This document shows positions 1-64,000 of a DNA stretch of 64,000 nt, one piece after another. Numbering within the stretch: position 1 is the stretch's first letter; the number at the start of each line of letters is the position of its first letter. Both the position numbers and the translations under genes were made by a program. The stretch comes from Micromonospora radicis (GTDB lineage Bacteria > Actinomycetota > Actinomycetes > Mycobacteriales > Micromonosporaceae), in assembly GCF_003583405.1 (NCBI RefSeq), contig NZ_QXEC01000006.1, forward strand, positions 62,001-126,000, read 5' to 3'. The notes below the pieces were generated by a model. It saw only the letters and a list, made by a program, of their open reading frames with translations. It ran no database searches and was not told where the DNA came from.

Positions 1-760
1 CGCCCCGGTCGGCGTACGCGGTGGCGGCCTCCGGGCCGGTGACCCGGGCCGGCAGGACCGTACCGGCGGTGGCCTGCCGTTCGGTCACCCCGCTGACCCG
101 TACCCCGTGGGTCCGGAACTGCTCGCCGGTCGCGGTGAAGATGCCCCGGCAGCGCTGGCTCAACCCGCTGCCGGTGCACTCGGTCAACACCACGGTGCCG
201 GTGTTGGCGTGGCCGACGGCGAGCCAGAACGGCCCGGCGCTGACCCAGGCGAAGAAGGCCGCCGCCAGGCTCAACCCCACCAGCGTGGCCAGGCCCGACA
301 GCGGATCCGGTGGGTGGTTCGCCCGTTCCCGGCGGCGTCGCACCGGCCAGGTCGGCCGCCACCGCCAGCTGCCCCGGGCGGGATCCTCCTGCCGGACCGG
401 CGTGCCGTCCCAGTGCACCTCCTCGATCGGTGCCCAGAACGTGTCGTCGTCGTCCGGCGTACCGGCGTCGGCGGGATAGCCCCGGCGGGCCCGGCGGCCG
501 GCCGACCGGATCGGTACCCGGCTCGGTACCGCGTCGACCGGAGCCCCCGTGGTGGGCTCCACCTCGACGGTGGCCGACGGGCGGTGGTCCGCGGCGGGTT
601 GCTCCGGTGCGTCGGACGGCCCGGCCTCGGTCGCCCCGACGGGCACCGTCCGGGGATGCGGTGCCACCGCCTGGGTACGCGCGGCCGGATCCGGCCAGGT
701 GTCCGTGGGGGGCCCGTCCTCGTGCTCGCGGGCGGCTCTGCTGCCAGTCACGCGGTTCAT
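1..760 (-). CDS. Hypothetical membrane protein, N-terminal part (runs off left edge)
   Basis: Reading leftward from an ATG at 760 the frame stays open to the window edge for about 253 codons, so the C-terminus is missing. The first ~150 residues are charged and rich in Pro, Asp and Arg, with no recognisable domain and the look of a disordered cytoplasmic region. One hydrophobic segment follows at about residues 155-180, then a stretch containing two cysteines and several Thr/Gly/Val residues that could be extracytoplasmic. I do not recognise the family. It is divergent from metG, separated by about 150 bp that must carry both promoters. The frame is supported by steady high-GC codon use with G/C third positions; the function is unknown. 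Confidence 0.65.
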
Positions 761-910
761 TGGACACCGCTCGCCGGGGGACACCGGGCAGCTCAGACAG
801 CGTGTCGGCGACAAATCGGACGACCGGTCGGGCCAGGTCGGCCCGCTTCGCCGACCCGGCACTCCTATTGGTTCGCAGCCACCCGGGCCGGGTCACTAGG
901 CTTCCTGGGC

Positions 911-2713
911 ATGAGTCACGTTCTCGCGGCAGTGGCCTGGCCGTACGCCAACGGCCCCCGCCACATCGGCCACGTCTCCGGTTTCGGCGTTCCCTCCGAC
1001 GTGTTCGCCCGGTACATGCGGATGGCGGGCCACGACGTGCTCATGGTCTCCGGCACCGACGAGCACGGCACCCCGATCCAGGTGCAGGCCGACGCCGAGG
1101 GGCTCACCCCGCGCGAGCTGGCCGACCGGTACAACCGGGTGATCGTGGAGGACCTGCACGGCCTGGGCCTGTCCTACGACCTGTTCACCCGGACCACCAC
1201 CCGCAACCACTACGCGGTGGTGCAGGAGTTGTTCGAGGGGATGTACCGCAACGGGTACATCGTGCCGAAGACCACCATGGGGGCGATCTCGCCGTCCACC
1301 GGCCGGACCCTGCCCGACCGGTACATCGAGGGCACCTGCCCGATCTGCGGCTACGACAGCGCCCGCGGTGACCAGTGCGACAACTGCGGCAACCAGCTCG
1401 ACCCGATCGACCTGATCGACCCCAAGTCGAAGATCAACGGCGAGACGCCGAAGTTCGTCGAGACCGAGCACTTCTTCCTCGACCTGCCCGCCCTGGCCGA
1501 GGTGCTGCGGCAGTGGCTGGACACCCGGGAGGGCTGGCGCCCCAACGTGCTGCGGTTCTCCCGGAACCTGCTCGACGACCTCCAGCCCCGAGCCATCACC
1601 CGGGACCTGGAGTGGGGCGTACCCATCCCGCTCGACGGCTGGCGGGAGCGCACCGACAAGCGCATCTACGTGTGGTTCGACGCGGTGATCGGCTACCTCT
1701 CCGCGTCCATCGAGTGGGCCCGCCGCTCCGGCGACCCGGAGGCCTGGCGCCGGTGGTGGTCCACGGACGCGGAAGGCAAGGACTCGCAGTCCTACTACTT
1801 CATGGGCAAGGACAACATCGTCTTCCACTCGGTGATCTGGCCCGCGCTGCTCGCCGGCTACTCCGGTGAGGGCGCCCGCGACGGCGAGCCGGGCCGGCTC
1901 GGCCGGCTCAACCTGCCCACCGAGGTGGTCTCCAGCGAGTTCCTGACCATGGAGGGTCGCAAGTTCTCCTCCTCCCGCCGGGTGGTCATCTACGTCCGGG
2001 ACTTCCTCGAACGCTACGACGCCGACGCGCTGCGGTACTTCATCGCGGTGGCCGGTCCGGAGAGCAACGACACCGACTTCACCTGGGCCGAGTTCCTCCG
2101 CCGCAACAACGACGAACTGGTCGCCGGCTGGGGGAACCTGGTCAACCGGTCGATCTCGATGGCGGCGAAGAACTTCGGCGAGATCCCCGCCGTCGACCCG
2201 GCCGGGCTCACCGAAGCCGACGAGGCGCTGCTCGCGGTCGCCCGCGCCGGTTTCACCACGGTCGGTGACCTGATCGCCCGGCACCGGCAGAAGCAGGCCA
2301 TCGGTGAGGCGATGCGGGTGGTCGCCGAGGCCAACAAGTATCTCTCCGAGCAGGCGCCCTGGAAGCTCAAGGACGCGGCCGACAAGCCCCGGATGGGCAC
2401 CATCCTGCACGTCGCCCTCCAGGTGGTCAGCGACGCCAACACGCTGCTCACCCCGTTCCTGCCGCACTCCGCGCAGCAGGTCCACCAGCTGCTCGGCGGC
2501 ACCGGCGTACACGCCCCGATGCCGGTGATCGAGGAGGTCGAGGACCTCGACGGCGGTCCCGGGTACCCGGTGCTGACCGGCGACTACACGCAGGGCGCCC
2601 GCTGGGAGTCCGTACCGCTGCCGGTCGGCCGGCCGCTCGCGGCGCCCAAGCCGGTGTTCCGCAAGCTCGACCCGTCGATCGTCGACGAGGAACTGGCCCG
2701 GCTCGGCGGTTGA
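911..2713 (+). CDS. metG: Methionyl-tRNA synthetase
   Basis: Charges tRNA-Met with methionine in the cytoplasm. The 600-residue protein opens with a class I catalytic core: the ATP-binding HIGH motif is literal at about residues 18-21, and the KMSKS loop appears as the variant KFSSS near residue 349. The knuckle at about residues 142-160 has CPIC and CDNC pairs, the zinc-binding insert of this enzyme. The C-terminal helical anticodon-binding domain is present, but no tRNA-binding EMAP-like extension follows. ATG 911 is chosen because it gives the conserved [21 protein letters not shown] start; the open frame continues far upstream but without family similarity. A 30-bp duplication and hairpin array cover the stop codon. 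Confidence 0.97.
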
Positions 2714-2810
2714 GCCGAGGAACTGGCCCGGCTCGGCGGTTGAGCCGAGGAAACCGGACGGCTCGGGCGATCGAGCCGTGGCGAACCGCCCCGGCTCGGG
2801 AGATCGAGCC
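2687..2810 (+). repeat. Four tandem hairpin repeats covering the metG stop codon
   Basis: The 30 bp at 2687-2716, which include the last metG codons and the TGA stop, are repeated exactly at 2717-2746. Two more diverged units follow. Each unit carries the same short inverted repeat, GGCTC...GAGCC, at 2699-2716, 2729-2746, 2760-2777 and 2793-2810. The third and fourth lengthen the stem to GGCTCG/CGAGCC. The array runs directly into the terminator-like hairpin at 2825. It probably arose by slippage and may act as a stacked terminator or mRNA 3' end; that role is inference. Confidence 0.85.
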
Positions 2811-2824
2811 GGGGCGGACCGCGT

Positions 2825-2859
2825 GGCGGGCGCGACCCCGGACCGGGGTCGCGCCCGCC
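2825..2859. terminator. Strong bidirectional terminator-like hairpin between metG and the convergent hydrolase
   Basis: A perfect 16-bp inverted repeat (2825-2840 with 2844-2859) separated by only three bases (GAC). It lies between two convergent genes, so a GC-rich intrinsic or Rho-assisted terminator serving both is the natural reading. There is no T-tract, as is common for actinobacterial terminators. Confidence 0.75.
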
Positions 2860-2908
2860 GTCGGCACCGGCCCGGCGGCGACGAACCGACGCCGCCGGGG
2901 CCGTCGAA

Positions 2909-3760
2909 TCAGGCCCGCGCCATCGACGGCGAACCGACGAACTCCATGATCGCCCGGTTCACCTCGTTGCCGTTGGTCCACGGAATGCCGTGCGGCGCAC
3001 CCTTGATGGTGACCAGTCGGCTGTCCGAGAGCATCGGCTGCAGCCGCTGACCCGTCTTCGGGTACGGCAGCACCATGTCCTTGTCGCCCTGCACGATCAG
3101 CACCGGCACGTCGATCCGCGACACGTCGGCCCGGAAGTCGGTGCCCCAGGCGTCGACCGAGTTCAGGGTGGCGATCGCCGAGGCCCGCGCGCCGATCTCC
3201 CAGTGCGCCCGGTACGCCTCCTCGCTGACCAGCTTGCCCTTGTTCTCGGCGTAGTTGAAGAAGTTGTCGCAGAACTGGGTGAGGAAGGCGAACCGGTCCT
3301 GCACGATGGCCTGCTTGAACCCGTCGAAGACGCTCACCTCCACGCCCTCCGGGTTGTCCGAGGCCTGCCGCAGGTACGGCGCCAGCGGCGCCAGCAGCAC
3401 CGCCCGGTCCACCCGCTCCGAGCCGTACGCGCCCAGGTAACGGGTCACCTCACCGGTGCCCATCGAGTGACCGACCAGGATCGCGTTGCGCAGGTCCAGT
3501 TCGGTCATCAGCACGTCGAGGTCGGCGGCGAAGGTGTCGTAGTCGTACCCGAACGCCGGCTGTGCCGAGTTGCCGTAACCACGCCGGTCGTACGTGATCA
3601 CCCGGTATCCCGCCGCGAGCAGCGGCCCGGTCTGCTTCTCCCAGGTCGCCCCGTTGAACGGGAACCCGTGGATCAGCACGATCGGCTGCCCGGAACCGTG
3701 GTCCTCGTAGTACAGGTCGATGGGCGCGGAGTTTTCCGTCCCGACGGTGATGAAGGGCAT
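2909..3760 (-). CDS. Alpha/beta hydrolase, non-heme haloperoxidase (perhydrolase) type
   Basis: About 283 residues forming a single alpha/beta-hydrolase domain. The oxyanion-hole motif HGFPFNG is near residue 31, the nucleophile elbow GHSMG is at about 97-101 (Ser99), the acid Asp226 lies in QGDKD, and the catalytic His256 in APHGIPWTN. The GHSMGTGEVTRY stretch and the APHG.PWT ending are characteristic of the non-heme haloperoxidase/arylesterase group, which hydrolyse small esters and can form peracids in vitro. ATG 3760 is preferred over the upstream ATG at 3781 because AGGAG lies 5 bases before it. No signal peptide is seen, so it is cytoplasmic. The physiological substrate is unknown. It is convergent with metG. 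Confidence 0.85.
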   Translation of the reverse strand: MPFITVGTENSAPIDLYYEDHGSGQPIVLIHGFPFNGATWEKQTGPLLAAGYRVITYDRRGYGNSAQPAFGYDYDTFAADLDVLMTELDLRNAILVGHSMGTGEVTRYLGAYGSERVDRAVLLAPLAPYLRQASDNPEGVEVSVFDGFKQAIVQDRFAFLTQFCDNFFNYAENKGKLVSEEAYRAHWEIGARASAIATLNSVDAWGTDFRADVSRIDVPVLIVQGDKDMVLPYPKTGQRLQPMLSDSRLVTIKGAPHGIPWTNGNEVNRAIMEFVGSPSMARA

Positions 3761-3838
3761 TTCCACTCCTACGGTCGACATCGCTGTCCGCCCCGCATTC
3801 CCGCGCCACCGACCGATATGCGCACCGCCCACCCGTGG

Positions 3839-5083
3839 TCAGAGGACGTACGGGTGATCCACTACCTGGTCGTCGGTCACCTCACCACCCGGCGCCCAGG
3901 TCTCGTAGACGCCCCGTTCGTGGCACTGCGCCCCGGTGACGGCCACCGCGTCCGGATCCGGCCGGCGCAGCCGCAACCGCAGCCAACCCGCCTCCTCCCG
4001 CAGCACCAGGCAGGGCACCCCACGCCAGGCCGCCAGGCGCAGCCGCCGGCAGACCCCGTCGACCGGGTACCGGGCGGCCCGGGTCAACGCCAGCACCCGG
4101 AACCCGCCGGGCAGGTCCGCCACCGCCTCGTACTCCCCACCGGCGTACGTGCCGATCAGCCGGGTCGACCGGGGCGCCTCGCCGGTCGGCACGTACTCCT
4201 GGTCCGGCGACAGGCCGGGCACCGCGGCGAGCAGGTGCCGCCACTGCGGGCCCACCATCCGCAACCAGCCCCGCTGCTCGGCCTGGTAGGCGTAGAGCAC
4301 CACCTCGACCCCCTCGGCCGGGTACGCCAGCAGGGTGGCGTTCGCCGGCATCGGCAGGTCGGCGAAGTCCCGGGTGACGAACTCCGGGATCAACTGGCTG
4401 CTGCTGGGCGTGAATCCGGTGCCCAGCACGGCCGGGCCGAGCCGGTCCCGCGCACCCAACGCGGACAACCCCCGGTACGCCGTCCCGGCCGGTACGTCGT
4501 AGTCGCCCGGGTCGACGGCGCGCCACCGCAGCGCGTACGTGACATCCGCGCCGTCGCGGCCACCCCCGCCGTCGGTACGCAGCAGCGCGGTCGCCGCCGG
4601 GGTACGCAGGTGCGCCACGTCGTGCTCCCGGTAGCAGAACCCGTGCGGCAGCCAGCCCCGCACGTGACCGGCGAGCTGCCGAGCCGAGAGGATCTTCATC
4701 ATCCGGGTGCCCCGGCGCACGGTCGCCGACGCGCGTACCGCCGTGACCAGCGGATCGTCCGCCGCACTCGGCTGCTGACCGAGCCGGTGCACCTCCGCCC
4801 AGCCCCGCTGGCGGTGCAACGGCACCAGCAGCGGGGCCTCCGGCTCCTCCACCGCCGCCGCCCCGTGCACGGCGGTGACCTCGGTGACGTGCACGAAACG
4901 CCGCCACGGCAGCGCCGAGTTCGGTCGCGGCGCCCACTCGAAACCGGGCACCTCGTCGGCGCTGAACAACTCGTACGCCGCGCCGCGGGCGATCTCCTCC
5001 GCCGGGTAGACCGCACCGCCGTACGCCACCCGCAGGCCGGTGCGCTCCTGCGCCGTGCCCTCGGCCCGTCCGGTGATGCTCAC
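3839..5083 (-). CDS. Conserved-looking protein of unknown function (about 414 aa)
   Basis: I do not recognise this family. The frame has consistent G/C third positions from about 5100 to the stop at 3839. The product is soluble, without signal peptide or membrane segment, rich in Arg, Ala and Val, and about equally spaced in Tyr and Trp. The region around ARGAAYELFSADEVPGFEW reads like a surface-interaction or substrate-recognition fold rather than an enzyme with visible catalytic motifs. The frame is open upstream through the tatD start on the other strand; GTG 5083 is the best start that avoids overlap with tatD, but no strong ribosome site decides it. Divergent from tatD. Confidence 0.6.
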   Translation of the reverse strand: MSITGRAEGTAQERTGLRVAYGGAVYPAEEIARGAAYELFSADEVPGFEWAPRPNSALPWRRFVHVTEVTAVHGAAAVEEPEAPLLVPLHRQRGWAEVHRLGQQPSAADDPLVTAVRASATVRRGTRMMKILSARQLAGHVRGWLPHGFCYREHDVAHLRTPAATALLRTDGGGGRDGADVTYALRWRAVDPGDYDVPAGTAYRGLSALGARDRLGPAVLGTGFTPSSSQLIPEFVTRDFADLPMPANATLLAYPAEGVEVVLYAYQAEQRGWLRMVGPQWRHLLAAVPGLSPDQEYVPTGEAPRSTRLIGTYAGGEYEAVADLPGGFRVLALTRAARYPVDGVCRRLRLAAWRGVPCLVLREEAGWLRLRLRRPDPDAVAVTGAQCHERGVYETWAPGGEVTDDQVVDHPYVL

Positions 5084-5158
5084 CGGGTCACGGTAGGACC
5101 GTCCGGCGTAGTCGAGGTGAACACCGGGTGGCGGACGGGTGGCCCGTGGAGATGTGTG

Positions 5159-6061
5159 ATGCTGTCGCTGATGAGCGAGCCGACCGAGTCCCGCAGCCAG
5201 CGCGCGGCCCGCCGCGCCGGCGAGTTCCCACCCGCGCCCGAGCCACTGCCCCGGCCGGTGCTGGACAGCCACACCCATCTCGACATCACCGTCAGCGAGG
5301 CCGGGGTGCCGGGCGGCGGCACCGCCGACGACCCGGTCGCGGTGGCCGTCGACGTCGCCGCCGCGGTCGGGGTGGACCGGCTGGTGCAGGTCGGGGTGGA
5401 TGTCGACTCCTCCCGCTGGGGTGCCGAGGTGGCCGGCCGGTACCCGGCGGTGGTGGCCACCGTGGCGCTGCACCCCAACGAGGCACCCCGGCTGACCGAC
5501 CTGGACGCCGCGCTGCGCGAGATCGAGGCCCTGGCCGCCCAGGACCGGGTGCGGGGCGTCGGCGAGACGGGCATGGACCACTACCGCACCGGCGACGACG
5601 GCCGGGCCGCCCAGGAGGAGAGCTTCCGGGCGCACATCGCCATCGCCAAGCGGTACGCCAAGACGCTGGTCATCCACGACCGGGACGCGCACGCCGACGT
5701 GCTGCGCATCCTCGACGACGAGGGCGCACCGGACACGGTGGTGCTGCACTGCTTCTCCGGCGACGCGGAGTTCGCCGCCGAGTGCGTGCGCCGCGGCTAC
5801 CTGCTCAGTTTCGCCGGCACCGTCACCTTCGCCAGCGCGGCTGCGCTGCGTGACGCCGCCGCGCTGACCCCCCTCGACCAGATCCTGGTGGAGACCGACG
5901 CGCCGTACCTCACCCCGGTCCCGCACCGGGGGCGGCCGAACGCGTCGTACCTGATCCCGCTCACCGTCCGGGCGCTGGCCGCCACCACCGGCACCGACCT
6001 CGACGAGCTCTGCGCCGCCATCTCGGCCACCGGCGAACGCGCCTTCGGCCCCTGGCGCTGA
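5159..6061 (+). CDS. tatD: TatD-family metal-dependent hydrolase/DNase
   Basis: About 300 residues. The metal-binding residues of the TatD amidohydrolase fold are all visible: DSHTHLD near residue 40, ALHPNEAP, the Glu in GVGETGMDHY, the His in VIHDRDAH, HCFSGD, and the Asp of VETDAPYLTPVPHRGRPN. Family members are cytoplasmic 3'-5' exonucleases acting on damaged or fragmented DNA, and some deacylate D-aminoacyl-tRNA. ATG 5159 is chosen because GGAGA precedes it by about 7 bases; ATG 5171 is an in-frame alternative. In mycobacteria tatD sits in the run metG-tatD-rpfB-ksgA-ispE; here a peptide locus occupies the space before ksgA and no rpf gene is present. Confidence 0.93.
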   Translation: MLSLMSEPTESRSQRAARRAGEFPPAPEPLPRPVLDSHTHLDITVSEAGVPGGGTADDPVAVAVDVAAAVGVDRLVQVGVDVDSSRWGAEVAGRYPAVVATVALHPNEAPRLTDLDAALREIEALAAQDRVRGVGETGMDHYRTGDDGRAAQEESFRAHIAIAKRYAKTLVIHDRDAHADVLRILDDEGAPDTVVLHCFSGDAEFAAECVRRGYLLSFAGTVTFASAAALRDAAALTPLDQILVETDAPYLTPVPHRGRPNASYLIPLTVRALAATTGTDLDELCAAISATGERAFGPWR

Positions 6062-6110
6062 CGCCCATCCGTCGCGGCCTGCCCACCGGGTCGAGCAGGT
6101 GCCTGGTGTC

Positions 6111-7163
6111 TCAGCCGCGGCGGGCGCGCGGGGTGCGCGCGGTGGCGGGTGCGGCCGGGGCGGGTGCGCCGGCCGCGTCGAGGCGACGTGCCGCCCACGG
6201 CGTGATCACGTAGCCCCGTTTGACGGTGAGCAGCTGCACCCCGGCGGTCCACGCCTGGATGCCCTCGATGCCGGCGAGGGTCTTGGTGGTGAACTCGAAG
6301 ACGTCGGCGTGGCTGGGCAGGATCACCTCGCACATCAGCGACTCCTGCCCGAGGGTGGCCGCCACGTACCGCACCCCGCGCAGCGCCGCCAGCTCGCGCG
6401 CCACCGCGTCCAGCCGGGCCGGCGCCACCGACAACCAGAACAGGATCTCCGCCTCGAAGCCGAGCGCCGCCGCCGGCACCAGCGTGATCACCTGTACGCA
6501 GCCTGCCTGGTACAGCGCCTCGAAGCGGCGGCGTACCGTGCTCTCGCTGACCCCCAGACCCAGGGCGACGGCCTGGAAACTGGCCCGCCCGTCGGCCCGC
6601 AGCGCGGCCACGATCCGCTCGTCCACCTCGTCGAGGTGGTTCGCCGAGCAGTCGTGCACCGGGGGCGGCCCGGCGAGCTGCGCGGCACCGCCGAGCAGGT
6701 GCTGGCTCCACTCGTGGGTGGCCTTGTAGGTGTGCAGTTCCAGGTCGGCGACGCTGCCCTGCACCCCGGGAATGGTCTGCAACCCGTCCAGCAGCACCCC
6801 GTGCATGCTGGTGCCCTTGGGCACCAGCACCTCGGCCACCAGGTCGTAGACCCCGGTGACCAGGGCGACGAAACGCACCTCGGGCATCGCGGCGAGCGCC
6901 TGCGCGGCCGGCAGTTGGCTGCCCGGGGTACAGCGGATCCGGACGATCAGCAGGTCCGCCGGACCGCCGCCGCCGGGCTGCGGCACCGCCGCGACCTTCA
7001 CCATCTCGTCGGCCAGCAGCTGCTGGGCGCGGCGCGCCACGGTGGTCACCGACGTGCCGGTGAGCTGGGCGATGTCCGTCCAACTCGCGCGGCCGTTGAC
7101 CTGGAGGGCGGCGACGATGCGCCGGTCGATGGGATCGAGATCGTACATGTCGATGGGCATCAT
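6111..7163 (-). CDS. Double-unit Lrp/AsnC-family transcriptional regulator
   Basis: 350 residues holding two complete Lrp/AsnC units in tandem. Unit one has a winged helix (LDPIDRRIVAALQVNGRASW, residues ~7-26, recognition helix with TSVTTVARR) and an AsnC effector domain. Unit two repeats this with LDEVDERIVAALRADGRASF and SESTVRRRFEAL, again followed by an effector domain. Typical Lrp proteins have one unit of ~150 residues and form dimers and octamers; this chain is a built-in dimer. Such proteins sense amino acids or small metabolites. Its ATG forms an ATGA overlap with the stop of the upstream hydrolase, so it is translated as the last gene of the peptide operon and is its obvious candidate regulator. 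Confidence 0.9.
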   Translation of the reverse strand: MMPIDMYDLDPIDRRIVAALQVNGRASWTDIAQLTGTSVTTVARRAQQLLADEMVKVAAVPQPGGGGPADLLIVRIRCTPGSQLPAAQALAAMPEVRFVALVTGVYDLVAEVLVPKGTSMHGVLLDGLQTIPGVQGSVADLELHTYKATHEWSQHLLGGAAQLAGPPPVHDCSANHLDEVDERIVAALRADGRASFQAVALGLGVSESTVRRRFEALYQAGCVQVITLVPAAALGFEAEILFWLSVAPARLDAVARELAALRGVRYVAATLGQESLMCEVILPSHADVFEFTTKTLAGIEGIQAWTAGVQLLTVKRGYVITPWAARRLDAAGAPAPAAPATARTPRARRG

Positions 7164-8008
7164 GCCGCAGTGGTCGGTAGTTCCGCCAGGAACGCGCGCA
7201 CCACCGACTGGAACCTTTCCGCCTCCTCCAGCTGCGGCGAGTGTCCGGAGTGCTCGAAGACCACCAGCCGGGCGTCCGGGACCAGCGACGCGATGGTCTC
7301 GCTGCACACCACCGGGGTGATCCAGTCGTGTCGGCCGACGGTCACCAGGGTCGGGCAGCCGATCCGGGGCAGCAGCGGCTTGATGTCGTAGTTCGGCTGG
7401 TTGACGGCGAAGGCGAAGTTGTGCGTGGCGTACCGGTACGGGGTGTTCTCCACCCGCTGCCGGACCTTCGCCCAGTCGAGGTCGTGGTCGTAGAGGGGCA
7501 GGATCTCCGCCCAGCAGTCCTTCAGGTCGGCGTCGTCGCGCACCGTGCCGGACATGATCCGGTCGAGCTTCGCCCGGTCGATCTCCACCCGGGACGACGC
7601 CAGCGCGTTGCGCAGCGCCAACTCCTGGTTGACGTTGTCGGCGGCGGTGTCCCGCAGCACCAGGCCGGCGACCCGGTCCGGGTAGCGCAGCGCGTACTCC
7701 ATGGCGATGAAGCCGCCGTACGACCCGCCGGCCATGACGATCTTCTCCGCGCCCGCCCAGGCACGCAGGCCGTCCACGTCGGCCGCCCACTGCTCGTGGG
7801 TGAAGGGCGGGTTGCCCTCGCTGGCGCCGGAGCCCCGGGCGTCGAAGACGATCACCCGGTACGCGTCGGCGAACGGCGCGAACGCCGCGCGCGGCTCGGC
7901 CAGCGAGCCCAGCCCGGGAGCACCATGATGGACGATCATCGTGGGTCGGTCGGGGGCGTCGCCGAGCACCTCGACGTTCAGCCGGTTTCCGTTGATCTCC
8001 ACGAACAT
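7160..8008 (-). CDS. Alpha/beta hydrolase of the prolyl iminopeptidase (S33) type
   Basis: 282 residues. HHGAPGLGS supplies the oxyanion hole near residue 28; the nucleophile elbow is GGSYGG with Ser96, the form typical of S33 proline iminopeptidases. Asp228 (VGRHDWITP) and His256 (HSGHSPQLEE) complete the triad. Family members remove N-terminal proline from peptides or hydrolyse related amides and esters. It is cytoplasmic. It lies between the M24 hydrolase (stop 8014, 5 bp upstream) and the Lrp regulator (4-bp overlap), within an operon of peptide transport and amide hydrolases, so a peptidase or amidase role is likely. The exact substrate cannot be read from the sequence. Confidence 0.85.
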   Translation of the reverse strand: MFVEINGNRLNVEVLGDAPDRPTMIVHHGAPGLGSLAEPRAAFAPFADAYRVIVFDARGSGASEGNPPFTHEQWAADVDGLRAWAGAEKIVMAGGSYGGFIAMEYALRYPDRVAGLVLRDTAADNVNQELALRNALASSRVEIDRAKLDRIMSGTVRDDADLKDCWAEILPLYDHDLDWAKVRQRVENTPYRYATHNFAFAVNQPNYDIKPLLPRIGCPTLVTVGRHDWITPVVCSETIASLVPDARLVVFEHSGHSPQLEEAERFQSVVRAFLAELPTTAA

Positions 8009-8013
8009 GTCAG

Positions 8014-9174
8014 TCAGGCTCCGATCACGATGTCGGCGAGGTCACGGGGGTATCCGGTGAGCCGGCGCGGGCCGTCCTCGGTGACCAGTACGGTGTCCGA
8101 GATGCGGTAGCCGGCGTGGCCGGGGAGGTAGATGCCGGGCTCGCTGGAGAGGACCATGCCGGGCTCCAGCACCGTGTCGTCGCCGTCGGCGACCCACGGC
8201 GGCTCGTGGAAGCCCAGCCCGATGCCGTGCCCCTGCCGGTGTCGCAGGAACTGTGCCAGCCCGGCCCGGCGGATCACGTCCAGGCAGGTGCGGTTCGCCT
8301 CCGCGCAACGGACGCCGGGACGCAGCGCCTCGGTGCCCACCTGCTGCGCCTGGCGCACCACCGAGTAGTACCGGCGCTGCTCGGCGGTGGGCTCGCCGAG
8401 CAGGAACGTCCGTTCGCTCTCCACGAACCGGCCGCCGACCGCACAGCCCAGCGAGAGCATGAACGGCTCACCCCGGCGCAGCCGGTCGCCACCGGGCAGC
8501 CGGTGCGGCTGGGCCGAGTTGGGGCCGCCGTAGACCAGCCCACCGGTGAGCATCGGCACGACCACCACGTCCTCGTGCTCCGCGTACATCATCGCCGCGC
8601 CGAACCGGGTCACCTGGGCGGCGAGTTCGGTCTCGGTGGGCAGGTCGTCGGCGCCGGTGGCGGCGGCGACCAGCCGGGCGCCCTCGGCGAGCATCGCGTC
8701 GGCGATCCGGGCCGCCTCGGTGTGCAGCGCGATCTCCTCCGGCGTCTTGCGCAGCCGCAGCCGCCCGACCAGCTCGCAGGTCACCGTCTCGGCACCGGCG
8801 AAGGCGGCGGCGACCGCGGCCACCCGACCGGTCGAGGTGGACGCCGCATGCCCGATCCGCCGGATTCCGCCCACGGCGTCGGCCAGCAGCGCGAACGGGC
8901 TGCGCTCGCCGGGAAACTCCGGGTACACCACCAGGCGGGCGGCGGCCCGCTGGTCGGCCGCGTACTCCCGCTCCAGGTCCGGCACGAGCAGCAGCACCTC
9001 GCCGTCGCGCGGCACCAGCGCCACCACCGGGCGTTCGTTGGGGAAGTGCGCGAACCCGGTCAGGTACGCCACGTCCAGCGGGTCGTCGAGCAGCAGCGCG
9101 TCGAGCCCGGCCTCGGCCAGGCCGGCGCGGACCCGGTCGTGCAGCGCGGGGTAGAAGGTGGGTGGCAGTCGCAC
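8014..9174 (-). CDS. M24-fold hydrolase with creatinase-like (non-metal) active site
   Basis: 386 residues with the creatinase N-terminal domain and a pita-bread catalytic domain. The catalytic His region is clear (GHGIGLGFHE, ~residues 312-321) and SSEPG (~341) matches the EPG glutamate. However, the two aspartates expected in metallo-M24 enzymes are replaced: the D.G. segment reads LSLGC (~240) and the next site reads ESERTF. The last glutamate position reads RISDTV. LSL.C followed by ERT is what creatine amidinohydrolase has, an M24 member that works without metal. The gene may therefore cleave a non-peptide C-N bond. GTG 9174 is 7 bp from the permease stop, with GAGGTG before it. Confidence 0.8.
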   Translation of the reverse strand: MRLPPTFYPALHDRVRAGLAEAGLDALLLDDPLDVAYLTGFAHFPNERPVVALVPRDGEVLLLVPDLEREYAADQRAAARLVVYPEFPGERSPFALLADAVGGIRRIGHAASTSTGRVAAVAAAFAGAETVTCELVGRLRLRKTPEEIALHTEAARIADAMLAEGARLVAAATGADDLPTETELAAQVTRFGAAMMYAEHEDVVVVPMLTGGLVYGGPNSAQPHRLPGGDRLRRGEPFMLSLGCAVGGRFVESERTFLLGEPTAEQRRYYSVVRQAQQVGTEALRPGVRCAEANRTCLDVIRRAGLAQFLRHRQGHGIGLGFHEPPWVADGDDTVLEPGMVLSSEPGIYLPGHAGYRISDTVLVTEDGPRRLTGYPRDLADIVIGA

Positions 9175-9181
9175 CGGTCGG

Positions 9182-10087
9182 TCACCTCGTCCGGGGGTTG
9201 CGGGCGTCGTTGTACGCCACGGCGAGCAGGGTGGTGGCCACCACCAGCAGCAGGATGGCCAGGGAGGGGAAGAGCGTGGTCCACCACGCCGTGGCCAGCG
9301 ATCCGGAACGCTGGGCCTGGTGCAGGATCGCTCCCCACGACCAGCTGTTCGGGTCACCCAGGCCGAGGAAGGAGAGCCCGGCCTCGGAGAGCACCGCCCT
9401 GGAGGTGGTCAGCACCACCGACACCGCGATCACCGGCGCCACCCCGGGCAGGACGTGCTTGCGAATGATCCACAGGTGCGAGCCGCCGATCACCCGGGCC
9501 GCCGAGACGTACGGCATGGGTACCACGGCCAGCCCCTGCGAACGCACCACCCGGGCCACCTCCGGCCAGCTGAACAGTGCGATCACCACGACCAGGGTCG
9601 ACACGCTCGGCCCGGCCAGCGCGGCGACCAGGATCATCAGCGGCAGCACCGGCAGCGACAGGGAGAGGTCGACGATCACACCGAGCAGGGCGTCGGCGTA
9701 CCGGAAGTAGGCTGCGGCGACGCCGACGAGTACGCCGATCACGATCGCCAGCACGCTGGCCGCCAGGCCCACCACGATGCTGACCCGGGTGCCCCAGACC
9801 ACCTGGGCGAAGACGTCCCGCCCCAGGTCGTCGGTGCCGAACCAGTGGGCGGCGCTGGGGCCGGCGAGCACGTCCTCGCCGTACCCGCTGGGGTAGTCGG
9901 CGATCAGGCCGGCGCCGGCGGCGACCAGGATCAGCAGGATCAGCACGGCGGCGCTGGCCAGGCCGAGCGGATTGCGCCGGAACGCCTGCCAGGTCTGCTG
10001 GGCCACCGACTCCGACGGCGGGAGCGCGGCGGCGGTCGTGCCGGCGGTGGGTGTGCTGCCGGCGGCGGAGGTCCGGGAGATGGTCAT
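9182..10087 (-). CDS. Peptide-type ABC transporter permease (DppC-like)
   Basis: 301 residues. An N-terminal cytoplasmic stretch is followed by a first membrane helix (ASAAVLILLILVAAGAGLIA), an extracellular segment ending in HWFGTDDLGRDVFAQVVWG, then five membrane helices. The GTDDLGRD motif is the signature of the OppC/DppC permease family. The cytoplasmic coupling loop reads YVSAARVIGGSHLWIIRKHVLPG, the EAA loop that docks the ATPases. It pairs with the DppB-like protein, whose stop overlaps its ATG by four bases. The two ATPases of this importer are encoded divergently at 14182-16252. Confidence 0.92.
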   Translation of the reverse strand: MTISRTSAAGSTPTAGTTAAALPPSESVAQQTWQAFRRNPLGLASAAVLILLILVAAGAGLIADYPSGYGEDVLAGPSAAHWFGTDDLGRDVFAQVVWGTRVSIVVGLAASVLAIVIGVLVGVAAAYFRYADALLGVIVDLSLSLPVLPLMILVAALAGPSVSTLVVVIALFSWPEVARVVRSQGLAVVPMPYVSAARVIGGSHLWIIRKHVLPGVAPVIAVSVVLTTSRAVLSEAGLSFLGLGDPNSWSWGAILHQAQRSGSLATAWWTTLFPSLAILLLVVATTLLAVAYNDARNPRTR

Positions 10088-11049
10088 GCGGTCCGTACCC
10101 TCGGGTCGAGCAGGCCGTACGCGACGTCGGTGAGCAGGTTCGCCACGATCACCGCGAAGGCCAGCATCAGGAAGGCGCCCTGGAGCACCGGGAAGTCGAG
10201 CTGGCCGACCGCCTCGAAGATGCTCCGGCCGACGCCCGGGTAGGCGTAGATGGACTCGGTCAGCACCGCCCCGCCGACCAGGAAGCCCAGTTGCAGGCCG
10301 ACCAGGGTGGTGGTGGGCAGCAGCGCGTTGCGCAGCGCGTGCCGCCAGACCACCCGGCGTTGCGGCATGCCCTTGGCCCGGGCCAGCGTGCAGTAGTCCT
10401 CGCCGAGCGCGTCGATGAGCGTGCTGCGCAGCGTCAGCACGTACGAGCCGAGCTGCACCAGCACCAGCGACAGGCAGGGCAGGATCAGGTGTACGGCGAT
10501 GCTGCCCCAGGCCGCCGCCCCGGTCGCGTCGCCGTCCATCGCGCCGCCGATGGGCAGCAGCCCGAGCTGTACGCCGAAGACGTACAACAGGAGGACGCCG
10601 ATGCTCGGCACGAACAGCGACTGGCCGGTGATCCCACCGACCTGGATGAACCGGTCCAGGCCGCTCTTGGCGTGGGTGGCGGCGAGCACGCCGAGCGGGA
10701 TGCCGAGCGCGACGGTCACCGCGAGGGCCGAGCCGGCCAGCAGCAGCGTCCAGGGCAGCCGTTCCAGCAGGATGTCCAGCACCGGCTGGTTCTGCCGGAA
10801 CGACACCCCGAGGTTGCCCTGCGCGAGCTGGGTCAGGTACTCCCAGTACTGCACGCCGAGCGAGCGGTCCAGGCCGTAGTCGGCGAGCAGCTTGGCCCGC
10901 AGTTCCTCGGTCATCCCGGGGTCGGCGATGGCCAGCGCGGGGTCACCGGGCAGTAGGCGCAGCAGGAAGAAGGTGACCGTGACCGCGAACCACATGGTGA
11001 GCAGGCCGCGCAGTACGCGGTGCAGGAGAAAGCGGATGCCGGCGGGCAC
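10084..11049 (-). CDS. Peptide-type ABC transporter permease (DppB-like)
   Basis: 321 residues beginning with a membrane helix (LTMWFAVTVTFFLLRLLPGDPA), where LPGDPA is the OppB/DppB hallmark, followed by five further helices. The EAA loop reads DYCTLARAKGMPQRRVVWRHALRNA, typical of the family. GTG 11049 is chosen because GGGAGG lies upstream at suitable spacing and the family start is matched. It is cotranscribed with the binding protein upstream (a 104-bp gap holding a GC-rich hairpin) and DppC downstream (ATGA overlap). Confidence 0.92.
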   Translation of the reverse strand: MPAGIRFLLHRVLRGLLTMWFAVTVTFFLLRLLPGDPALAIADPGMTEELRAKLLADYGLDRSLGVQYWEYLTQLAQGNLGVSFRQNQPVLDILLERLPWTLLLAGSALAVTVALGIPLGVLAATHAKSGLDRFIQVGGITGQSLFVPSIGVLLLYVFGVQLGLLPIGGAMDGDATGAAAWGSIAVHLILPCLSLVLVQLGSYVLTLRSTLIDALGEDYCTLARAKGMPQRRVVWRHALRNALLPTTTLVGLQLGFLVGGAVLTESIYAYPGVGRSIFEAVGQLDFPVLQGAFLMLAFAVIVANLLTDVAYGLLDPRVRTA

Positions 11050-11105
11050 GGGTGCCTCCCTCGGGTGCTTCGGTGCCGGTGGTCGGATCGGTCGGGAAGT
11101 TTGGC

Positions 11106-11147
11106 GAGGGGCCCCTGCTCTGCCGCAGGCGTCGGCCGGGGCCCCTC
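11106..11147 (-). promoter_or_regulatory. Hairpin between the binding-protein gene and the dppB-like gene
   Basis: The arms GAGGGGCCCC (11106-11115) and GGGGCCCCTC (11138-11147) form a perfect 10-bp stem around a GC-rich loop. It sits 7 bp beyond the binding-protein stop. Such structures commonly protect the upstream binding-protein mRNA and lower expression of the downstream permeases, as in the E. coli malE-malF interval. This role is inferred here. Confidence 0.55.
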
Positions 11148-11153
11148 CTCCGC

Positions 11154-12755
11154 TCAGTCGGTGGTGGCCTGGGCCAGTGACTGCGGGTTGACGATGGAGA
11201 GCAACTCGCTGGGCTGGACCAGGAAGTTCGACCACTTGGCCGAGTGCGCGAAGGTGAACTCCTCGACGTAGAGCACGTTGTCGTACACCTGGTCGCTGAT
11301 GATCTTCGCGGCGGCCTGGATGGCGGTCTTCTGCGACGGCTGGTCCAGGTGGGACCGGGACTCGTCGATCAGCTTGTCCAGCGCCGGGTCGCAGGCGTTG
11401 GCGTAGTTGATGAAGCCGTCGCACTTGAAGGCCAGGGTCAGGTTGGCCGGCGGGTTCTCCATGATCGCCCAGGAGCCGGCGTAGATGTCGAAGTCCCGCT
11501 CCTTGGTCTTGGCCAGGTAGGTGTTGCGCTCCAGGCCCTCCAGCTTGATGTCGATGCCGGCCTCCTTGCTGGAGTCGCGCACCAGCTGGGCCCACTTGGC
11601 GATGTTCGGGTCGGCCTGGTCGTAGATCATCCGTAGGCTCAGCCCGTCGAAGAGCCCGTCACCGTTGCCGTCGGTGAACCCCGCCCCGGTCAGCAGCTGC
11701 TTCGCCCGCGCCGGGTCGTACGCGTACTCGGTCGCCGAGGGGTCCTGCCACTGCTTGAGGGTGGGAGTGAGCACCGACGAGTTCGACGAGACCGCGGAAC
11801 CCTGCAACGCCACCCGGCGGATCGCCTCGTAGTCCACCGCGGCGGCCAGCGCCTGCCGTACCTCCAGCTTGTCCAGTGGCTTGCGGGCCAGGTTGTACTG
11901 CATGTGCGCCCAGCCCAGCGAGGGGACCTTCACCAGCTTGAGCTTGCTGTCGCCCTCCAGCGTCTTGGCCAGTGCCGGGGGCAGCGCGTTGGCGATCAGG
12001 TCGATCTCGCCGTTGCGCAGCGCCAACGCCTCGGTGTTGACGTCCGGGAAGACCCGGAACACCAGCTCGGCGGTCTTCGGGCCGCCGTCGACCAGCGGGT
12101 AGTTCGCCACCCGCTTGAGCACGTACCGCTGGCCGCGCTCCACGGACGTCAGCTGGTACGGGCCGGCGGAGACCCAGTCCGCGTCGTTGGCGAACTCGGC
12201 GACCTTGCCGACCTTGCTGAACACGTGCTCGGGGACGATCGGCATCCAGAAGCCGACGTTCTCCAGGAACGTGCCGTCGGGCTCGGAGAGGGTGAACTCC
12301 ACCTCGGTCGGGGAGAGCGCGGTGGCCTCCTGGAACGCCGGGATCAGGCCGGCGACGACGCCGATCTTCTCCGCGGCGATGGCCTTGATGGTGAAGACCA
12401 CGTCGTCGGCGGTGACCTTCTCCCCGTCGGTCCAGGTGAAGTCGTCGCGCAGGGTCACCTTCGCGCTCTTGCCGTCCGGCGCGTACGCCCACTCGGTGCC
12501 CAGGTACGGGGTGCGGGTGCCGTCGAGGCCCATACCCATCAGGCGCGGGTACATCAGGTTGGTGACCCAGGTGTCGGTGCGGCTGTTGCCGACCAGCGGG
12601 TTGTAGTTGATCACGTCGGCGGTGGTGCCGATGGTCAACCGTTCGGCGCTGCCGGCGCCGCCACCGGCGTCCGGGTCACTGGGTGAGCAGGCGGTGACCA
12701 GCCCTATCGAGAGCAGCCCCACCGCCATGGCGAGGGTACGTGTTGTGCGGCGCAT
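11154..12755 (-). CDS. ABC transporter substrate-binding lipoprotein, family 5 (peptide/nickel type)
   Basis: 533 residues. The lipoprotein signal peptide starts MRRTTRTLAMAVGLL and ends in the lipobox LVTAC (Cys23). A family-5 extracellular binding domain fills the rest, with the usual TWTDGEKVTADDVVF motif near residue 110. Length and fold match DppA/OppA-like receptors that bind peptides, though some family members bind nickel, opines or oligosaccharides. ATG 12755 overlaps the dipeptidase stop by one base (TGATG), so translation is coupled. It is the receptor for the DppB/DppC/DppD/DppF-like importer encoded on both sides of the divergent promoter region. Confidence 0.92.
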   Translation of the reverse strand: MRRTTRTLAMAVGLLSIGLVTACSPSDPDAGGGAGSAERLTIGTTADVINYNPLVGNSRTDTWVTNLMYPRLMGMGLDGTRTPYLGTEWAYAPDGKSAKVTLRDDFTWTDGEKVTADDVVFTIKAIAAEKIGVVAGLIPAFQEATALSPTEVEFTLSEPDGTFLENVGFWMPIVPEHVFSKVGKVAEFANDADWVSAGPYQLTSVERGQRYVLKRVANYPLVDGGPKTAELVFRVFPDVNTEALALRNGEIDLIANALPPALAKTLEGDSKLKLVKVPSLGWAHMQYNLARKPLDKLEVRQALAAAVDYEAIRRVALQGSAVSSNSSVLTPTLKQWQDPSATEYAYDPARAKQLLTGAGFTDGNGDGLFDGLSLRMIYDQADPNIAKWAQLVRDSSKEAGIDIKLEGLERNTYLAKTKERDFDIYAGSWAIMENPPANLTLAFKCDGFINYANACDPALDKLIDESRSHLDQPSQKTAIQAAAKIISDQVYDNVLYVEEFTFAHSAKWSNFLVQPSELLSIVNPQSLAQATTD

Positions 12756-13963
12756 CAGTGCCAGACCTCCTCTAGAACGCGCAGGATGTTGCCCCCCAGG
12801 ACCTTGCTGATCTCGTCGTCGGAGTAGTCGTGGCCGACCAGCCAGGCGACGATGTTCCAGTAGCACTCGGCCGGGTTCTCCAGGCCGTCCACGTAGGGCA
12901 CCCGGGGGTGCTCGACGTGCCCGTGTGCCTCGGCGATGGACAGGTGCGCCGCGAAGGTGTCGTGCAGCCCCACGTGGTCACCGAAGAGGGTGTCCGGGCC
13001 GAACGCCACGTGGTCGATGCCGACAAGCTCGACGCAGTGGACGAAGTGGTCCATCACCGACTCCAGGCTGTGCCGGGGGTGGGCGGCCGAGAGGGTGGTG
13101 TGCGGTGCCGCTTCCAGGCCGATCACGCCGCCGCGCTCGGCGCAGGCGACGATCACGTCGTCGGGCTTCATCCGGTTGGTCGGCCAGACCGTCCGCGAGC
13201 CGGCGTGGGTGATGAAGACGGGCTTCTCCGATCGGGCGACCACCTCGGCCGAGGTGCGGTCGCCGGAGTGGGAGATGTCGATGGCGATGCCGAGCCGGTT
13301 CATCCGGCGGACGGCCTTCTCGCCGAAGTAGGTCAGCCCGCCGTCGTTGCGTTCCTTGAGGCCGCTGCCGAGGGTGTTGGCCTCGCTGTAGGCGATGCCC
13401 ATTTGCCGGACGCCGAAGCCGTAGAGCATGTCCAGCCGGTCCAGCTCGTTCTCGATCATGGTGGCGGCCTCGGTGGCGAGCACCAGACCCATCCGCCCGG
13501 TCTCGTGCGCGTACCGGATGTCGGCCAGCTTCTCCACCTTGACCAGGAAGTCCTGGTGGGCCACGTCGGAGAGGCGCATCCCCAGGTCGGCGATGACGTC
13601 GGTCCACTTCCAGCCCATCTGGCTGGTCACGCAGCAGGTGCCGTCCATCAGGTTGTCGAAGACGGCGGTCATGCCGGAGCGGGCCAGCCCGGCGTAGCCG
13701 GTGTGGTGGCGGGCGGTGCGGTTGTAGTCGACGGTCTCCCGGATGTTCTCCGGGAAGACCGAGGGGTGGTCGTGCAGGGAGATCACGATCTCGTTGGTGA
13801 GCAGCCGGGTGACCCGCTCGCGCTGCTCGTCGGAGAGCGGGACGCCCTGGTACGCGGGTACCCGGCCGATCTCCGGCACCAGCTTGAACTCCCGGTAGTC
13901 GGTGCCGGCCTCCAGGTAGCTGTAGGACGTGTACCCGGTGTAACGCGACGCGGGGTCGAGCAC
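12755..13963 (-). CDS. M19 membrane-dipeptidase-family amidohydrolase
   Basis: 402 residues, without a signal peptide. Renal-dipeptidase metal ligands are mostly present: Glu165 (ATEAA), His232 (DISHSGD), His253 (ITHAGS) and Asp324 (GIDHVAFGPD). The first ligand motif, usually H-x-D, reads H64-D65-H66, a change at a metal-binding position. M19 enzymes cleave L-D or L-L dipeptides and some lactams or acyl amino acids. The GTG start at 13963 has AAGGGAG 7 bases upstream. As first gene of the minus-strand arm it is coupled to the binding-protein gene. A cytoplasmic enzyme that processes the imported compound is the natural reading; the substrate is unknown. Confidence 0.85.
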   Translation of the reverse strand: MLDPASRYTGYTSYSYLEAGTDYREFKLVPEIGRVPAYQGVPLSDEQRERVTRLLTNEIVISLHDHPSVFPENIRETVDYNRTARHHTGYAGLARSGMTAVFDNLMDGTCCVTSQMGWKWTDVIADLGMRLSDVAHQDFLVKVEKLADIRYAHETGRMGLVLATEAATMIENELDRLDMLYGFGVRQMGIAYSEANTLGSGLKERNDGGLTYFGEKAVRRMNRLGIAIDISHSGDRTSAEVVARSEKPVFITHAGSRTVWPTNRMKPDDVIVACAERGGVIGLEAAPHTTLSAAHPRHSLESVMDHFVHCVELVGIDHVAFGPDTLFGDHVGLHDTFAAHLSIAEAHGHVEHPRVPYVDGLENPAECYWNIVAWLVGHDYSDDEISKVLGGNILRVLEEVWH

Positions 13964-14136
13964 GCGTTTCTCCCTTCGTGTCGGTCGGCCGTCCCGGGGG
14001 TGGTGGCGGGAGAATCCGTCATCCGTGGCTGGGGGCGGTGCCGAATCTCGGCGATGTGGAACGAGAGATTGCCAGGATCAGTCGCGGCATGTCAATATGC
14101 AGAACAACTTCGGCGTGAATGCCGTGGATCGCGCTA

Positions 14137-14169
14137 GAAATCGTTACGTGCTGAAATCAGCCGGAAATC
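14137..14169. promoter_or_regulatory. Divergent control region with three GAAATC direct repeats
   Basis: The 218 bp between the divergent arms (13964-14181) are clearly more AT-rich than the genes around them. GAAATC occurs three times on the plus strand, at 14137, 14153 and 14164, just upstream of the ATPase start; the middle copy is part of the octamer TGAAATCA that also builds the dispersed palindromes at 18236 and 44991. The region is the obvious target for the double Lrp regulator at 6111. Binding there is inference. Confidence 0.45.
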
Positions 14170-14181
14170 AGGGGGCCGGGG

Positions 14182-15225
14182 ATGGCTCGACGGTCAACAG
14201 GCACCACCGCCGACGCGGCGACCGGGCACCAGCCGCCCGGAGACGCGCTGCGGGTACGCGGGCTCGACGTCACCTTCACCACCCGACGCGGCGACCTGCC
14301 CGCCGTCCGCGGCGTCGACCTCGACATCGCCGCCGGCGAGGTGCTGGTGCTGCTCGGGGAGTCCGGCTCCGGCAAGTCGGTGACCGCGCGGTCCGTGATG
14401 GGCCTGCTCGACGGCCCCGGCGTACGCCTCGACGCCGCCGAGATCCGGGTGGCCGGTCACGACATCGTGGGCGGCCGTCCCGACGACGTACGCCGACTGC
14501 GTGGCAGCACCATGTCCCTGGTCTTCCAGGACGCGCTCTCCGCGCTCAACCCGGTGCTCTCCATCGGCGACCAACTCGGCGAGGTCTACCGGCTGCACCG
14601 GGGCGCCTCCCGCAGACAGGCCCGGGCCGAGGCGGTGGAACTGCTCCGGCTGGTCGGCATCCCCGCCCCCGACCGCCGGGTACGCGACTTCCCGCACCAG
14701 TTCTCCGGCGGCATGCGGCAACGCATCCTGATCGCCATGGCCGTCGCCCTCGGCCCCCGGCTGCTGATCGCCGACGAACCCACCACCGCCCTCGACGTGA
14801 CCGTCCAGGCGCAGATCCTCGACCTCATCGACCGGCTCCGCGCCGAACTCGGCATGGGCGTCCTGCTGATCACCCACGATCTCGGCGTCGCCGCCGAACT
14901 CGCCGACCGGGTGGCCGTCATGTACGCCGGGCGGATCGTCGAGACCGGCACGGTCGCCGAGATCCTCGACGCGCCGGCCCACCCGTACACCGCCGCCCTG
15001 CTGCGTTCCGTACCCGACCTCGCCGACCCGGGGGAACCGCTGCGGCCGATCCCCGGCAGCCCGCCCAACCTGCTGGCCCTGCCCACCGGCTGTGCCTTCC
15101 ACCCGCGTTGCCCCCGCGCCGACGACACCTGCCGGGCCACCCGGCCGCCCCGCCGCCCGCTGGCACGCGCCGACCGGACCGCCGCCTGCCACCACGCCGA
15201 GGAGGGCGTCGATGCCACCGTCTGA
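14182..15225 (+). CDS. Peptide-type ABC transporter ATPase (DppD-like)
   Basis: 347 residues. Walker A is GESGSGKS near residue 60, the signature FSGGMRQRI near 175, and Walker [13 protein letters not shown] near 195. The C-terminal oligopeptide-transporter extension contains a Cys-rich segment ([14 protein letters not shown]), which in this subfamily binds an iron-sulfur cluster. It energises the importer whose receptor and permeases lie on the opposite strand at 9182-12755. ATG 14182 has only a G-rich stretch as ribosome site. It overlaps the next ATPase gene by 14 bp. Confidence 0.93.
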
Positions 15226-16252
15226 GTCACCCACCGCGCCCACGGCCCCGGCGACCCGCCCCGCCGGGGAGCCACTGCTGGTCGCCACCGGGCTCCGCAA
15301 GACCTATCGGGCCGGCCGCGGCCTGGGCCGCAGCGTGCGCGTACACGCCGTCGACGGTGTCGACCTCAGCGTGGCCGCCGGGGAGACCCTCGGCGTGGTC
15401 GGCGAGTCCGGCTGCGGCAAGTCCACCCTGGCCCGGATGCTCGTCGGGCTGGAACGTCCCGACGGCGGCAGCGTCCGCTACGCGGGAGACGACGTCGCCA
15501 CCGCCCGGGGAACCCGCCGCCGCGACCTGCGTCGGGCCGTGCAGATGGTCTTCCAGGACCCGCTCACCTCGCTCAACCCGCGGCTGACCGTGCTCGACCT
15601 GGTGGCCGAGCCACTCGACGTGCACAGACTCACCCGGGGGGCCGCCGCCCGCCGCGACCGGGTCGCCGAACTGCTCGACCTGGTCGGCCTCGCACCCGAC
15701 ATGATGCAGCGTTTCCCGCACGAGTTCTCCGGCGGCCAGCGGCAACGCATCGGCATCGCCCGCGCCCTGGCCACCGAGCCCCGCGTCGTGGTCTGCGACG
15801 AACCGGTCTCCGCCCTCGACGTCTCCGTGCAGGCCCAGGTGGTCAACCTGCTCGCCGAACTCCAGCGCCGGCTCGGGCTCACCCTGGTCTTCATCGCCCA
15901 CGACCTCGGCGTGGTCCGGCACGTGTCGCACCGGGTCGCGGTCATGTACCTCGGTCGACTGGCCGAACTCGGCCCCGCCGCCACGGTGTACCAGCAGCCC
16001 GCCCACCCGTACACCCGGGCGTTGCTCGGTTCGGTGCCGGTGCGGCACCCCGCCGAACGTGGCCGCCAACGGGTCACCCTCGCCGGTGACCCGCCCAGCC
16101 CGGTCGCCCCACCACCCGGCTGCCGGTTCCACACCCGCTGCCCGGTCGCCCAGGACGTCTGCCGGCACAGCGAACCACCCACCGCCACCGACCCCACCGG
16201 TCGCCTCGCCACCTGCCACTTCGCCGAGGGCGCGCGGGCGGTCCCCGGCTGA
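15212..16252 (+). CDS. Peptide-type ABC transporter ATPase (DppF-like)
   Basis: 346 residues from ATG 15212, with GGAGG 8 bases before it and the start lying inside the end of the DppD-like gene. Walker [10 protein letters not shown], signature FSGGQRQRI and Walker [14 protein letters not shown] are intact. The C-terminus again carries the [14 protein letters not shown] cysteine segment. As second ATPase it completes a two-ATPase, two-permease, one-receptor importer. The open frame extends upstream of 15212 but only overlaps the previous gene. Next to it, 18 bp downstream, ksgA begins and may share its transcript. Confidence 0.93.
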
Positions 16253-16270
16253 CCCGTACGCTGTCACGTT

Positions 16271-17143
16271 ATGGCCGCAGACCTGCTCGGCCCGGCGGAG
16301 ATCCGGGAACTCGCCGCCCGCCTCGGCGTCGCCCCCACGAAGAAGCTCGGCCAGAACTTCGTGCACGACCCGAACACCGTGCGCCGGATCGTCACCACCG
16401 CCGGGCTCACCCCCGACGACGTGGCCCTGGAGGTCGGGCCGGGACTCGGCTCGCTCACCCTGGCGCTGCTGCCCGCCGCCGCGCACGTGCACGCCGTCGA
16501 GATCGACCCGACGTTGGCCGGCGCGCTGCCCGACACCGCCGCCCGGCACGCCGGCCCCGACGCCGCCCGGCTCACCGTGCACCACGCCGACGCGCTGCGG
16601 ATCACCGCCGCCGACCTGACCGACCCGGCCCCCACCGCCCTGGTGGCGAACCTGCCCTACAACGTCGCCGTACCGGTGGTGCTGCACCTGCTCGCCGAAC
16701 TGCCCACCCTCCGGACCGGGCTGGTCATGGTGCAGAAGGAGGTCGCCGACCGGCTCGTCGCCGGACCCGGCTCCAAGGTGTACGGCATCCCGTCGGTCAA
16801 GCTCGCCTGGTACGCGCACGCCCGCGCCGCCGGCAAGGTGCCGCCGAACGTGTTCTGGCCGGTACCCAACGTCGACTCCGGGCTGGTCGCGTTCACCCGC
16901 CGCGAGCCGCCCCGCGCCGACGTGACCCGCGCCCAGGTCTTCGCCGTGGTCGACGCGGCCTTCGCGCAGCGCCGCAAGACGCTGCGGGCCGCCCTCGCCG
17001 GCTGGGCCGGGGGAGCCGACCGGGCCGCCGATGCGCTGACCGCCGCCGGGGTCGACCCCGGTGCACGCGGCGAGTCACTCACCGTCGAGCAGTTCACCGC
17101 CGTCGCCGCGTCGGCCCCGAGCCGTCCGCCCGTCGCGCAGTAG
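16271..17143 (+). CDS. rsmA (ksgA): 16S rRNA (adenine1518-N6/adenine1519-N6)-dimethyltransferase
   Basis: 290 residues. It dimethylates two adjacent adenines in the 3' hairpin of 16S rRNA during small-subunit assembly, using S-adenosylmethionine. The KsgA start motif [12 protein letters not shown] lies near residue 24. SAM motif I reads [11 protein letters not shown], the acidic residue EIDPTL follows, and the catalytic NLPYN motif is near residue 130. Length is normal. Loss of this enzyme confers kasugamycin resistance in many bacteria. It precedes ispE as in other actinobacteria. Confidence 0.96.
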
Positions 17144-17187
17144 GCTGACGCCGGTACCGGCCGCCTGACATCGCCGAGGAGCTGATC

Positions 17188-17238
17188 GTGGAGAAGTCGT
17201 TCGACATCCGGCCGCGAGTTCGGGATCTCACCCGGTGA
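17188..17238 (+). CDS. Possible 16-residue leader ORF coupled to ispE
   Basis: A GTG at 17188 is preceded by GAGGAG with six bases of spacing, a better ribosome site than ispE itself has. The frame encodes 16 residues (VEKSFDIRPRVRDLTR). Its TGA at 17236-17238 overlaps the ispE GTG start (GTGA). This arrangement would let ribosomes terminate and restart on ispE. The peptide itself shows no known motif. Whether it is translated is untested. Confidence 0.4.
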   Translation: MEKSFDIRPRVRDLTR

Positions 17239-18182
17239 CCGAGGCCTGGCGACCGGACGACGAGGAACGGCGCGGGGCCAGCGGACCGGTCCGCGTACGG
17301 GTGCCCGCCAAGGTCAACCTGCACCTGGGAGTCGGCCCGCTGCGCCGGGACGGCTACCACGAACTCAACACCGTCTACCACGCGATCTCCATCTACGACG
17401 AGCTGACCGCGCGGCGTGGGGACACCCTCACCCTGACCATGGAGGGCGAAGGCACCGGGGAACTCGCCCTGGACGACTCCAACCTGGTCATCCGGGCCGC
17501 CCACGCGCTCGCCGGATACGCCGGCGTACTGCCGCACGCCCGGCTGCATCTGCGCAAGCAGATCCCGCTCGCCGGTGGCCTCGCCGGTGGCAGCGCCGAC
17601 GCGGCCGCCGCGCTGGTCGCCTGCGACACCCTGTGGGGCACCGGACTCTCCCGCGAGGAACTGGCCGGCATCGCCGCCGACCTCGGCTCGGACGTGCCGT
17701 TCCTGATCCACGGCGGCACCGCCCTGGGCACCGGGCGCGGTGAGGCGGTCAGCCCGGTCCTGGCCCGCCCCACCTCCTGGCACTGGGTCGTCGCCATCGC
17801 CGACGGCGGCCTGTCCACCCCGCAGGCGTACCGCGAACTCGACCGGCTCCGCGAGACCGGCGCCGCGGGTCCGCCGCTCGGCAGCACCGACACGCTGCTC
17901 GCCGCGCTGCGGCAGCGTGACCCGCGGATACTCGCCCCGACCCTCGGCAACGACCTGCAGGACGCCGCGCTGTCCATGCGTCCGGCCCTCGCCACCACCC
18001 TCAAGGCCGGTGAGGCAGCCGGAGCGCTGGCCGGCATCGTCTCCGGCTCCGGCCCCACCTGCGTCTTCCTCACCGCCGACGCCGCCGACGCCCAACGCGT
18101 CGCCACCGAGCTGGAGGCCGCCGGGGTGTGCCGCCAAGCCCGCGTCGCCCACGGCCCGGTCCACGGCGCCCGCGTCACCTGA
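17235..18182 (+). CDS. ispE: 4-(cytidine 5'-diphospho)-2-C-methyl-D-erythritol kinase
   Basis: 315 residues. It phosphorylates CDP-methylerythritol in the non-mevalonate isoprenoid pathway. The GHMP-kinase features are all visible: VPAKVNLHL near residue 23, the ATP loop PLAGGLAGGSADAAAAL near residue 115, and the third motif GIVSGSGPTCVFL near residue 270. The GTG start at 17235 has no ribosome site of its own and overlaps the stop of a possible 16-codon leader. It follows ksgA by 91 bp, the usual actinobacterial neighbourhood. Confidence 0.95.
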   Translation: MTEAWRPDDEERRGASGPVRVRVPAKVNLHLGVGPLRRDGYHELNTVYHAISIYDELTARRGDTLTLTMEGEGTGELALDDSNLVIRAAHALAGYAGVLPHARLHLRKQIPLAGGLAGGSADAAAALVACDTLWGTGLSREELAGIAADLGSDVPFLIHGGTALGTGRGEAVSPVLARPTSWHWVVAIADGGLSTPQAYRELDRLRETGAAGPPLGSTDTLLAALRQRDPRILAPTLGNDLQDAALSMRPALATTLKAGEAAGALAGIVSGSGPTCVFLTADAADAQRVATELEAAGVCRQARVAHGPVHGARVT

Positions 18183-18235
18183 CCCGAGCCTCGGTGATGA
18201 CGTCCGCGGGCTCGGGACGGTCGTCTTCAGGACGC

Positions 18236-18273
18236 TGATTTCAGGGTGAAATCAAAATTTCACCCTGAAATCA
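18236..18273. repeat. AT-rich compound palindrome, copy 1
   Basis: Perfect 17-bp inverted repeat (18236-18252 with 18257-18273) around a four-base CAAA loop. The left half is itself a near-palindrome, TGATTTCA-GGG-TGAAATCA, so the element contains four copies of an 8-mer half site. A second copy with the same arm and loop lengths lies at 44991-45028, and CAGGACGC precedes both. Position just after ispE fits a terminator; the nested symmetry also fits a double operator or a small dispersed repeat. Confidence 0.85.
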
Positions 18274-18338
18274 TGTCTGCCCACGGATCTGCTTCCGGCC
18301 ACTCGGACCCCAAGCCCGGCCGCTTGAGCACGAGGCGA

Positions 18339-18373
18339 CGTAAGCCGTCGGCCCGACCGGCCGGGGGCTTACG
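18339..18373. other. Hairpin in the gap before the ABC-F gene
   Basis: CGTAAGCC at 18339-18346 pairs perfectly with GGCTTACG at 18366-18373, with further GC pairing possible in the 19-base interior. Apart from this and the compound palindrome, the 305-bp gap between ispE and the ABC-F gene shows only GC-rich sequence and a possible -10 (TACCCT at 18420); no gene is apparent. Confidence 0.5.
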
Positions 18374-18487
18374 CGTCCGCGCAGCCCCGGACGTGCGCGG
18401 GAGCGCCCAGCGGTCCGCGTACCCTAGGGCCAGGCGTCCCCAGGTGCCCGCCGGCACCGGGACGCCTTGATCATGAGAGGTGGGTTC

Positions 18488-20290
<1,803 letters not shown>

Positions 20291-20404
20291 ACCGGCCCGG
20301 CGGCGAGCAGGCCCACCGCCCCCGGCACCCCGTGTGCGGCGTCACAACCCGGGGTACGGGAGAATCACCGGCGACCCACACCCAACGGCGTTGGAGACAC
20401 CGAC

Positions 20405-20860
20405 ATGGCCCACACCCCCGTCAACCACCCCGCACGGCCGATCTACCGGGCGATCGGCGGGCTGATCGGTCTGTACCTGGTGGTCTTCGGTCTGCTGGGC
20501 TTCTTCGCCAGCAGCGGCGGCCCCTTCTTCGGCCAGGGCGACACCCAGGCGCTGGGACAGGGCACCAACCTCGGCTTCTCCCTGTTCAGCATCGTGATCG
20601 GCGCCATCGTGCTGGCCGGTACCGCGATCGGTCGCAACCTCGACGTGCTGATCAACCAGTGGAGCGCGTACCTGATCATGGTGGTCAGCCTGGCCGGGCT
20701 CGCCTTCCTCCGCACCGAGGCCAACATCTTCAACTTCAGCGTCAGCACGGTCGTCGTACTCATGCTCCTCAGCCTGATGCTGCTGATGGCCGGCATGTAC
20801 GGCAAGGTCGGCAGCGACGACGAGCACGAGGCGTGGCAGAAGGCCCGACTCGTACTCTGA
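20405..20860 (+). CDS. Four-helix membrane protein, DUF4383-like (paralogue 1)
   Basis: 151 residues with an N-terminal NHPARPIYR motif and four hydrophobic segments at about residues 16-36, 58-76, 82-100 and 108-128. It ends in a short acidic tail. It looks like the DUF4383 family of actinobacterial membrane proteins, none with a known role to my knowledge. The neighbouring gene at 20968 begins with the same motif and has the same topology, so the pair are tandem paralogues. The ATG follows GGAGACACCGAC. Confidence 0.8.
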   Translation: MAHTPVNHPARPIYRAIGGLIGLYLVVFGLLGFFASSGGPFFGQGDTQALGQGTNLGFSLFSIVIGAIVLAGTAIGRNLDVLINQWSAYLIMVVSLAGLAFLRTEANIFNFSVSTVVVLMLLSLMLLMAGMYGKVGSDDEHEAWQKARLVL

Positions 20861-20967
20861 GTTTCGTCCGTTTCCGGTCGGGGTGGTTGCATCCCGGGTT
20901 CGACCGGCACGAGTACCACCCATGGGCGACAATTGTCCGGATTGTTGTCTTCGCGTGGAGGACGCAC

Positions 20968-21447
20968 GTGCCGCACTTTCCGGTCAACCACCCCGCCCGG
21001 CCGATCTACCGGGTGCTCTCCGGCCTCATCGGGCTGTACATCCTGGTCTTCGGCGTCTGGGGCACCGCACTGACCTGGGGCGGCCCGCTGTTCGGCCGGG
21101 ACGGCAACTGGGCCCTCGGACTCCGGACCAACCTGGCCTTCTCGCTCGTCTCCGTGATCTTCGGAATCGTGCTCATCATCGGCGCGTCCCGACGCGGCAA
21201 CCTCGGCCACTACATGAACCTGACCGCCGGCGTCGTCTTCCTGGTCACCAGCATCCTGATGATGTCGGTGCTGCAAACCCCCGCCAACTTCCTGAACTTC
21301 TCCATGTCGACGGTGGTCGTGTCGATGCTCTTCGGCCTGGTGCTACTCGGCACCGGCCTGTACGACCGGGTCGGCCCGCCCGAACACGCCGAGGCCGAAC
21401 GCAACCGCCGCTACCACCCCGTCGCCGAGATCCACCGCCACCACTGA
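20968..21447 (+). CDS. Four-helix membrane protein, DUF4383-like (paralogue 2)
   Basis: 159 residues from GTG 20968, with TGGAGGA five bases upstream. It opens NHPARPIYRVLSGLIGLYILVFG against NHPARPIYRAIGGLIGLYLVVFG-type sequence in its neighbour, then four membrane segments and a His-rich tail (RYHPVAEIHRHH) the neighbour lacks. The shared core and adjacent placement indicate duplication followed by divergence of loops and tails. Function unknown. Confidence 0.8.
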   Translation: MPHFPVNHPARPIYRVLSGLIGLYILVFGVWGTALTWGGPLFGRDGNWALGLRTNLAFSLVSVIFGIVLIIGASRRGNLGHYMNLTAGVVFLVTSILMMSVLQTPANFLNFSMSTVVVSMLFGLVLLGTGLYDRVGPPEHAEAERNRRYHPVAEIHRHH

Positions 21448-21462
21448 CCGCCCGTCGACCGC

Positions 21463-22146
21463 TCACCGGCTTGCGCTGATCAACCCCGGCTTCGCCTCCA
21501 GGTGCGACAACCCGTTCCACGACAGGTTGACCAGATGCGCCGCCACCGTCTCCTTGCGCGGCTTACGCACCTCCAACCACCAACGGCCGGTCAACGCGAC
21601 CATGCCCACCAGCGCCTGCGCGTACAACTCGGCCAGCTTCGCGTCGTACCCCCGGCTGGAGAACTCCGCACCCAGGATGTGCTCCACCTGGTGCGCGACA
21701 TCGTTCATCACGCTGCTGAAGTTGCCGGTCGCGGAGAGCAACGGCGACTCGCGCACCAACACCCGGAACCCGCTCGTCTCCTCTTCGATGTACCCGAGCA
21801 GCGCCAACGCCGCCTGCTCCAGCAACTCCCGCGGATCGCCGGCCGTCAGCGCCGTGGTGATCCGATCCAGCAGCGACCGGACCTCGCGGTCCACCACCAC
21901 CGCGTAGAGGCCCTCCTTGCCGCCGAAGTGCTCGTACACCACCGGCTTGGACACCTTCGCGCGGGACGCCACCTCCTCGATGGAGGTGGCGTCGAAACCA
22001 CGCTCGGCGAAGATCTGCCGGCCGATCGAGATGAGCTGCTCACGACGCTGCGCCGCCGACATGCGTACCCGCGAGGTCGACTTGCCCGCCGCGGCGCGTA
22101 CCGGCCGCCGGCGCTTGCTCACCTCGTCGGTGGGAACCTCGGCCAT
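21463..22146 (-). CDS. TetR-family transcriptional regulator
   Basis: 227 residues. A basic N-terminal tail (~residues 10-28) precedes the TetR helix-turn-helix: RREQLISIGRQIFAERGFDATSIEEVASRAKVSKPVVYEHFGGKEGLY at about 33-80. The C-terminal ligand domain has no recognised subfamily. ATG 22146 has GAGGTGACGAG just upstream. It lies 112 bp downstream of, and in the same direction as, the acyl desaturase, so control of membrane-lipid unsaturation is a reasonable inference. A homologous TetR gene lies next to glmU in other actinobacteria as I recall. Confidence 0.85.
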   Translation of the reverse strand: MAEVPTDEVSKRRRPVRAAAGKSTSRVRMSAAQRREQLISIGRQIFAERGFDATSIEEVASRAKVSKPVVYEHFGGKEGLYAVVVDREVRSLLDRITTALTAGDPRELLEQAALALLGYIEEETSGFRVLVRESPLLSATGNFSSVMNDVAHQVEHILGAEFSSRGYDAKLAELYAQALVGMVALTGRWWLEVRKPRKETVAAHLVNLSWNGLSHLEAKPGLISASR

Positions 22147-22258
22147 CTCGTCACCTCGCTGGCGCTCGGTGACGCCCTGTCGTGGGATGTTGCCTGCGTT
22201 CTGCCCGGTCACCCGAACATACTGCCAGGTAACTTGCCGATTGGCCGTCCGGTCACCG

Positions 22259-23221
22259 CTACGCGGCCCGGTCCGACGGCTTGACCAGCTTCGCCGCGAT
22301 CCGCTCCGGCCTCGGCCACCGCACATCCGACGCCGCACCGAACTTCTCGAACAGCCAGATCACCCGCGCCGAGATGTCGATCTGACCCCGCAGCACCCCG
22401 TGCCGGGCGCTCGTCGGATCGGCGTGGTGCAGGTTGTGCCAGCTCTCCCCGAACGACACCAGCGCCAGCGGCCAGAAGTTCGACGCCCGGTCACCGTGCC
22501 GCATCATGAACGGCCGCTCACCGTACACGTGGCACACCGAGTTGATCGACCAGGTGACGTGGTGCAGCAGCGAGATGCGGACCAGCCCGCCCCAGAACAA
22601 CGCGGTCAGCGCGCCCTGCCAGGACCAGGTCAACAGCCCGCCCATCAGCGCCGGGCCGAGCACCGAGACGATCACCAGTACCGGGAAGAAGCGGTCCATC
22701 CGCCGGATGTCCCGGTCGTTGAGCAGATCGGGCGCGAAGCGCTCCCGGTTGGACAGCTCCCGGCCGAACAACCAGCCGATGTGCGCGTGGAACAGCCCCT
22801 TGGTCAGCCCGCGCAGGGTCGCGCCGAACCGCCACGGCGAGTGCGGGTCGCCCTCCAGATCGGAGAACGCGTGGTGGCGGCGGTGGTCCGCGACCCACTG
22901 GATGATCTCGCCCTGCACCGCCAGTGACCCGGACGCGGCCAGCGCCACCCGCAGCCACCGCTTCGCCTTGAACGACCCATGCGTGAAGTAACGGTGGTAG
23001 CCGACGGTGATACCCAGGCCGGACAGCACGTACCAGAACGCGGCGACACCCACGTCGACCCAGCTGAGCCAGCCGCCCCAGGCCACCGGCACGGCGGCGA
23101 TCAACGCCGCGAACGGGATCACCACGAACGCCCACAGCGCGACCAGGATGCCGCGCGACTGGGCGCCCTGGGTGAGGGGCTTCGGACCGCTGCTGTGGGA
23201 ATCGAGAAGGGCGGTGGACAT
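22259..23221 (-). CDS. Acyl-CoA/acyl-lipid delta-9-type fatty acid desaturase
   Basis: 320 residues. The three di-iron histidine boxes are present: HRYFTH (76-81), HRRHH (113-117) and HNLHH near residue 265. At least four membrane segments flank them, including FWYVLSGLGITVGY before box one. This is the membrane-bound desaturase family that uses oxygen and an electron donor to introduce a cis double bond in saturated acyl chains. The electron donor gene is not adjacent. Upstream (about 23255-23275) lies an AT-containing stretch, CTACGTCACCGTAACTTAG, with outer CTA/TAG and inner TACG/CGTA symmetry that could be the TetR operator; that is a guess. Confidence 0.92.
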   Translation of the reverse strand: MSTALLDSHSSGPKPLTQGAQSRGILVALWAFVVIPFAALIAAVPVAWGGWLSWVDVGVAAFWYVLSGLGITVGYHRYFTHGSFKAKRWLRVALAASGSLAVQGEIIQWVADHRRHHAFSDLEGDPHSPWRFGATLRGLTKGLFHAHIGWLFGRELSNRERFAPDLLNDRDIRRMDRFFPVLVIVSVLGPALMGGLLTWSWQGALTALFWGGLVRISLLHHVTWSINSVCHVYGERPFMMRHGDRASNFWPLALVSFGESWHNLHHADPTSARHGVLRGQIDISARVIWLFEKFGAASDVRWPRPERIAAKLVKPSDRAA

Positions 23222-23316
23222 GGCACCTCGCAGGGGGACGGTGGAGATCGCGAAACTACGCCTACGTCACCGTAACTTAGCCCTCGGAAGATCACACCAG
23301 GCAGCGACCGCAACGG

Positions 23317-23703
23317 ATGGCCGCAGCGTCCCACCCCGGCCCCGCCCTGCACCGCATGACCGATCCCGCGGCCGAGGTGCGCCGCCTGCGCACCGAGGAG
23401 CAGCTCTCCGTCCGCGAGATCCAGGCCCGCGCCAGCCTCGGCCGCAACCGGGTGTACGAGTTGCTGCGCGGCCTCCCACCGCCCGCCCGGACCCGACGCC
23501 CCAACGCCAAGGACGACCTGCGTGCCGAGACGGTGGAGCTACGCGCCGCCGCGCCCGCTCGAAGACCACGGTTCGTGAACAGCGACCCGGCGCTGATCGA
23601 ACTCTTCCTGCGGTTCGCCGAAGCGCTGGGTGAGCATCGCGGCGCCCTGCGGTACCGAGTGGCGATTCACGAGACTGCCGACGTCGAGATCGAGGGATCA
23701 TGA
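23317..23703 (+). CDS. Small helix-turn-helix protein of unknown role
   Basis: 128 residues (115 if ATG 23356 is used; neither start has a clear ribosome site). A helix-turn-helix of the resolvase/recombinase-like kind is visible at about residues 30-50: LSVREIQARASLGRNRVYELLRG. A basic, proline-rich stretch and an acidic C-terminal part follow. There is no catalytic domain, so it is not a recombinase. It is divergent from the desaturase and lies 84 bp upstream of tRNA-Gln. I do not know a function. Confidence 0.6.
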   Translation: MAAASHPGPALHRMTDPAAEVRRLRTEEQLSVREIQARASLGRNRVYELLRGLPPPARTRRPNAKDDLRAETVELRAAAPARRPRFVNSDPALIELFLRFAEALGEHRGALRYRVAIHETADVEIEGS

Positions 23704-23786
23704 AGGGAGTGAGCGATGGTGCCCAGGGCTCGGGGCGCTAAGGTGTAGGGGTCCGGCTAGCAATAGCTTTCGTCCGTTTTAGGCCG

Positions 23787-23857
23787 TCCCGGGTCGTCTA
23801 ATGGCAGGACGTCAGGTTTTGGTCCTGATTATAGGGGTTCGAATCCTCTCCCGGGAG
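23787..23857 (+). tRNA. tRNA-Gln, anticodon UUG
   Basis: 71 bases folding into a full cloverleaf: acceptor TCCCGGG/CCCGGGA with G discriminator, D arm GTCT...GGAC, anticodon arm TCAGG/CCTGA with loop TTTTGGT (anticodon TTG), four-base variable loop, and T arm AGGGG/CCTCT with TTCGAAT. CCA is not encoded (CTT follows). It reads Gln codons CAA and probably CAG. Confidence 0.96.
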
Positions 23858-23931
23858 CTTCCGCTCATCTGCGGCGGATTGTCTGGTTAGCATGGCCGCG
23901 AGACTGTCCGCGTCCCGACGGGAGCCACGTC

Positions 23932-25416
23932 GTGTCCGAGCCCCTTTCCCGCACCGTCGTCGTGCTCGCCGCCGGCGAGGGCAAGCGGATGAAGTCCTCC
24001 CTGCCGAAGGTGCTGCATCCGCTGCTCGGCCGGACGCTGCTCGGGCACGTGTTGAGCGCGGCCGAGCCGCTGGCGGCGCAGCGGACGATGGTGGTCGTGG
24101 GGCACGGCGCGGACCAGGTCCGGGCGCAGCTGGCCGAGGTGGCACCGGAGGCCGTCGCGGTGCACCAGGCCGAGCAGCTCGGCACCGGTCACGCGGTACG
24201 GATCGCGCTGGAGGCGGCGCCGGAGGCCACCGGCACCGTCGTCGTGCTCAACGGCGACGTGCCGCTGCTACGGCCGGAGACGGTCACCGCGCTGGTGGCG
24301 GCGCACGAGGGTGAGCGCGCGGCGGCCACCGTGCTGGCCGCCGAGGTGCCGGACCCGACCGGCCTCGGCCGGATCGTGCGGGACGCCGCGGGTCGCCTGG
24401 AGCAGATCGTCGAGCAGCGTGACGCCACCCCGGCCCAGCTGGCGGTGCGGGAGATCAACGCGGGCATCTACGCGTTCGACCTGGGCCGGTTGCGGGATGT
24501 GCTCGGCAAGCTCTCCACCGACAACGACCAGGGCGAGGAGTACCTGACCGACGTGTTCGGGCTGCTGGTCTCGGCCGGGGAGCCGGTGGCGGTGCACCTG
24601 GCGGCCGACCACACCGAGACGCTCGGCTGCAACGACCGGGTGGAGTTGGCGGCGCTGCGGCGGATGCTGCGGGACCGGGTCAACGCGGGCTGGATGCGTG
24701 CCGGGGTGAGCCTGCTCGACCCGGAGACGACGTGGATCGACGTGACGGTGGCGCTGGACCGGGACGCGGTGGTGGACCAGAACACCCAGCTGTGCGGCGG
24801 TTCGGTGGTCGGTAGCGGCGCGCTGGTGGGTCCGGACGTGACGCTGGTCGACACCGTGGTCGGTGCCGGCGCGACGGTGCTGCGCAGCCACGCGGTCGGT
24901 GCGGAGATCGGTCCGGGCGCCAGCGTCGGGCCGTACGCGTACCTGCGGCCGGCCGCGCGGCTGGCCGAGAAGGCGAAGGTCGGCACCTTCGTCGAGGTGA
25001 AGAACTCGGAGATCGGCGCCGGCTCGAAGGTGCCGCACCTGACGTACGTGGGTGACGCGACGATCGGCGAGCAGAGCAACATCGGTGCGGCGTCGGTGTT
25101 CGTGAACTACGACGGGGTCAAGAAGCACCGCACGGTGATCGGCAGCCACGCCCGGACCGGCGCGGACAACATGTTCGTGGCACCGGTGGAGGTGGGCGAC
25201 GGGGCGTACACGGCGGCCGGTTCGGTGATCATCGAGGATGTGCCGGCGGGTGCGATGGGCGTGGCTCGGGCGCGGCAGCGCAACATCGAGGGCTGGGTGC
25301 GCAAGCGGCGGCCGGGTACGGCGGCGGCGGAGGCGGCCGAGCGGGCCGTGCAGGGTGCGTCTTCGCAGGTGCCGCCCGCAAGTGAAGGTGAGGCAATCCA
25401 CGGCGCTGGCGAGTGA
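23932..25416 (+). CDS. glmU: Bifunctional glucosamine-1-phosphate acetyltransferase / N-acetylglucosamine-1-phosphate uridyltransferase
   Basis: 494 residues. It makes UDP-GlcNAc, the precursor of peptidoglycan, in two steps. The N-terminal half is a nucleotidyltransferase with [11 protein letters not shown] near residue 13 and the GDVPLL metal-site loop near 105. From about residue 255 the left-handed beta-helix acetyltransferase follows with hexapeptide repeats and the catalytic region [15 protein letters not shown] short low-complexity tail ends the protein. GTG 23932 has GGGAG upstream. It starts the glmU-prs-rplY-pth run that is also clustered in M. tuberculosis. Confidence 0.96.
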
Positions 25417-25518
25417 GTGGGCGTGGTGACCCAGGCGGGAGATACTGCAACCGAATAGTCCCCGGCCGACCACCACCGCAGGCCGGGTACCGCCGACCAA
25501 ACGGGAGCAGACGGGCCC

Positions 25519-26499
25519 ATGGGCAGCATCGTCGCCGAAAACCGCAAGAGCCTGATGCTCTTCTCCGGACGTGGCTTTCCGGAGTTGGCCAAGGAGATCG
25601 GTGAGGTGCTCGGCGTCGCGCCGACGCCGGCCGACGCGTACGAGTTCGCCAACGGCGAGATCTTCGTACGGTTCAAGGACTCGGTACGTGGTTCGGACGC
25701 CTTCGTGGTGCAGTCCGTCACGCACGGAGTGAACACCTGGGTCATGGAGACCCTGATCATGGTCGACGCGCTGAAGCGTGGTTCGGCGAAGCGGATCACC
25801 GTGGTGCTGCCGTTCTACCCGTACTCGCGGCAGGACAAGAAGCACCGGGGCCGGGAGCCGATCTCGGCGCGGCTGGTCGCGGACCTGTTGAAGACGGCGG
25901 GGGCGAACCGGATCCTCACCGTGGATCTGCACACCGCGCAGATCCAGGGCTTCTTCGACGGCCCCGTGGATCACCTCTTCGCGATGGACATCCTGGCCGA
26001 GTACGTGGAGCGCCGGTACGCGGGTCGGCCGATGACGGTGGTCGCGCCGGACTCGGGTCGGGTGCGGGTGGCGGAGCGGTGGACCGACCGGCTGGGCGGT
26101 TGCCCGTTGGCGTTCATCCACAAGACCCGGGATCCGCTGAAGCCGAACCAGGTGGTGGCGAACCGGGTGGTCGGCGAGGTCGAGGACCGGGTCTGCCTGA
26201 TCGTGGACGACATGATCGACACGGGGGGCACGATCTGCAAGGCGGCGGACATCCTGAAGGACTCCGGTGCGGCGGACGTGATCGTGGCGTCCACGCACGC
26301 GTTGCTGTCGGATCCGGCGACGGAGCGGTTGAAGAACAGCCCGATCAGCGAGGTCGTGGTGACCAACACGCTGCCGCTGCCGCCGGAGAAGCAGCTGGAC
26401 AAGCTGACGGTGTTGTCGATCGCGCCGTTGTTGGCGCGGGCCATCCGTGAGGTGTTCGACGACGGTTCGGTGACCACGCTCTTCGGTGGTCTGAGCTGA
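25519..26499 (+). CDS. prs: Ribose-phosphate pyrophosphokinase
   Basis: 326 residues. It makes PRPP from ribose 5-phosphate and ATP for nucleotide, histidine and tryptophan synthesis. Visible are YANGEIFVRF-like substrate sequence near residue 40, RQDKKHRGREPISA (catalytic flexible loop region), the pyrophosphate-site DLHTAQIQGFFDGPVDHL, and the PRPP motif CLIVDDMIDTGGTI near residue 232. Length is normal. It lies 102 bp after glmU and is followed by a terminator. Confidence 0.96.
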   Translation: MGSIVAENRKSLMLFSGRGFPELAKEIGEVLGVAPTPADAYEFANGEIFVRFKDSVRGSDAFVVQSVTHGVNTWVMETLIMVDALKRGSAKRITVVLPFYPYSRQDKKHRGREPISARLVADLLKTAGANRILTVDLHTAQIQGFFDGPVDHLFAMDILAEYVERRYAGRPMTVVAPDSGRVRVAERWTDRLGGCPLAFIHKTRDPLKPNQVVANRVVGEVEDRVCLIVDDMIDTGGTICKAADILKDSGAADVIVASTHALLSDPATERLKNSPISEVVVTNTLPLPPEKQLDKLTVLSIAPLLARAIREVFDDGSVTTLFGGLS

Positions 26500-26513
26500 T
26501 CTGAGCTGTGCGG

Positions 26514-26540
26514 ACGGGTCGGCCGGCTGGGCCGGCCCGT
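26514..26540 (+). terminator. Terminator after prs
   Basis: ACGGGTCGGCC (26514-26524) pairs with GGCCGGCCCGT (26530-26540), one G-U wobble, five-base loop. A T-rich stretch (TTTGTCCGTTT) follows shortly after the stem, fitting an intrinsic terminator for glmU-prs. Confidence 0.75.
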
Positions 26541-26610
26541 ACGGTTTGTCCGTTTGCGGGGGCGCTGCGGGCGGGCCGGTGACGGTGGTACGGGGACTGC
26601 CGGAGGTTCG

Positions 26611-26691
26611 GGAATCCGCTCGGGTAGACTGGTGCGGTTGCCACGGCGAGGGTGCCCTGCGGGCCGCTGAGAAGCGCCGCACGGAGGCACC
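26611..26691 (+). promoter_or_regulatory. Promoter and structured leader upstream of rplY
   Basis: The 302 bp between prs and rplY contain, after the terminator, a good actinobacterial -10 (TAGACT at 26625-26630, context CGGGTAGACTGG) without a clear -35. The following leader of about 165 bases can fold through GGTGCC (26651-26656) and GGCACC (26686-26691). No gene is apparent in the rest of the gap. Confidence 0.5.
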
Positions 26692-26801
26692 GTGATCGAC
26701 GCGGTGCTCCGGGCAGTCGTTCGACGCATGAGCCCCAGCGAGCCCCCCGCCCAGCACCGCCAGACGACAAGCTGCCGTAGCGAAGCATCAGGAGTTTCCC
26801 C

Positions 26802-27509
26802 GTGTCCGAGGTAAAGATCAGCGCCGAGCCCCGTACCGAGTTCGGCAAGGGTGGTGCCCGTCGTACCCGCCGGGCCGGCAAGGTGCCCGCCGTGCTGTAC
26901 GGCCATGGCGAGAAGCCCAAGCACATCGCGTTGCCGGCTCGTGAGTTCGCCGCGGCGATCCGTAAGGGTGGTGCGAACCAGCTCTTCGCGATCGAGGTCA
27001 GCGACGGCACTCAGGCGCTGGCACTGCCGAAGGCGATCCAGCGTGACCCGATCAAGGACACCTTCGAGCACGTCGACCTGCTGCTGGTGCGTCGGGGCGA
27101 GAAGGTCACCGTCGAGGTGCCGGTCGAGCTGACCGGTGAGGCGGCGAAGGACACGCTGATCGTGCACGACCACTCGACCCTCTCGGTGACCGCCGAGGCG
27201 ACCAAGGTGCCGGATCACCTGGAGGCGTCGATCGAGGGCGCCGAGCCGGGTGTGCAGGTCACCGCCGCCGATGTCGCTCTGCCGAGCGGCGTCGAGCTGG
27301 CCGCCGACCCGGAGCTGCCGGTCGCGACGGTCACCGCCGCGCCGACCGCCGAGCAGTTGGAGGCGACGCTGCCCGAGGTCGAGGTGGCCGACGCCGAGGT
27401 CGAGGCCGGGGTCGGCGAGGAGACCGCCGAGTCGTCCGAGGGCGCCGAGGCCGGCGAGCCGGCTGCCGCGGGTGGCGAGGAGACTGCCGAGGCGAAGACC
27501 GAGGCCTGA
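26802..27509 (+). CDS. rplY: 50S ribosomal protein L25, long (CTC/TL5) form
   Basis: 235 residues. The N-terminal ~95 residues are the 5S rRNA-binding L25 domain (EFGKGGARRTRRAGKVPAVLYG near residue 12). The second, mainly beta domain characteristic of the general-stress CTC form follows to about residue 185. An acidic Ala/Glu-rich tail of about 50 residues ends the chain. GTG 26802 has AGGAG at seven bases. It has its own promoter-like -10 upstream and is followed by a terminator hairpin. Confidence 0.95.
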   Translation: MSEVKISAEPRTEFGKGGARRTRRAGKVPAVLYGHGEKPKHIALPAREFAAAIRKGGANQLFAIEVSDGTQALALPKAIQRDPIKDTFEHVDLLLVRRGEKVTVEVPVELTGEAAKDTLIVHDHSTLSVTAEATKVPDHLEASIEGAEPGVQVTAADVALPSGVELAADPELPVATVTAAPTAEQLEATLPEVEVADAEVEAGVGEETAESSEGAEAGEPAAAGGEETAEAKTEA

Positions 27510-27527
27510 TCGGCTTCGTAGGCTGTG

Positions 27528-27562
27528 CGACAGGCGTCCCCGTGCTGCGGGGGCGCCTGTCG
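27528..27562 (+). terminator. Terminator after rplY
   Basis: 15-bp stem, CGACAGGCGTCCCCG (27528-27542) with CGGGGGCGCCTGTCG (27548-27562), one wobble pair, five-base loop TGCTG. It ends 56 bp before pth. Confidence 0.8.
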
Positions 27563-27618
27563 GCGTATCGGGGTCGGCCGCCGGCCGGCGGCGGGGTGGA
27601 TGACGGAGGGGACGGACG

Positions 27619-28209
27619 GTGACGGACGAGACCGGGCCGTGGCTGGTGGTCGGCCTGGGTAACCCGGGCCGGGAGTACGCGGCCAACCGGCACAACGTCG
27701 GTTTCATGGTGGCGGACCTGCTGGCGGGGCGGCTGGATGCGAAGTTCGGCCGGTACAAGCGGGCGATGGCGGAGGTCGCGGAGGGGCGGCTCGGGTTCGG
27801 CGGGCCGAAGTTGGTGCTGCTCAAGCCGTTGACGTACATGAACCTTTCCGGCGGGCCGGTGGCCAGCCTGGCCCAGTTCTTCAACGTGCCGCCGGTCCAG
27901 GTGATCGCGGTGCACGACGAGCTGGACATCGACTTCGGTCAGGTGCGGGTGAAGTTCGGCGGCGGCGAGGGCGGGCACAACGGTCTGCGGTCGATGTCGA
28001 AGTCGCTGGGCACGAAGGACTATGTGCGGGTGCGGTTCGGGATCGGTCGTCCGCCGGGACGGCAGGATCCGGCGGACTACGTGCTGTCGGATTTCGGCGC
28101 GGCGGAGCGCAAGGAGTTGGACTTCCTGGTGGATCGGGCCGCGGACGTGGTGGAGTCCGTGATCACCAAGGGTGTGGAGCCGACGCAGAACCTGTACCAC
28201 GGCGGCTGA
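27619..28209 (+). CDS. pth: Peptidyl-tRNA hydrolase
   Basis: 196 residues. It releases tRNA from peptidyl-tRNA dropped by ribosomes. The active-site pattern [18 protein letters not shown] includes the family's Asn and catalytic His near residues 13-25, and the [27 protein letters not shown] stretch holds the second Asp and substrate-binding residues. Length is normal. GTG 27619 follows GGGGACGGAC. It ends 62 bp before the cysQ-like gene. Confidence 0.96.
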
Positions 28210-28271
28210 GGGCGGCGGTCCGGGTGGCGGGTCGGTAGTCTGCGGGTTCGGCGGCGACGGGAGCGTGGAGC

Positions 28272-29102
28272 ATGGGCAGTCCTCCGATGGCCGATGCGGA
28301 GTTCGCCCGCTGGTTGGCGGGCCGGGCGGGTGCGGCGCTTGTCGGTTTGCGGGCCGAGTTGGGGTTCGACGATCCGGCTGCGTTGAAGTCGGCGGGGGAC
28401 AAGGTCTCGCACGATCTGATCCGGGCGGAGTTGGCGCGGTGGCGCCCGGGTGACGCGGTGCTCTCCGAGGAGGACGAGGGGGCCCGGCGGGCGGTCGCGG
28501 GTGACCTGCCGGCGGCGGCGGTGTCTCGGTTGACCGCGGACCGGGTGTGGATCATCGACCCGCTGGACGGTACGCGGGAGTTCAGCGAGTCGGGGCGGGC
28601 GGACTGGGCGGTGCACGTGGCGCTCTGGGCGCGTACCGCGTCGAGTTCGCACGGGCTGGTCGCCGGTGCTGTCGGATTGCCGGCACAGCATCGGGTGTTG
28701 GCCACGGACGATCCGCCCGGCTACCCGCCGATGTCGTCGCAGGCGGGCGCCGGTGACGCCGGGCGGCTGCGGTTGGCGGCCAGTCGGAGTCGGCCACCGG
28801 CGTTCCTGACCGGCCTCGCGGCGGAGGTCGGGGCGGATCTGGTGCCGATGGGATCGGCCGGGGCGAAGATCGCCGCGGTGGTGACCGGCGAGGTGGACGC
28901 GTACATCCACGCGGGCGGGCAGTACGAGTGGGACTCGGCGGCGCCGGTGGCTGTGGCGACGGCCACCGGACTGCACGCTTCCCGGATCGATGGATCTGCG
29001 CTGAAATACAACGAGGCGGATCCGCGTCTGCCTGATCTGCTGGTGTGCCGCAGGGATCTCGCCAGCCGGTTACTTGCGGCGCTGCACCGGCATTGCGGGT
29101 AG
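28272..29102 (+). CDS. cysQ: 3'(2'),5'-bisphosphate nucleotidase, CysQ-like
   Basis: 276 residues of the inositol-monophosphatase fold. The lithium-sensitive phosphatase metal motifs are present: LSEEDEG (~residue 63), DPLDGTREF (~97) and YEWDSAAP (~220). CysQ removes the 3'-phosphate from PAP/PAPS, a by-product of sulfate assimilation. The next two genes, cysD and cysN, make the APS that feeds this pathway, which supports a CysQ role over plain inositol phosphatase. Confidence 0.88.
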   Translation: MGSPPMADAEFARWLAGRAGAALVGLRAELGFDDPAALKSAGDKVSHDLIRAELARWRPGDAVLSEEDEGARRAVAGDLPAAAVSRLTADRVWIIDPLDGTREFSESGRADWAVHVALWARTASSSHGLVAGAVGLPAQHRVLATDDPPGYPPMSSQAGAGDAGRLRLAASRSRPPAFLTGLAAEVGADLVPMGSAGAKIAAVVTGEVDAYIHAGGQYEWDSAAPVAVATATGLHASRIDGSALKYNEADPRLPDLLVCRRDLASRLLAALHRHCG

Positions 29103-29150
29103 CCTGGCGCTACTTTCTGACATCCCCGACCGGAAAGGTCTGGAAAGCCG

Positions 29151-29180
29151 ATGAGCGAGCGAATCGAGCCGGTGTCATGA
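29151..29180 (+). CDS. Possible 9-residue leader ORF coupled to cysD
   Basis: ATG 29151 opens a nine-codon frame (MSERIEPVS) whose TGA (29178-29180) overlaps the cysD ATG as ATGA. GGAAAG lies upstream at a usable distance, while cysD itself has no ribosome site except inside this frame. It has no Cys codon, so it is not the Cys-rich attenuator type known for some sulfur genes. Translation is untested. Confidence 0.4.
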   Translation: MSERIEPVS

Positions 29181-30088
29181 CCGCACCGGCGGCGTACCAG
29201 GTGACCCACCTCGACGCGTTGGAAGCGGAGAGCATCTTCGTGATGCGTGAGGTCGTCGCCGAGATGGAACGACCGGTGCTGCTCTTCTCCGGCGGCAAGG
29301 ACTCGATCGTCATGCTCCGGTTGGCGCAGAAGGCGTTCGCTCCGGCGCACATCCCGTTCCCGGTGATGCACGTGGACACCGGCCACAACTTCCCCGAGGT
29401 GCTGGAGTACCGGGACCGGCGGGTCGCCGAGTTGGGCCTGCACCTGGTGGTGGCCAGCGTGCCGGAGGCATTGGCCAGCGGCCTGGTCCGGGAGTCGGCC
29501 GACGGGATGCGCAACCGGATCCAGACGCCGGTGCTGCTGGAGGCAGTGGAGAAGCACCGGTTCGACGCGCTCTTCGGTGGGGCCCGGCGGGACGAGGAGA
29601 AGGCCCGCGCCAAGGAGCGGATGTTCAGCTTCCGCGACGAGTTCGGCCAGTGGGATCCGAAGAACCAGCGGCCGGAGCTGTGGGCGCTCTACAACGGGCG
29701 GCACCATCCGGGCGAGTCGATCCGGGTCTTCCCGTTGTCCAACTGGACCGAGTTGGATGTCTGGCACTACATCGCCCGGGAGCGGATCGAGCTGCCGTCC
29801 ATCTACTACGCGCACGAGCGCGAGGTGGTCGAACGCGACGGGATGCTCTACGCGGTCAACGAGTTCCTGCCGGCTCGGGCGGGTGAGGAGCGGTTCAAGG
29901 CCCAGGTGCGGTACCGGACGGTGGGTGACGCCTCCTGCACGGCGGCGGTCCGTTCGGACGCGGACACGGTCGAGAAGGTCATCGAGGAGGTCGCCGCGAC
30001 CCGGATCACCGAGCGTGGGGCGACCCGGGGTGACGACCGGGTCAGCGAGGCTGCGATGGAGGACCGCAAGCGGGAGGGCTACTTCTGA
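29177..30088 (+). CDS. cysD: Sulfate adenylyltransferase subunit 2
   Basis: 303 residues. With CysN it converts sulfate and ATP to APS. The PP-loop FSGGKDSIVML is near residue 37, and the family stretch ARRDEEKARAKERMFSFRDEFGQWDPK near 135 is intact. FPLSNWTELDVWHYI and the Arg-rich end RKREGYF are typical for CysD. ATG 29177 is the family start. Its stop overlaps the cysN start by one base (TGATG), so the two subunits are translated together. Confidence 0.96.
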   Translation: MTAPAAYQVTHLDALEAESIFVMREVVAEMERPVLLFSGGKDSIVMLRLAQKAFAPAHIPFPVMHVDTGHNFPEVLEYRDRRVAELGLHLVVASVPEALASGLVRESADGMRNRIQTPVLLEAVEKHRFDALFGGARRDEEKARAKERMFSFRDEFGQWDPKNQRPELWALYNGRHHPGESIRVFPLSNWTELDVWHYIARERIELPSIYYAHEREVVERDGMLYAVNEFLPARAGEERFKAQVRYRTVGDASCTAAVRSDADTVEKVIEEVAATRITERGATRGDDRVSEAAMEDRKREGYF

Positions 30089-31419
30089 TGACCATCGAGA
30101 CGCTCGCGCCGGGTGGCGCCGAGGACGGGCGGCTGAGCGGCCCGGCGGGGCCGGAGGGCCGGCCGATGGATCTGCTCCGCTTCGCCACCGCGGGCAGCGT
30201 GGACGACGGCAAGTCGACGCTGATCGGTCGGCTGCTGTACGACACGAAGTCGCTCTTCACCGACCAGTTGGCCGCGGTGGAGGCGGTCAGTGCGGCTCGT
30301 GGTGACGAGTACACCAACCTGGCGTTGCTCACCGACGGCCTGCGGGCCGAGCGGGAGCAGGGCATCACCATCGACGTGGCGTACCGCTACTTCGCCACCC
30401 CGCGGCGCAAGTTCATCATCGCCGACACCCCGGGGCACATCCAGTACACCCGGAACATGGTCACCGGCGCCTCGACGGCCGATCTGGCGTTGATCCTGGT
30501 GGACGCCCGCAAGGGACTGGTCGAGCAGTCCCGCCGGCACGCGTTCCTGTGCTCCCTGTTGCGGGTGCCGCACCTGGTGCTCTGCGTCAACAAGATGGAT
30601 CTGGTCGACTACTCGCAGGAGGTCTTCGAGCAGATCGCCGACGAGTTCACCGCCTTCGCGGCGAAGCTCGACGTACCGGATCTGACCGTGGTGCCGATCT
30701 CCGCGTTGAAGGGCGACAACATCGTCACCCGGTCGGAGAACATGCCCTGGTACGAGGGGCCGGCGTTGCTGCACCACCTGGAGCGGGTGCACATCGCCAG
30801 CGACCGTAACCTGGTCGACGTCCGGTTCCCGGTGCAGTACGTCATCCGCCCCCAGTCGACCCGGGTCACCGACTACCGCGGCTACGCCGGTCAGGTGGCT
30901 TCCGGTGTGCTCAAGCCGGGGGACGAGGTGATGGTGCTGCCGTCCGGCTTCACCAGCCGGATCCACTCGGTGGAGACCGCCGACGGGCCGGTCGCGGAGG
31001 CGTTCCCGCCGATGTCGGTGACGGTACGCCTGACCGACGAGATCGACATCTCCCGGGGCGACCTGATCTGCCGGCCGAACAACGCACCGGCGGTGGCGCA
31101 GGACATCGAGGCGATGGTCTGCTGGATGGACGAGACCCGCCCGTTGCAGGTCGGCGGCAGGTACGCGATCAAGCACACCACCCGCGCGGCCCGGGCGATC
31201 GTCCGCGGACTGCACTACCGCCTGGACATCAACACGCTGCACCGCGACGAGTCCGCGGGCGAGCTGCGGCTCAACGAGATCGGCCGGGTCCGGCTGCGTA
31301 CCACGGTTCCGTTGCTGGCCGACGAGTACCGCCGCAACCGCACCACGGGTGGGTTCGTCATCATCGACGAGGCGACCAACCGTACGGTCGGCGCCGGCAT
31401 GATCGTCGAGGCCGCCTGA
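30088..31419 (+). CDS. cysN: Sulfate adenylyltransferase subunit 1 (GTPase)
   Basis: 443 residues, the GTPase subunit that drives APS formation. G1 is AGSVDDGKST (~residue 33), the GITIDVAYR switch I, DTPGH G3 (~113) and NKMD G4 (~170) are all present, followed by two beta-barrel domains as in EF-Tu. There is no fused APS kinase (CysC) domain, in contrast to the longer CysNC proteins. A perfect hairpin terminator lies 15 bp beyond the stop. Confidence 0.96.
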   Translation: MTIETLAPGGAEDGRLSGPAGPEGRPMDLLRFATAGSVDDGKSTLIGRLLYDTKSLFTDQLAAVEAVSAARGDEYTNLALLTDGLRAEREQGITIDVAYRYFATPRRKFIIADTPGHIQYTRNMVTGASTADLALILVDARKGLVEQSRRHAFLCSLLRVPHLVLCVNKMDLVDYSQEVFEQIADEFTAFAAKLDVPDLTVVPISALKGDNIVTRSENMPWYEGPALLHHLERVHIASDRNLVDVRFPVQYVIRPQSTRVTDYRGYAGQVASGVLKPGDEVMVLPSGFTSRIHSVETADGPVAEAFPPMSVTVRLTDEIDISRGDLICRPNNAPAVAQDIEAMVCWMDETRPLQVGGRYAIKHTTRAARAIVRGLHYRLDINTLHRDESAGELRLNEIGRVRLRTTVPLLADEYRRNRTTGGFVIIDEATNRTVGAGMIVEAA

Positions 31420-31433
31420 CTGCTCCCGCCACA

Positions 31434-31466
31434 CCGAGCCCCGGTCGGCTGCCGACCGGGGCTCGG
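31434..31466 (+). terminator. Terminator after cysDN
   Basis: Perfect 15-bp stem, CCGAGCCCCGGTCGG (31434-31448) with CCGACCGGGGCTCGG (31452-31466), three-base loop CTG. It lies between convergent cysN and galK and may serve both. Confidence 0.85.
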
Positions 31467-31607
31467 CCTGTCGTGGCGTGACTTCCCCGTTCGGCGAGGG
31501 GAGGTGTGTCTCCTACCCGCGGAGACGGCTACCTTCCGCACCAGCCGGTCCAGCGGCGCGCCCAGCGGCGGCGGCAGGGGCGGGCGGGTGAGGGATGGTG
31601 GCGGTCG

Positions 31608-32777
31608 TCAGTCGAGGCGGGTGGCGCCGTCGGCGGGGGTGACGGTGGTGTGGGTGGGTGCGGTGAAGCCGCGTTCGGCGTACGCCGCGGTGACGGCGGC
31701 GGCCACCTGGTCGGACCGGTCCGTCTCGACCAGGGCCAGTACGCAGCCGCCGAAGCCGCCGCCGGTCATCCGGGCGCCGAGCGCCCCGGCGGCGAGTGCC
31801 GCCTCGACGGCGGTGTCCACCTCGGGGACGGTGATGGCGAAGTCGTCGCGCATGGAGGCGTGGGAGGCGGTGAGCAGCGGCCCGATCTGGCGGGCCCGGC
31901 CGGCGCGCAGCAGGGTCACGGTGTCCAGCACGCGCTGGTTCTCGGTCACCACGTGCCGGACCCGGCGGCGGGTCTCGTCGTCGGGCAGCCGGGCCAGCGT
32001 GTCGTCCAGGTGCTCGGTCGGTACGTCGCGCAGCGCGGGTACGTCGAGCAGGGCCGCTGCCTTCTCGCAGCTGGCACGGCGGGAGGCGTACTCGCCGTCG
32101 GCGTGCCGGTGCGGGGCACGGCTGTCGACCACCAACACGGCGAGGCCGGCGTCGTCCAGGTCGAACGGGATGTGCTCGACCCGCTCGGTGCGGCAGTCGA
32201 GGAAGAGGGCGTGGCCGGCACGGCAGCGGACGGCGGCCGACTGGTCCATGATGCCGGTGGGGGCGCCCACGTAGTGGTTCTCGGCCCGCTGGGCCAGCCG
32301 GGGCTGGTGTTCGGCGGGCAGGTCGAGCCCGCCGAGGTCGACTAGGGCGGCGAGCACGGCGGCCTCCAGCGCGGCCGAGGAGGAGAGCCCGGCGCCGAGC
32401 GGGACGTCGGAGGTGATCGCCAGCCGGGCGCCGGTGACCCGGTGACCCGCCTCGCGCAGCGACCACACCACCCCGGCCACGTACCCGGCCCAGCCGCCGA
32501 CCCGGCCCGGGTCGGCGATCTCGTCGGCGCCGAAGTCCACCGTCTCGCCGGTCAGCTCGGACCAGACCGTCCAGTGCTCGCCGGGGCGGGGTGCGGCGGC
32601 GGCGACGGTGCGCAGCGGCAGCGCGAACGGCAGCACGAAGCCGTCGTTGTAGTCGGTGTGTTCGCCGATCAGGTTGACCCGGCCGGGCGCCGCCCAGCGG
32701 CCGGCGGGTGGTTGGCCGTACACCTGCCGGAAGCCGGTGGCGGCGCGGTCGGAGACCGCGCGGGACTGGCCGGTCAC
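31608..32777 (-). CDS. galK: Galactokinase
   Basis: 389 residues of the GHMP kinase family. The galactokinase signature GRVNLIGEHTDYNDG is near residue 31, the phosphate loop PLGAGLSSSAALE near 125 and motif three GARMTGGGFGGCVLAL near 340. It phosphorylates galactose at C1. Its ATG overlaps the galE stop by four bases on the minus strand, giving a galE-galK operon. No galT (uridylyltransferase) is adjacent. Confidence 0.95.
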   Translation of the reverse strand: MTGQSRAVSDRAATGFRQVYGQPPAGRWAAPGRVNLIGEHTDYNDGFVLPFALPLRTVAAAAPRPGEHWTVWSELTGETVDFGADEIADPGRVGGWAGYVAGVVWSLREAGHRVTGARLAITSDVPLGAGLSSSAALEAAVLAALVDLGGLDLPAEHQPRLAQRAENHYVGAPTGIMDQSAAVRCRAGHALFLDCRTERVEHIPFDLDDAGLAVLVVDSRAPHRHADGEYASRRASCEKAAALLDVPALRDVPTEHLDDTLARLPDDETRRRVRHVVTENQRVLDTVTLLRAGRARQIGPLLTASHASMRDDFAITVPEVDTAVEAALAAGALGARMTGGGFGGCVLALVETDRSDQVAAAVTAAYAERGFTAPTHTTVTPADGATRLD

Positions 32778-33757
32778 GGCCGCCCCAGCCGGTGGGTGCG
32801 GTAGAACGACCAGGCGTCGGCGACGATGGCGTGCAGGGTGGGCTTGCGGGGTTCCCAGCCCAGATCGGCGCGGGCCAGCGCGGCGGAGGCGACCAGTTCG
32901 GCCGGGTCGCCCTCGCGGCGGGGCGCCACCTCGACCGGTACCGGGTGGCCGGTGACCTCGCGGACCACGTCGACGACCTGCCGGTTGGTGAAGCCGTTGC
33001 CGTTGCCGAGGTTGTAGACGCGGTGCTGGGCGGCGGTGGCCGCGTCGAGGGCGAGCAGGTGGGCGCGGGCCAGGTCGGCGACGTGGATGTAGTCGCGTAC
33101 GCAGGTGCCGTCGGGGGTGGGGTAGTCGTCGCCGAAGAGCTGCAACTTGTCCCGCTGGTCGGCGGCGACTTCGAGGGCGATGGGGATGAGGTGGGTCTCC
33201 GGGTCGTGCCGTTCGCCGAGGGCGGTGTCGCCGTGCAGGTACGCCCCGGCCACGTTGAAGTAGCGCAGCGAGACGGCGGCCAGGCCGTGCCCGACCGCCT
33301 CGGAGGTGAGCGCCATGTCGACGGCGAGCTTCGTCGCCCCGTACGTGTTGGTGGGGGCCTGCACGGCGGTCTCGGGGATGGGCAGCTCGACCGGGTTGCC
33401 GTAGACGGCGGCGGTGGAGGAGAACACCATCCGGGGTACGCCGGCCGCGCGGACGGCGTCGATCAGCGCCAGCGACCCGACGGTGTTGGTGTGCCAGTAC
33501 TTCTCCGGTGCGGTCATCGACTCACCGGCGGCGATCAGGGCGGCGAAGTGCAGTACGCCGTCGAAACCGGCCTGCGGGGTGAGCACCCGGGCGGCGTCGT
33601 GGATGCTCGCGGCCACGTGGGTCGCCTCGGGGGCCAGCGCTTCCCGGTGCCCGGTGCGCAGGTCGTCCAGGACGACCACCTCGTGCCCGGCGTCCAACAA
33701 CATCCGGGTCACCACGCTGCCGATGAAGCCGGCGCCGCCGGTGACGAGCAGTTTCAC
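32774..33757 (-). CDS. galE: UDP-glucose 4-epimerase
   Basis: 327 residues, an extended short-chain dehydrogenase. The NAD loop GGAGFIGSVVTRML is at residues 7-20. The catalytic pair is seen as SSTAAVYG and YGATKLAVD, with Tyr and Lys of the YxxxK motif. It interconverts UDP-glucose and UDP-galactose. First gene of galE-galK; divergent from the CorC-like gene. Confidence 0.95.
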   Translation of the reverse strand: MKLLVTGGAGFIGSVVTRMLLDAGHEVVVLDDLRTGHREALAPEATHVAASIHDAARVLTPQAGFDGVLHFAALIAAGESMTAPEKYWHTNTVGSLALIDAVRAAGVPRMVFSSTAAVYGNPVELPIPETAVQAPTNTYGATKLAVDMALTSEAVGHGLAAVSLRYFNVAGAYLHGDTALGERHDPETHLIPIALEVAADQRDKLQLFGDDYPTPDGTCVRDYIHVADLARAHLLALDAATAAQHRVYNLGNGNGFTNRQVVDVVREVTGHPVPVEVAPRREGDPAELVASAALARADLGWEPRKPTLHAIVADAWSFYRTHRLGRP

Positions 33758-33843
33758 ATCGGTCTCCTTCTACCGGTCCCGCTGACGTCGTGCCGTGTGT
33801 CGGGTCTCACCCTACGGTGGGTCCGCTGGCTACCATCACTGTC

Positions 33844-34812
33844 ATGCGGGCAGCGCGTCGGCGCGGATCCCGGCGGCGTGGGTCGGTGCGGTCCCGCCGC
33901 GAGCCAGGGCGGCTGGCCCGAGCCGTGGCCCGGGTGGTGGTCCGGGCGGCTGACGGCGCGTCGCGGCTGGTCACCGGGCTGCTCGGGGCGGGGCCGGCGG
34001 CGGGACGGGAGCGGATCAGCGAGGCGGAGCTGCGCAGCCTGGTCGCCGCGAACACGGTGCTGGATCCGGTGGGTCGTCGCATCATCGACGAGGTGCTGGT
34101 GGCCGGGGTCAGCCTGGTCCGCGAGGTGATGATGCCCCGTACCGAGGTGGTCTTCCTCTCCGCGGCGTTGACCCTGGCCGAGGCGGAGCCGCTGGTGCGG
34201 GCCGGTACCCACACCCGCTATCCGGTGGTCGACGGCACCCACGACGACGTGGTCGGCGTCGTGCACCTGCGGGACGTCCTGCTCGGCCCGGACCGGGACC
34301 GGAGCACCACCGTCGGCCAGCTCTGCCGTGAGGTGAAGCGGCTGCCGGCGAGTAAGCGGGTGCTCGCCGCGTTGACCGAGATGCGCCGGGAGGGCCATCA
34401 CCTGGCGGTGGTGGTGGACGAGTACGGCGGTACGGCCGGCATCGTCACCTGTGAGGATCTGATCGAGGAACTGGTCGGTGAGATCCACGACGGGTACGCC
34501 GACGACCCCGAGCCGGGGCTGCCGACGGTGGTGGACGGCCGGCTCAACCTCGCCGACTTCGCCGAGCGCACCGGAGTGGTGCTGCCCGTCGGGCCGTACG
34601 AGACGGTGGGTGGGTTCGTGATGGCCGCGTTGGGTCGGCTGCCGGCGCCGGGTGACGAGATCGGGGTGCCCGAGCCCTCCGGGACGCCCGGTTGGGCGCT
34701 GCGGGTGTTGAGCCTGGAGGGACGGCGGGTGGCCCGACTCGCGGTCACCGCCGTCCGCCTGCCGGAACAGCGCCGTACGACCGACCGGGCCCGACCCGCC
34801 GGCCCGTCATGA
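33844..34812 (+). CDS. CorC/HlyC-type CBS-domain protein without membrane domain
   Basis: 322 residues. A very basic N-terminal ~50 residues (Arg-rich) is followed by a CorC-type region (ISEAELRSLVAAN...LVREVMMPRTEVVFL), two CBS motifs (residues ~100-215, with VVDEYGGTAGIVTCEDLIEELVGEI) and a C-terminal CorC_HlyC domain (~residues 235-305). The usual four-helix DUF21 membrane domain of the longer homologues is missing; only modest hydrophobicity is seen at the N-terminus. Related proteins are linked to magnesium and cobalt homeostasis. The start is uncertain: ATG 33844 is chosen because earlier codons run into the galE control region. Confidence 0.82.
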   Translation: MRAARRRGSRRRGSVRSRREPGRLARAVARVVVRAADGASRLVTGLLGAGPAAGRERISEAELRSLVAANTVLDPVGRRIIDEVLVAGVSLVREVMMPRTEVVFLSAALTLAEAEPLVRAGTHTRYPVVDGTHDDVVGVVHLRDVLLGPDRDRSTTVGQLCREVKRLPASKRVLAALTEMRREGHHLAVVVDEYGGTAGIVTCEDLIEELVGEIHDGYADDPEPGLPTVVDGRLNLADFAERTGVVLPVGPYETVGGFVMAALGRLPAPGDEIGVPEPSGTPGWALRVLSLEGRRVARLAVTAVRLPEQRRTTDRARPAGPS

Positions 34813-35871
<1,059 letters not shown>

Positions 35872-35931
35872 CCGACCGCGGCGAGCGTGGGCGGTCCGGA
35901 CAGGTCGGTGGCCGAAGGAGTGGCGCGGAGC

Positions 35932-36474
35932 GTGGACCACGGGAACGGGGCGCCGACCGGCGACGCCGTCCAGATCGGCATCGCGGTGGACATCCCCGAG
36001 CCGTGGGGTGGCGCGTTGACCCGGCGGCGGCTGGAGGCGGGCGACCCGAACACGGTCCCGGCGCACGTGACCCTGCTCGGGCCGACCGAGATCCCGGTGT
36101 CCGCGTTGCCCGCGGTGGAGCGGCACCTCGCCCGGGTCGCCGCCGCCCACCTGCCGTTCACCCTGCACCTGCGGGGGACCGGGACGTTCCGGCCGGTGAC
36201 CCAGGTGGTCTTCGTCGCGGTCGCCGCCGGGATCAGCGAGTGCGAGCTGCTGGCCGCCGCCATCAACGCCGCCCCACAGCTGCGCCGGGAGTTGCGTTTC
36301 CCGTACCACCCGCATGTCACGGTGGCGCAGGACGTCGCCCCCGAGGCGCTGGACAAGGCGTACGAGGACCTGGCCGACTTCTCCGCGATGTTCGAGGTGG
36401 AGGCGTTCACCCTCTTCTCGCACAGCGGACAGACGCGATGGCAGCCGCGCCGGGACTTCCGGCTGGGTGGCTGA
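35932..36474 (+). CDS. 2'-5' RNA ligase/2H phosphoesterase family protein
   Basis: About 180 residues. The two HxT motifs that define the 2H superfamily are visible: AHVTLLGP near residue 45 and PHVTVAQD near 128. These proteins are cyclic phosphodiesterases or RNA ligases acting on 2',3'-cyclic or 2'-5' bonds; the bacterial role is mostly unclear. GTG 35932 is chosen with AAGGAG 11 bases before; GTG 35920 and a longer form from 35887 are possible. It follows trpS by 60 bp and precedes the YihY gene, a plausible transcription unit. Confidence 0.8.
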   Translation: MDHGNGAPTGDAVQIGIAVDIPEPWGGALTRRRLEAGDPNTVPAHVTLLGPTEIPVSALPAVERHLARVAAAHLPFTLHLRGTGTFRPVTQVVFVAVAAGISECELLAAAINAAPQLRRELRFPYHPHVTVAQDVAPEALDKAYEDLADFSAMFEVEAFTLFSHSGQTRWQPRRDFRLGG

Positions 36475-36528
36475 CCGGCGTACCGGGCCGACCGGGCGCG
36501 GCCACGAGGAAACGGCGAGGATGACCGG

Positions 36529-37452
36529 GTGAACGTTCTGGGGCGGGTCGAGGCGGCCGTCGACCGCTGGTTGGGTGCCGCCCGTCGCCGCTGGCCGGCG
36601 TTCGACCATCTCTGGCGGGCCGGGGTCCGCTACACAGAACTGCAGGGCGGCCGGTTGGCCGCGGCGATCGCCTACTACGGCTTCTTCGCGGTCTTCGCGC
36701 TGGCCCTGGTGGCGTACGCGGCCTTCGGCGCGATCCTGGACGAGAACGACGAGGTGCGGGCGGCGGCGGAGGAGTTCCTCCGGGAGAACCTGCCGTTCCT
36801 CGATCCGGCGCAGGTCGCCGAGAGCAGCGGCACGGTCGGTGTGGTCGGTCTGCTCATCCTGGTGTTGACCGGGATCGGGTGGGTGGAGGCGATCCGGTCG
36901 TCCCAGCGGCTGATCCACGGCCTCGACCAGCATCCCGGCAACCTGGTCGTCCGGCGGCTGGTCGACCTCGGTGTGCTGCTCGTGGTCTTCGTGCTGCTCG
37001 GCGCCTCGGTGGCGGCGGTCGACGCGTTGGAGTCGCTGCTGCGTTTCCTGCTGCGCAGCACCGGTTCGGTCGGACTGACCACGATAAGTGCCGTGCTCAG
37101 CGTGCTGGTCAACGCGGTCGTGGCCACCCTGCTGCTGGTGGTGGTGTCCCGGGTACGGATGAGTCGGGCCCGGCTGCGGCCGGTGGTGGTGCTGGTGGCG
37201 GTCGGTATCACCCTGCTCAACACGGTCGGCCGGTTCTGGGTGGGGCGGGTCGAGCACAATCCGGCGTACACGGTGGTGGCCACCGCCGTGGGACTGCTGG
37301 TCTACCTGTACCTGCTCAACCAGTTGGTGCTCTTCGGTGCGGCGTTGGCCGCGACCAGCCGGCGCGGGCAGGTGGTGGACCTGGCCAGTGGGCGCCGGCC
37401 CGTCGACGCCGAGTTGGACATCGATCCGGGCGCCCCCGGCGGGGCGGGCTGA
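36529..37452 (+). CDS. YihY/BrkB-family inner membrane protein
   Basis: 307 residues with about six hydrophobic segments: residues ~45-68, 105-125 (VGVVGLLILVLTGIGWVEAI), 140-165, 190-215, 222-240 and 250-275. The AAAIAYYGFFAVF start of the first helix is a family hallmark. Once annotated as ribonuclease BN, the family has no settled function. GTG 36529 begins 54 bp after the phosphoesterase. In mycobacteria a yhjD-like homologue lies near trpS. Confidence 0.87.
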   Translation: MNVLGRVEAAVDRWLGAARRRWPAFDHLWRAGVRYTELQGGRLAAAIAYYGFFAVFALALVAYAAFGAILDENDEVRAAAEEFLRENLPFLDPAQVAESSGTVGVVGLLILVLTGIGWVEAIRSSQRLIHGLDQHPGNLVVRRLVDLGVLLVVFVLLGASVAAVDALESLLRFLLRSTGSVGLTTISAVLSVLVNAVVATLLLVVVSRVRMSRARLRPVVVLVAVGITLLNTVGRFWVGRVEHNPAYTVVATAVGLLVYLYLLNQLVLFGAALAATSRRGQVVDLASGRRPVDAELDIDPGAPGGAG

Positions 37453-37510
37453 CCGGCGGTGATGTGCCGAACCGGCCGCGACGTGGCCGGGCGGCGACGA
37501 TGATGGGTCC

Positions 37511-37948
37511 GTGGGCGCACTCGTGACGTTGGACCTGCCGGACGACTCGCCGCTGCTCGACCTGCCGTGGATCATCACGTTCGGCCCGCTCGCCGCCGAC
37601 GACGAGTGGGAACCGGTGGTCTGCGGCCCGTACGAGCGGCCGCACGCGTTGGCGTTGGCCGAGGCGGTGGTTGCCGACGAGCAGCTGATGGCCGTGGTCG
37701 AGCCGTTGGTGCCGGCGGTCTCGGTGGAGCAGATCCGTGGTGAGATCGCCGCCGCGCAACTCGCCGCGGCGGACGAGACCGTCCAGGAGGAGCGGGCCGA
37801 CCTGTACGGCGACTTCGAGGACATCATCGACGAGCAGGAGCTGGAGGCGGCCGAGCACGATCGCGCCACCGGCCCGTTGCCGGTGCCGGAGGTGGCCGAG
37901 CTGCGTGCGGGTTTCGCCCGGATCGCGGCGCAGCTGGCCGGCGGCTGA
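37511..37948 (+). CDS. Small acidic protein of unknown function
   Basis: 145 residues from GTG 37511. The N-terminal half (PLLDLPWIITFGPLAADDEWEPVVCGPYERPHALALAEAV) suggests a small alpha/beta fold; the second half is helical, rich in Glu, Ala and Asp, and may form a coiled coil (about residues 85-140). No known motif. It follows the YihY gene by 58 bp. The next gene, at 38112, is convergent; the interval holds only GC-rich sequence. Confidence 0.7.
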   Translation: MGALVTLDLPDDSPLLDLPWIITFGPLAADDEWEPVVCGPYERPHALALAEAVVADEQLMAVVEPLVPAVSVEQIRGEIAAAQLAAADETVQEERADLYGDFEDIIDEQELEAAEHDRATGPLPVPEVAELRAGFARIAAQLAGG

Positions 37949-38111
37949 GCCTCGCGGCGACCAGCTGCGTCGGGGTCCGGTGGTGCGGTTTCGTCCGTTC
38001 CGCCGTAACGAAGTCGACCTCTACCACCCCTCACCACAAGGGGTCGTCAGCCCCAGTCGCCCGGCGGCGCGGAGCACGCCGAGCGACCAGGTTGAGGACG
38101 GGCTTACCCGT

Positions 38112-39743
38112 TCAGCGCCGTTCGAACCAGGCGGCCGAGTCGACCGGGAGCAGGTGTCCGCCGTCCTGCTCGGTGAGCGCCTCGCTGGCGACGATCGGCG
38201 TACCGTGGCCGTCGACCCGGACCGCGCTGTCGCCGGTGTTGACCACGCAGGTCAGCGTGCTGCCGTCGGCGTGGCGGCTGAAGGCGAGCAGGCCGGGCCC
38301 GATCTCCTGCCAGGTGATGCCGCCGGTGCCGGCCAGCGCCGGGTGCTGGTGCCGGATCCGCAGCGCCGCGCGGTACAGCTCCAGCGTCGAACCGGGCACG
38401 CCGGCCTGGGCGGCCACCGAGAGGGCCCGCCAGGTCGTCGGGGCCGGTAGCCAGCTCAGCTCGCTGCCGGCCGGACCGAAGCCGTACGGGGCCAGGTCGC
38501 CGCTCCACGGGATGGGTACCCGGCAGCCGTCCCGGCTCTCCCCGGTACGCAGGAACGCCGGGTCCTGCCGCAGCTCGTCGGGGAGGTCGAGCACCTCGGG
38601 CAGGCCCAGTTCCTCTCCCTGGTAGAGGTAGGCGCAGCCGGGCAGGGCGAGCATCAGCAGCGCGGCGGCGCGGGCCCGGCGCAGCCCCACGTCCCCGTCG
38701 CCGTAGCGGGTCACGTGCCGCTGCCGGTCGTGGTTGGACAGCACCCAGGTGGTCGGTGCGCCGACGATTGTCGACTCGGCCAACGCGGTGTCGACCACCT
38801 TGCGGAACGAGTCGGCCGACCAGGTGGCGTCGAGGAAGTCGAAGCTGAACGCCTGGTGCAGCTCGTCCGGGCCGATGTAGCGGGCCAGCCGCTGCGGGGT
38901 CTCGGCCCACGCCTCGGCCACCGCCATCCGGCCACCGGGGTAACTGTCCAGGATGGGCCGCCAGGCGCGGTAGATGTCGTGCACCTCGTCCTGGTCGAAG
39001 TAGGGCAACCGGCCCTTGCCGAGCAGTTCGGACTGGCGCCGGCCGGTGGTCATCGAGCTGAAACCGACGTCCGGCAACCCCTCGGCCTTGATCATGCCGT
39101 GCGCCACGTCGATCCGGAACCCGTCGACGCCGCGGTCGAGCCAGAACCGGAGGACGTCCTCGAACTCGGCGCGTACCTGCGGGTGGCGCCAGTTCAGGTC
39201 GGGCTGGGCCGGGTCGAACAGGTGCAGGTACCACTGGCCGTCGGGCACCCGGGTCCAGGCCGGTCCGCCGAAGATGCTCTCCCAGTCGTTCGGGGGCTGC
39301 TCGCCGTGCTCGCCCTTGCCGTCGGCGAAGAGGTAGCGCTCCCGCTCGGCGGAACCGGGGCCGGCGGCCAGCGCGGCCTGGAACCACGGATGCCGGTCGG
39401 AGGTGTGGTTCGGCACGATGTCGACGATGATCCGCAGACCGAGCGCGTGGGCGTCGGTGATCATCGCTTCGAAGTCGCCGAGGGTGCCGAACATCGGGTC
39501 GACGTCCCGGTAGTCGGCGACGTCGTAGCCGCCGTCGACCATGGGCGAGGTGTAGAAGGGGGTCAGCCACAGCGCGTCCACGCCCAGCTCACGCAGGTAC
39601 GGCAGCCGTTCGCGGATGCCCTGGAGGTCACCGATGCCGTCGCCGTTGGAGTCGGCGAAGCTGCGGACGTACACCTGGTAGACGACGGCGGATCGCCACC
39701 AGTCGGCGTCGGAGGTCAGCGGTGAGGGGTTGCTGACGGTCAT
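38112..39743 (-). CDS. GH13 alpha-glucosidase / oligo-1,6-glucosidase type
   Basis: 543 residues, cytoplasmic. The (beta/alpha)8 barrel motifs are clear: VYQVYVRSFADSNGDGIGDL near residue 22, IIVDIVPNHTSD (~100), DGFRIDVAHG with the nucleophile Asp (~205), VAEAWAE with the acid Glu and VLSNHDRQR (~330). It should hydrolyse imported maltose, isomaltose or related alpha-glucosides to glucose. ATG 39743 is chosen with GGGGAA upstream. It is transcribed away from a CCTTGCGCAAGG palindrome and next to the LacI regulator and sugar importer, the usual locus for alpha-glucoside use in actinobacteria. Confidence 0.92.
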   Translation of the reverse strand: MTVSNPSPLTSDADWWRSAVVYQVYVRSFADSNGDGIGDLQGIRERLPYLRELGVDALWLTPFYTSPMVDGGYDVADYRDVDPMFGTLGDFEAMITDAHALGLRIIVDIVPNHTSDRHPWFQAALAAGPGSAERERYLFADGKGEHGEQPPNDWESIFGGPAWTRVPDGQWYLHLFDPAQPDLNWRHPQVRAEFEDVLRFWLDRGVDGFRIDVAHGMIKAEGLPDVGFSSMTTGRRQSELLGKGRLPYFDQDEVHDIYRAWRPILDSYPGGRMAVAEAWAETPQRLARYIGPDELHQAFSFDFLDATWSADSFRKVVDTALAESTIVGAPTTWVLSNHDRQRHVTRYGDGDVGLRRARAAALLMLALPGCAYLYQGEELGLPEVLDLPDELRQDPAFLRTGESRDGCRVPIPWSGDLAPYGFGPAGSELSWLPAPTTWRALSVAAQAGVPGSTLELYRAALRIRHQHPALAGTGGITWQEIGPGLLAFSRHADGSTLTCVVNTGDSAVRVDGHGTPIVASEALTEQDGGHLLPVDSAAWFERR

Positions 39744-39854
39744 CGGGTGGTTCCCCGTTCTGTGGCGCGGGACGGCGGCACCCGGCGTGGGCAACGGTGG
39801 ACGCGACGGGTGTCTGAGCAGAATGCCGGGCGAGCGCTGCAAGAGTCAAGCATT

Positions 39855-39866
39855 CCTTGCGCAAGG
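39855..39866. promoter_or_regulatory. LacI-type operator palindrome upstream of the alpha-glucosidase
   Basis: CCTTGCGCAAGG is a perfect 12-bp palindrome with a central CG step, the usual form of LacI-family operators. It lies about 110 bp upstream of the glucosidase start. Similar CTTGC/GCAAG half-sites occur in front of lacI and the importer, suggesting one regulator for all three units. Confidence 0.6.
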
Positions 39867-39936
39867 GCTGCGTGCTCCAGCCGTCTTCTCGCCGCGATCC
39901 TGCACTTCCTGTCGGCGTTTAGTCCGCCTTGACGCC

Positions 39937-41001
39937 TTATGTCGCCGCAGAAAGTGCATGATCGCGGGGATTCGGGGGCGGGGTGGGGTGGGGGGCTACG
40001 GCGGTGGAGCCGCGGACCACCAGCTCCGGCCGGAACAGGTACTCCGAGTGTGGCGCGCCGTGCCCGTTGATCTCGTCGACCAGGGCCCGGACCGCGGCCA
40101 CCGCCATCGCGGCCACCGGCTGGCGCATGGTGGTCAACGGCGGATCGGTGAAGGCCATCAGCGGCGAGTCGTCGTACCCGACGACGGAGAGGTCGCCCGG
40201 CACCGACAGGCCGCGCTGCCGGGCGGCCCGGATCGCGCCGAGCGCCATCAGGTCGGAGCCGCAGACGATGCCGGTCGCGCCCCGCTCGATCAGCCGTCCG
40301 GCCGCGACCTCGCCACCCTCGACGCCGAACAGGGAGAGTTCGGTCAGCTCGGCCAGCTCGTCCTCGTTCACCCCGGCGAGCCGGTGCATCGCCGACTTGT
40401 AGCCGTTGACCTTGCGCTGCACCGGGACGAACCGGTCCGGCCCGGTGATCAGGCCGATCCGCCGGTGGCCCAGGGCGACCAGATGGGCCACGGCCAGCTC
40501 GGCGGCCTCCCGGTCGTCGCAGGAGACGAAGGGCGCGGGGATGCCCGGGGCGTACCCGTTGATCATGACGATGGGTAGTGGCCGGGCGATCAGCGTCCGG
40601 TAGCGGTCGTGGTCGGCGGCGGTGTCGGCGTGCAGGCCGGAGACGAAGACGATGCCGGAGACCTGCCGGTCGAGCAGCATCTCGACGTACTCGTCCTCGC
40701 GCACGCCGCCGGGGGTCTGGGTGCACAGCACCGGGGTGTAGCCGGTGGGCGCCAGGGCGGACTCGATGATCTGGGCGAAGGCCGGGAAGATCGGGTTGTC
40801 CAGCTCCGGTACCACCAGACCGACCAGCCCGGCGCTGCGCTTGCGCAGCCGGGCGGGACGCTCGTAGCCGAGCACGTCGAGGGCGGTCAGGACGGCCTGC
40901 CGGGTCTCGGGTGCCACGCCGGGGCGGTCGTTGAGCACCCGCGACACCGTGGCCTCGCTGACGTCGGCCTGCTGAGCGATGTCGGAGAGGCGAGCGCGCA
41001 T
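39937..41001 (-). CDS. LacI-family transcriptional regulator of the alpha-glucoside locus
   Basis: 354 residues from ATG 41001. The LacI helix-turn-helix and hinge are at residues 3-50: RLSDIAQQADVSEATVSRVLNDRPGVAPETRQAV. A periplasmic-binding-like sensor domain follows (GLVVPELDNPIFP, VDEYVEML-like segments, GIVCGSDLMALGAIRA). It most likely represses the importer and glucosidase until maltose or another alpha-glucoside is bound. Its own start is flanked by CAAG-N2-CTTG and GCAAG-N2-CTTGC sites (41023, 41044), so it may regulate itself. A long upstream in-frame extension lacks family similarity and was not used. Confidence 0.92.
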   Translation of the reverse strand: MRARLSDIAQQADVSEATVSRVLNDRPGVAPETRQAVLTALDVLGYERPARLRKRSAGLVGLVVPELDNPIFPAFAQIIESALAPTGYTPVLCTQTPGGVREDEYVEMLLDRQVSGIVFVSGLHADTAADHDRYRTLIARPLPIVMINGYAPGIPAPFVSCDDREAAELAVAHLVALGHRRIGLITGPDRFVPVQRKVNGYKSAMHRLAGVNEDELAELTELSLFGVEGGEVAAGRLIERGATGIVCGSDLMALGAIRAARQRGLSVPGDLSVVGYDDSPLMAFTDPPLTTMRQPVAAMAVAAVRALVDEINGHGAPHSEYLFRPELVVRGSTAVAPHPTPPPNPRDHALSAAT

Positions 41002-41022
41002 GGCCGCACTGTAGCTCACCGA

Positions 41023-41280
41023 CAAGTTCTTGCGCATTGGCCAGCAAGAGCTTGCAGAACCGAGCAGCGCGCGTCGGGCGTCGGCTCGGGAGTGGGTACC
41101 CACGCTGGCTCTGGCCGGGATGATCGGCGCTTCCCGGGGCGCGGAGGGTCATCGGCGCGGCGAGTTCGTTCACTTCAGGCGAGGAGATATGACCAGATGG
41201 CGACATTTGTCGATCGTCAAAGTTGCGGATGGAGCACGGTTGTTGCAAGGCCGTTCGCAAAGGGTTTCTAGTTACGAAAC
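41023..41280. promoter_or_regulatory. Divergent control region of lacI and the sugar importer
   Basis: The 327-bp gap between lacI and the importer holds no gene but several symmetric sites: CAAGTTCTTG (41023-41032), GCAAGAGCTTGC (41044-41055), TTGC...GCAA (41243-41260, containing TTGCAAGG and TTCGCAA) and GTTTC-N7-GAAAC (41264-41280). A plausible -10, TACTGT, follows at 41288-41293. The last site would overlap the polymerase spacer region, so repression there would be direct. Confidence 0.55.
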
Positions 41281-41328
41281 TTCTTGCTACTGTCCCCGCC
41301 GTTACCCGGCAGGAACTTAGGAGCGAAC

Positions 41329-42630
41329 ATGCGTCGCACAGCCAGGGGAATCGCCGTACTCGCCTCCGCCGCCCTCGCCCTCTCCGTCGCCGCGTGCGGC
41401 GGCGAGGACAAGGCGCCCGAGGGGCAGCCCGCGGTCGACCCCGCTTCCCTCACCGCAGAACTGACCTGGTGGGACACCTCTGACCCGCAGAACGAGGGCC
41501 CGGCGTTCAAGGAACTGATCGCCAAGTTCAACCAGACCTATCCGAACGTGAAGATCAACTACCAGTCGGTCCCGTTCGGCGAGGCCCAGAACAAGTTCAA
41601 GACCGCCGCGCAGGCCAAGACCGGCGCCCCGGACATCCTGCGGGCCGAGGTGGCGTGGGTGCCCGAGTTCGCCTCGCTGGGCTACCTCTACGCGCTGGAC
41701 GGCTCCGAACTGCTCGCCGACGCCGCGGACTTCCTGGAGACCCCGCTCGCCTCCAACACGTACGACGGCAAGACCTACGGCGTTCCGCAGGTCACCGACA
41801 GCCTTGCGCTGATGTACAACAAGGAACTGCTGAGCAAGGCCGGGATCGGCGAGGCGCCGAAGACCTGGGCCGAGCTGAAGACCGCCGCGCAGACCGTCAA
41901 GGAGAAGACCGACGCCGAGGGCGTGTACCTGAACCCGGCCGGCTACTTCCTGCTGCCCTTCATGTACGGCGAGGGTGGCGACCTGGTCGACACCGGCTCC
42001 CAGAAGATCGTCGTCAACTCGGAGCAGAACGCGGCCGGGCTGAAGATCGCCAAGGATCTGATCGACAGCGGCGCCGCCGCCAAGCCCTCCGCCAACGACT
42101 CCTACGGCACCATGATGACCCTGTTCAAGGAGCAGAAGGTCGCCATGATCATCAATGGGCCGTGGGAGGTCAACAACGTCTCCTCGGCGCCGGACTTCGG
42201 CGGCCTGGAGAACCTGGGCATCGCGCCGGTGCCGGCCGGCTCGGCCCGCGCCGGTGGCCCGGTCGGCGGCCACAACTACGTGATCTGGTCCGGCATGCCC
42301 CAGGAGAAGGTGGACGCCGCCGTCGCGTTCGTCAAGTTCATGAGCTCCGCCGAGTCGCAGGCGTTCCTGTCGGACAAGCTCGGCCTGCTGCCCACCCGTA
42401 CCTCCGCGTACCAGGTCGACTCGGTGAAGAACAACGCCGTGGTCGCCGCGTTCCAGGCCGTCAACGAGGCCGCGGTGGGTCGGCCGTGGATCCCCGAGGC
42501 CGGGCAGTTCTTCGGCCCGCTGGACCAGATGGCCACCGAGGTCATGGTCCAGAACCGGGACCCGAAGGCGTCCCTGGACGCCGTCGCCAAGAAGTACAAG
42601 GCCGAGGTCGTGCCCGGCTACGGGCTCTGA
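41329..42630 (+). CDS. Maltose/alpha-glucoside-type ABC substrate-binding lipoprotein (family 1)
   Basis: 433 residues. The signal peptide starts MRRTARGIAVLASAALALS and ends in lipobox SVAAC (Cys23). The family-1 binding domain follows, with ELTWWDTSDPQNEGPAFKEL near residue 42 and PQVTDSLALMYNK near 155. It is the extracellular sugar receptor for the permeases downstream. ATG 41329 has AGGAG at five bases. Placement beside a GH13 glucosidase and LacI regulator points to maltose or related oligosaccharides. A perfect hairpin follows the gene. Confidence 0.93.
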   Translation: MRRTARGIAVLASAALALSVAACGGEDKAPEGQPAVDPASLTAELTWWDTSDPQNEGPAFKELIAKFNQTYPNVKINYQSVPFGEAQNKFKTAAQAKTGAPDILRAEVAWVPEFASLGYLYALDGSELLADAADFLETPLASNTYDGKTYGVPQVTDSLALMYNKELLSKAGIGEAPKTWAELKTAAQTVKEKTDAEGVYLNPAGYFLLPFMYGEGGDLVDTGSQKIVVNSEQNAAGLKIAKDLIDSGAAAKPSANDSYGTMMTLFKEQKVAMIINGPWEVNNVSSAPDFGGLENLGIAPVPAGSARAGGPVGGHNYVIWSGMPQEKVDAAVAFVKFMSSAESQAFLSDKLGLLPTRTSAYQVDSVKNNAVVAAFQAVNEAAVGRPWIPEAGQFFGPLDQMATEVMVQNRDPKASLDAVAKKYKAEVVPGYGL

Positions 42631-42708
42631 TCTGGTCGTCGGCTGGGCCCGGCGTGGCCGGGCTGTGGCCCTGACGCCGGCCCCGCGCCGGTGACCCTTC
42701 GGCACCCC

Positions 42709-42749
42709 CCGGTGGGGTCGGCGACCGTCCCGGTCGCCGACCCCACCGG
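42709..42749 (+). promoter_or_regulatory. Perfect 18-bp hairpin between the sugar receptor and permease genes
   Basis: CCGGTGGGGTCGGCGACC (42709-42726) pairs with its exact complement at 42732-42749 around the loop GTCCC. It ends 23 bp before the permease start. Likely protects the receptor mRNA and reduces read-through into the permease genes (inference). Confidence 0.7.
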
Positions 42750-42772
42750 ATCTCTCCTCTGGAGCGCAGCTG

Positions 42773-43789
42773 ATGTCCACCGTGACAGCCGACCCGGCGC
42801 CGTCGTCCACGCGGCCCGGCCGATCCGCTCGTCCGCCCCGGCTGCGCCGCAGCTGGGACAAGCACTGGTACGCCTGGGCGATGGTGCTGCCCGTCGTCAT
42901 CGTCCTGGCGGTACTGATCTTCTACCCGCTGTTCCGCGGGATCTGGCTCTCCTTCACCAACCTCACCGAGGCCAACCAGGTCGCCGAGATCTGCACCAGG
43001 TCGATCACCGGCGGCGAGGTCTGCGCCGACAACCCCAACAAGTGGGAGTTCATCGGCCTGGACAACTACGTCCGGGTGCTCACCGGCCAGGTCGGCGAGT
43101 TCTGGCAGTGGACCGGTGTCACGCTGATCTGGACGTTCGTCTGCGTGGCCTGCCACTTCGGGCTGGGCCTCGGCCTGGCCAGCATGCTCAACCGCCCGAT
43201 GCGGGCCCGCGGGCTGTACCGGGTGCTGCTGGTGCTGCCCTGGGCGGTACCGGCCTTCGTCAGCGCATTCGCCTGGAAGTTCATCTTCAACGAGCGCTTC
43301 GGCCTGGCGAACGCGCTGCTCACCGCCGTCGGCATCGACCCGGTCTCGTGGTTCGCCGACCGGTGGACCGCGCTCTTCACCGCCATCGTCACCAACGTCT
43401 GGCTGGGCGTGCCGTTCATGATGGTGGCGCTGCTCGGCGGCATGCAGACCATTCCGTCCGAGCTCTACGAGGCGGCCGAGATCGACGGCGCCTCGGCCTG
43501 GCAGCGGTTCCGCAACATCACCCTGCCGGGGCTGCGTCCGGTCAGCATGACCGTGGTGCTGCTCGGCACCATCTGGACGTTCAACATGTTCCCGATCATC
43601 TTCCTGGTGACCGAGGGGCAGCCGGCCGGGCAGAGCGAGATCCTGGTGACCGGCGCCTACCGGGCCGCCTTCGAGGGCATCCGCAACTACTCACTGGCCT
43701 CGACGTACGGCGTACTGATCCTGTCGATCCTGCTGGTCTTCTCGCTGTTCTACCGGCGGGTGCTGCGCAAGCAAGGTGAGGTGTGGTGA
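42773..43789 (+). CDS. Sugar ABC transporter permease (MalF-like)
   Basis: 338 residues, about eight hydrophobic segments. The first helix is WAMVLPVVIVLAVLIFYPLF near residue 36. The coupling EAA loop reads ELYEAAEIDGASAWQRFRNITLPGL (~residues 225-250), the carbohydrate-uptake form. ATG 42773 follows GGAGCGCAGCTG. It overlaps the MalG-like gene by seven bases. Confidence 0.93.
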   Translation: MSTVTADPAPSSTRPGRSARPPRLRRSWDKHWYAWAMVLPVVIVLAVLIFYPLFRGIWLSFTNLTEANQVAEICTRSITGGEVCADNPNKWEFIGLDNYVRVLTGQVGEFWQWTGVTLIWTFVCVACHFGLGLGLASMLNRPMRARGLYRVLLVLPWAVPAFVSAFAWKFIFNERFGLANALLTAVGIDPVSWFADRWTALFTAIVTNVWLGVPFMMVALLGGMQTIPSELYEAAEIDGASAWQRFRNITLPGLRPVSMTVVLLGTIWTFNMFPIIFLVTEGQPAGQSEILVTGAYRAAFEGIRNYSLASTYGVLILSILLVFSLFYRRVLRKQGEVW

Positions 43790-44709
43790 ACATGAGCCGA
43801 TCCACCGCCACGCCGCCGACGGCGGATGCCGTCGCCGGCCCGGCCCTGGCCGACAGCCGGAGGGTGACCCGGGCCGGGCGCAGCCGGCGCAGCCCAGCGA
43901 TGTCCGTACTGCTGCACGGCACCCTGATCCTGGCCTCGCTGATCGCGATCGGCCCGATCGCCTGGGTGCTGCTCTCCTCGCTCAAGCCCGGATACGCGAT
44001 CCAGAGCAGCGAGCTGACCCTGTTCCGGGACACCACCCTGAGCAACTACAGCTACGTGTTGACCGAGACGAACTTTCCGCGCTGGTTCCTCAATTCGGTG
44101 ATCGTCGCGGCGTTCACCATGGCCATCGGCATCTTCCTGTCGGCGACCACCGGGTACGCGGTGTCCCGGTTCAACTTCCCCGGCCGCCGCCCGCTGATGA
44201 TGGTCTTCCTGGTCACCCAGATGTTCCCGGTGGCCATTCTGATCGTGCCGATCTACACGATCCTGGCCCGGCTCGGCCTGATCAACACCATGCCCGCGCT
44301 GATCATCGCGTACCTGACCATCGCGGTGCCGTTCTGTGCCTGGATGTTGAAGGGCTACTTCGACTCCATCCCGACCTCGCTGGACGAGGCGGCGGCGCTG
44401 GACGGCTGCGGACCGTTCGCCACCTTCTGGCGGGTGGTGCTGCCACTGGCCCGCCCGGCGGTGGCGGTGACCGCCTTCTACACCTTCCTCACCGCCTGGG
44501 GTGAGGTGGCGTACGCGTCGGCGTTCATCCAGACCGACAACAAGTTCACCCTGGCGTACGGGCTCCAGCAGTTCGTGCCGCAGTTCAACCCGCAGTGGGA
44601 GTACCTGACCGCTGCGGCGGTGCTGGTCACCATCCCGGCCGGGCTGGTCTTCTTCTTCGCCCAGAAGCACCTGGTCTCCGGCCTGACGGCGGGTGGCACC
44701 AAGGGCTGA
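43783..44709 (+). CDS. Sugar ABC transporter permease (MalG-like)
   Basis: 308 residues from GTG 43783 (GTG 43786 and ATG 43792 are alternatives; the ribosome site GAGGTG suits the last). Six hydrophobic segments, with TSLDEAAALDGCGPFATFWRVVLPLARP as EAA loop. No ATPase gene follows. In actinobacteria several sugar importers share one ATPase (MsiK) encoded elsewhere, which explains the missing subunit. Confidence 0.92.
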   Translation: MVNMSRSTATPPTADAVAGPALADSRRVTRAGRSRRSPAMSVLLHGTLILASLIAIGPIAWVLLSSLKPGYAIQSSELTLFRDTTLSNYSYVLTETNFPRWFLNSVIVAAFTMAIGIFLSATTGYAVSRFNFPGRRPLMMVFLVTQMFPVAILIVPIYTILARLGLINTMPALIIAYLTIAVPFCAWMLKGYFDSIPTSLDEAAALDGCGPFATFWRVVLPLARPAVAVTAFYTFLTAWGEVAYASAFIQTDNKFTLAYGLQQFVPQFNPQWEYLTAAAVLVTIPAGLVFFFAQKHLVSGLTAGGTKG

Positions 44710-44990
44710 CGCTGCGCGATCGAAGGGGTCTAGGTTCCCGGCCACCCGTGCGATGATGCGGGCCCTCGGCGGAAGCCACACCTCGACCAGCTCCGTCCTC
44801 GGTGAGCAGTTGGCCGACGTGCTTCGGGCGACGAACGACAGCGGGCGAGTGGCAGCGTGGGTGCGAACTTCCCGGGGACGTCACGTTGGCGCAGGAGTGG
44901 TCACCTTCACCGGCCGGGGCACGGTCAGCCTGGCCGGATGATCGCCCCAGACACCCGGTTGGCCCGCGGGGGTGGTGGTCGCCAGGACGC

Positions 44991-45028
44991 TGATTTCACT
45001 CTGAAATCAATATTTCAGGGTGAAATCA
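44991..45028. repeat. AT-rich compound palindrome, copy 2 (in a 450-bp gap)
   Basis: Arms of 17 bp (44991-45007 and 45012-45028) around CAAT, one mismatch (a G-U pair in RNA). Arm length, four-base loop, TGATTTCA half sites and the CAGGACGC before it match the copy at 18236. The remainder of the gap 44710-45159 shows no convincing gene: short frames lack ribosome sites and family-like sequence. Confidence 0.8.
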
Positions 45029-45159
45029 CGCCTGTTTGGGATGTTGCTTCTGGCCGGTCTGTGCGTAGCGCCCAGATTCTGCTCAGCCCGGGGTGTGTAA
45101 CCCGCTGGCTCGCCGAGCAGTCGGATGCCTCTACTACAAACTGTCGTTGATAGGGCAGG

Positions 45160-45510
45160 ATGGGTCGGGTGGAAACACTTCGACTCATCCTTCTCTACGC
45201 CCATCTGATCGGGTTCGCGCTGCTGCTCGGTGGCGCGATCGCCCAGTACCTGACCGGCAAGACCCGGATCAACTCCGCGATGCTCTGGGGTGCGGTGATC
45301 CAACTGCTCACCGGCATTGGGTTGTCCGCGCCACTGCGGGACGGCGACGAGCCGGCACCGGCGAAGCTCGTCGTCAAGCTGGTGCTCGCCCTGATGATCT
45401 TCGTGATGGTCTTCTTCTCCAGGAAGCGGACCGAGGTCAACCGGGGTCACTTCCTCGCCATCGTGGGATTGACCCTGCTCAACGCGGCCGTCGCAGTCTT
45501 CTGGCGCTGA
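45160..45510 (+). CDS. Small membrane protein of unknown function
   Basis: 116 residues with four hydrophobic segments at about 9-28, 40-55, 66-84 and 96-114, and short Lys/Arg loops that set the topology. The opening LILLYAHLIGFALLLGGAIAQY, with His in the first helix, resembles small integral membrane proteins seen across actinobacteria, some annotated Fe-S-protein-like. I cannot assign a role. GTG 45169 is an alternative start. Confidence 0.72.
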   Translation: MGRVETLRLILLYAHLIGFALLLGGAIAQYLTGKTRINSAMLWGAVIQLLTGIGLSAPLRDGDEPAPAKLVVKLVLALMIFVMVFFSRKRTEVNRGHFLAIVGLTLLNAAVAVFWR

Positions 45511-45770
45511 CCGCCGGAGTCGCCCGGCCAGCCCGGGAAACGGACTATCCAGGCACTACCGCGCCCACCTGTCGACACTCTGAGTGACTTGCCCCACCCG
45601 AGCATTACGTAGGGGTAACAGGCCTCCAACAGTCCTGCACGATTGTCGTTCGGCAGGTGGGCGCGGGCGTACGCTCTGCGTCCGTAACGTGGGACGCCGG
45701 CGGCAAGGCGCAAGCCGGTTCAAAGGGCTGCCACCGCAACCACGCGGTGTGCAATGGGAAGGGAGACGTC

Positions 45771-46853
45771 TTGCGCTCGGTGCGTGGGATGCGGATTGCC
45801 TCGATCATCGCGGCGGGTGGGCTCGTACTGAGCGCCGCCGCCTGTGGCGAGGCCCCGGATGAGGACAACAACGCCGGCTCCGGCGGCGAGAAGTACACCG
45901 CCTGTATGGTCACCGATGTCGGCGGCATCGACGACAAGTCGTTCAACGCCTCGGCCTGGAAGGGCCTGGAGGCGGCCAAGGCCGAGAACAGCAACATCGA
46001 CATCAAGTACGTGGCGTCCAAGGCGCAGGCGGACTACGAGCCGAACCTCACCCAGTACGTCAACCAGGACTGCGACTTCATCCTGGCCGTCGGCGGCCTG
46101 ATGGGCGACGCCACCAAGAAGATCGCTGAGGCGAACCCGAACCAGCAGTTCGGCATCGTCGACGCCAACCCGGGCGTGGCCAACGTCTTCCCGATGGAGT
46201 TCGACACCGCGCAGGCTGGTTTCCTCGCCGGCTACGTCGCGGCCGGGATGAGCGCGAGCGGCAAGGTGGGCACCTACGGCGGTATGAAGATCCCGCCGGT
46301 GACCATCTTCATGGACGGCTACGTCGACGGCGTCGCCTACTACAACCAGGCCAAGAGCGCGAACGTCCAGGCCCTCGGCTGGAACAAGGCGACCCAGAAC
46401 GGCTCCTTCACCAACTCGTTCGAGAAGCAGGATGAGGGCAAGAAGGTCAGCGACGCGCTGGTCGCCCAGGGCGCGGACATCATCATGCCGGTCGCCGGTG
46501 GCGCCGGCCTCGGCACCACCAGCGCGGCCAAGGCCTCCGGTGGCAAGTACAACACCATCTGGGTGGACGTCGACGGCTGCGAGAGCACGCCGGACTGCTC
46601 GGCGATCATCACCACCGTGGTCAAGAACATCTCGGGTGCCGTCAAGGAGGCCGTGCTCAAGGCCGCCGGTGGCGAGAAGCTCAACGCCGAGGAGGGCTTC
46701 GTCGGCGTCCTGGCCAACGACGGCGTCTCCATCGCCCCGTACCACGAGTTCGACAGCAAGGTCCCGGCCGAGCTCAAGGCCGAGGTCGACAAGCTGAAGG
46801 CGGACATCTCCGCCGGCACCGTCAAGGTCACCTCGGCCGCCCAGCCGAAGTGA
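45771..46853 (+). CDS. BMP-family (BmpA/PnrA-type) nucleoside-binding lipoprotein
   Basis: 360 residues from TTG 45771, chosen because GGGAAGGGAG lies six bases before it; in-frame GTG 45780 and ATG 45789 lack spacing. The signal peptide ends in lipobox SAAAC (Cys25). The BMP domain follows: MVTDVGGIDDKSFNASAWKGLE near residue 45, VGGLMGDATKKIAE and the PVAGGAGLGT ligand region. Relatives (PnrA, RnsB, BmpA) bind purine or pyrimidine nucleosides for import. The three transporter genes and nucleoside-salvage enzymes downstream support that role. Confidence 0.92.
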   Translation: MRSVRGMRIASIIAAGGLVLSAAACGEAPDEDNNAGSGGEKYTACMVTDVGGIDDKSFNASAWKGLEAAKAENSNIDIKYVASKAQADYEPNLTQYVNQDCDFILAVGGLMGDATKKIAEANPNQQFGIVDANPGVANVFPMEFDTAQAGFLAGYVAAGMSASGKVGTYGGMKIPPVTIFMDGYVDGVAYYNQAKSANVQALGWNKATQNGSFTNSFEKQDEGKKVSDALVAQGADIIMPVAGGAGLGTTSAAKASGGKYNTIWVDVDGCESTPDCSAIITTVVKNISGAVKEAVLKAAGGEKLNAEEGFVGVLANDGVSIAPYHEFDSKVPAELKAEVDKLKADISAGTVKVTSAAQPK

Positions 46854-46920
46854 CCCGTCGCCGGCCGGCTGTGGTGAGACGATCACCGCAGGCGGCCGGC
46901 GCGCCCTGCCACATCTGATC

Positions 46921-46964
46921 CGGCCGCCCCGGCGCGGGGTAATCCCGCCGCGCCGGGGCGGCCG
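46921..46964 (+). promoter_or_regulatory. Perfect 17-bp hairpin between the BMP receptor and ATPase genes
   Basis: CGGCCGCCCCGGCGCGG (46921-46937) pairs exactly with 46948-46964 across a ten-base loop. It sits 67 bp after the receptor stop and 85 bp before the ATPase start, the same layout as in the other two importer operons of the window. Confidence 0.65.
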
Positions 46965-47048
46965 TGGCGCGTCACCGGTCGGGTCCGCGCCGTGCTCCGT
47001 TCACCAGCAGCTACGCTGCACCATCGCTTCGCACTCCAGGAGGTTGCG

Positions 47049-48758
47049 CTGAGACTCGAACTGCGCGGCATCACCAAGCGGTTCGGTGATCTGGTCGCCA
47101 ACGACCACATCGACCTGACGGTGGAGCCTGGAGAGATTCACGCCCTGCTCGGCGAGAACGGCGCCGGCAAGTCGACCCTGATGAACGTGCTGTACGGGCT
47201 CTACCAGCCCGACGAGGGCGAGATCCTGGTCGACGGCGAGCCGCTCAAGCTGCGCGGCCCCTCCGACGCGATCGCCGCCGGCATCGGCATGGTGCACCAG
47301 CACTTCATGCTGGTACCGGTCTTCACCGTCACCGAGAACATCATGCTCGGCGCCGAGCAGGTGCGCGGCGGCATCGCCGGTTTCCTGGACCGCCGCCGGG
47401 CCCGGCGCGAGGTCGCCGAGGTCTCGCAGCGGTACAACCTGCGGGTCGACCCGGACGCGGTGATCGAGGACCTGCCGGTCGGCATCCAGCAGCGGGTGGA
47501 GATCGTCAAGGCGCTTACCCGCGACGTGGACCTGCTCATCCTCGACGAGCCGACGGCGGTGCTCACCCCGCAGGAGACCGAAGAGCTGTTGACCGTGATG
47601 CGGTCGCTCAAGGCCGCCGGCAAGTCGATCGTCTTCATCACCCACAAGCTCGGTGAGGTCAAGGCGATCGCCGACCGGATCACCGTGATCCGCCGCGGGA
47701 AGACCGTGGGTACCGCCTCGCCCGAGGCCAGCCGCGACGAGTTGGCCGCGCTGATGGTCGGCCGTACCGTCCGGCTCACCGTGGACAAGGCCCCGGCCAC
47801 CCCGGGTGAGCCGGTCCTGGAGGTCTCCGGCCTGGTCGTCGACGACGACCGACAGGTCCGCGCGGTCGACGGCGTCGACCTCACCGTACGCGCAGGTGAG
47901 GTGCTCGGCGTCGCGGGCGTGCAGGGCAACGGCCAGACCGAACTGATCGAAGCGATCATGGGGTTGCGCCCGCTGCTCGCCGGCACGGTCACCCTGGACG
48001 GCCAGCGGGTCGACGGCTGGTCGACCAAGAAGGTGCTCCGGGCGGGCGTCGGCTACGTGCCGGAGGACCGCAGCGTCGACGGGCTGGTCAAGGAGTTCTC
48101 CGTCGCGGAGAACCTGGTGCTGGACATCTACGACCGGCCGCCGTTCGGCCGCGGTCTGTCGCTCAAACCGGATGCGATCGCCGAGTCGGCGAACGAGCGG
48201 ATCGCGCAGTTCGACGTGCGCACCTCCTCGGCACAGGCGCCGGTCGGCACCCTCTCCGGCGGCAACCAGCAGAAGGTGATCGTGGCCCGGGAGTTGTCCC
48301 GGCCGCTGAAGCTCTTCATCGCCGCCCAGCCCACCCGGGGCGTGGACGTCGGCTCGATCGAGTTCATCCACAGTCGGGTCATCCGGGAGCGGGACATCGG
48401 CACCGCCGTCCTGGTGGTCTCCAGCGAGCTGGACGAGGTGATCGGGCTGGCTGACCGGATCGCGGTGATGTACCGGGGCCGGATCATCGGCATCGTCGGC
48501 CCGGACACCCCGCGCGAGGAGATCGGCCTGCTGATGGCGGGCGTCACCCCCGACGCGACGGGCGGTTCGCCGATGGGCGCGGCGGTCGCCGGTCGCGGTG
48601 ACGTGGCGACCACCGACCGGACCGAACCGGCGGCGACCGACGCCGACACGGTGACCGCCGATGGTACGGCGGCGACCACCGACCGTGACGTCGCCGCCAC
48701 CACCGACGGCGTGGCGCCGGCTCCCGAGGGACCAGGCAGCGAGGACAGGAAGGCATGA
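47049..48758 (+). CDS. Nucleoside ABC transporter ATPase (double ABC domain), probable CTG start
   Basis: 569 residues if translation begins at CTG 47049. Two ABC modules: the first with GENGAGKST (~residue 38) and [15 protein letters not shown]; the second with the degenerate Walker [10 protein letters not shown] (~294) and LSGGNQQKV signature, as in RbsA/RnsB-type ATPases. An Asp/Thr/Ala-rich tail of ~50 residues ends it. AGGAGG lies five bases before the CTG, and [13 protein letters not shown] then matches the expected family N-terminus ([13 protein letters not shown]); the only upstream alternative, GTG 46992, has no ribosome site. Overlaps the next gene by four bases. Confidence 0.9.
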
Positions 48759-50080
48759 CCAACTCCAACCCCCCGGCCGGCTCTCCCGACAAGGAGCCGG
48801 CGAGCGAGGAGCAGGCCGCCCAGAGCACGCTCGGCAACACCGAGCGGGCCGAGGCCGCCGCCACGCCCACCGCGCCCGAGCAGCGGCCCACGCTGGGGCG
48901 GCTGTTCGTGGAGAACCTGTGGGCCGCCAACACCTTCACGGTGACCCTGCTGTCGCTGGTCCTCGCCATGGTCGTCGGCGCCGTCCTGATGATCATCTCT
49001 GATCCGGACGTGCTGGCCACCTACGCCTACTTCACCGCCCGACCGGCGGACGCGATCAACGCCAGCTGGACGCTGGTCAGCGAGGCGTACGCGAACCTGT
49101 TCAAGGGTTCCGTCTTCGACCCGGGCGCGACCACCGTCAACGCCGCGCTCAGCCCGATCTCGGAGACGCTCACCTACACTGCCCCGCTGGTCTTCACCGG
49201 CCTGTCGGTGGCGCTGGCCTTCCGGGGCGGTCTGTTCAACATCGGCGCACAGGGGCAGGCCATCATGGGCGTCGTCCTGGCCGCGCTGGCCGGTTTCCTG
49301 CTGCCGCTTCCGCCCGGGCTGCACCTGCTGGTCGCGGTGCTGGCCGGCGCGATCGGCGGGGCCATCTGGGGCTTCATCCCGGGCATCCTCAAGGCGCGCA
49401 CCGGCGCCCACGAGGTGATCAACACGATCATGCTCAACTACATCGCGGTCTACTTCCTGACCTGGCTGATCGTGCAGAACGGGGTGCAGGACCCGAACCG
49501 GACCGACGCGATCAGCCGACCGGTGGACGCCTCCGCCCAACTGCCCCGCCTCTTCGGCGACGGGCTGCGGGCCCACGCGGGCATCATCCTGGCGGTGCTG
49601 GCCACCTGGGCCGTCGCCTGGCTGCTCAACCGCTCCACGCTCGGCTTCGAGCTGCGTGCGGTGGGCGCCAACCCGGACGCCTCCCGTACCGCCGGCATCA
49701 GCGTCACCCGGACGTACGTCCTGGTCATGGTCTTCGCCGGGGTCCTGGCCGGGCTCGGCGGCTCGCAGATGGTGCTCGGCACCACCGCCGCCGCGCTGAC
49801 TCCCCTGGTGGTCGCCCAGATCGGCTTCGACGGCATCCTGGTCGCGCTGCTCGGCCGGGTGAAACCGTGGGGGGTGGCCATGGCCGCGCTGCTGTTCGGG
49901 GCGTTGCAGGCCGGCGGCAACCGGATGCAGTCGTACTCGGGGATCTCGCTGGAGCTGGTCACCGTGCTCCAGGCGCTGATCGTCATCTTCATCGCCGCGC
50001 CGGCCCTGGTGAAGGCGATCTTCCAGCTCCGGGCCGCGCGGGCCGCCCGGCTGCAGACGAGCCTCGCGAAGGGCTGGTGA
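48755..50080 (+). CDS. Nucleoside ABC transporter permease 1
   Basis: 441 residues. The first ~65 are a disordered Pro/Glu/Ala tail on the cytoplasmic side; about nine hydrophobic segments follow. [20 protein letters not shown] near residue 155 and [16 protein letters not shown] near 305 are typical of the branched-type (BPD_transp_2) permeases RnsC. It pairs with the next gene. Start ATGA overlaps the ATPase stop. Confidence 0.92.
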
Positions 50081-50083
50081 GGC

Positions 50084-51364
50084 ATGTCCACCACGGCTGT
50101 TCCCGACGTCGCGGTCGCGCCGGTCGACGAGGGCTTCTGGACCCGTACCCGCAAGGTGGGGTTGGTGCTGCTGGCCCTCGGCCTGCTGGCTACCGTGCTG
50201 TTCGGTGCGCTCGCCACCGGTGAGCAGGCCCGCTTCACGCTCAGCGAGGACGCCGCCGGGGCCGCGTTGGAGGTCAACGGCACGGTCGGGGCGATCGTCT
50301 TCGGGCTGATCACCCTGGCCGCCGGTGCCGCGATGCTCGCCGGCCTGCCGAAACGCTGGTTCGTCCCGGCGCTGGCGGTCGGGCTGGTCGCCTTCGTGCT
50401 GTCGTTCCTGTGCTGGCAGGTCTCCGCCGCGCCGACCGGGCAGAACTTCATGCCGCTGGTCAACATCGTGCGGGGCACCTTCCTGCTCGCCCTGCCGTTG
50501 ATCTTCGGATCGCTGGCCGGTGTGCTCTGCGAACGTTCCGGTGTGGTGAACGTGGCCATCGAGGGGCAGTTGCTGATGGGCGCGTTCAGCGGCGCCCTGT
50601 TCGGCAGCATCTCCGGCAGCGTCTGGGTGGGTCTGGTCGCCGCCGCCGTCGGTGGCTCGTTCATCTCCCTGCTGCTGGCCGTGTTCTCCATCCGCTACCT
50701 GGTCGACCAGGTGGTCATGGGCATCGTGCTCAACCTGCTGGCGCTCGGCATCACCGGCTTCCTCTACGAGCGGCTGATGCAGACCGACGCGGCCCGCTAC
50801 AACAGCGCCCCCCGGTTCGGCAACTGGGAGATCCCGCTGCTGTCGGACATCCCGGTGCTCGGCCCGGCGCTGTTCCGGGGCAACATCTTCCTCTACCTCG
50901 CCCTGGTGCTGGTGCTGGTGATCCACATCGCGCTGTTCCGTACCCGGTGGGGGCTGCGGACCCGCTCGGTCGGTGAGCACCCGACGGCGGCGGACACCCT
51001 CGGCGTGAAGGTGCTCGGGCTGCGCTACCGCAACGTCATCCTGGCCGGCGCGGTCGCCGGCATCGGCGGTGCGTCGTACACGCTGGCGCTCTTCTCGTTC
51101 ACCAAGAACATGATCGGTGGTAAGGGCTTCATCGCCCTGGCCGCGTTGATCTTCGGCCGGTGGAGCCCCACCGGGGCGCTGCTCGCCGCGCTCTTCTTCG
51201 GCTTCGCCGACCAGTTGGCGACCTACCTGGGCGCGATCAACAGCATCATTCCGGGCCAGTTCCTGGCCATGCTGCCGTACCTGGCCACGATCCTGGCGGT
51301 GGCCGGGCTGGTCGGCCGGGTCCGGGCGCCGGCCGCCGACGGCAAGCCGTACATCAAGGGCTGA
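50084..51364 (+). CDS. Nucleoside ABC transporter permease 2
   Basis: 426 residues, about ten hydrophobic segments, with three additional helices at the N-terminus (to about residue 115) before the core begins at GTFLLALPLIFGSLAGVLCERSGVVN. VGEHPTAADTLGVKVLGLRYRNV (~300) is the coupling segment of RnsD-type permeases. It starts three bases after permease 1 stops and ends 16 bp before cdd. Confidence 0.92.
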   Translation: MSTTAVPDVAVAPVDEGFWTRTRKVGLVLLALGLLATVLFGALATGEQARFTLSEDAAGAALEVNGTVGAIVFGLITLAAGAAMLAGLPKRWFVPALAVGLVAFVLSFLCWQVSAAPTGQNFMPLVNIVRGTFLLALPLIFGSLAGVLCERSGVVNVAIEGQLLMGAFSGALFGSISGSVWVGLVAAAVGGSFISLLLAVFSIRYLVDQVVMGIVLNLLALGITGFLYERLMQTDAARYNSAPRFGNWEIPLLSDIPVLGPALFRGNIFLYLALVLVLVIHIALFRTRWGLRTRSVGEHPTAADTLGVKVLGLRYRNVILAGAVAGIGGASYTLALFSFTKNMIGGKGFIALAALIFGRWSPTGALLAALFFGFADQLATYLGAINSIIPGQFLAMLPYLATILAVAGLVGRVRAPAADGKPYIKG

Positions 51365-51380
51365 TCCGGGGGGGTACACC

Positions 51381-52085
51381 ATGGAGATCGACTGGGTGCG
51401 GCTGCGGGCGGCGGCCACCGAGGTCATGCGGCACGCGTACGTGCCGTACTCGAAGTTCCCGGTGGGCGCGGCGGCGCTCGTCGACGACGGCCGGATGCTG
51501 GTCGGCTGCAACGTGGAGAACGCCGCGTACGGCGTGGTGCTCTGCGCCGAGTGCGGGGTGGTCTCCTCGCTGCACGCCACCGGCGGCGGCCGGATCGTCG
51601 CGCTGTCCTGCGTCGACGCCACCGGTGAACCGCTGATGCCCTGCGGACGGTGCCGGCAGCTGCTCTGGGAACAGGGCGGCCCGGAGTGCCTGATCGAGGC
51701 CAAGGGCGGCCCGCTGCGGATGGCCGAACTGTTGCCGCACGCCTTCGACGTGGCCGACATCGAGGCGGTCACCGGCGAGCAGCCCGTTCCGGTGGTACCG
51801 GACCGGCTGGCCGCCTGGCGTGGTCGGGGCACCGTCTTCGTCCACCCCGACCTGTCGGCCGGACAGCAGGTCTGGACGGCCTACTGGGAGCGCTCGGCCG
51901 GCGACGAGGTGGGCGCCGAGACCGGGGTGCTGGAGGAGGGGCCGAGCTGGGCCGACTCCGCGGAGGCGATCACCTGGGGGTTGGCGCGTACGCCCCGGGT
52001 GGTGGTGGTGGACGCGTCCGGCACCATCTTCTGGGCGGGTGAGGGTGAGCCGCCTGCGGAGATTCCGGTTCGCTGGGGTGGTTGA
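51381..52085 (+). CDS. cdd: Cytidine deaminase with an extra C-terminal domain
   Basis: 234 residues. Residues 1-~130 are a standard homotetrameric-type cytidine deaminase: PYSKFPVGAA, NVENAAYG, catalytic CAE (Cys55-Glu57) and PCGRCRQ (Cys88, Cys91), giving three zinc cysteines. It converts cytidine and deoxycytidine to uridine forms. Normal enzymes end there; here about 100 further residues follow (AWRGRGTVFVHPD, VLEEGPSWADSAEAITWGLARTPRVVVVDASGTIFWAGEGE), which look like a folded domain I do not recognise. The gene begins 16 bp after the nucleoside permease and is the first enzyme of the salvage set. Confidence 0.93.
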   Translation: MEIDWVRLRAAATEVMRHAYVPYSKFPVGAAALVDDGRMLVGCNVENAAYGVVLCAECGVVSSLHATGGGRIVALSCVDATGEPLMPCGRCRQLLWEQGGPECLIEAKGGPLRMAELLPHAFDVADIEAVTGEQPVPVVPDRLAAWRGRGTVFVHPDLSAGQQVWTAYWERSAGDEVGAETGVLEEGPSWADSAEAITWGLARTPRVVVVDASGTIFWAGEGEPPAEIPVRWGG

Positions 52086-52090
52086 TGTTG

Positions 52091-52166
52091 GGGCCGGGGG
52101 CCGACCGTGCCCGGCTCCGGGCGGTCAGGCTTGATCCCTGCGCCGGGCACGGTCGGCCCCCGGCCC
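52091..52166 (+). promoter_or_regulatory. Long perfect hairpin between cdd and deoA
   Basis: The 25 bases at 52091-52115 are the exact reverse complement of 52142-52166. The 26-base interior carries a smaller CAGG/CCTG pairing. The stem begins six bases after the cdd stop. It could end or attenuate transcription before deoA, or protect the transporter mRNA. Confidence 0.8.
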
Positions 52167-52260
52167 GACGGGTGTGCGGCTTCTGCGTCTGCTGCGGGAC
52201 GACGGGTTCAGTGGGATCGGCGTGGGCGGGTGGCGACTTGTGGAGGGATGGGACTCGACG

Positions 52261-53541
<1,281 letters not shown>

Positions 53542-53648
53542 CCTGCCGGTTTGCCGACCCCATGGTGCCGGGCCGATCGGACCGCTATCCTCGCAGGCCA
53601 GGAGGGACCGTCGGCGCTCGGACGTGGTGAGCAGACAGGGATGTTGCC

Positions 53649-54329
53649 GTGACCGTTCCTGCCCCGGACCCCCGGGAAGTGCGTGAGGCCAGCCTGGAGG
53701 AGTTGTCCCGGCTTCGGCTGCCGCTGCCGCCACCACAGTTTCCGCTGGTCTGGGAGCCGGGTGACGAGATCGAACTGCGTCCGACGGGGGAGATCGAGGC
53801 CCGCATCGCGGTGCTGCACCTGATCCTGGCCCGCTGCTTCGGCATGCCACCCCAGGCGGCGATGAGCTGGCTGCTCGCCTCACATCTGGTGGAGATGGTC
53901 ACCCCGCCGGAATTCCAGTTCGTCACCGGGGCCAAGGGCGACCACCGCTCCTTCGTCCTGCATCACGACGCGCTCTTCTCGCTGGCCTGGGTACTCGGTC
54001 TGACCAAGCAGCTCGACCCCACCATGCCGGCGGACGAGCGGCTGGTGGAGCGGTTGCCCAACATCGTCGAGGGGGAGACCTTCGGGCGGTGGCGGTCGCG
54101 GATCCTGGCCGCGCCGCAGCACCCGGCGGACGCGGCGGCCCTGCTCGACCTGCACTACTGCCTGGACTGGGCGTACCTGGAGGTGGGCCGGGCCGGGAGC
54201 AGCCTGCCCGGCCTGGTGGACGCCAACGCGATCGGCCAGCGCCGGTGGGCGCTGGAGTGGGCGGTGGTCCTGCGCGGCCCGTACCACGACGAACCGCCCG
54301 GTTGGGAAGAAGTCGATCTCTCCACCTAG
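53649..54329 (+). CDS. Protein of unknown function (possibly DUF4272-like)
   Basis: 226 residues from GTG 53649 with AGGGA seven bases upstream. It is soluble, helical and rich in Leu, Ala and Trp, with RIAVLHLILARCFGMPPQAAMSWLL and LLDLHYCLDWAYLEVGRAG segments that remind me of DUF4272; I hold that only moderately likely. A possible -10, TATCCT, lies at 53586. It lies between deoA and add in the nucleoside locus but shows no nucleoside-enzyme motif. Its stop overlaps that of the convergent methyltransferase gene by four bases. Confidence 0.72.
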   Translation: MTVPAPDPREVREASLEELSRLRLPLPPPQFPLVWEPGDEIELRPTGEIEARIAVLHLILARCFGMPPQAAMSWLLASHLVEMVTPPEFQFVTGAKGDHRSFVLHHDALFSLAWVLGLTKQLDPTMPADERLVERLPNIVEGETFGRWRSRILAAPQHPADAAALLDLHYCLDWAYLEVGRAGSSLPGLVDANAIGQRRWALEWAVVLRGPYHDEPPGWEEVDLST

Positions 54330-55189
54330 GCCGGACGGTACACCCCGAGCCGGACCGCAACGGTCACCCGGACCGGTTCGCCCAGCGCGTCGATCCGGGC
54401 GGCCAACCCCGCCGGGTCGGTGTGCCAGGCGCTGGGACCCATACCGACCAGCGTGGCCACCTCCGCGCCGGAGAGCGTCAACACCCGTCGGTGCAGGGTG
54501 CTCGACTCCTCGGCGAAGTGTCCGGCGAGGCTGGCCGCCACCCGGTCCGCCTTGGCCGGGTCGACCCGGAGCAGGCCGAGTGCGGCGACCAGCTCGTTGA
54601 GGTGGTCGGTGGCCGGTGTCACCACCAGCAGCCGCCCGGTCGGGGTGAGAACCCGGCGGAACTCGGCACCGTTGCGGGGCGCGAAGACGTTCAGCAGTAG
54701 CGCCGCCGAGGCGTCCGCCACCGGTAGCCGCTGCCACGTGTCGGCCAGCGCCGCGGTGACGCGCGGGTGGGCCCGGGCGGCCCGCCGCAGCGCGGGTTTG
54801 CTGATGTCCAGGGCGAGGCCGACGGCCGCCGGCACCGCCGCCAGCACCGCCGCGAGGTGCTGACCGGTGCCCGCGCCCGCATCCACCACCAGCGGGTGCC
54901 CGCCGCCCGCGTCGTCGATGCCGGCGTCGGCGAGGGCAGCGGAGATGACGTCGTAGTGACCGGCGGCCAGGAAGTCAGTGCGGGCGGCGACCATCTCCGC
55001 GGTGTCCCCGCTGTGTGGGGCGCGGCCGGCGAGCAGGTTGACATAGCCCTGCCGGGCCACGTCGAAGCTGTGCCGGCGCGGGCAGCGCAGCGCGTGGCCG
55101 GTGCCCACCGAGGCTGCGGCGAGCCCCGCACGGCAGACCGGGCAGCGCAGTCGGTCGACCACTCGCGGGTCCGGTCCTGCTGCGTTCAC
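54326..55189 (-). CDS. RlmA-type 23S rRNA (guanine-N1) methyltransferase
   Basis: 287 residues. An N-terminal zinc finger reads CPVC...CPRRH (four ligands near residues 16-40), followed by a SAM-binding domain (VVDAGAGTGQHLAA, motif I). SFDVARQGYVNLL after the finger is characteristic of RlmA(I)/RlmA(II) (TlrB, MyrA) enzymes, which methylate G745 or G748 in helix 35. In producers of tylosin or mycinamicin the RlmA(II) form gives macrolide resistance; many actinobacteria carry one without a cluster. No macrolide genes are nearby, so a housekeeping copy is likelier. Confidence 0.88.
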   Translation of the reverse strand: MNAAGPDPRVVDRLRCPVCRAGLAAASVGTGHALRCPRRHSFDVARQGYVNLLAGRAPHSGDTAEMVAARTDFLAAGHYDVISAALADAGIDDAGGGHPLVVDAGAGTGQHLAAVLAAVPAAVGLALDISKPALRRAARAHPRVTAALADTWQRLPVADASAALLLNVFAPRNGAEFRRVLTPTGRLLVVTPATDHLNELVAALGLLRVDPAKADRVAASLAGHFAEESSTLHRRVLTLSGAEVATLVGMGPSAWHTDPAGLAARIDALGEPVRVTVAVRLGVYRPA

Positions 55190-55247
55190 CTGGCCATTGT
55201 CCCTACCGGTCCGGTGCCCGCGCGGCGGCGGGGACTAGGGTCGACCC

Positions 55248-56327
55248 ATGACCACGAGTCTGCGGTACGAGGACCTTGTCAAGGCACCGAAGGCGTTGCT
55301 GCACGACCACCTGGACGGCGGTCTGCGACCGGCGACCGTCGTCGAACTGGCCGCCGAGGTCGGCCACGAGCTGCCCACCACCGACCCGGTGGCGCTGGGC
55401 CGTTGGTTCGTGGCGGCGGCCGACTCCGGCTCGCTGGAGCGTTACCTGGAGACGTTCGCGCACACGGTCGCCGTGATGCAGACCGCCCCCGCGCTGCGCC
55501 GGGTGGCTCGTGAGTGCGCGCTGGACCTCGCCGCCGACGGGGTGGTCTACGCCGAGGTGCGGTACGCCCCCGAGCAGCACCTGGAACGGAACCTGACGCT
55601 GGACGAGGTGGTCGAGGCGGTGCTGGCCGGCTTCGTGGAGGGAGCCGCGCTCGCCGCCGAGGCCGGTACGCCGATCCGGGTCGGCACGCTGCTGACCGCG
55701 ATGCGGCACGCGGCCCGTTCGCAGGAGATCGCCGAGCTGGCCGTGCGGCACCGCGACCACGGGGTGGTGGGCTTCGACATCGCCGGTGCGGAGGCGGGCT
55801 TCCCGCCCACCCGGCACCTGGACGCGTTCGAGTACCTCCAGCGGGAGAACTTCCACTTCACCATCCACGCCGGTGAGGCGTTCGGGCTGCCGTCGATCTG
55901 GCAGGCGATCCAGTGGTGCGGGGCGGATCGGCTCGGTCACGGGGTACGCATCGTCGACGACATCGCCCCCGGCCCGGAGCCGGTGCTGGGTCGGCTGGCC
56001 GCGTACGTGCGGGACAAGCGGATCCCGTTGGAGCTGTGCCCGTCGTCCAACGTGCAGACCGGTGCCGCCGCGTCGATCGCCGAGCACCCCATCGGCCTGC
56101 TGCGAGACCTGCGGTTCCGGGTCACCGTGAACACCGACAACCGGCTGATGAGCGGCACCTCGGTCTCCCGGGAGATGGCCCTGCTCTGCGAGGCGTTCGG
56201 CTACGGCTGGCGCGAGGTGCAGTGGTTCACCATCAACGCGATGAAGAGCGCGTTCATCCCGTTCGACGAGCGGCTTCAGATCATCGACGAGGTGATCAAA
56301 CCCGCGTACGCGAAGCTGCTGGGGTGA
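55248..56327 (+). CDS. add: Adenosine deaminase
   Basis: 359 residues. It converts adenosine and deoxyadenosine to inosine forms. Metal and catalytic residues are visible: [10 protein letters not shown] (residues 16-25), TIHAGEAFG near 205, DRLGHGVRI and NTDNRLMS near 297. The fold is the amidohydrolase barrel. It extends the salvage set of cdd and deoA next to the nucleoside importer. Start ATG 55248 is conserved. Confidence 0.95.
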
Positions 56328-56346
56328 CGCCATCCGGCCGTCGGGG

Positions 56347-56955
56347 TCACCGCCGGGCTGGGTGACCGGCGGCGAGCAGGTGCGCGACCCGGCGGAGCAC
56401 CTCCCGACCCCGGGCCGCCTCCGCTCCCAGGCCGGTCTGCCGGCGCAGCACCGCGGGCTCGGTGCGCAGCAGCGCCACCCCGCGGCGCAGCAACACCTGC
56501 GGGCCCTTGCGCTGCTCGGCGAGGTCGCGGGCGAGCCTCCGGAGGAAGGTGGCGCCACGTGGCCGGCGCAGCGCGTACGCCCCGGCGAGCAGGCCCCGTC
56601 GTCGGCATTCCTCGACGATCTCGGCAGCGAAGATCCCTTCGGCCACAAAAAGTGGCGAATCGGCCAGCTCGAACCGCCGAGTGGACACCCGGCGGTCCTC
56701 GTTGATCGCATAGACCGGCACGTCTGCCCGACCATGTCGAGCCAGTTGAGCAATGACCTCCACCGCTGTTTGGGCGTCCCAGGAATCGGGCGACTCCCAG
56801 TCGATCTGCCCGTTCCGTCGCGGTAACGTAGGGTCATCACCCTCTTTGTAAAAGTCGTCCAAACAGAGCACCGGCAGGCCGGTTTGTCGCGCTATATACG
56901 ACTTTCCGGAGCCTGAAGGGCCAGCGAGTAGGACGACTCGGTGCGGGGTTTTCAT
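56347..56955 (-). CDS. Uridine-kinase-like P-loop protein
   Basis: 202 residues. Walker A is GPSGSGKS at residues 12-19; CLDDFYKEGDDPTLP (30-44) and DWESPDSWDA (53-62) are the uridine/cytidine kinase substrate motifs. The C-terminal half is helical and Arg-rich without further motifs. It probably phosphorylates uridine or cytidine imported by this locus. It is convergent with add, with only 19 bp between the stops. The base composition of its first 120 bp is slightly lower in GC than its neighbours. Confidence 0.8.
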   Translation of the reverse strand: MKTPHRVVLLAGPSGSGKSYIARQTGLPVLCLDDFYKEGDDPTLPRRNGQIDWESPDSWDAQTAVEVIAQLARHGRADVPVYAINEDRRVSTRRFELADSPLFVAEGIFAAEIVEECRRRGLLAGAYALRRPRGATFLRRLARDLAEQRKGPQVLLRRGVALLRTEPAVLRRQTGLGAEAARGREVLRRVAHLLAAGHPARR

Positions 56956-57077
56956 TACTTCCAGTAACTCCGGACAGACGGACCGCGATCAAATTGCATC
57001 AACATCTCATCACACCGCCGGCTGGGGCCAACCTGGGCTTTCTCTTTCCGGAGCGGCGTGATGGAATCTCGGATGGT

Positions 57078-57120
57078 CCGACCCGCCGGGTCGGCTGCTG
57101 GGCGTTGCCCGGGGCAACGC
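57078..57120 (+). other. Two adjacent hairpins in the cvnA leader
   Basis: CCGACCC-GCC-GGGTCGG (57078-57094) and GCGTTGCC-CGG-GGCAACGC (57102-57120) lie 28-70 bases before the cvnA start. Both stems are perfect. The interval between the kinase genes on either side is 192 bp. I do not recognise a riboswitch. Confidence 0.5.
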
Positions 57121-57147
57121 GGACGCTGCAATCCCGAGGGCGGTGAC

Positions 57148-60100
57148 GTGAGCAAACGGCCGAAGACGGCAGGCTCTTTCCTGTCGCGTCTGGGCCGACC
57201 GGCTGGTCGGCTCCGCGACATGCCGATCTGGTCCAAGCTCGGTCTCATCATGATCGTGCCGACCATCGCCACGGTCGTCGTGGGCACCAGCGGCCTGGTC
57301 GACCACCTGGATTCGCTGAGCGACGCCAACCGGGCCGGTGACCTCGCGGAGCTGATCGGCTACTCCGGCGAACTGGTGGACGGCCTGCAGGACGAGCGGA
57401 CCGCCGCGGTGCTGCTGTTGGGTGTGCCGCCCCAACAGTCGAATCAGGCCGAGCCCGAGGACAAGAAGAAGTACACCGCTCTCTACAACGAGACCGCGTC
57501 GCGGGTGGACGAGGTCAGCGGTCCGTACGCCCGCAAGCGCAGCGACCTGACCGACCTGCCGGTCAGCCTGGACGGGCTGCTCAACCAGATCAACGAGCGG
57601 CTCAGCGACCTGCCGGGCACCCGGAGTCAGGTGCTCAACGGCAAGTTCAAGATCACTGACGCGCTGCAGTCCTACGACGAGCTGATCAACCAGATGCTCA
57701 CCATCCGGGACAGCGCCAGCCAGCTCGCCGGTGACAACGACCTCAGCGACCGGATGCGCGCCGCGGCCGCCGTGGCCCGGGAGAAGGAGTGGCTCTCCGT
57801 ACGCCGGGTGGTGGTGCACCGGGCGCTCCAGCGGGGCATGAGTTCGGCCCTGCGGACGGACTACATCTCCAGCGAGACCGGCCAGCAGCAGGCACAGCAG
57901 AGCTTCAACGCGGTCGCCACCGAGGAAGAGGCGGAGTTCCACGCCCAGACCATCGGCGGTGGTGACCGCCGGCAGGCGACGATCTACATCAGCCAGGTCA
58001 ACGCCGATACCTCCCAGGACCTCTCCGGCATCTCCTTCACCGCCGACCAGTGGGACGCGGCGCTGGTCGCCAACGGCAAGCTGATCCGTACGGTGGAGTC
58101 GAAGTTCGACTCCGACGTGGTGACGGAGGCCGGCGAACTCCGTTCCGACGTGCAGCGTCAGGTGTTCCTGGAGACCGGCCTGCTGCTGACGATGCTGCTG
58201 CTGGCGATCTTCCTCGCCTTCCTGGTGGCCCGCTCGATGGCCCGGTCGCTGCGTGAGCTTCGTCAGGGCGCGCTCTCCATCGCCCAGTACGGGCTGCCCC
58301 AGGCAGTGGCCCGGCTGCGTGACCCGCAGGTCACCGGCCAGCTCTCCCCGGTGCAGCTGGCCAACCAGATCGCCGAACCGCTGCCGGTCCGCAGCCGCGA
58401 CGAGTTCGGCCAGGTGACCGAGGCGTTCAACGCGGTCCACCTGGAGGCCGTCCGCACCGCCGCCGAGCAGGCCGCCCTGCGGGCCTCCGTGGCGACCATG
58501 TTCGTCAACCTGGCCCGCCGGTCGCAGATCCTGGTCGACCGACTGATCGGCCACCTCGACCGGCTGGAACGTGGCGAGGAGGACCCGGATCGGCTGGCCG
58601 AGCTGTTCCAGCTCGACCACCTCGCCACCCGGATGCGCCGCAACGACGAGAACCTGCTGGTCCTCGCCGGTGCCGACTCCACCCGGGTGCAGCGGGAGCC
58701 GGCGGCGCTGATCGACGTGCTCCGCGCCGCCCAGTCCGAGGTCGAGCACTACACCCGGATCGAGTTCGGGGTGATCGACCGGGACATCGAGGTCGCCGCG
58801 CACGCGGTGAACGACCTGGTCCACCTCGTCGCCGAGCTGTTCGACAACGCCACCGCGTTCTCGCCGCCGGACTCGCAGGTGCTGGTCGAGGCGCGGCGGG
58901 TCGGCGACCGTGCCTCGCTGTACGTCGAGGACCGCGGTATCGGCATCAGCGGCGAGCAGCTGGCCGACCTCAACGAGCGGCTGGCCACACCGCCGCAGGT
59001 GGATGTGGCCGTCTCCCGGATGATGGGCCTGGTCGTGGTCGCCCGCCTGGCCTCCCGGCACGGGGTCAAGGTCGAGCTGCGTCCCGGCAGCGACCGGGGT
59101 ACGGTCGCCGACGTCACGCTGCCGCCCACGGTGCTGGTGCCCCGGGCGCTCACCGGTCGGGGTGCCCTACCCGCCGCGCTGCCCGCCCCGGCCGCCCCCT
59201 CGGCGGGGCCGAGCCCGGCGTTCGCCGCGTTCGGTGCCGGGCCGGCCGCACCCGCCGCTCCGCCCGCGCCGGCCCCGCGTTCCGGTGGCTCCGGCAACCA
59301 GGTCACGCTGGGCGGTCGCTCGTTCGACCCGGCCAGCCGCAACGGCTCCGGTACGCCGGCCACCGTGGCGGGCGCCGGGAACCTGCCGGCCTGGTCGGAC
59401 CTGACCGGCGCCAGTGGGGTCAGCGCCGGCGGGAGCAACTTCGCGCAGCGTTCCTCCAACGGTCAGTCGACCGACCCGCTGCCGCAGCGCCGGGCCACCG
59501 ACGAGCCCAACCACCAGCCGAACATCCCGCGCCAGCTGCCGAGCAGCCCCGAGGCTGGGCCGTACCCGCTGCCCGCGGTGTCGGCGCCGCCCGTTCCGCC
59601 GGTGTCGTCGCCGCCGGTCTCCGGCACGCCCTACTCCGCCCCGCCGGTCTCGGCCGCACCGATCTCCGCCGCACCGACCTCGCCCGGCTACTCGTTGCCG
59701 CAGCGTCCGGTGTCGGCGCCGACCGCCGGTCCGGCCACCCCGGCGCCGCCGGCCTGGCCGCCGGTCACCGCGGATCCGGCCGCGCCGGCCGTACCCGAGC
59801 GGGTGGCCGCGGCGCTGGACATGACCACCGAGCTGCCCCGGGTCGCGCGTCCGGCCCCGGCGGTCCGGCCCGCCCAGCCGACCATGCCCACGCCGCCGCA
59901 GGCGCAGAACCGCCAGCGGTACGCGGATGAGACGATGGAGCTGCCGATCTTCCGGGAGCTCGAGTCGGCGTGGTTCCGGACCCGCCGTCCCGGTCCCGAG
60001 GAGTCGGCGGGTGCCCGGCAGCCGGCGGCCAACGGTGCACCGACCCAGCAGTTCTCTGCGGTCGACGCCGCCGGTCGACCCGCCCAGCAGACCGCAACCG

Positions 60101-60570
60101 GGACGACAGGTAACGCACCGATGGCAGAGACTCCGACGGCCGCGGCCGCGTTCGGGGGCAACGGCGCCGCGAACGGCGGGTCGCGCTCCGGCGCTGCCGA
60201 GAGCAAGCCCGCGTACCGGACGCCGCAGGAGAACGCGTGGCAGACGGCGGCCGACGACGGCTGGCGGGCGGCCTCCGCCGCCACCCAGGTGGAGACTGGC
60301 GGCACCACCCAGACCGGGCTGCCGAAGCGTACGCCGATGGCACAGCTCGTCCCGGGCGCGGTGGAGAAGCCGGCCGCCGCCGTGCAGCGACGCAACCCCG
60401 AGTCGGTGCGCGGTCTTCTCTCCGCCTACCACCGGGGTGTCCAGCGGGGTCGTAACCACCCCGCGGACAGCAACCCGACCGGCCCGGAGGAGACTCCGGG
60501 CGGGCAGCAGTCCTCGCAGTCTGGCTCAGGCCCGGTGGCCGGGAGCGGGCAGAAGGAGCAAGAAGGATGA
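57148..60570 (+). CDS. cvnA: Conservon sensor kinase (nitrate-sensor-like), CvnA type
   Basis: 1140 residues from GTG 57148. Order: membrane helix (~28-50); extracytoplasmic helical NIT-like sensor (~55-340); second helix ([20 protein letters not shown], ~345); HAMP (~367-430); [10 protein letters not shown] dimerisation region near 490; HATPase with N box [12 protein letters not shown] (~563) and G boxes [15 protein letters not shown]. The last ~480 residues are a Pro/Ala/Ser-rich disordered tail ending in [18 protein letters not shown] and a short basic helix. CvnA kinases work with a roadblock protein, a DUF742 protein and a GTPase. Overlaps cvnB by four bases. Confidence 0.9.
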
Positions 60571-60971
60571 CTACTACGCAGGATCTCGGTTGGCTGCTGG
60601 CCAACTTCGCCGATCGGGTGCCCGGTGTCGCACACGCCGTCGCCGTCTCGGCCGACGGCCTGCTCCTGGCGTCGTCACGAGACCTTCCGCGGGACCGTGC
60701 CGACCAGTTGGCGGCGATCGCCTCCGGCCTGGTCAGCCTGACCCAGGGGGCGGCTCGCTGCTTCGAGGGAGGCGCCGTGCTGCAGACCGTGGTCGAGATG
60801 GACAATGGCTTCCTGTTCCTGATGTCGATTTCCGACGGCTCGTCGTTCGCGGTGCTCGCCGCGCGTAGTTGCGACGTGGGACAGGTCGGTTACGAAATGG
60901 CCCTGCTCGTTGACCGGGTGGGCGACGCTCTGACCCCGCAGCCGCGTACGGCTGTGGGGATGATGGGCTGA
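60567..60971 (+). CDS. cvnB: Roadblock/LC7 protein, CvnB type
   Basis: 134 residues forming one roadblock/LC7 fold, opening [32 protein letters not shown]. In conservons this protein associates with the kinase and GTPase and may act as a regulatory scaffold or GTPase-activating partner, comparable to MglB with MglA. ATGA overlap with cvnA. Confidence 0.9.
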
Positions 60972-61071
60972 TCGTCGCGCCGGCCGGTGGGGCAGGCGAG
61001 GCGACAACACTGCATACGACGGGTAGCGCCGGCGCGAGCCGGTGCCGGGTACGAAGGAGGTGAACGGCGAC

Positions 61072-61449
61072 ATGGCCGATCGTGACGAGCCAACCGGCGC
61101 ATTGGTCCGGCCCTACGCCGTGACCCGCGGTCGTACCCGACCCCGCCTCGACATCGCCCTCGAGGCGCTCGTCGAGACGACGGTGCGCGGTCGGGCCGTT
61201 GCCACTGGCAACGGTGGTCAAGGCCGTGAACACCAGTACATCGCCGCGCTGTGTGACGGACGCGTGCAGTCACTCGCCGAGATCGCGGCGCGAATGCAGC
61301 TTCCGCTCGGCGTGGCCCGGGTGCTCATCGCCGACATGGCGACGGACGGCCTGGTCGCGGTCCACGAGCCGACCATCCTGGACGACTCGGACGACGCGGT
61401 GGGCACTGAATTGCTGGAGAGGGTGCTGAGTGGACTTCGCAGGCTCTGA
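61072..61449 (+). CDS. cvnC: DUF742 protein, CvnC type
   Basis: 125 residues. The motif ALVRPYAVTRGRT near residue 10 and the C-terminal helical part (VQSLAEIAARMQLPLGVARVLIADMATDGLV, a winged-helix-like DUF742) mark it as CvnC. ATG 61072 has AAGGAGGTGA nine bases upstream, the strongest ribosome site in the conservon. It overlaps cvnD by 20 bp. Confidence 0.9.
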   Translation: MADRDEPTGALVRPYAVTRGRTRPRLDIALEALVETTVRGRAVATGNGGQGREHQYIAALCDGRVQSLAEIAARMQLPLGVARVLIADMATDGLVAVHEPTILDDSDDAVGTELLERVLSGLRRL

Positions 61450-62044
61450 CATGTCGCACCGCCCGCCTACCCCGAGCGGGCGCGTGACGTCGGCGAAGAT
61501 CGTTATCGCCGGTGGATTCGGCGTCGGCAAGACGACGCTGGTCGGTTCGGTCTCGGAGATCACGCCGCTGACGACCGAGGCCATCATGACCTCCGCCGGG
61601 GTGGGCGTCGACGACACCCGGCAGGTGCCGGGGAAGACGACCACCACGGTGGCCATGGACTTCGGCCGGATCTCGATCGATCGCGACCTGATCCTGTACC
61701 TGTTCGGTACGCCGGGTCAGACCCGATTCTGGTTCATGTGGGATGAACTGGTCCGGGGCGCGATCGGCGCGGTCGTGCTGGTGGACACCCGCCGGCTGGC
61801 CGACTGCTTCGCGGCGATCGACTTCTTCGAGCATCGGCGGCTGCCGTACCTGGTGGCCATCAACTGCTTCGACGGGATGCAGTACCACGACCCGCAGGAC
61901 GTCCGGGAAGCGCTCGCGATCTCCAGCGACGTGCCGGTGGTGGCCTGTGACGCCCGGAACCGGGAGTCGACGAAGCACGTGTTGATCTCGCTGGTCGAGT
62001 ACGTGCTCACGATGCGTCGGTCGCGGGCGGTCGCACCCGCCTGA
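61430..62044 (+). CDS. cvnD: Conservon small GTPase, CvnD type
   Basis: 204 residues from GTG 61430, inside the end of cvnC. G1 GGFGVGKTT (~residue 29), the switch sequence KTTTTVAMDFG, G3 GTPGQTRF (~92) and DTRRL are seen; the NKxD box reads VAINCFDG, as in other members of this family. It resembles MglA-like GTPases that cycle at the membrane with a roadblock partner. Last gene of the conservon. Confidence 0.9.
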   Translation: MDFAGSDMSHRPPTPSGRVTSAKIVIAGGFGVGKTTLVGSVSEITPLTTEAIMTSAGVGVDDTRQVPGKTTTTVAMDFGRISIDRDLILYLFGTPGQTRFWFMWDELVRGAIGAVVLVDTRRLADCFAAIDFFEHRRLPYLVAINCFDGMQYHDPQDVREALAISSDVPVVACDARNRESTKHVLISLVEYVLTMRRSRAVAPA

Positions 62045-62135
62045 GGCCTCGGCCTGGCGCCCGATGTCGACCCGGTCGATGTCGGGCGCTGGCTGCCGTC
62101 CGGATCCGGCTCCGAACCGGCTGGGCGACGGCACC

Positions 62136-62265
62136 GGCGTGCGCTCGGCGCAGGCCTGGTGGCGGCGCAGGACTGGCGTGCACTCGGCGCAGGACCGGTG
62201 CGCGGGCCTGAGGCCGGTGTGCGGCGCAGGGCCGGCGTGAGGCTGGTGTGCGGGCGGCGCGGCCC
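62136..62265. repeat. Degenerate GC repeats between cvnD and the lipoprotein gene
   Basis: GGCGCAGG recurs at 62147, 62164, 62186 and 62223. The 19 bases at 62136-62154 recur at 62175-62193 with one mismatch. GCCGGTGTGCGG/GCTGGTGTGCGG units follow. The 225-bp gap shows no gene; it is the shared 3' region of two convergent genes. Confidence 0.6.
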
Positions 62266-62269
62266 CGGC

Positions 62270-63487
62270 CTAGCTGAGCCGGTTCCAGGCGCCGGCGTCC
62301 ACCCGGTACACGCCGAGGGAGTGCCGCTCCATGCCACTGTGCCGGATCGGCGTGAACGAGTACATCCCCGCCATTCCGTCGGTCACCTGGTTCTGCAGGT
62401 ACGCCCGCAACCGGCCACGGTCCACACTGGCGGCCAACTGGGCCGCCGTGGTGATGAGCAGCAGGGCGTCCGAGGCGTACGGGGCGAAGCCGTTGTACGC
62501 GCCGTGCCGGCGGATGTACTGGGACACCAGATCCCGGTAGGCGCGCCCGGTCGCGCTGCCGTTGGCCATCGTGGAGCCGCCCAGTGAGGACGGGTGGACG
62601 GCGTACGCCCCCTCCACCGCGAGCGCGTTGCCGCCCTCCAGGGTCTCCTCGGCGACCGCTCCGGCGTCGAAGAACAAGTTGCCGGTGAATCCGGCGGTGC
62701 GTAGCGCCCGTGCGGCGGCGCCGGAGTTCGGTGCGGTCGCCCACACCACCACGCCGCCTGTTCGGGCCGCCACGGCCTGCTCAGCGGCGCGGGTGGCCCC
62801 ATCGGTGGAGCGGGGCAGCCGCACCGTGCGGACCACCTCCACCCCGGTGGTGCGCAGCGCGCCGGTCATCGCCCGTACACCGGAGTCGCCGTGCAGTCCC
62901 TGCTCCACCAGCAGGACGACCCGGCGCAGGCCCTGCGTGTCGATCAGCTGGGCGAGCCGACGGGCCACGTCCCCGGCCTCCGGGGTGACCTTGTAGACGA
63001 AGGTCCGCTGGGCCAGCGGCACTGTGATCGAGTCACCGAAGGCCAGCGACACGAACGGCAACCGGAGCTTCTGCGCCGCCCCGATGATCGACATCGAGGT
63101 CTCGGCCAGCGCCCCACCGAGCAGGGCGTGCACGTCCTCGCGCTGGCCCAGTTCGGTGGCCTGTCGGGCGGCGAGCCGAGGGTCGCTGCGGTTGTCCAGC
63201 ACCTCCAGCCGTACCGTCCGGCGCAGGTTGCCGACCGCCACGCCCTTGACGTTGACGGCCTCCGCGCTGATCGCCAGCGCCCGCCGCTGGGCCACGCCCA
63301 GGGCGGCGCCCCGCCCGGTCAGCTCCAGCGTCGCCCCGACGACCAGCTCGTGCCCCGGGGTGGGCCGGGCGACCGCCGTGGTCCGCTCGGACTCGCGTCC
63401 GCAGGCGCTCAGCAGCAGCGTGCCCGCCGCCGCGGTCAGTACGCCCCGTCGGGTGAGCACGGATGGGCCGCTTGCCGGTGTCGCCAT
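62270..63487 (-). CDS. LivJ-like substrate-binding lipoprotein without transporter genes
   Basis: 405 residues. The N-terminus carries TRRGVLTAAAGTLLLSAC, a lipoprotein signal with a twin Arg pair (13-14) and lipobox Cys29, so Tat or Sec export to the outer face of the membrane. A type-1 periplasmic-binding fold follows (LEVLDNRSDPRLAARQATEL, RVVLLVEQGLHGDSGVRAM). No LivH/M/F/G genes lie nearby; instead it lies between a conservon and a second conservon-type kinase. It may deliver a ligand to a sensor or serve a transporter elsewhere. ATG 63487 is preceded by GGAAGGCGACTC. Confidence 0.82.
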   Translation of the reverse strand: MATPASGPSVLTRRGVLTAAAGTLLLSACGRESERTTAVARPTPGHELVVGATLELTGRGAALGVAQRRALAISAEAVNVKGVAVGNLRRTVRLEVLDNRSDPRLAARQATELGQREDVHALLGGALAETSMSIIGAAQKLRLPFVSLAFGDSITVPLAQRTFVYKVTPEAGDVARRLAQLIDTQGLRRVVLLVEQGLHGDSGVRAMTGALRTTGVEVVRTVRLPRSTDGATRAAEQAVAARTGGVVVWATAPNSGAAARALRTAGFTGNLFFDAGAVAEETLEGGNALAVEGAYAVHPSSLGGSTMANGSATGRAYRDLVSQYIRRHGAYNGFAPYASDALLLITTAAQLAASVDRGRLRAYLQNQVTDGMAGMYSFTPIRHSGMERHSLGVYRVDAGAWNRLS

Positions 63488-63610
63488 GAGTCGCCTTCCC
63501 GCCCGGCGACCTGCCGCCGGCTGTTCCGGCCGAATGCTCCCGGCCCCGCCGACCCGGCGTCAAATTATCCCGGTGTGGGGATGAACACGCAGGTGAGCGG
63601 GGTGCTCGGC

Positions 63611-64000
63611 TCAGGAACGGTAACCGGCGGAGCGGTACTCGTACTCCCGTTCGTCGTCGCGGTCGCCGGTGTCCCGGGTGAAGTCCCAGCCACCGGCCGA
63701 CTCCCGTCCCGGGCGTCCGCCCACCGCGAACCCGCCGATCTCCTGTCCCCGGCGCCAGCCGCGGAAGTAGCCGGTGGTGTTCTCGGCCAGGCTGGCCGCG
63801 TCCCGCACGATCCGCAGTGGACGCTCCTCGCGCAGTGGCGAGCCGGGTACCAGGTTCGCCTGCGGTACGCGCTTGGGCAGCCCGGCGTTCGTCTCGTCAC
63901 CGACCGCCGGACGGGCCGCCTGCTCGGCCGCCTGCCACCCGGTGTCGGCCAGGCTCGACCAGTCCAGGTCGGAATCCTCGCCGTGCCCGACGAACCAGGC
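63611..64000 (-). CDS. C-terminal end of a second conservon-type sensor kinase (runs off right edge)
   Basis: The minus-strand frame stays open from the edge to TGA 63611, about 129 residues. It holds GLPKRVPQANLVPGSPL followed by a helix and a Gly/Arg/Asp/Tyr-rich tail (ENTTGYFRGWRRGQEIGG). This closely parallels the end of the CvnA kinase at 57148 ([14 protein letters not shown], then a basic helix), the conserved tail of these sensor kinases. The catalytic domain, if present, is outside the window. The assignment rests on this one motif. Confidence 0.6.
   Translation of the reverse strand, partial: AWFVGHGEDSDLDWSSLADTGWQAAEQAARPAVGDETNAGLPKRVPQANLVPGSPLREERPLRIVRDAASLAENTTGYFRGWRRGQEIGGFAVGGRPGRESAGGWDFTRDTGDRDDEREYEYRSAGYRS

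Follow-up and report, generated by a model that had tools for sequence, protein, structure and literature searches.

What is imported and hydrolysed by a gene set whose members are named "Xaa-Pro peptidase" and "membrane dipeptidase" in database records? The question is raised by a block in the window, i.e., the 64,000-nucleotide stretch of Micromonospora radicis DNA analysed here, for which the original prediction had proposed a dipeptide-type importer on two divergent arms, three C-N hydrolases and a double Lrp regulator. All nine genes, seven on the minus strand and the two for the divergent ATPases, have open frames and stand in the order claimed, and the importer and regulator families are borne out by Pfam. 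The features of the cassette are as follows.

6111..7163, minus strand: double Lrp/AsnC regulator with two HTH plus ligand-domain modules (Pfam); ATG start overlapping the 3' end of ABH
7160..8008, minus strand: alpha/beta hydrolase (ABH), 282 aa, likely triad Ser96-Asp228-His256 (Pfam, NCBIfam, best solved relative)
8014..9174, minus strand: M24 hydrolase with altered metal site, 386 aa, GTG start (Pfam, alignments, fold)
9182..10087, minus strand: DppC-type permease (Pfam BPD_transp_1, NCBIfam)
10084..11049, minus strand: DppB-type permease (Pfam BPD_transp_1, NCBIfam)
11154..12755, minus strand: solute-binding lipoprotein (SBP), SBP_bac_5 (Pfam); start codon, an ATG that overlaps the stop of M19, assigned from the open frame
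12755..13963, minus strand: M19 dipeptidase-like amidohydrolase, HxH variant, 402 aa (Pfam, alignments)
14066..14095, minus strand: promoter-like element of the minus arm (TTGACA at 14095-14090, 18 bases, CAATCT at 14071-14066)
14182..15225, plus strand: DppD-type ATPase (Pfam ABC_tran and oligo_HPY, NCBIfam)
15212..16252, plus strand: DppF-type ATPase (ABC_tran and oligo_HPY); its ATG at 15212 is preceded by GAGGAGG

Read from 13963 to 6111, the minus arm encodes M19, the SBP, the two permeases, M24, ABH and the double Lrp, with end-to-start overlaps between several of these genes, and the two plus-strand ATPase genes start 218 bases from it. The regulator combines two AsnC HTH and two AsnC ligand domains in one chain (Pfam). 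A TTGACA/CAATCT-like element recurs, as judged by eye, in many related spacers, and the spacer between the two arms in the window, examined for a palindromic Lrp operator, showed only short weak inverted repeats.

The importer shares its five-part architecture and SBP fold with E. coli DppABCDF; the SBP matches SBP_bac_5 with 257 bits, each permease has a BPD_transp_1 domain and both ATPases carry ABC_tran and oligo_HPY. It differs from the E. coli system in the placement of its ATPases on a divergent arm and in the lack of an Asp in its SBP at the position of DppA 436. This residue (Asp408 of mature DppA, 436 of the precursor) anchors the dipeptide by its free amine. Both DppA and OppA carry Asp at precursor position 436, where the SBP of the window has Met, and the same column in 85 SBP homologues is Met in 69, Ile in 10, Phe in 6 and Asp in none (left out of this count were the L077 SBP, which at 340 aa is below the length limit, and the 3 kb locus L069, which has no SBP). 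The Terrarubrum, Neorhizobium and Devosia side-variant SBPs and those of two Deinococcus also lack the Asp. In the column of mature Arg355, which presumably binds the dipeptide carboxylate in E. coli DppA, the window SBP has Asp and the 85 homologues have Ser (45), Asp (35) or Glu (5), in an alignment that is gapped and in which OppA has Asn. Since the SBP lacks an Asp at the amine anchor, its ligand is probably without a free amine at this site, an argument that leans on the residue roles of E. coli DppA; against it, other, non-peptide members of the SBP family also lack the amine-binding Asp.

The M24 protein (Pfam M24, 163 bits; Creatinase_N, 61.1 bits with a cut-off of 22) had been predicted to be devoid of three of the five metal ligands of its family, and alignment to solved prolidases confirms this. 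The Xaa-Pro dipeptidases (prolidases, family M24B) have the same fold and are its best sequence match; however, the Asp, Asp, His, Glu, Glu ligands of the two-metal site that mark a prolidase or aminopeptidase P read Ser241, Glu252, His316, Glu345 and Ser359 in this protein, i.e., the first Asp is replaced by Ser, the second by Glu and the last Glu by Ser, with only the His and the first Glu kept. Intact ligands at shifted positions were not seen in three alignments. Among 96 aligned M24 proteins (that of the window, one each from 87 loci and 8 from Terrarubrum and alphaproteobacterial side variants, with the split-frame M24 of the Neorhizobium galegae VafX2 record, L104, left out), positions 224, 241, 252, 254, 316, 323, 324, 327, 345 and 357 are invariant, and position 359 carries Ser in 89 proteins and Ala in the other 7.

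The suggested match of M24 to creatinase through LSL.C and ERT is real and can be seen in the letters of creatinase chains, which read LSLNC (or LSLNT) ... ALERT and GYREHD. The hairpin between the two motifs is two residues shorter in M24, and the match at position 241 depends on gap placement because MAFFT, with the hairpin ungapped, puts Asn rather than Ser at creatinase column 241. The two proteins share 25% identity and a common fold, including the Creatinase_N domain. Of the positions that we take to form the creatinase active site, His232, Glu262 and Glu358 have counterparts in M24 (His224, Glu254, which is the Glu of ERT, and Glu345), whereas Arg335 and His376 do not, their places being occupied by Trp327 and Ser359; a creatinase-type Arg48 is also found. 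Creatinase itself (PDB identifiers 1chm, 7yto and 1kp0) has Ala, His and Arg where M24 has Glu252, Ser359 and Trp327. Plain creatine is disfavoured as the substrate, given the replacement of Arg335 and His376. By sequence the best solved relatives of M24 are prolidases (E-value of 8e-44 versus 5e-26 for creatinase), and its predicted structure (mean pLDDT of 75.1) lies nearer creatinase, a nearness that applies to the overall fold only because the model rests on 8 similar sequences, with three active-site stretches below a pLDDT of 50.

The ectoine hydrolase EutD/DoeA is likewise an M24 hydrolase without the peptidase ligands, but its residues in columns 241, 252, 254, 316, 345 and 359 are Glu, Pro, Ser, Tyr, Met and Thr, and it forms a clade separate from the cassette M24 proteins in a midpoint-rooted tree whose ERT forks are long-branched and only moderately supported. 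Ectoine is disfavoured as the substrate by this difference in motif and by the score of M24 against the ectoine hydrolase model TIGR02993, 55.6 bits and thus below the cut-off of 613. Ectoine consumers are described as limited to Proteobacteria (PMC5924519).

The M19 protein (Pfam PF01244, 213.1 bits versus a cut-off of 26; no NCBIfam model matched at E <= 0.001) does carry the proposed H-D-H in place of H-x-D, its metal motif aligning as H64-D65-H66 with Glu165, His232, His253, Arg264 and Asp324 kept. HxH rather than HxD is present in all 86 M19 proteins aligned and is shared by the 8 Deinococcus, Paenarthrobacter and haloarchaeal M19 proteins examined. The membrane dipeptidases of this family (human DPEP1, GliJ and Sco3058) have HxD, in contrast to the cassette M19, which also has about 50 N-terminal residues ahead of the barrel. 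A structure of the D38H mutant of GliJ is on record (5lx4). The ABH protein (Abhydrolase_1, 106 bits) retains Ser96, Asp228 and His256 in 87/87 sequences. Its description as prolyl-iminopeptidase-like is weak: it scores 94.5 bits against the proline iminopeptidase model TIGR01250 (cut-off of 167.65), tied with enol-lactonase models, and its best solved relative is an esterase, so that neither score nor solved relatives support a prolyl iminopeptidase identity. Because this assignment is weak, only two of the three proposed C-N hydrolases, M24 and M19, can safely be called so.

The cassette genes co-occur widely elsewhere. Relatives were drawn from sampled genomes, GTDB contigs and PLSDB, and gene presence per locus was scored by tblastn with identity thresholds of our own setting. 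Among the best 80 of 143 loci kept from the GTDB contig scan, M24 is present in 80, ABH, the SBP and each permease in 79, DppD in 77, DppF in 74, M19 in 73 and Lrp in 72, and the six-gene core is complete in 72; diverged versions are under-sampled because only these best 80 were used. The seven loci without M19 comprise six alphaproteobacterial loci and one 3-kb contig. HyuB-HyuA-M20 genes stand beside the cassette in five of those six alphaproteobacterial loci, all from Devosia, and in no other of the best 80, and a search for a close M19 elsewhere in the six alphaproteobacterial genomes gave a best identity of 37%.

In the genome of the window the cassette lies, as a block of roughly 10 kb, between tatD and ksgA. 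These two genes adjoin each other, less than 200 bases apart, in 29/29 other genomes of the genus compared (30 of 41 genus genomes gave loci, including that of the window; the 11 others are not part of the 29). M24 is found at E <= 1e-60 in 7 of 61 genomes, viz., its own, 5/36 others of the genus and 1/24 others of the order. The same joint holds a cassette in Micromonospora sp. HM5-17, Plantactinospora endophytica and P. mayteni, with KsgA 86-88% and cassette proteins 81-93% identical to those of the window. These figures are compatible either with an ancestral block that most of the genus has lost or with an exchange that took in the flanking genes. Inspection by eye of the letters at the two joints of the window's block for mobile-element ends found no obvious repeat. 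A second, rearranged cassette (M19-SBP-B-C-M24-ABH-D-F-M19, M24 56% identical) lies on another contig of the genome of the window, next to a gene resembling a GntR regulator, and the same order is also seen in Micromonospora rosaria.

More distant relatives retain parts of the set. Cassette-type M24 occurs at E <= 1e-80 in 3/297 genomes of the Devosia order; a side variant with an EutE-like deacylase and a prolidase-like amidohydrolase accounts for two of these three M24s and for an additional copy in the remaining genome. The side variant, with two M24 genes, is also carried by Neorhizobium galegae plasmids. The EutE-like deacylase gene of the Neorhizobium/Devosia side variant is a likeness to the ectoine pathway, with the Neorhizobium protein scoring 86 bits versus a cut-off of 402.7. 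The trio M19-ABH-M24 occurs in a row with an importer on two Deinococcus plasmids, where identities to the three window proteins are 57, 45 and 38% in KNUC1210 and 60%, 50% and 42% (the last over 168 residues) in QL22. Three further Deinococcus plasmids have an HxH M19 with an M28 peptidase and importer genes. In Paenarthrobacter, the HxH M19 adjoins an Lrp gene and has dihydropyrimidinase, M20 hydrolase and NCS1 transporter genes nearby, and on two haloarchaeal plasmids it lies near M28, M20 or racemase genes. A title-level search of the literature recognised no paper describing the cassette gene set.

Based on these active sites and gene neighborhoods, we hypothesize, with a probability of about 0.5, that the cassette is catabolic, self-contained and devoted to one class of small peptide-like amides with an N-terminus that is blocked or part of a ring. 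Such a role most simply explains the missing Asp of the SBP, the altered sites of M24 and M19 and the close linkage of the genes, and the lack of the amine anchor in the SBP independently backs a substrate other than a plain dipeptide. The earlier proposal that the set degrades a specific unusual compound stands to the extent that co-occurrence and the SBP anchor point to a dedicated, conserved uptake and hydrolysis set, probably not for a plain dipeptide. The SBP lipoprotein, its pocket lacking an anchor for a free amine, would capture the compound and DppBCDF would import it. M24 may then cut a C-N bond in the manner of creatinase, lacking the usual pair of metals; His224 would serve as the acid/base, and Glu254 and Glu345 would grip a polar or cationic group. 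The serine hydrolase ABH would strip an acyl, ester or lactone part, and M19, as a putative two-metal amidohydrolase of the HxH type, would split the remaining dipeptide, with Arg264 holding the carboxylate; in Devosia, the HyuAB-type amidase and M20 peptidase may stand in for the M19 step. The released amino acids would signal to the double Lrp, the likely controller of the divergent promoters.

M24 and M19 are peptidase families, the M24 sequence search favours prolidases and M28/M20 genes accompany relatives of M19 on Deinococcus and haloarchaeal plasmids, all of which would suit ordinary scavenging of, for example, L-D or proline dipeptides by enzymes that drifted and are still peptidases. 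Such scavenging is nevertheless unlikely, as the same substitutions are fixed in 96/96 M24 (Ser/Ala at the last position) and 86/86 M19 proteins, which drift would not bring about, and the SBP is without the amine anchor in 85/85. Catalysis by M24 may be metal-free, but Glu252, His316 and Glu345, which are invariant in 96/96, could hold one metal, with Ser241 and Ser359 replacing ligands of the second. We regard such a one-metal hydrolase as somewhat improbable: Glu252 replaces Asp exactly at a ligand position where creatinase has Ala, but the extra creatinase-type Glu254 is likewise invariant and the predicted overall fold lies nearer creatinase. The loss of three ligands could also indicate a pseudoenzyme, e.g., a scaffold or sensor, with ABH and M19 doing the work; this is highly improbable given that His224, Glu254, His316, His323 and Glu345 are invariant, as in an active site, and that M24 is retained in the alphaproteobacterial loci without M19.

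Guanidino or ureido compounds are no more than a lead as substrates, and a creatine-, guanidino- or ureido-specific pathway in which M24 frees urea or carbamoyl from capped amino acids or peptides appears quite unlikely. The creatinase-type Glu254, His224 and Arg48 of M24, HyuAB and M20 next to the Devosia cassettes, and the dihydropyrimidinase, M20 and NCS1 transporter genes near the Paenarthrobacter M19 are in its favour, as are the two plasmid M24 genes of N. galegae, the symbiont of a plant that makes the guanidine galegine. However, the Arg335/His376 pair of creatinase is Trp/Ser in M24, hydantoin-type genes accompany only 5 of the best 80 of 143 loci, all Devosia, and the galegine host link concerns one genus.

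Returning to the N-blocked or cyclic amides, we tentatively suggest, at less than even odds, that the cassette M24 proteins form a further metal-independent lineage beside creatinase and ectoine hydrolase, within a wider uncharacterised "ERT" branch, and that with HxH M19 proteins (Actinomycetota, Deinococcota) or HyuAB/M20 (Devosia) they make up a module for N-capped or cyclic peptides closed to ordinary peptidases. The active-site letters cast doubt on both database labels, "Xaa-Pro peptidase" and "membrane dipeptidase". If the proposal is true, M24 and M19 would be a natural enzyme pair for studying metal-site change, and the cassette would represent an unnamed modified-peptide pathway common to many soil and plant-associated bacteria.

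The cassette, a block of about 10 kb encoding the importer, the M19 and M24 proteins and the Lrp regulator, is flanked in the window by tatD and ksgA (6062-16270), and these two genes are directly adjacent in all of the other Micromonospora loci examined (29/29). Within the divergent spacer lies a TTGACA/CAATCT element (14066-14095), and many relatives carry a similar element, as judged by eye. Elsewhere in the window, two adjacent ORFs (20405-21447) have the stretch PVNHPARPIYR in common and are probably the product of a tandem duplication.

M. radicis harbors an additional cassette on another contig (L016, C10:16001-36000), in which the gene order is rearranged, two M19 genes are present and a gene for a GntR-like regulator adjoins. 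In Devosia, HyuB-HyuA-M20 genes adjoin the cassettes without M19 (L073, L070, L071, L080 and L091, about 1-4400), possibly as a non-homologous replacement of M19.

A related alphaproteobacterial gene set, the side variant, has the following composition:

L106, 10110-22960; also L121, L122 and L123: GntR-like regulator, SBP, M24, permeases, EutE-like deacylase, ATPases and prolidase-like amidohydrolase

An aldo/keto-reductase-like gene lies close to this set, and three of the four loci have a DUF885-like gene. Neorhizobium carries two M24 genes in the side variant, and in N. galegae VafX2 (L104, 12401-14762) both are annotated as split frames, which may reflect decay or a sequencing error.

In Ketogulonicigenium (L143), the M24 protein retains all five ligand letters (5/5), its gene being flanked by hydantoinase B and SBP genes. 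The M24 proteins of L136, L139 and L142 keep the ERT glutamate, with the metal positions altered otherwise, and are additional unassigned branches close to creatinase.
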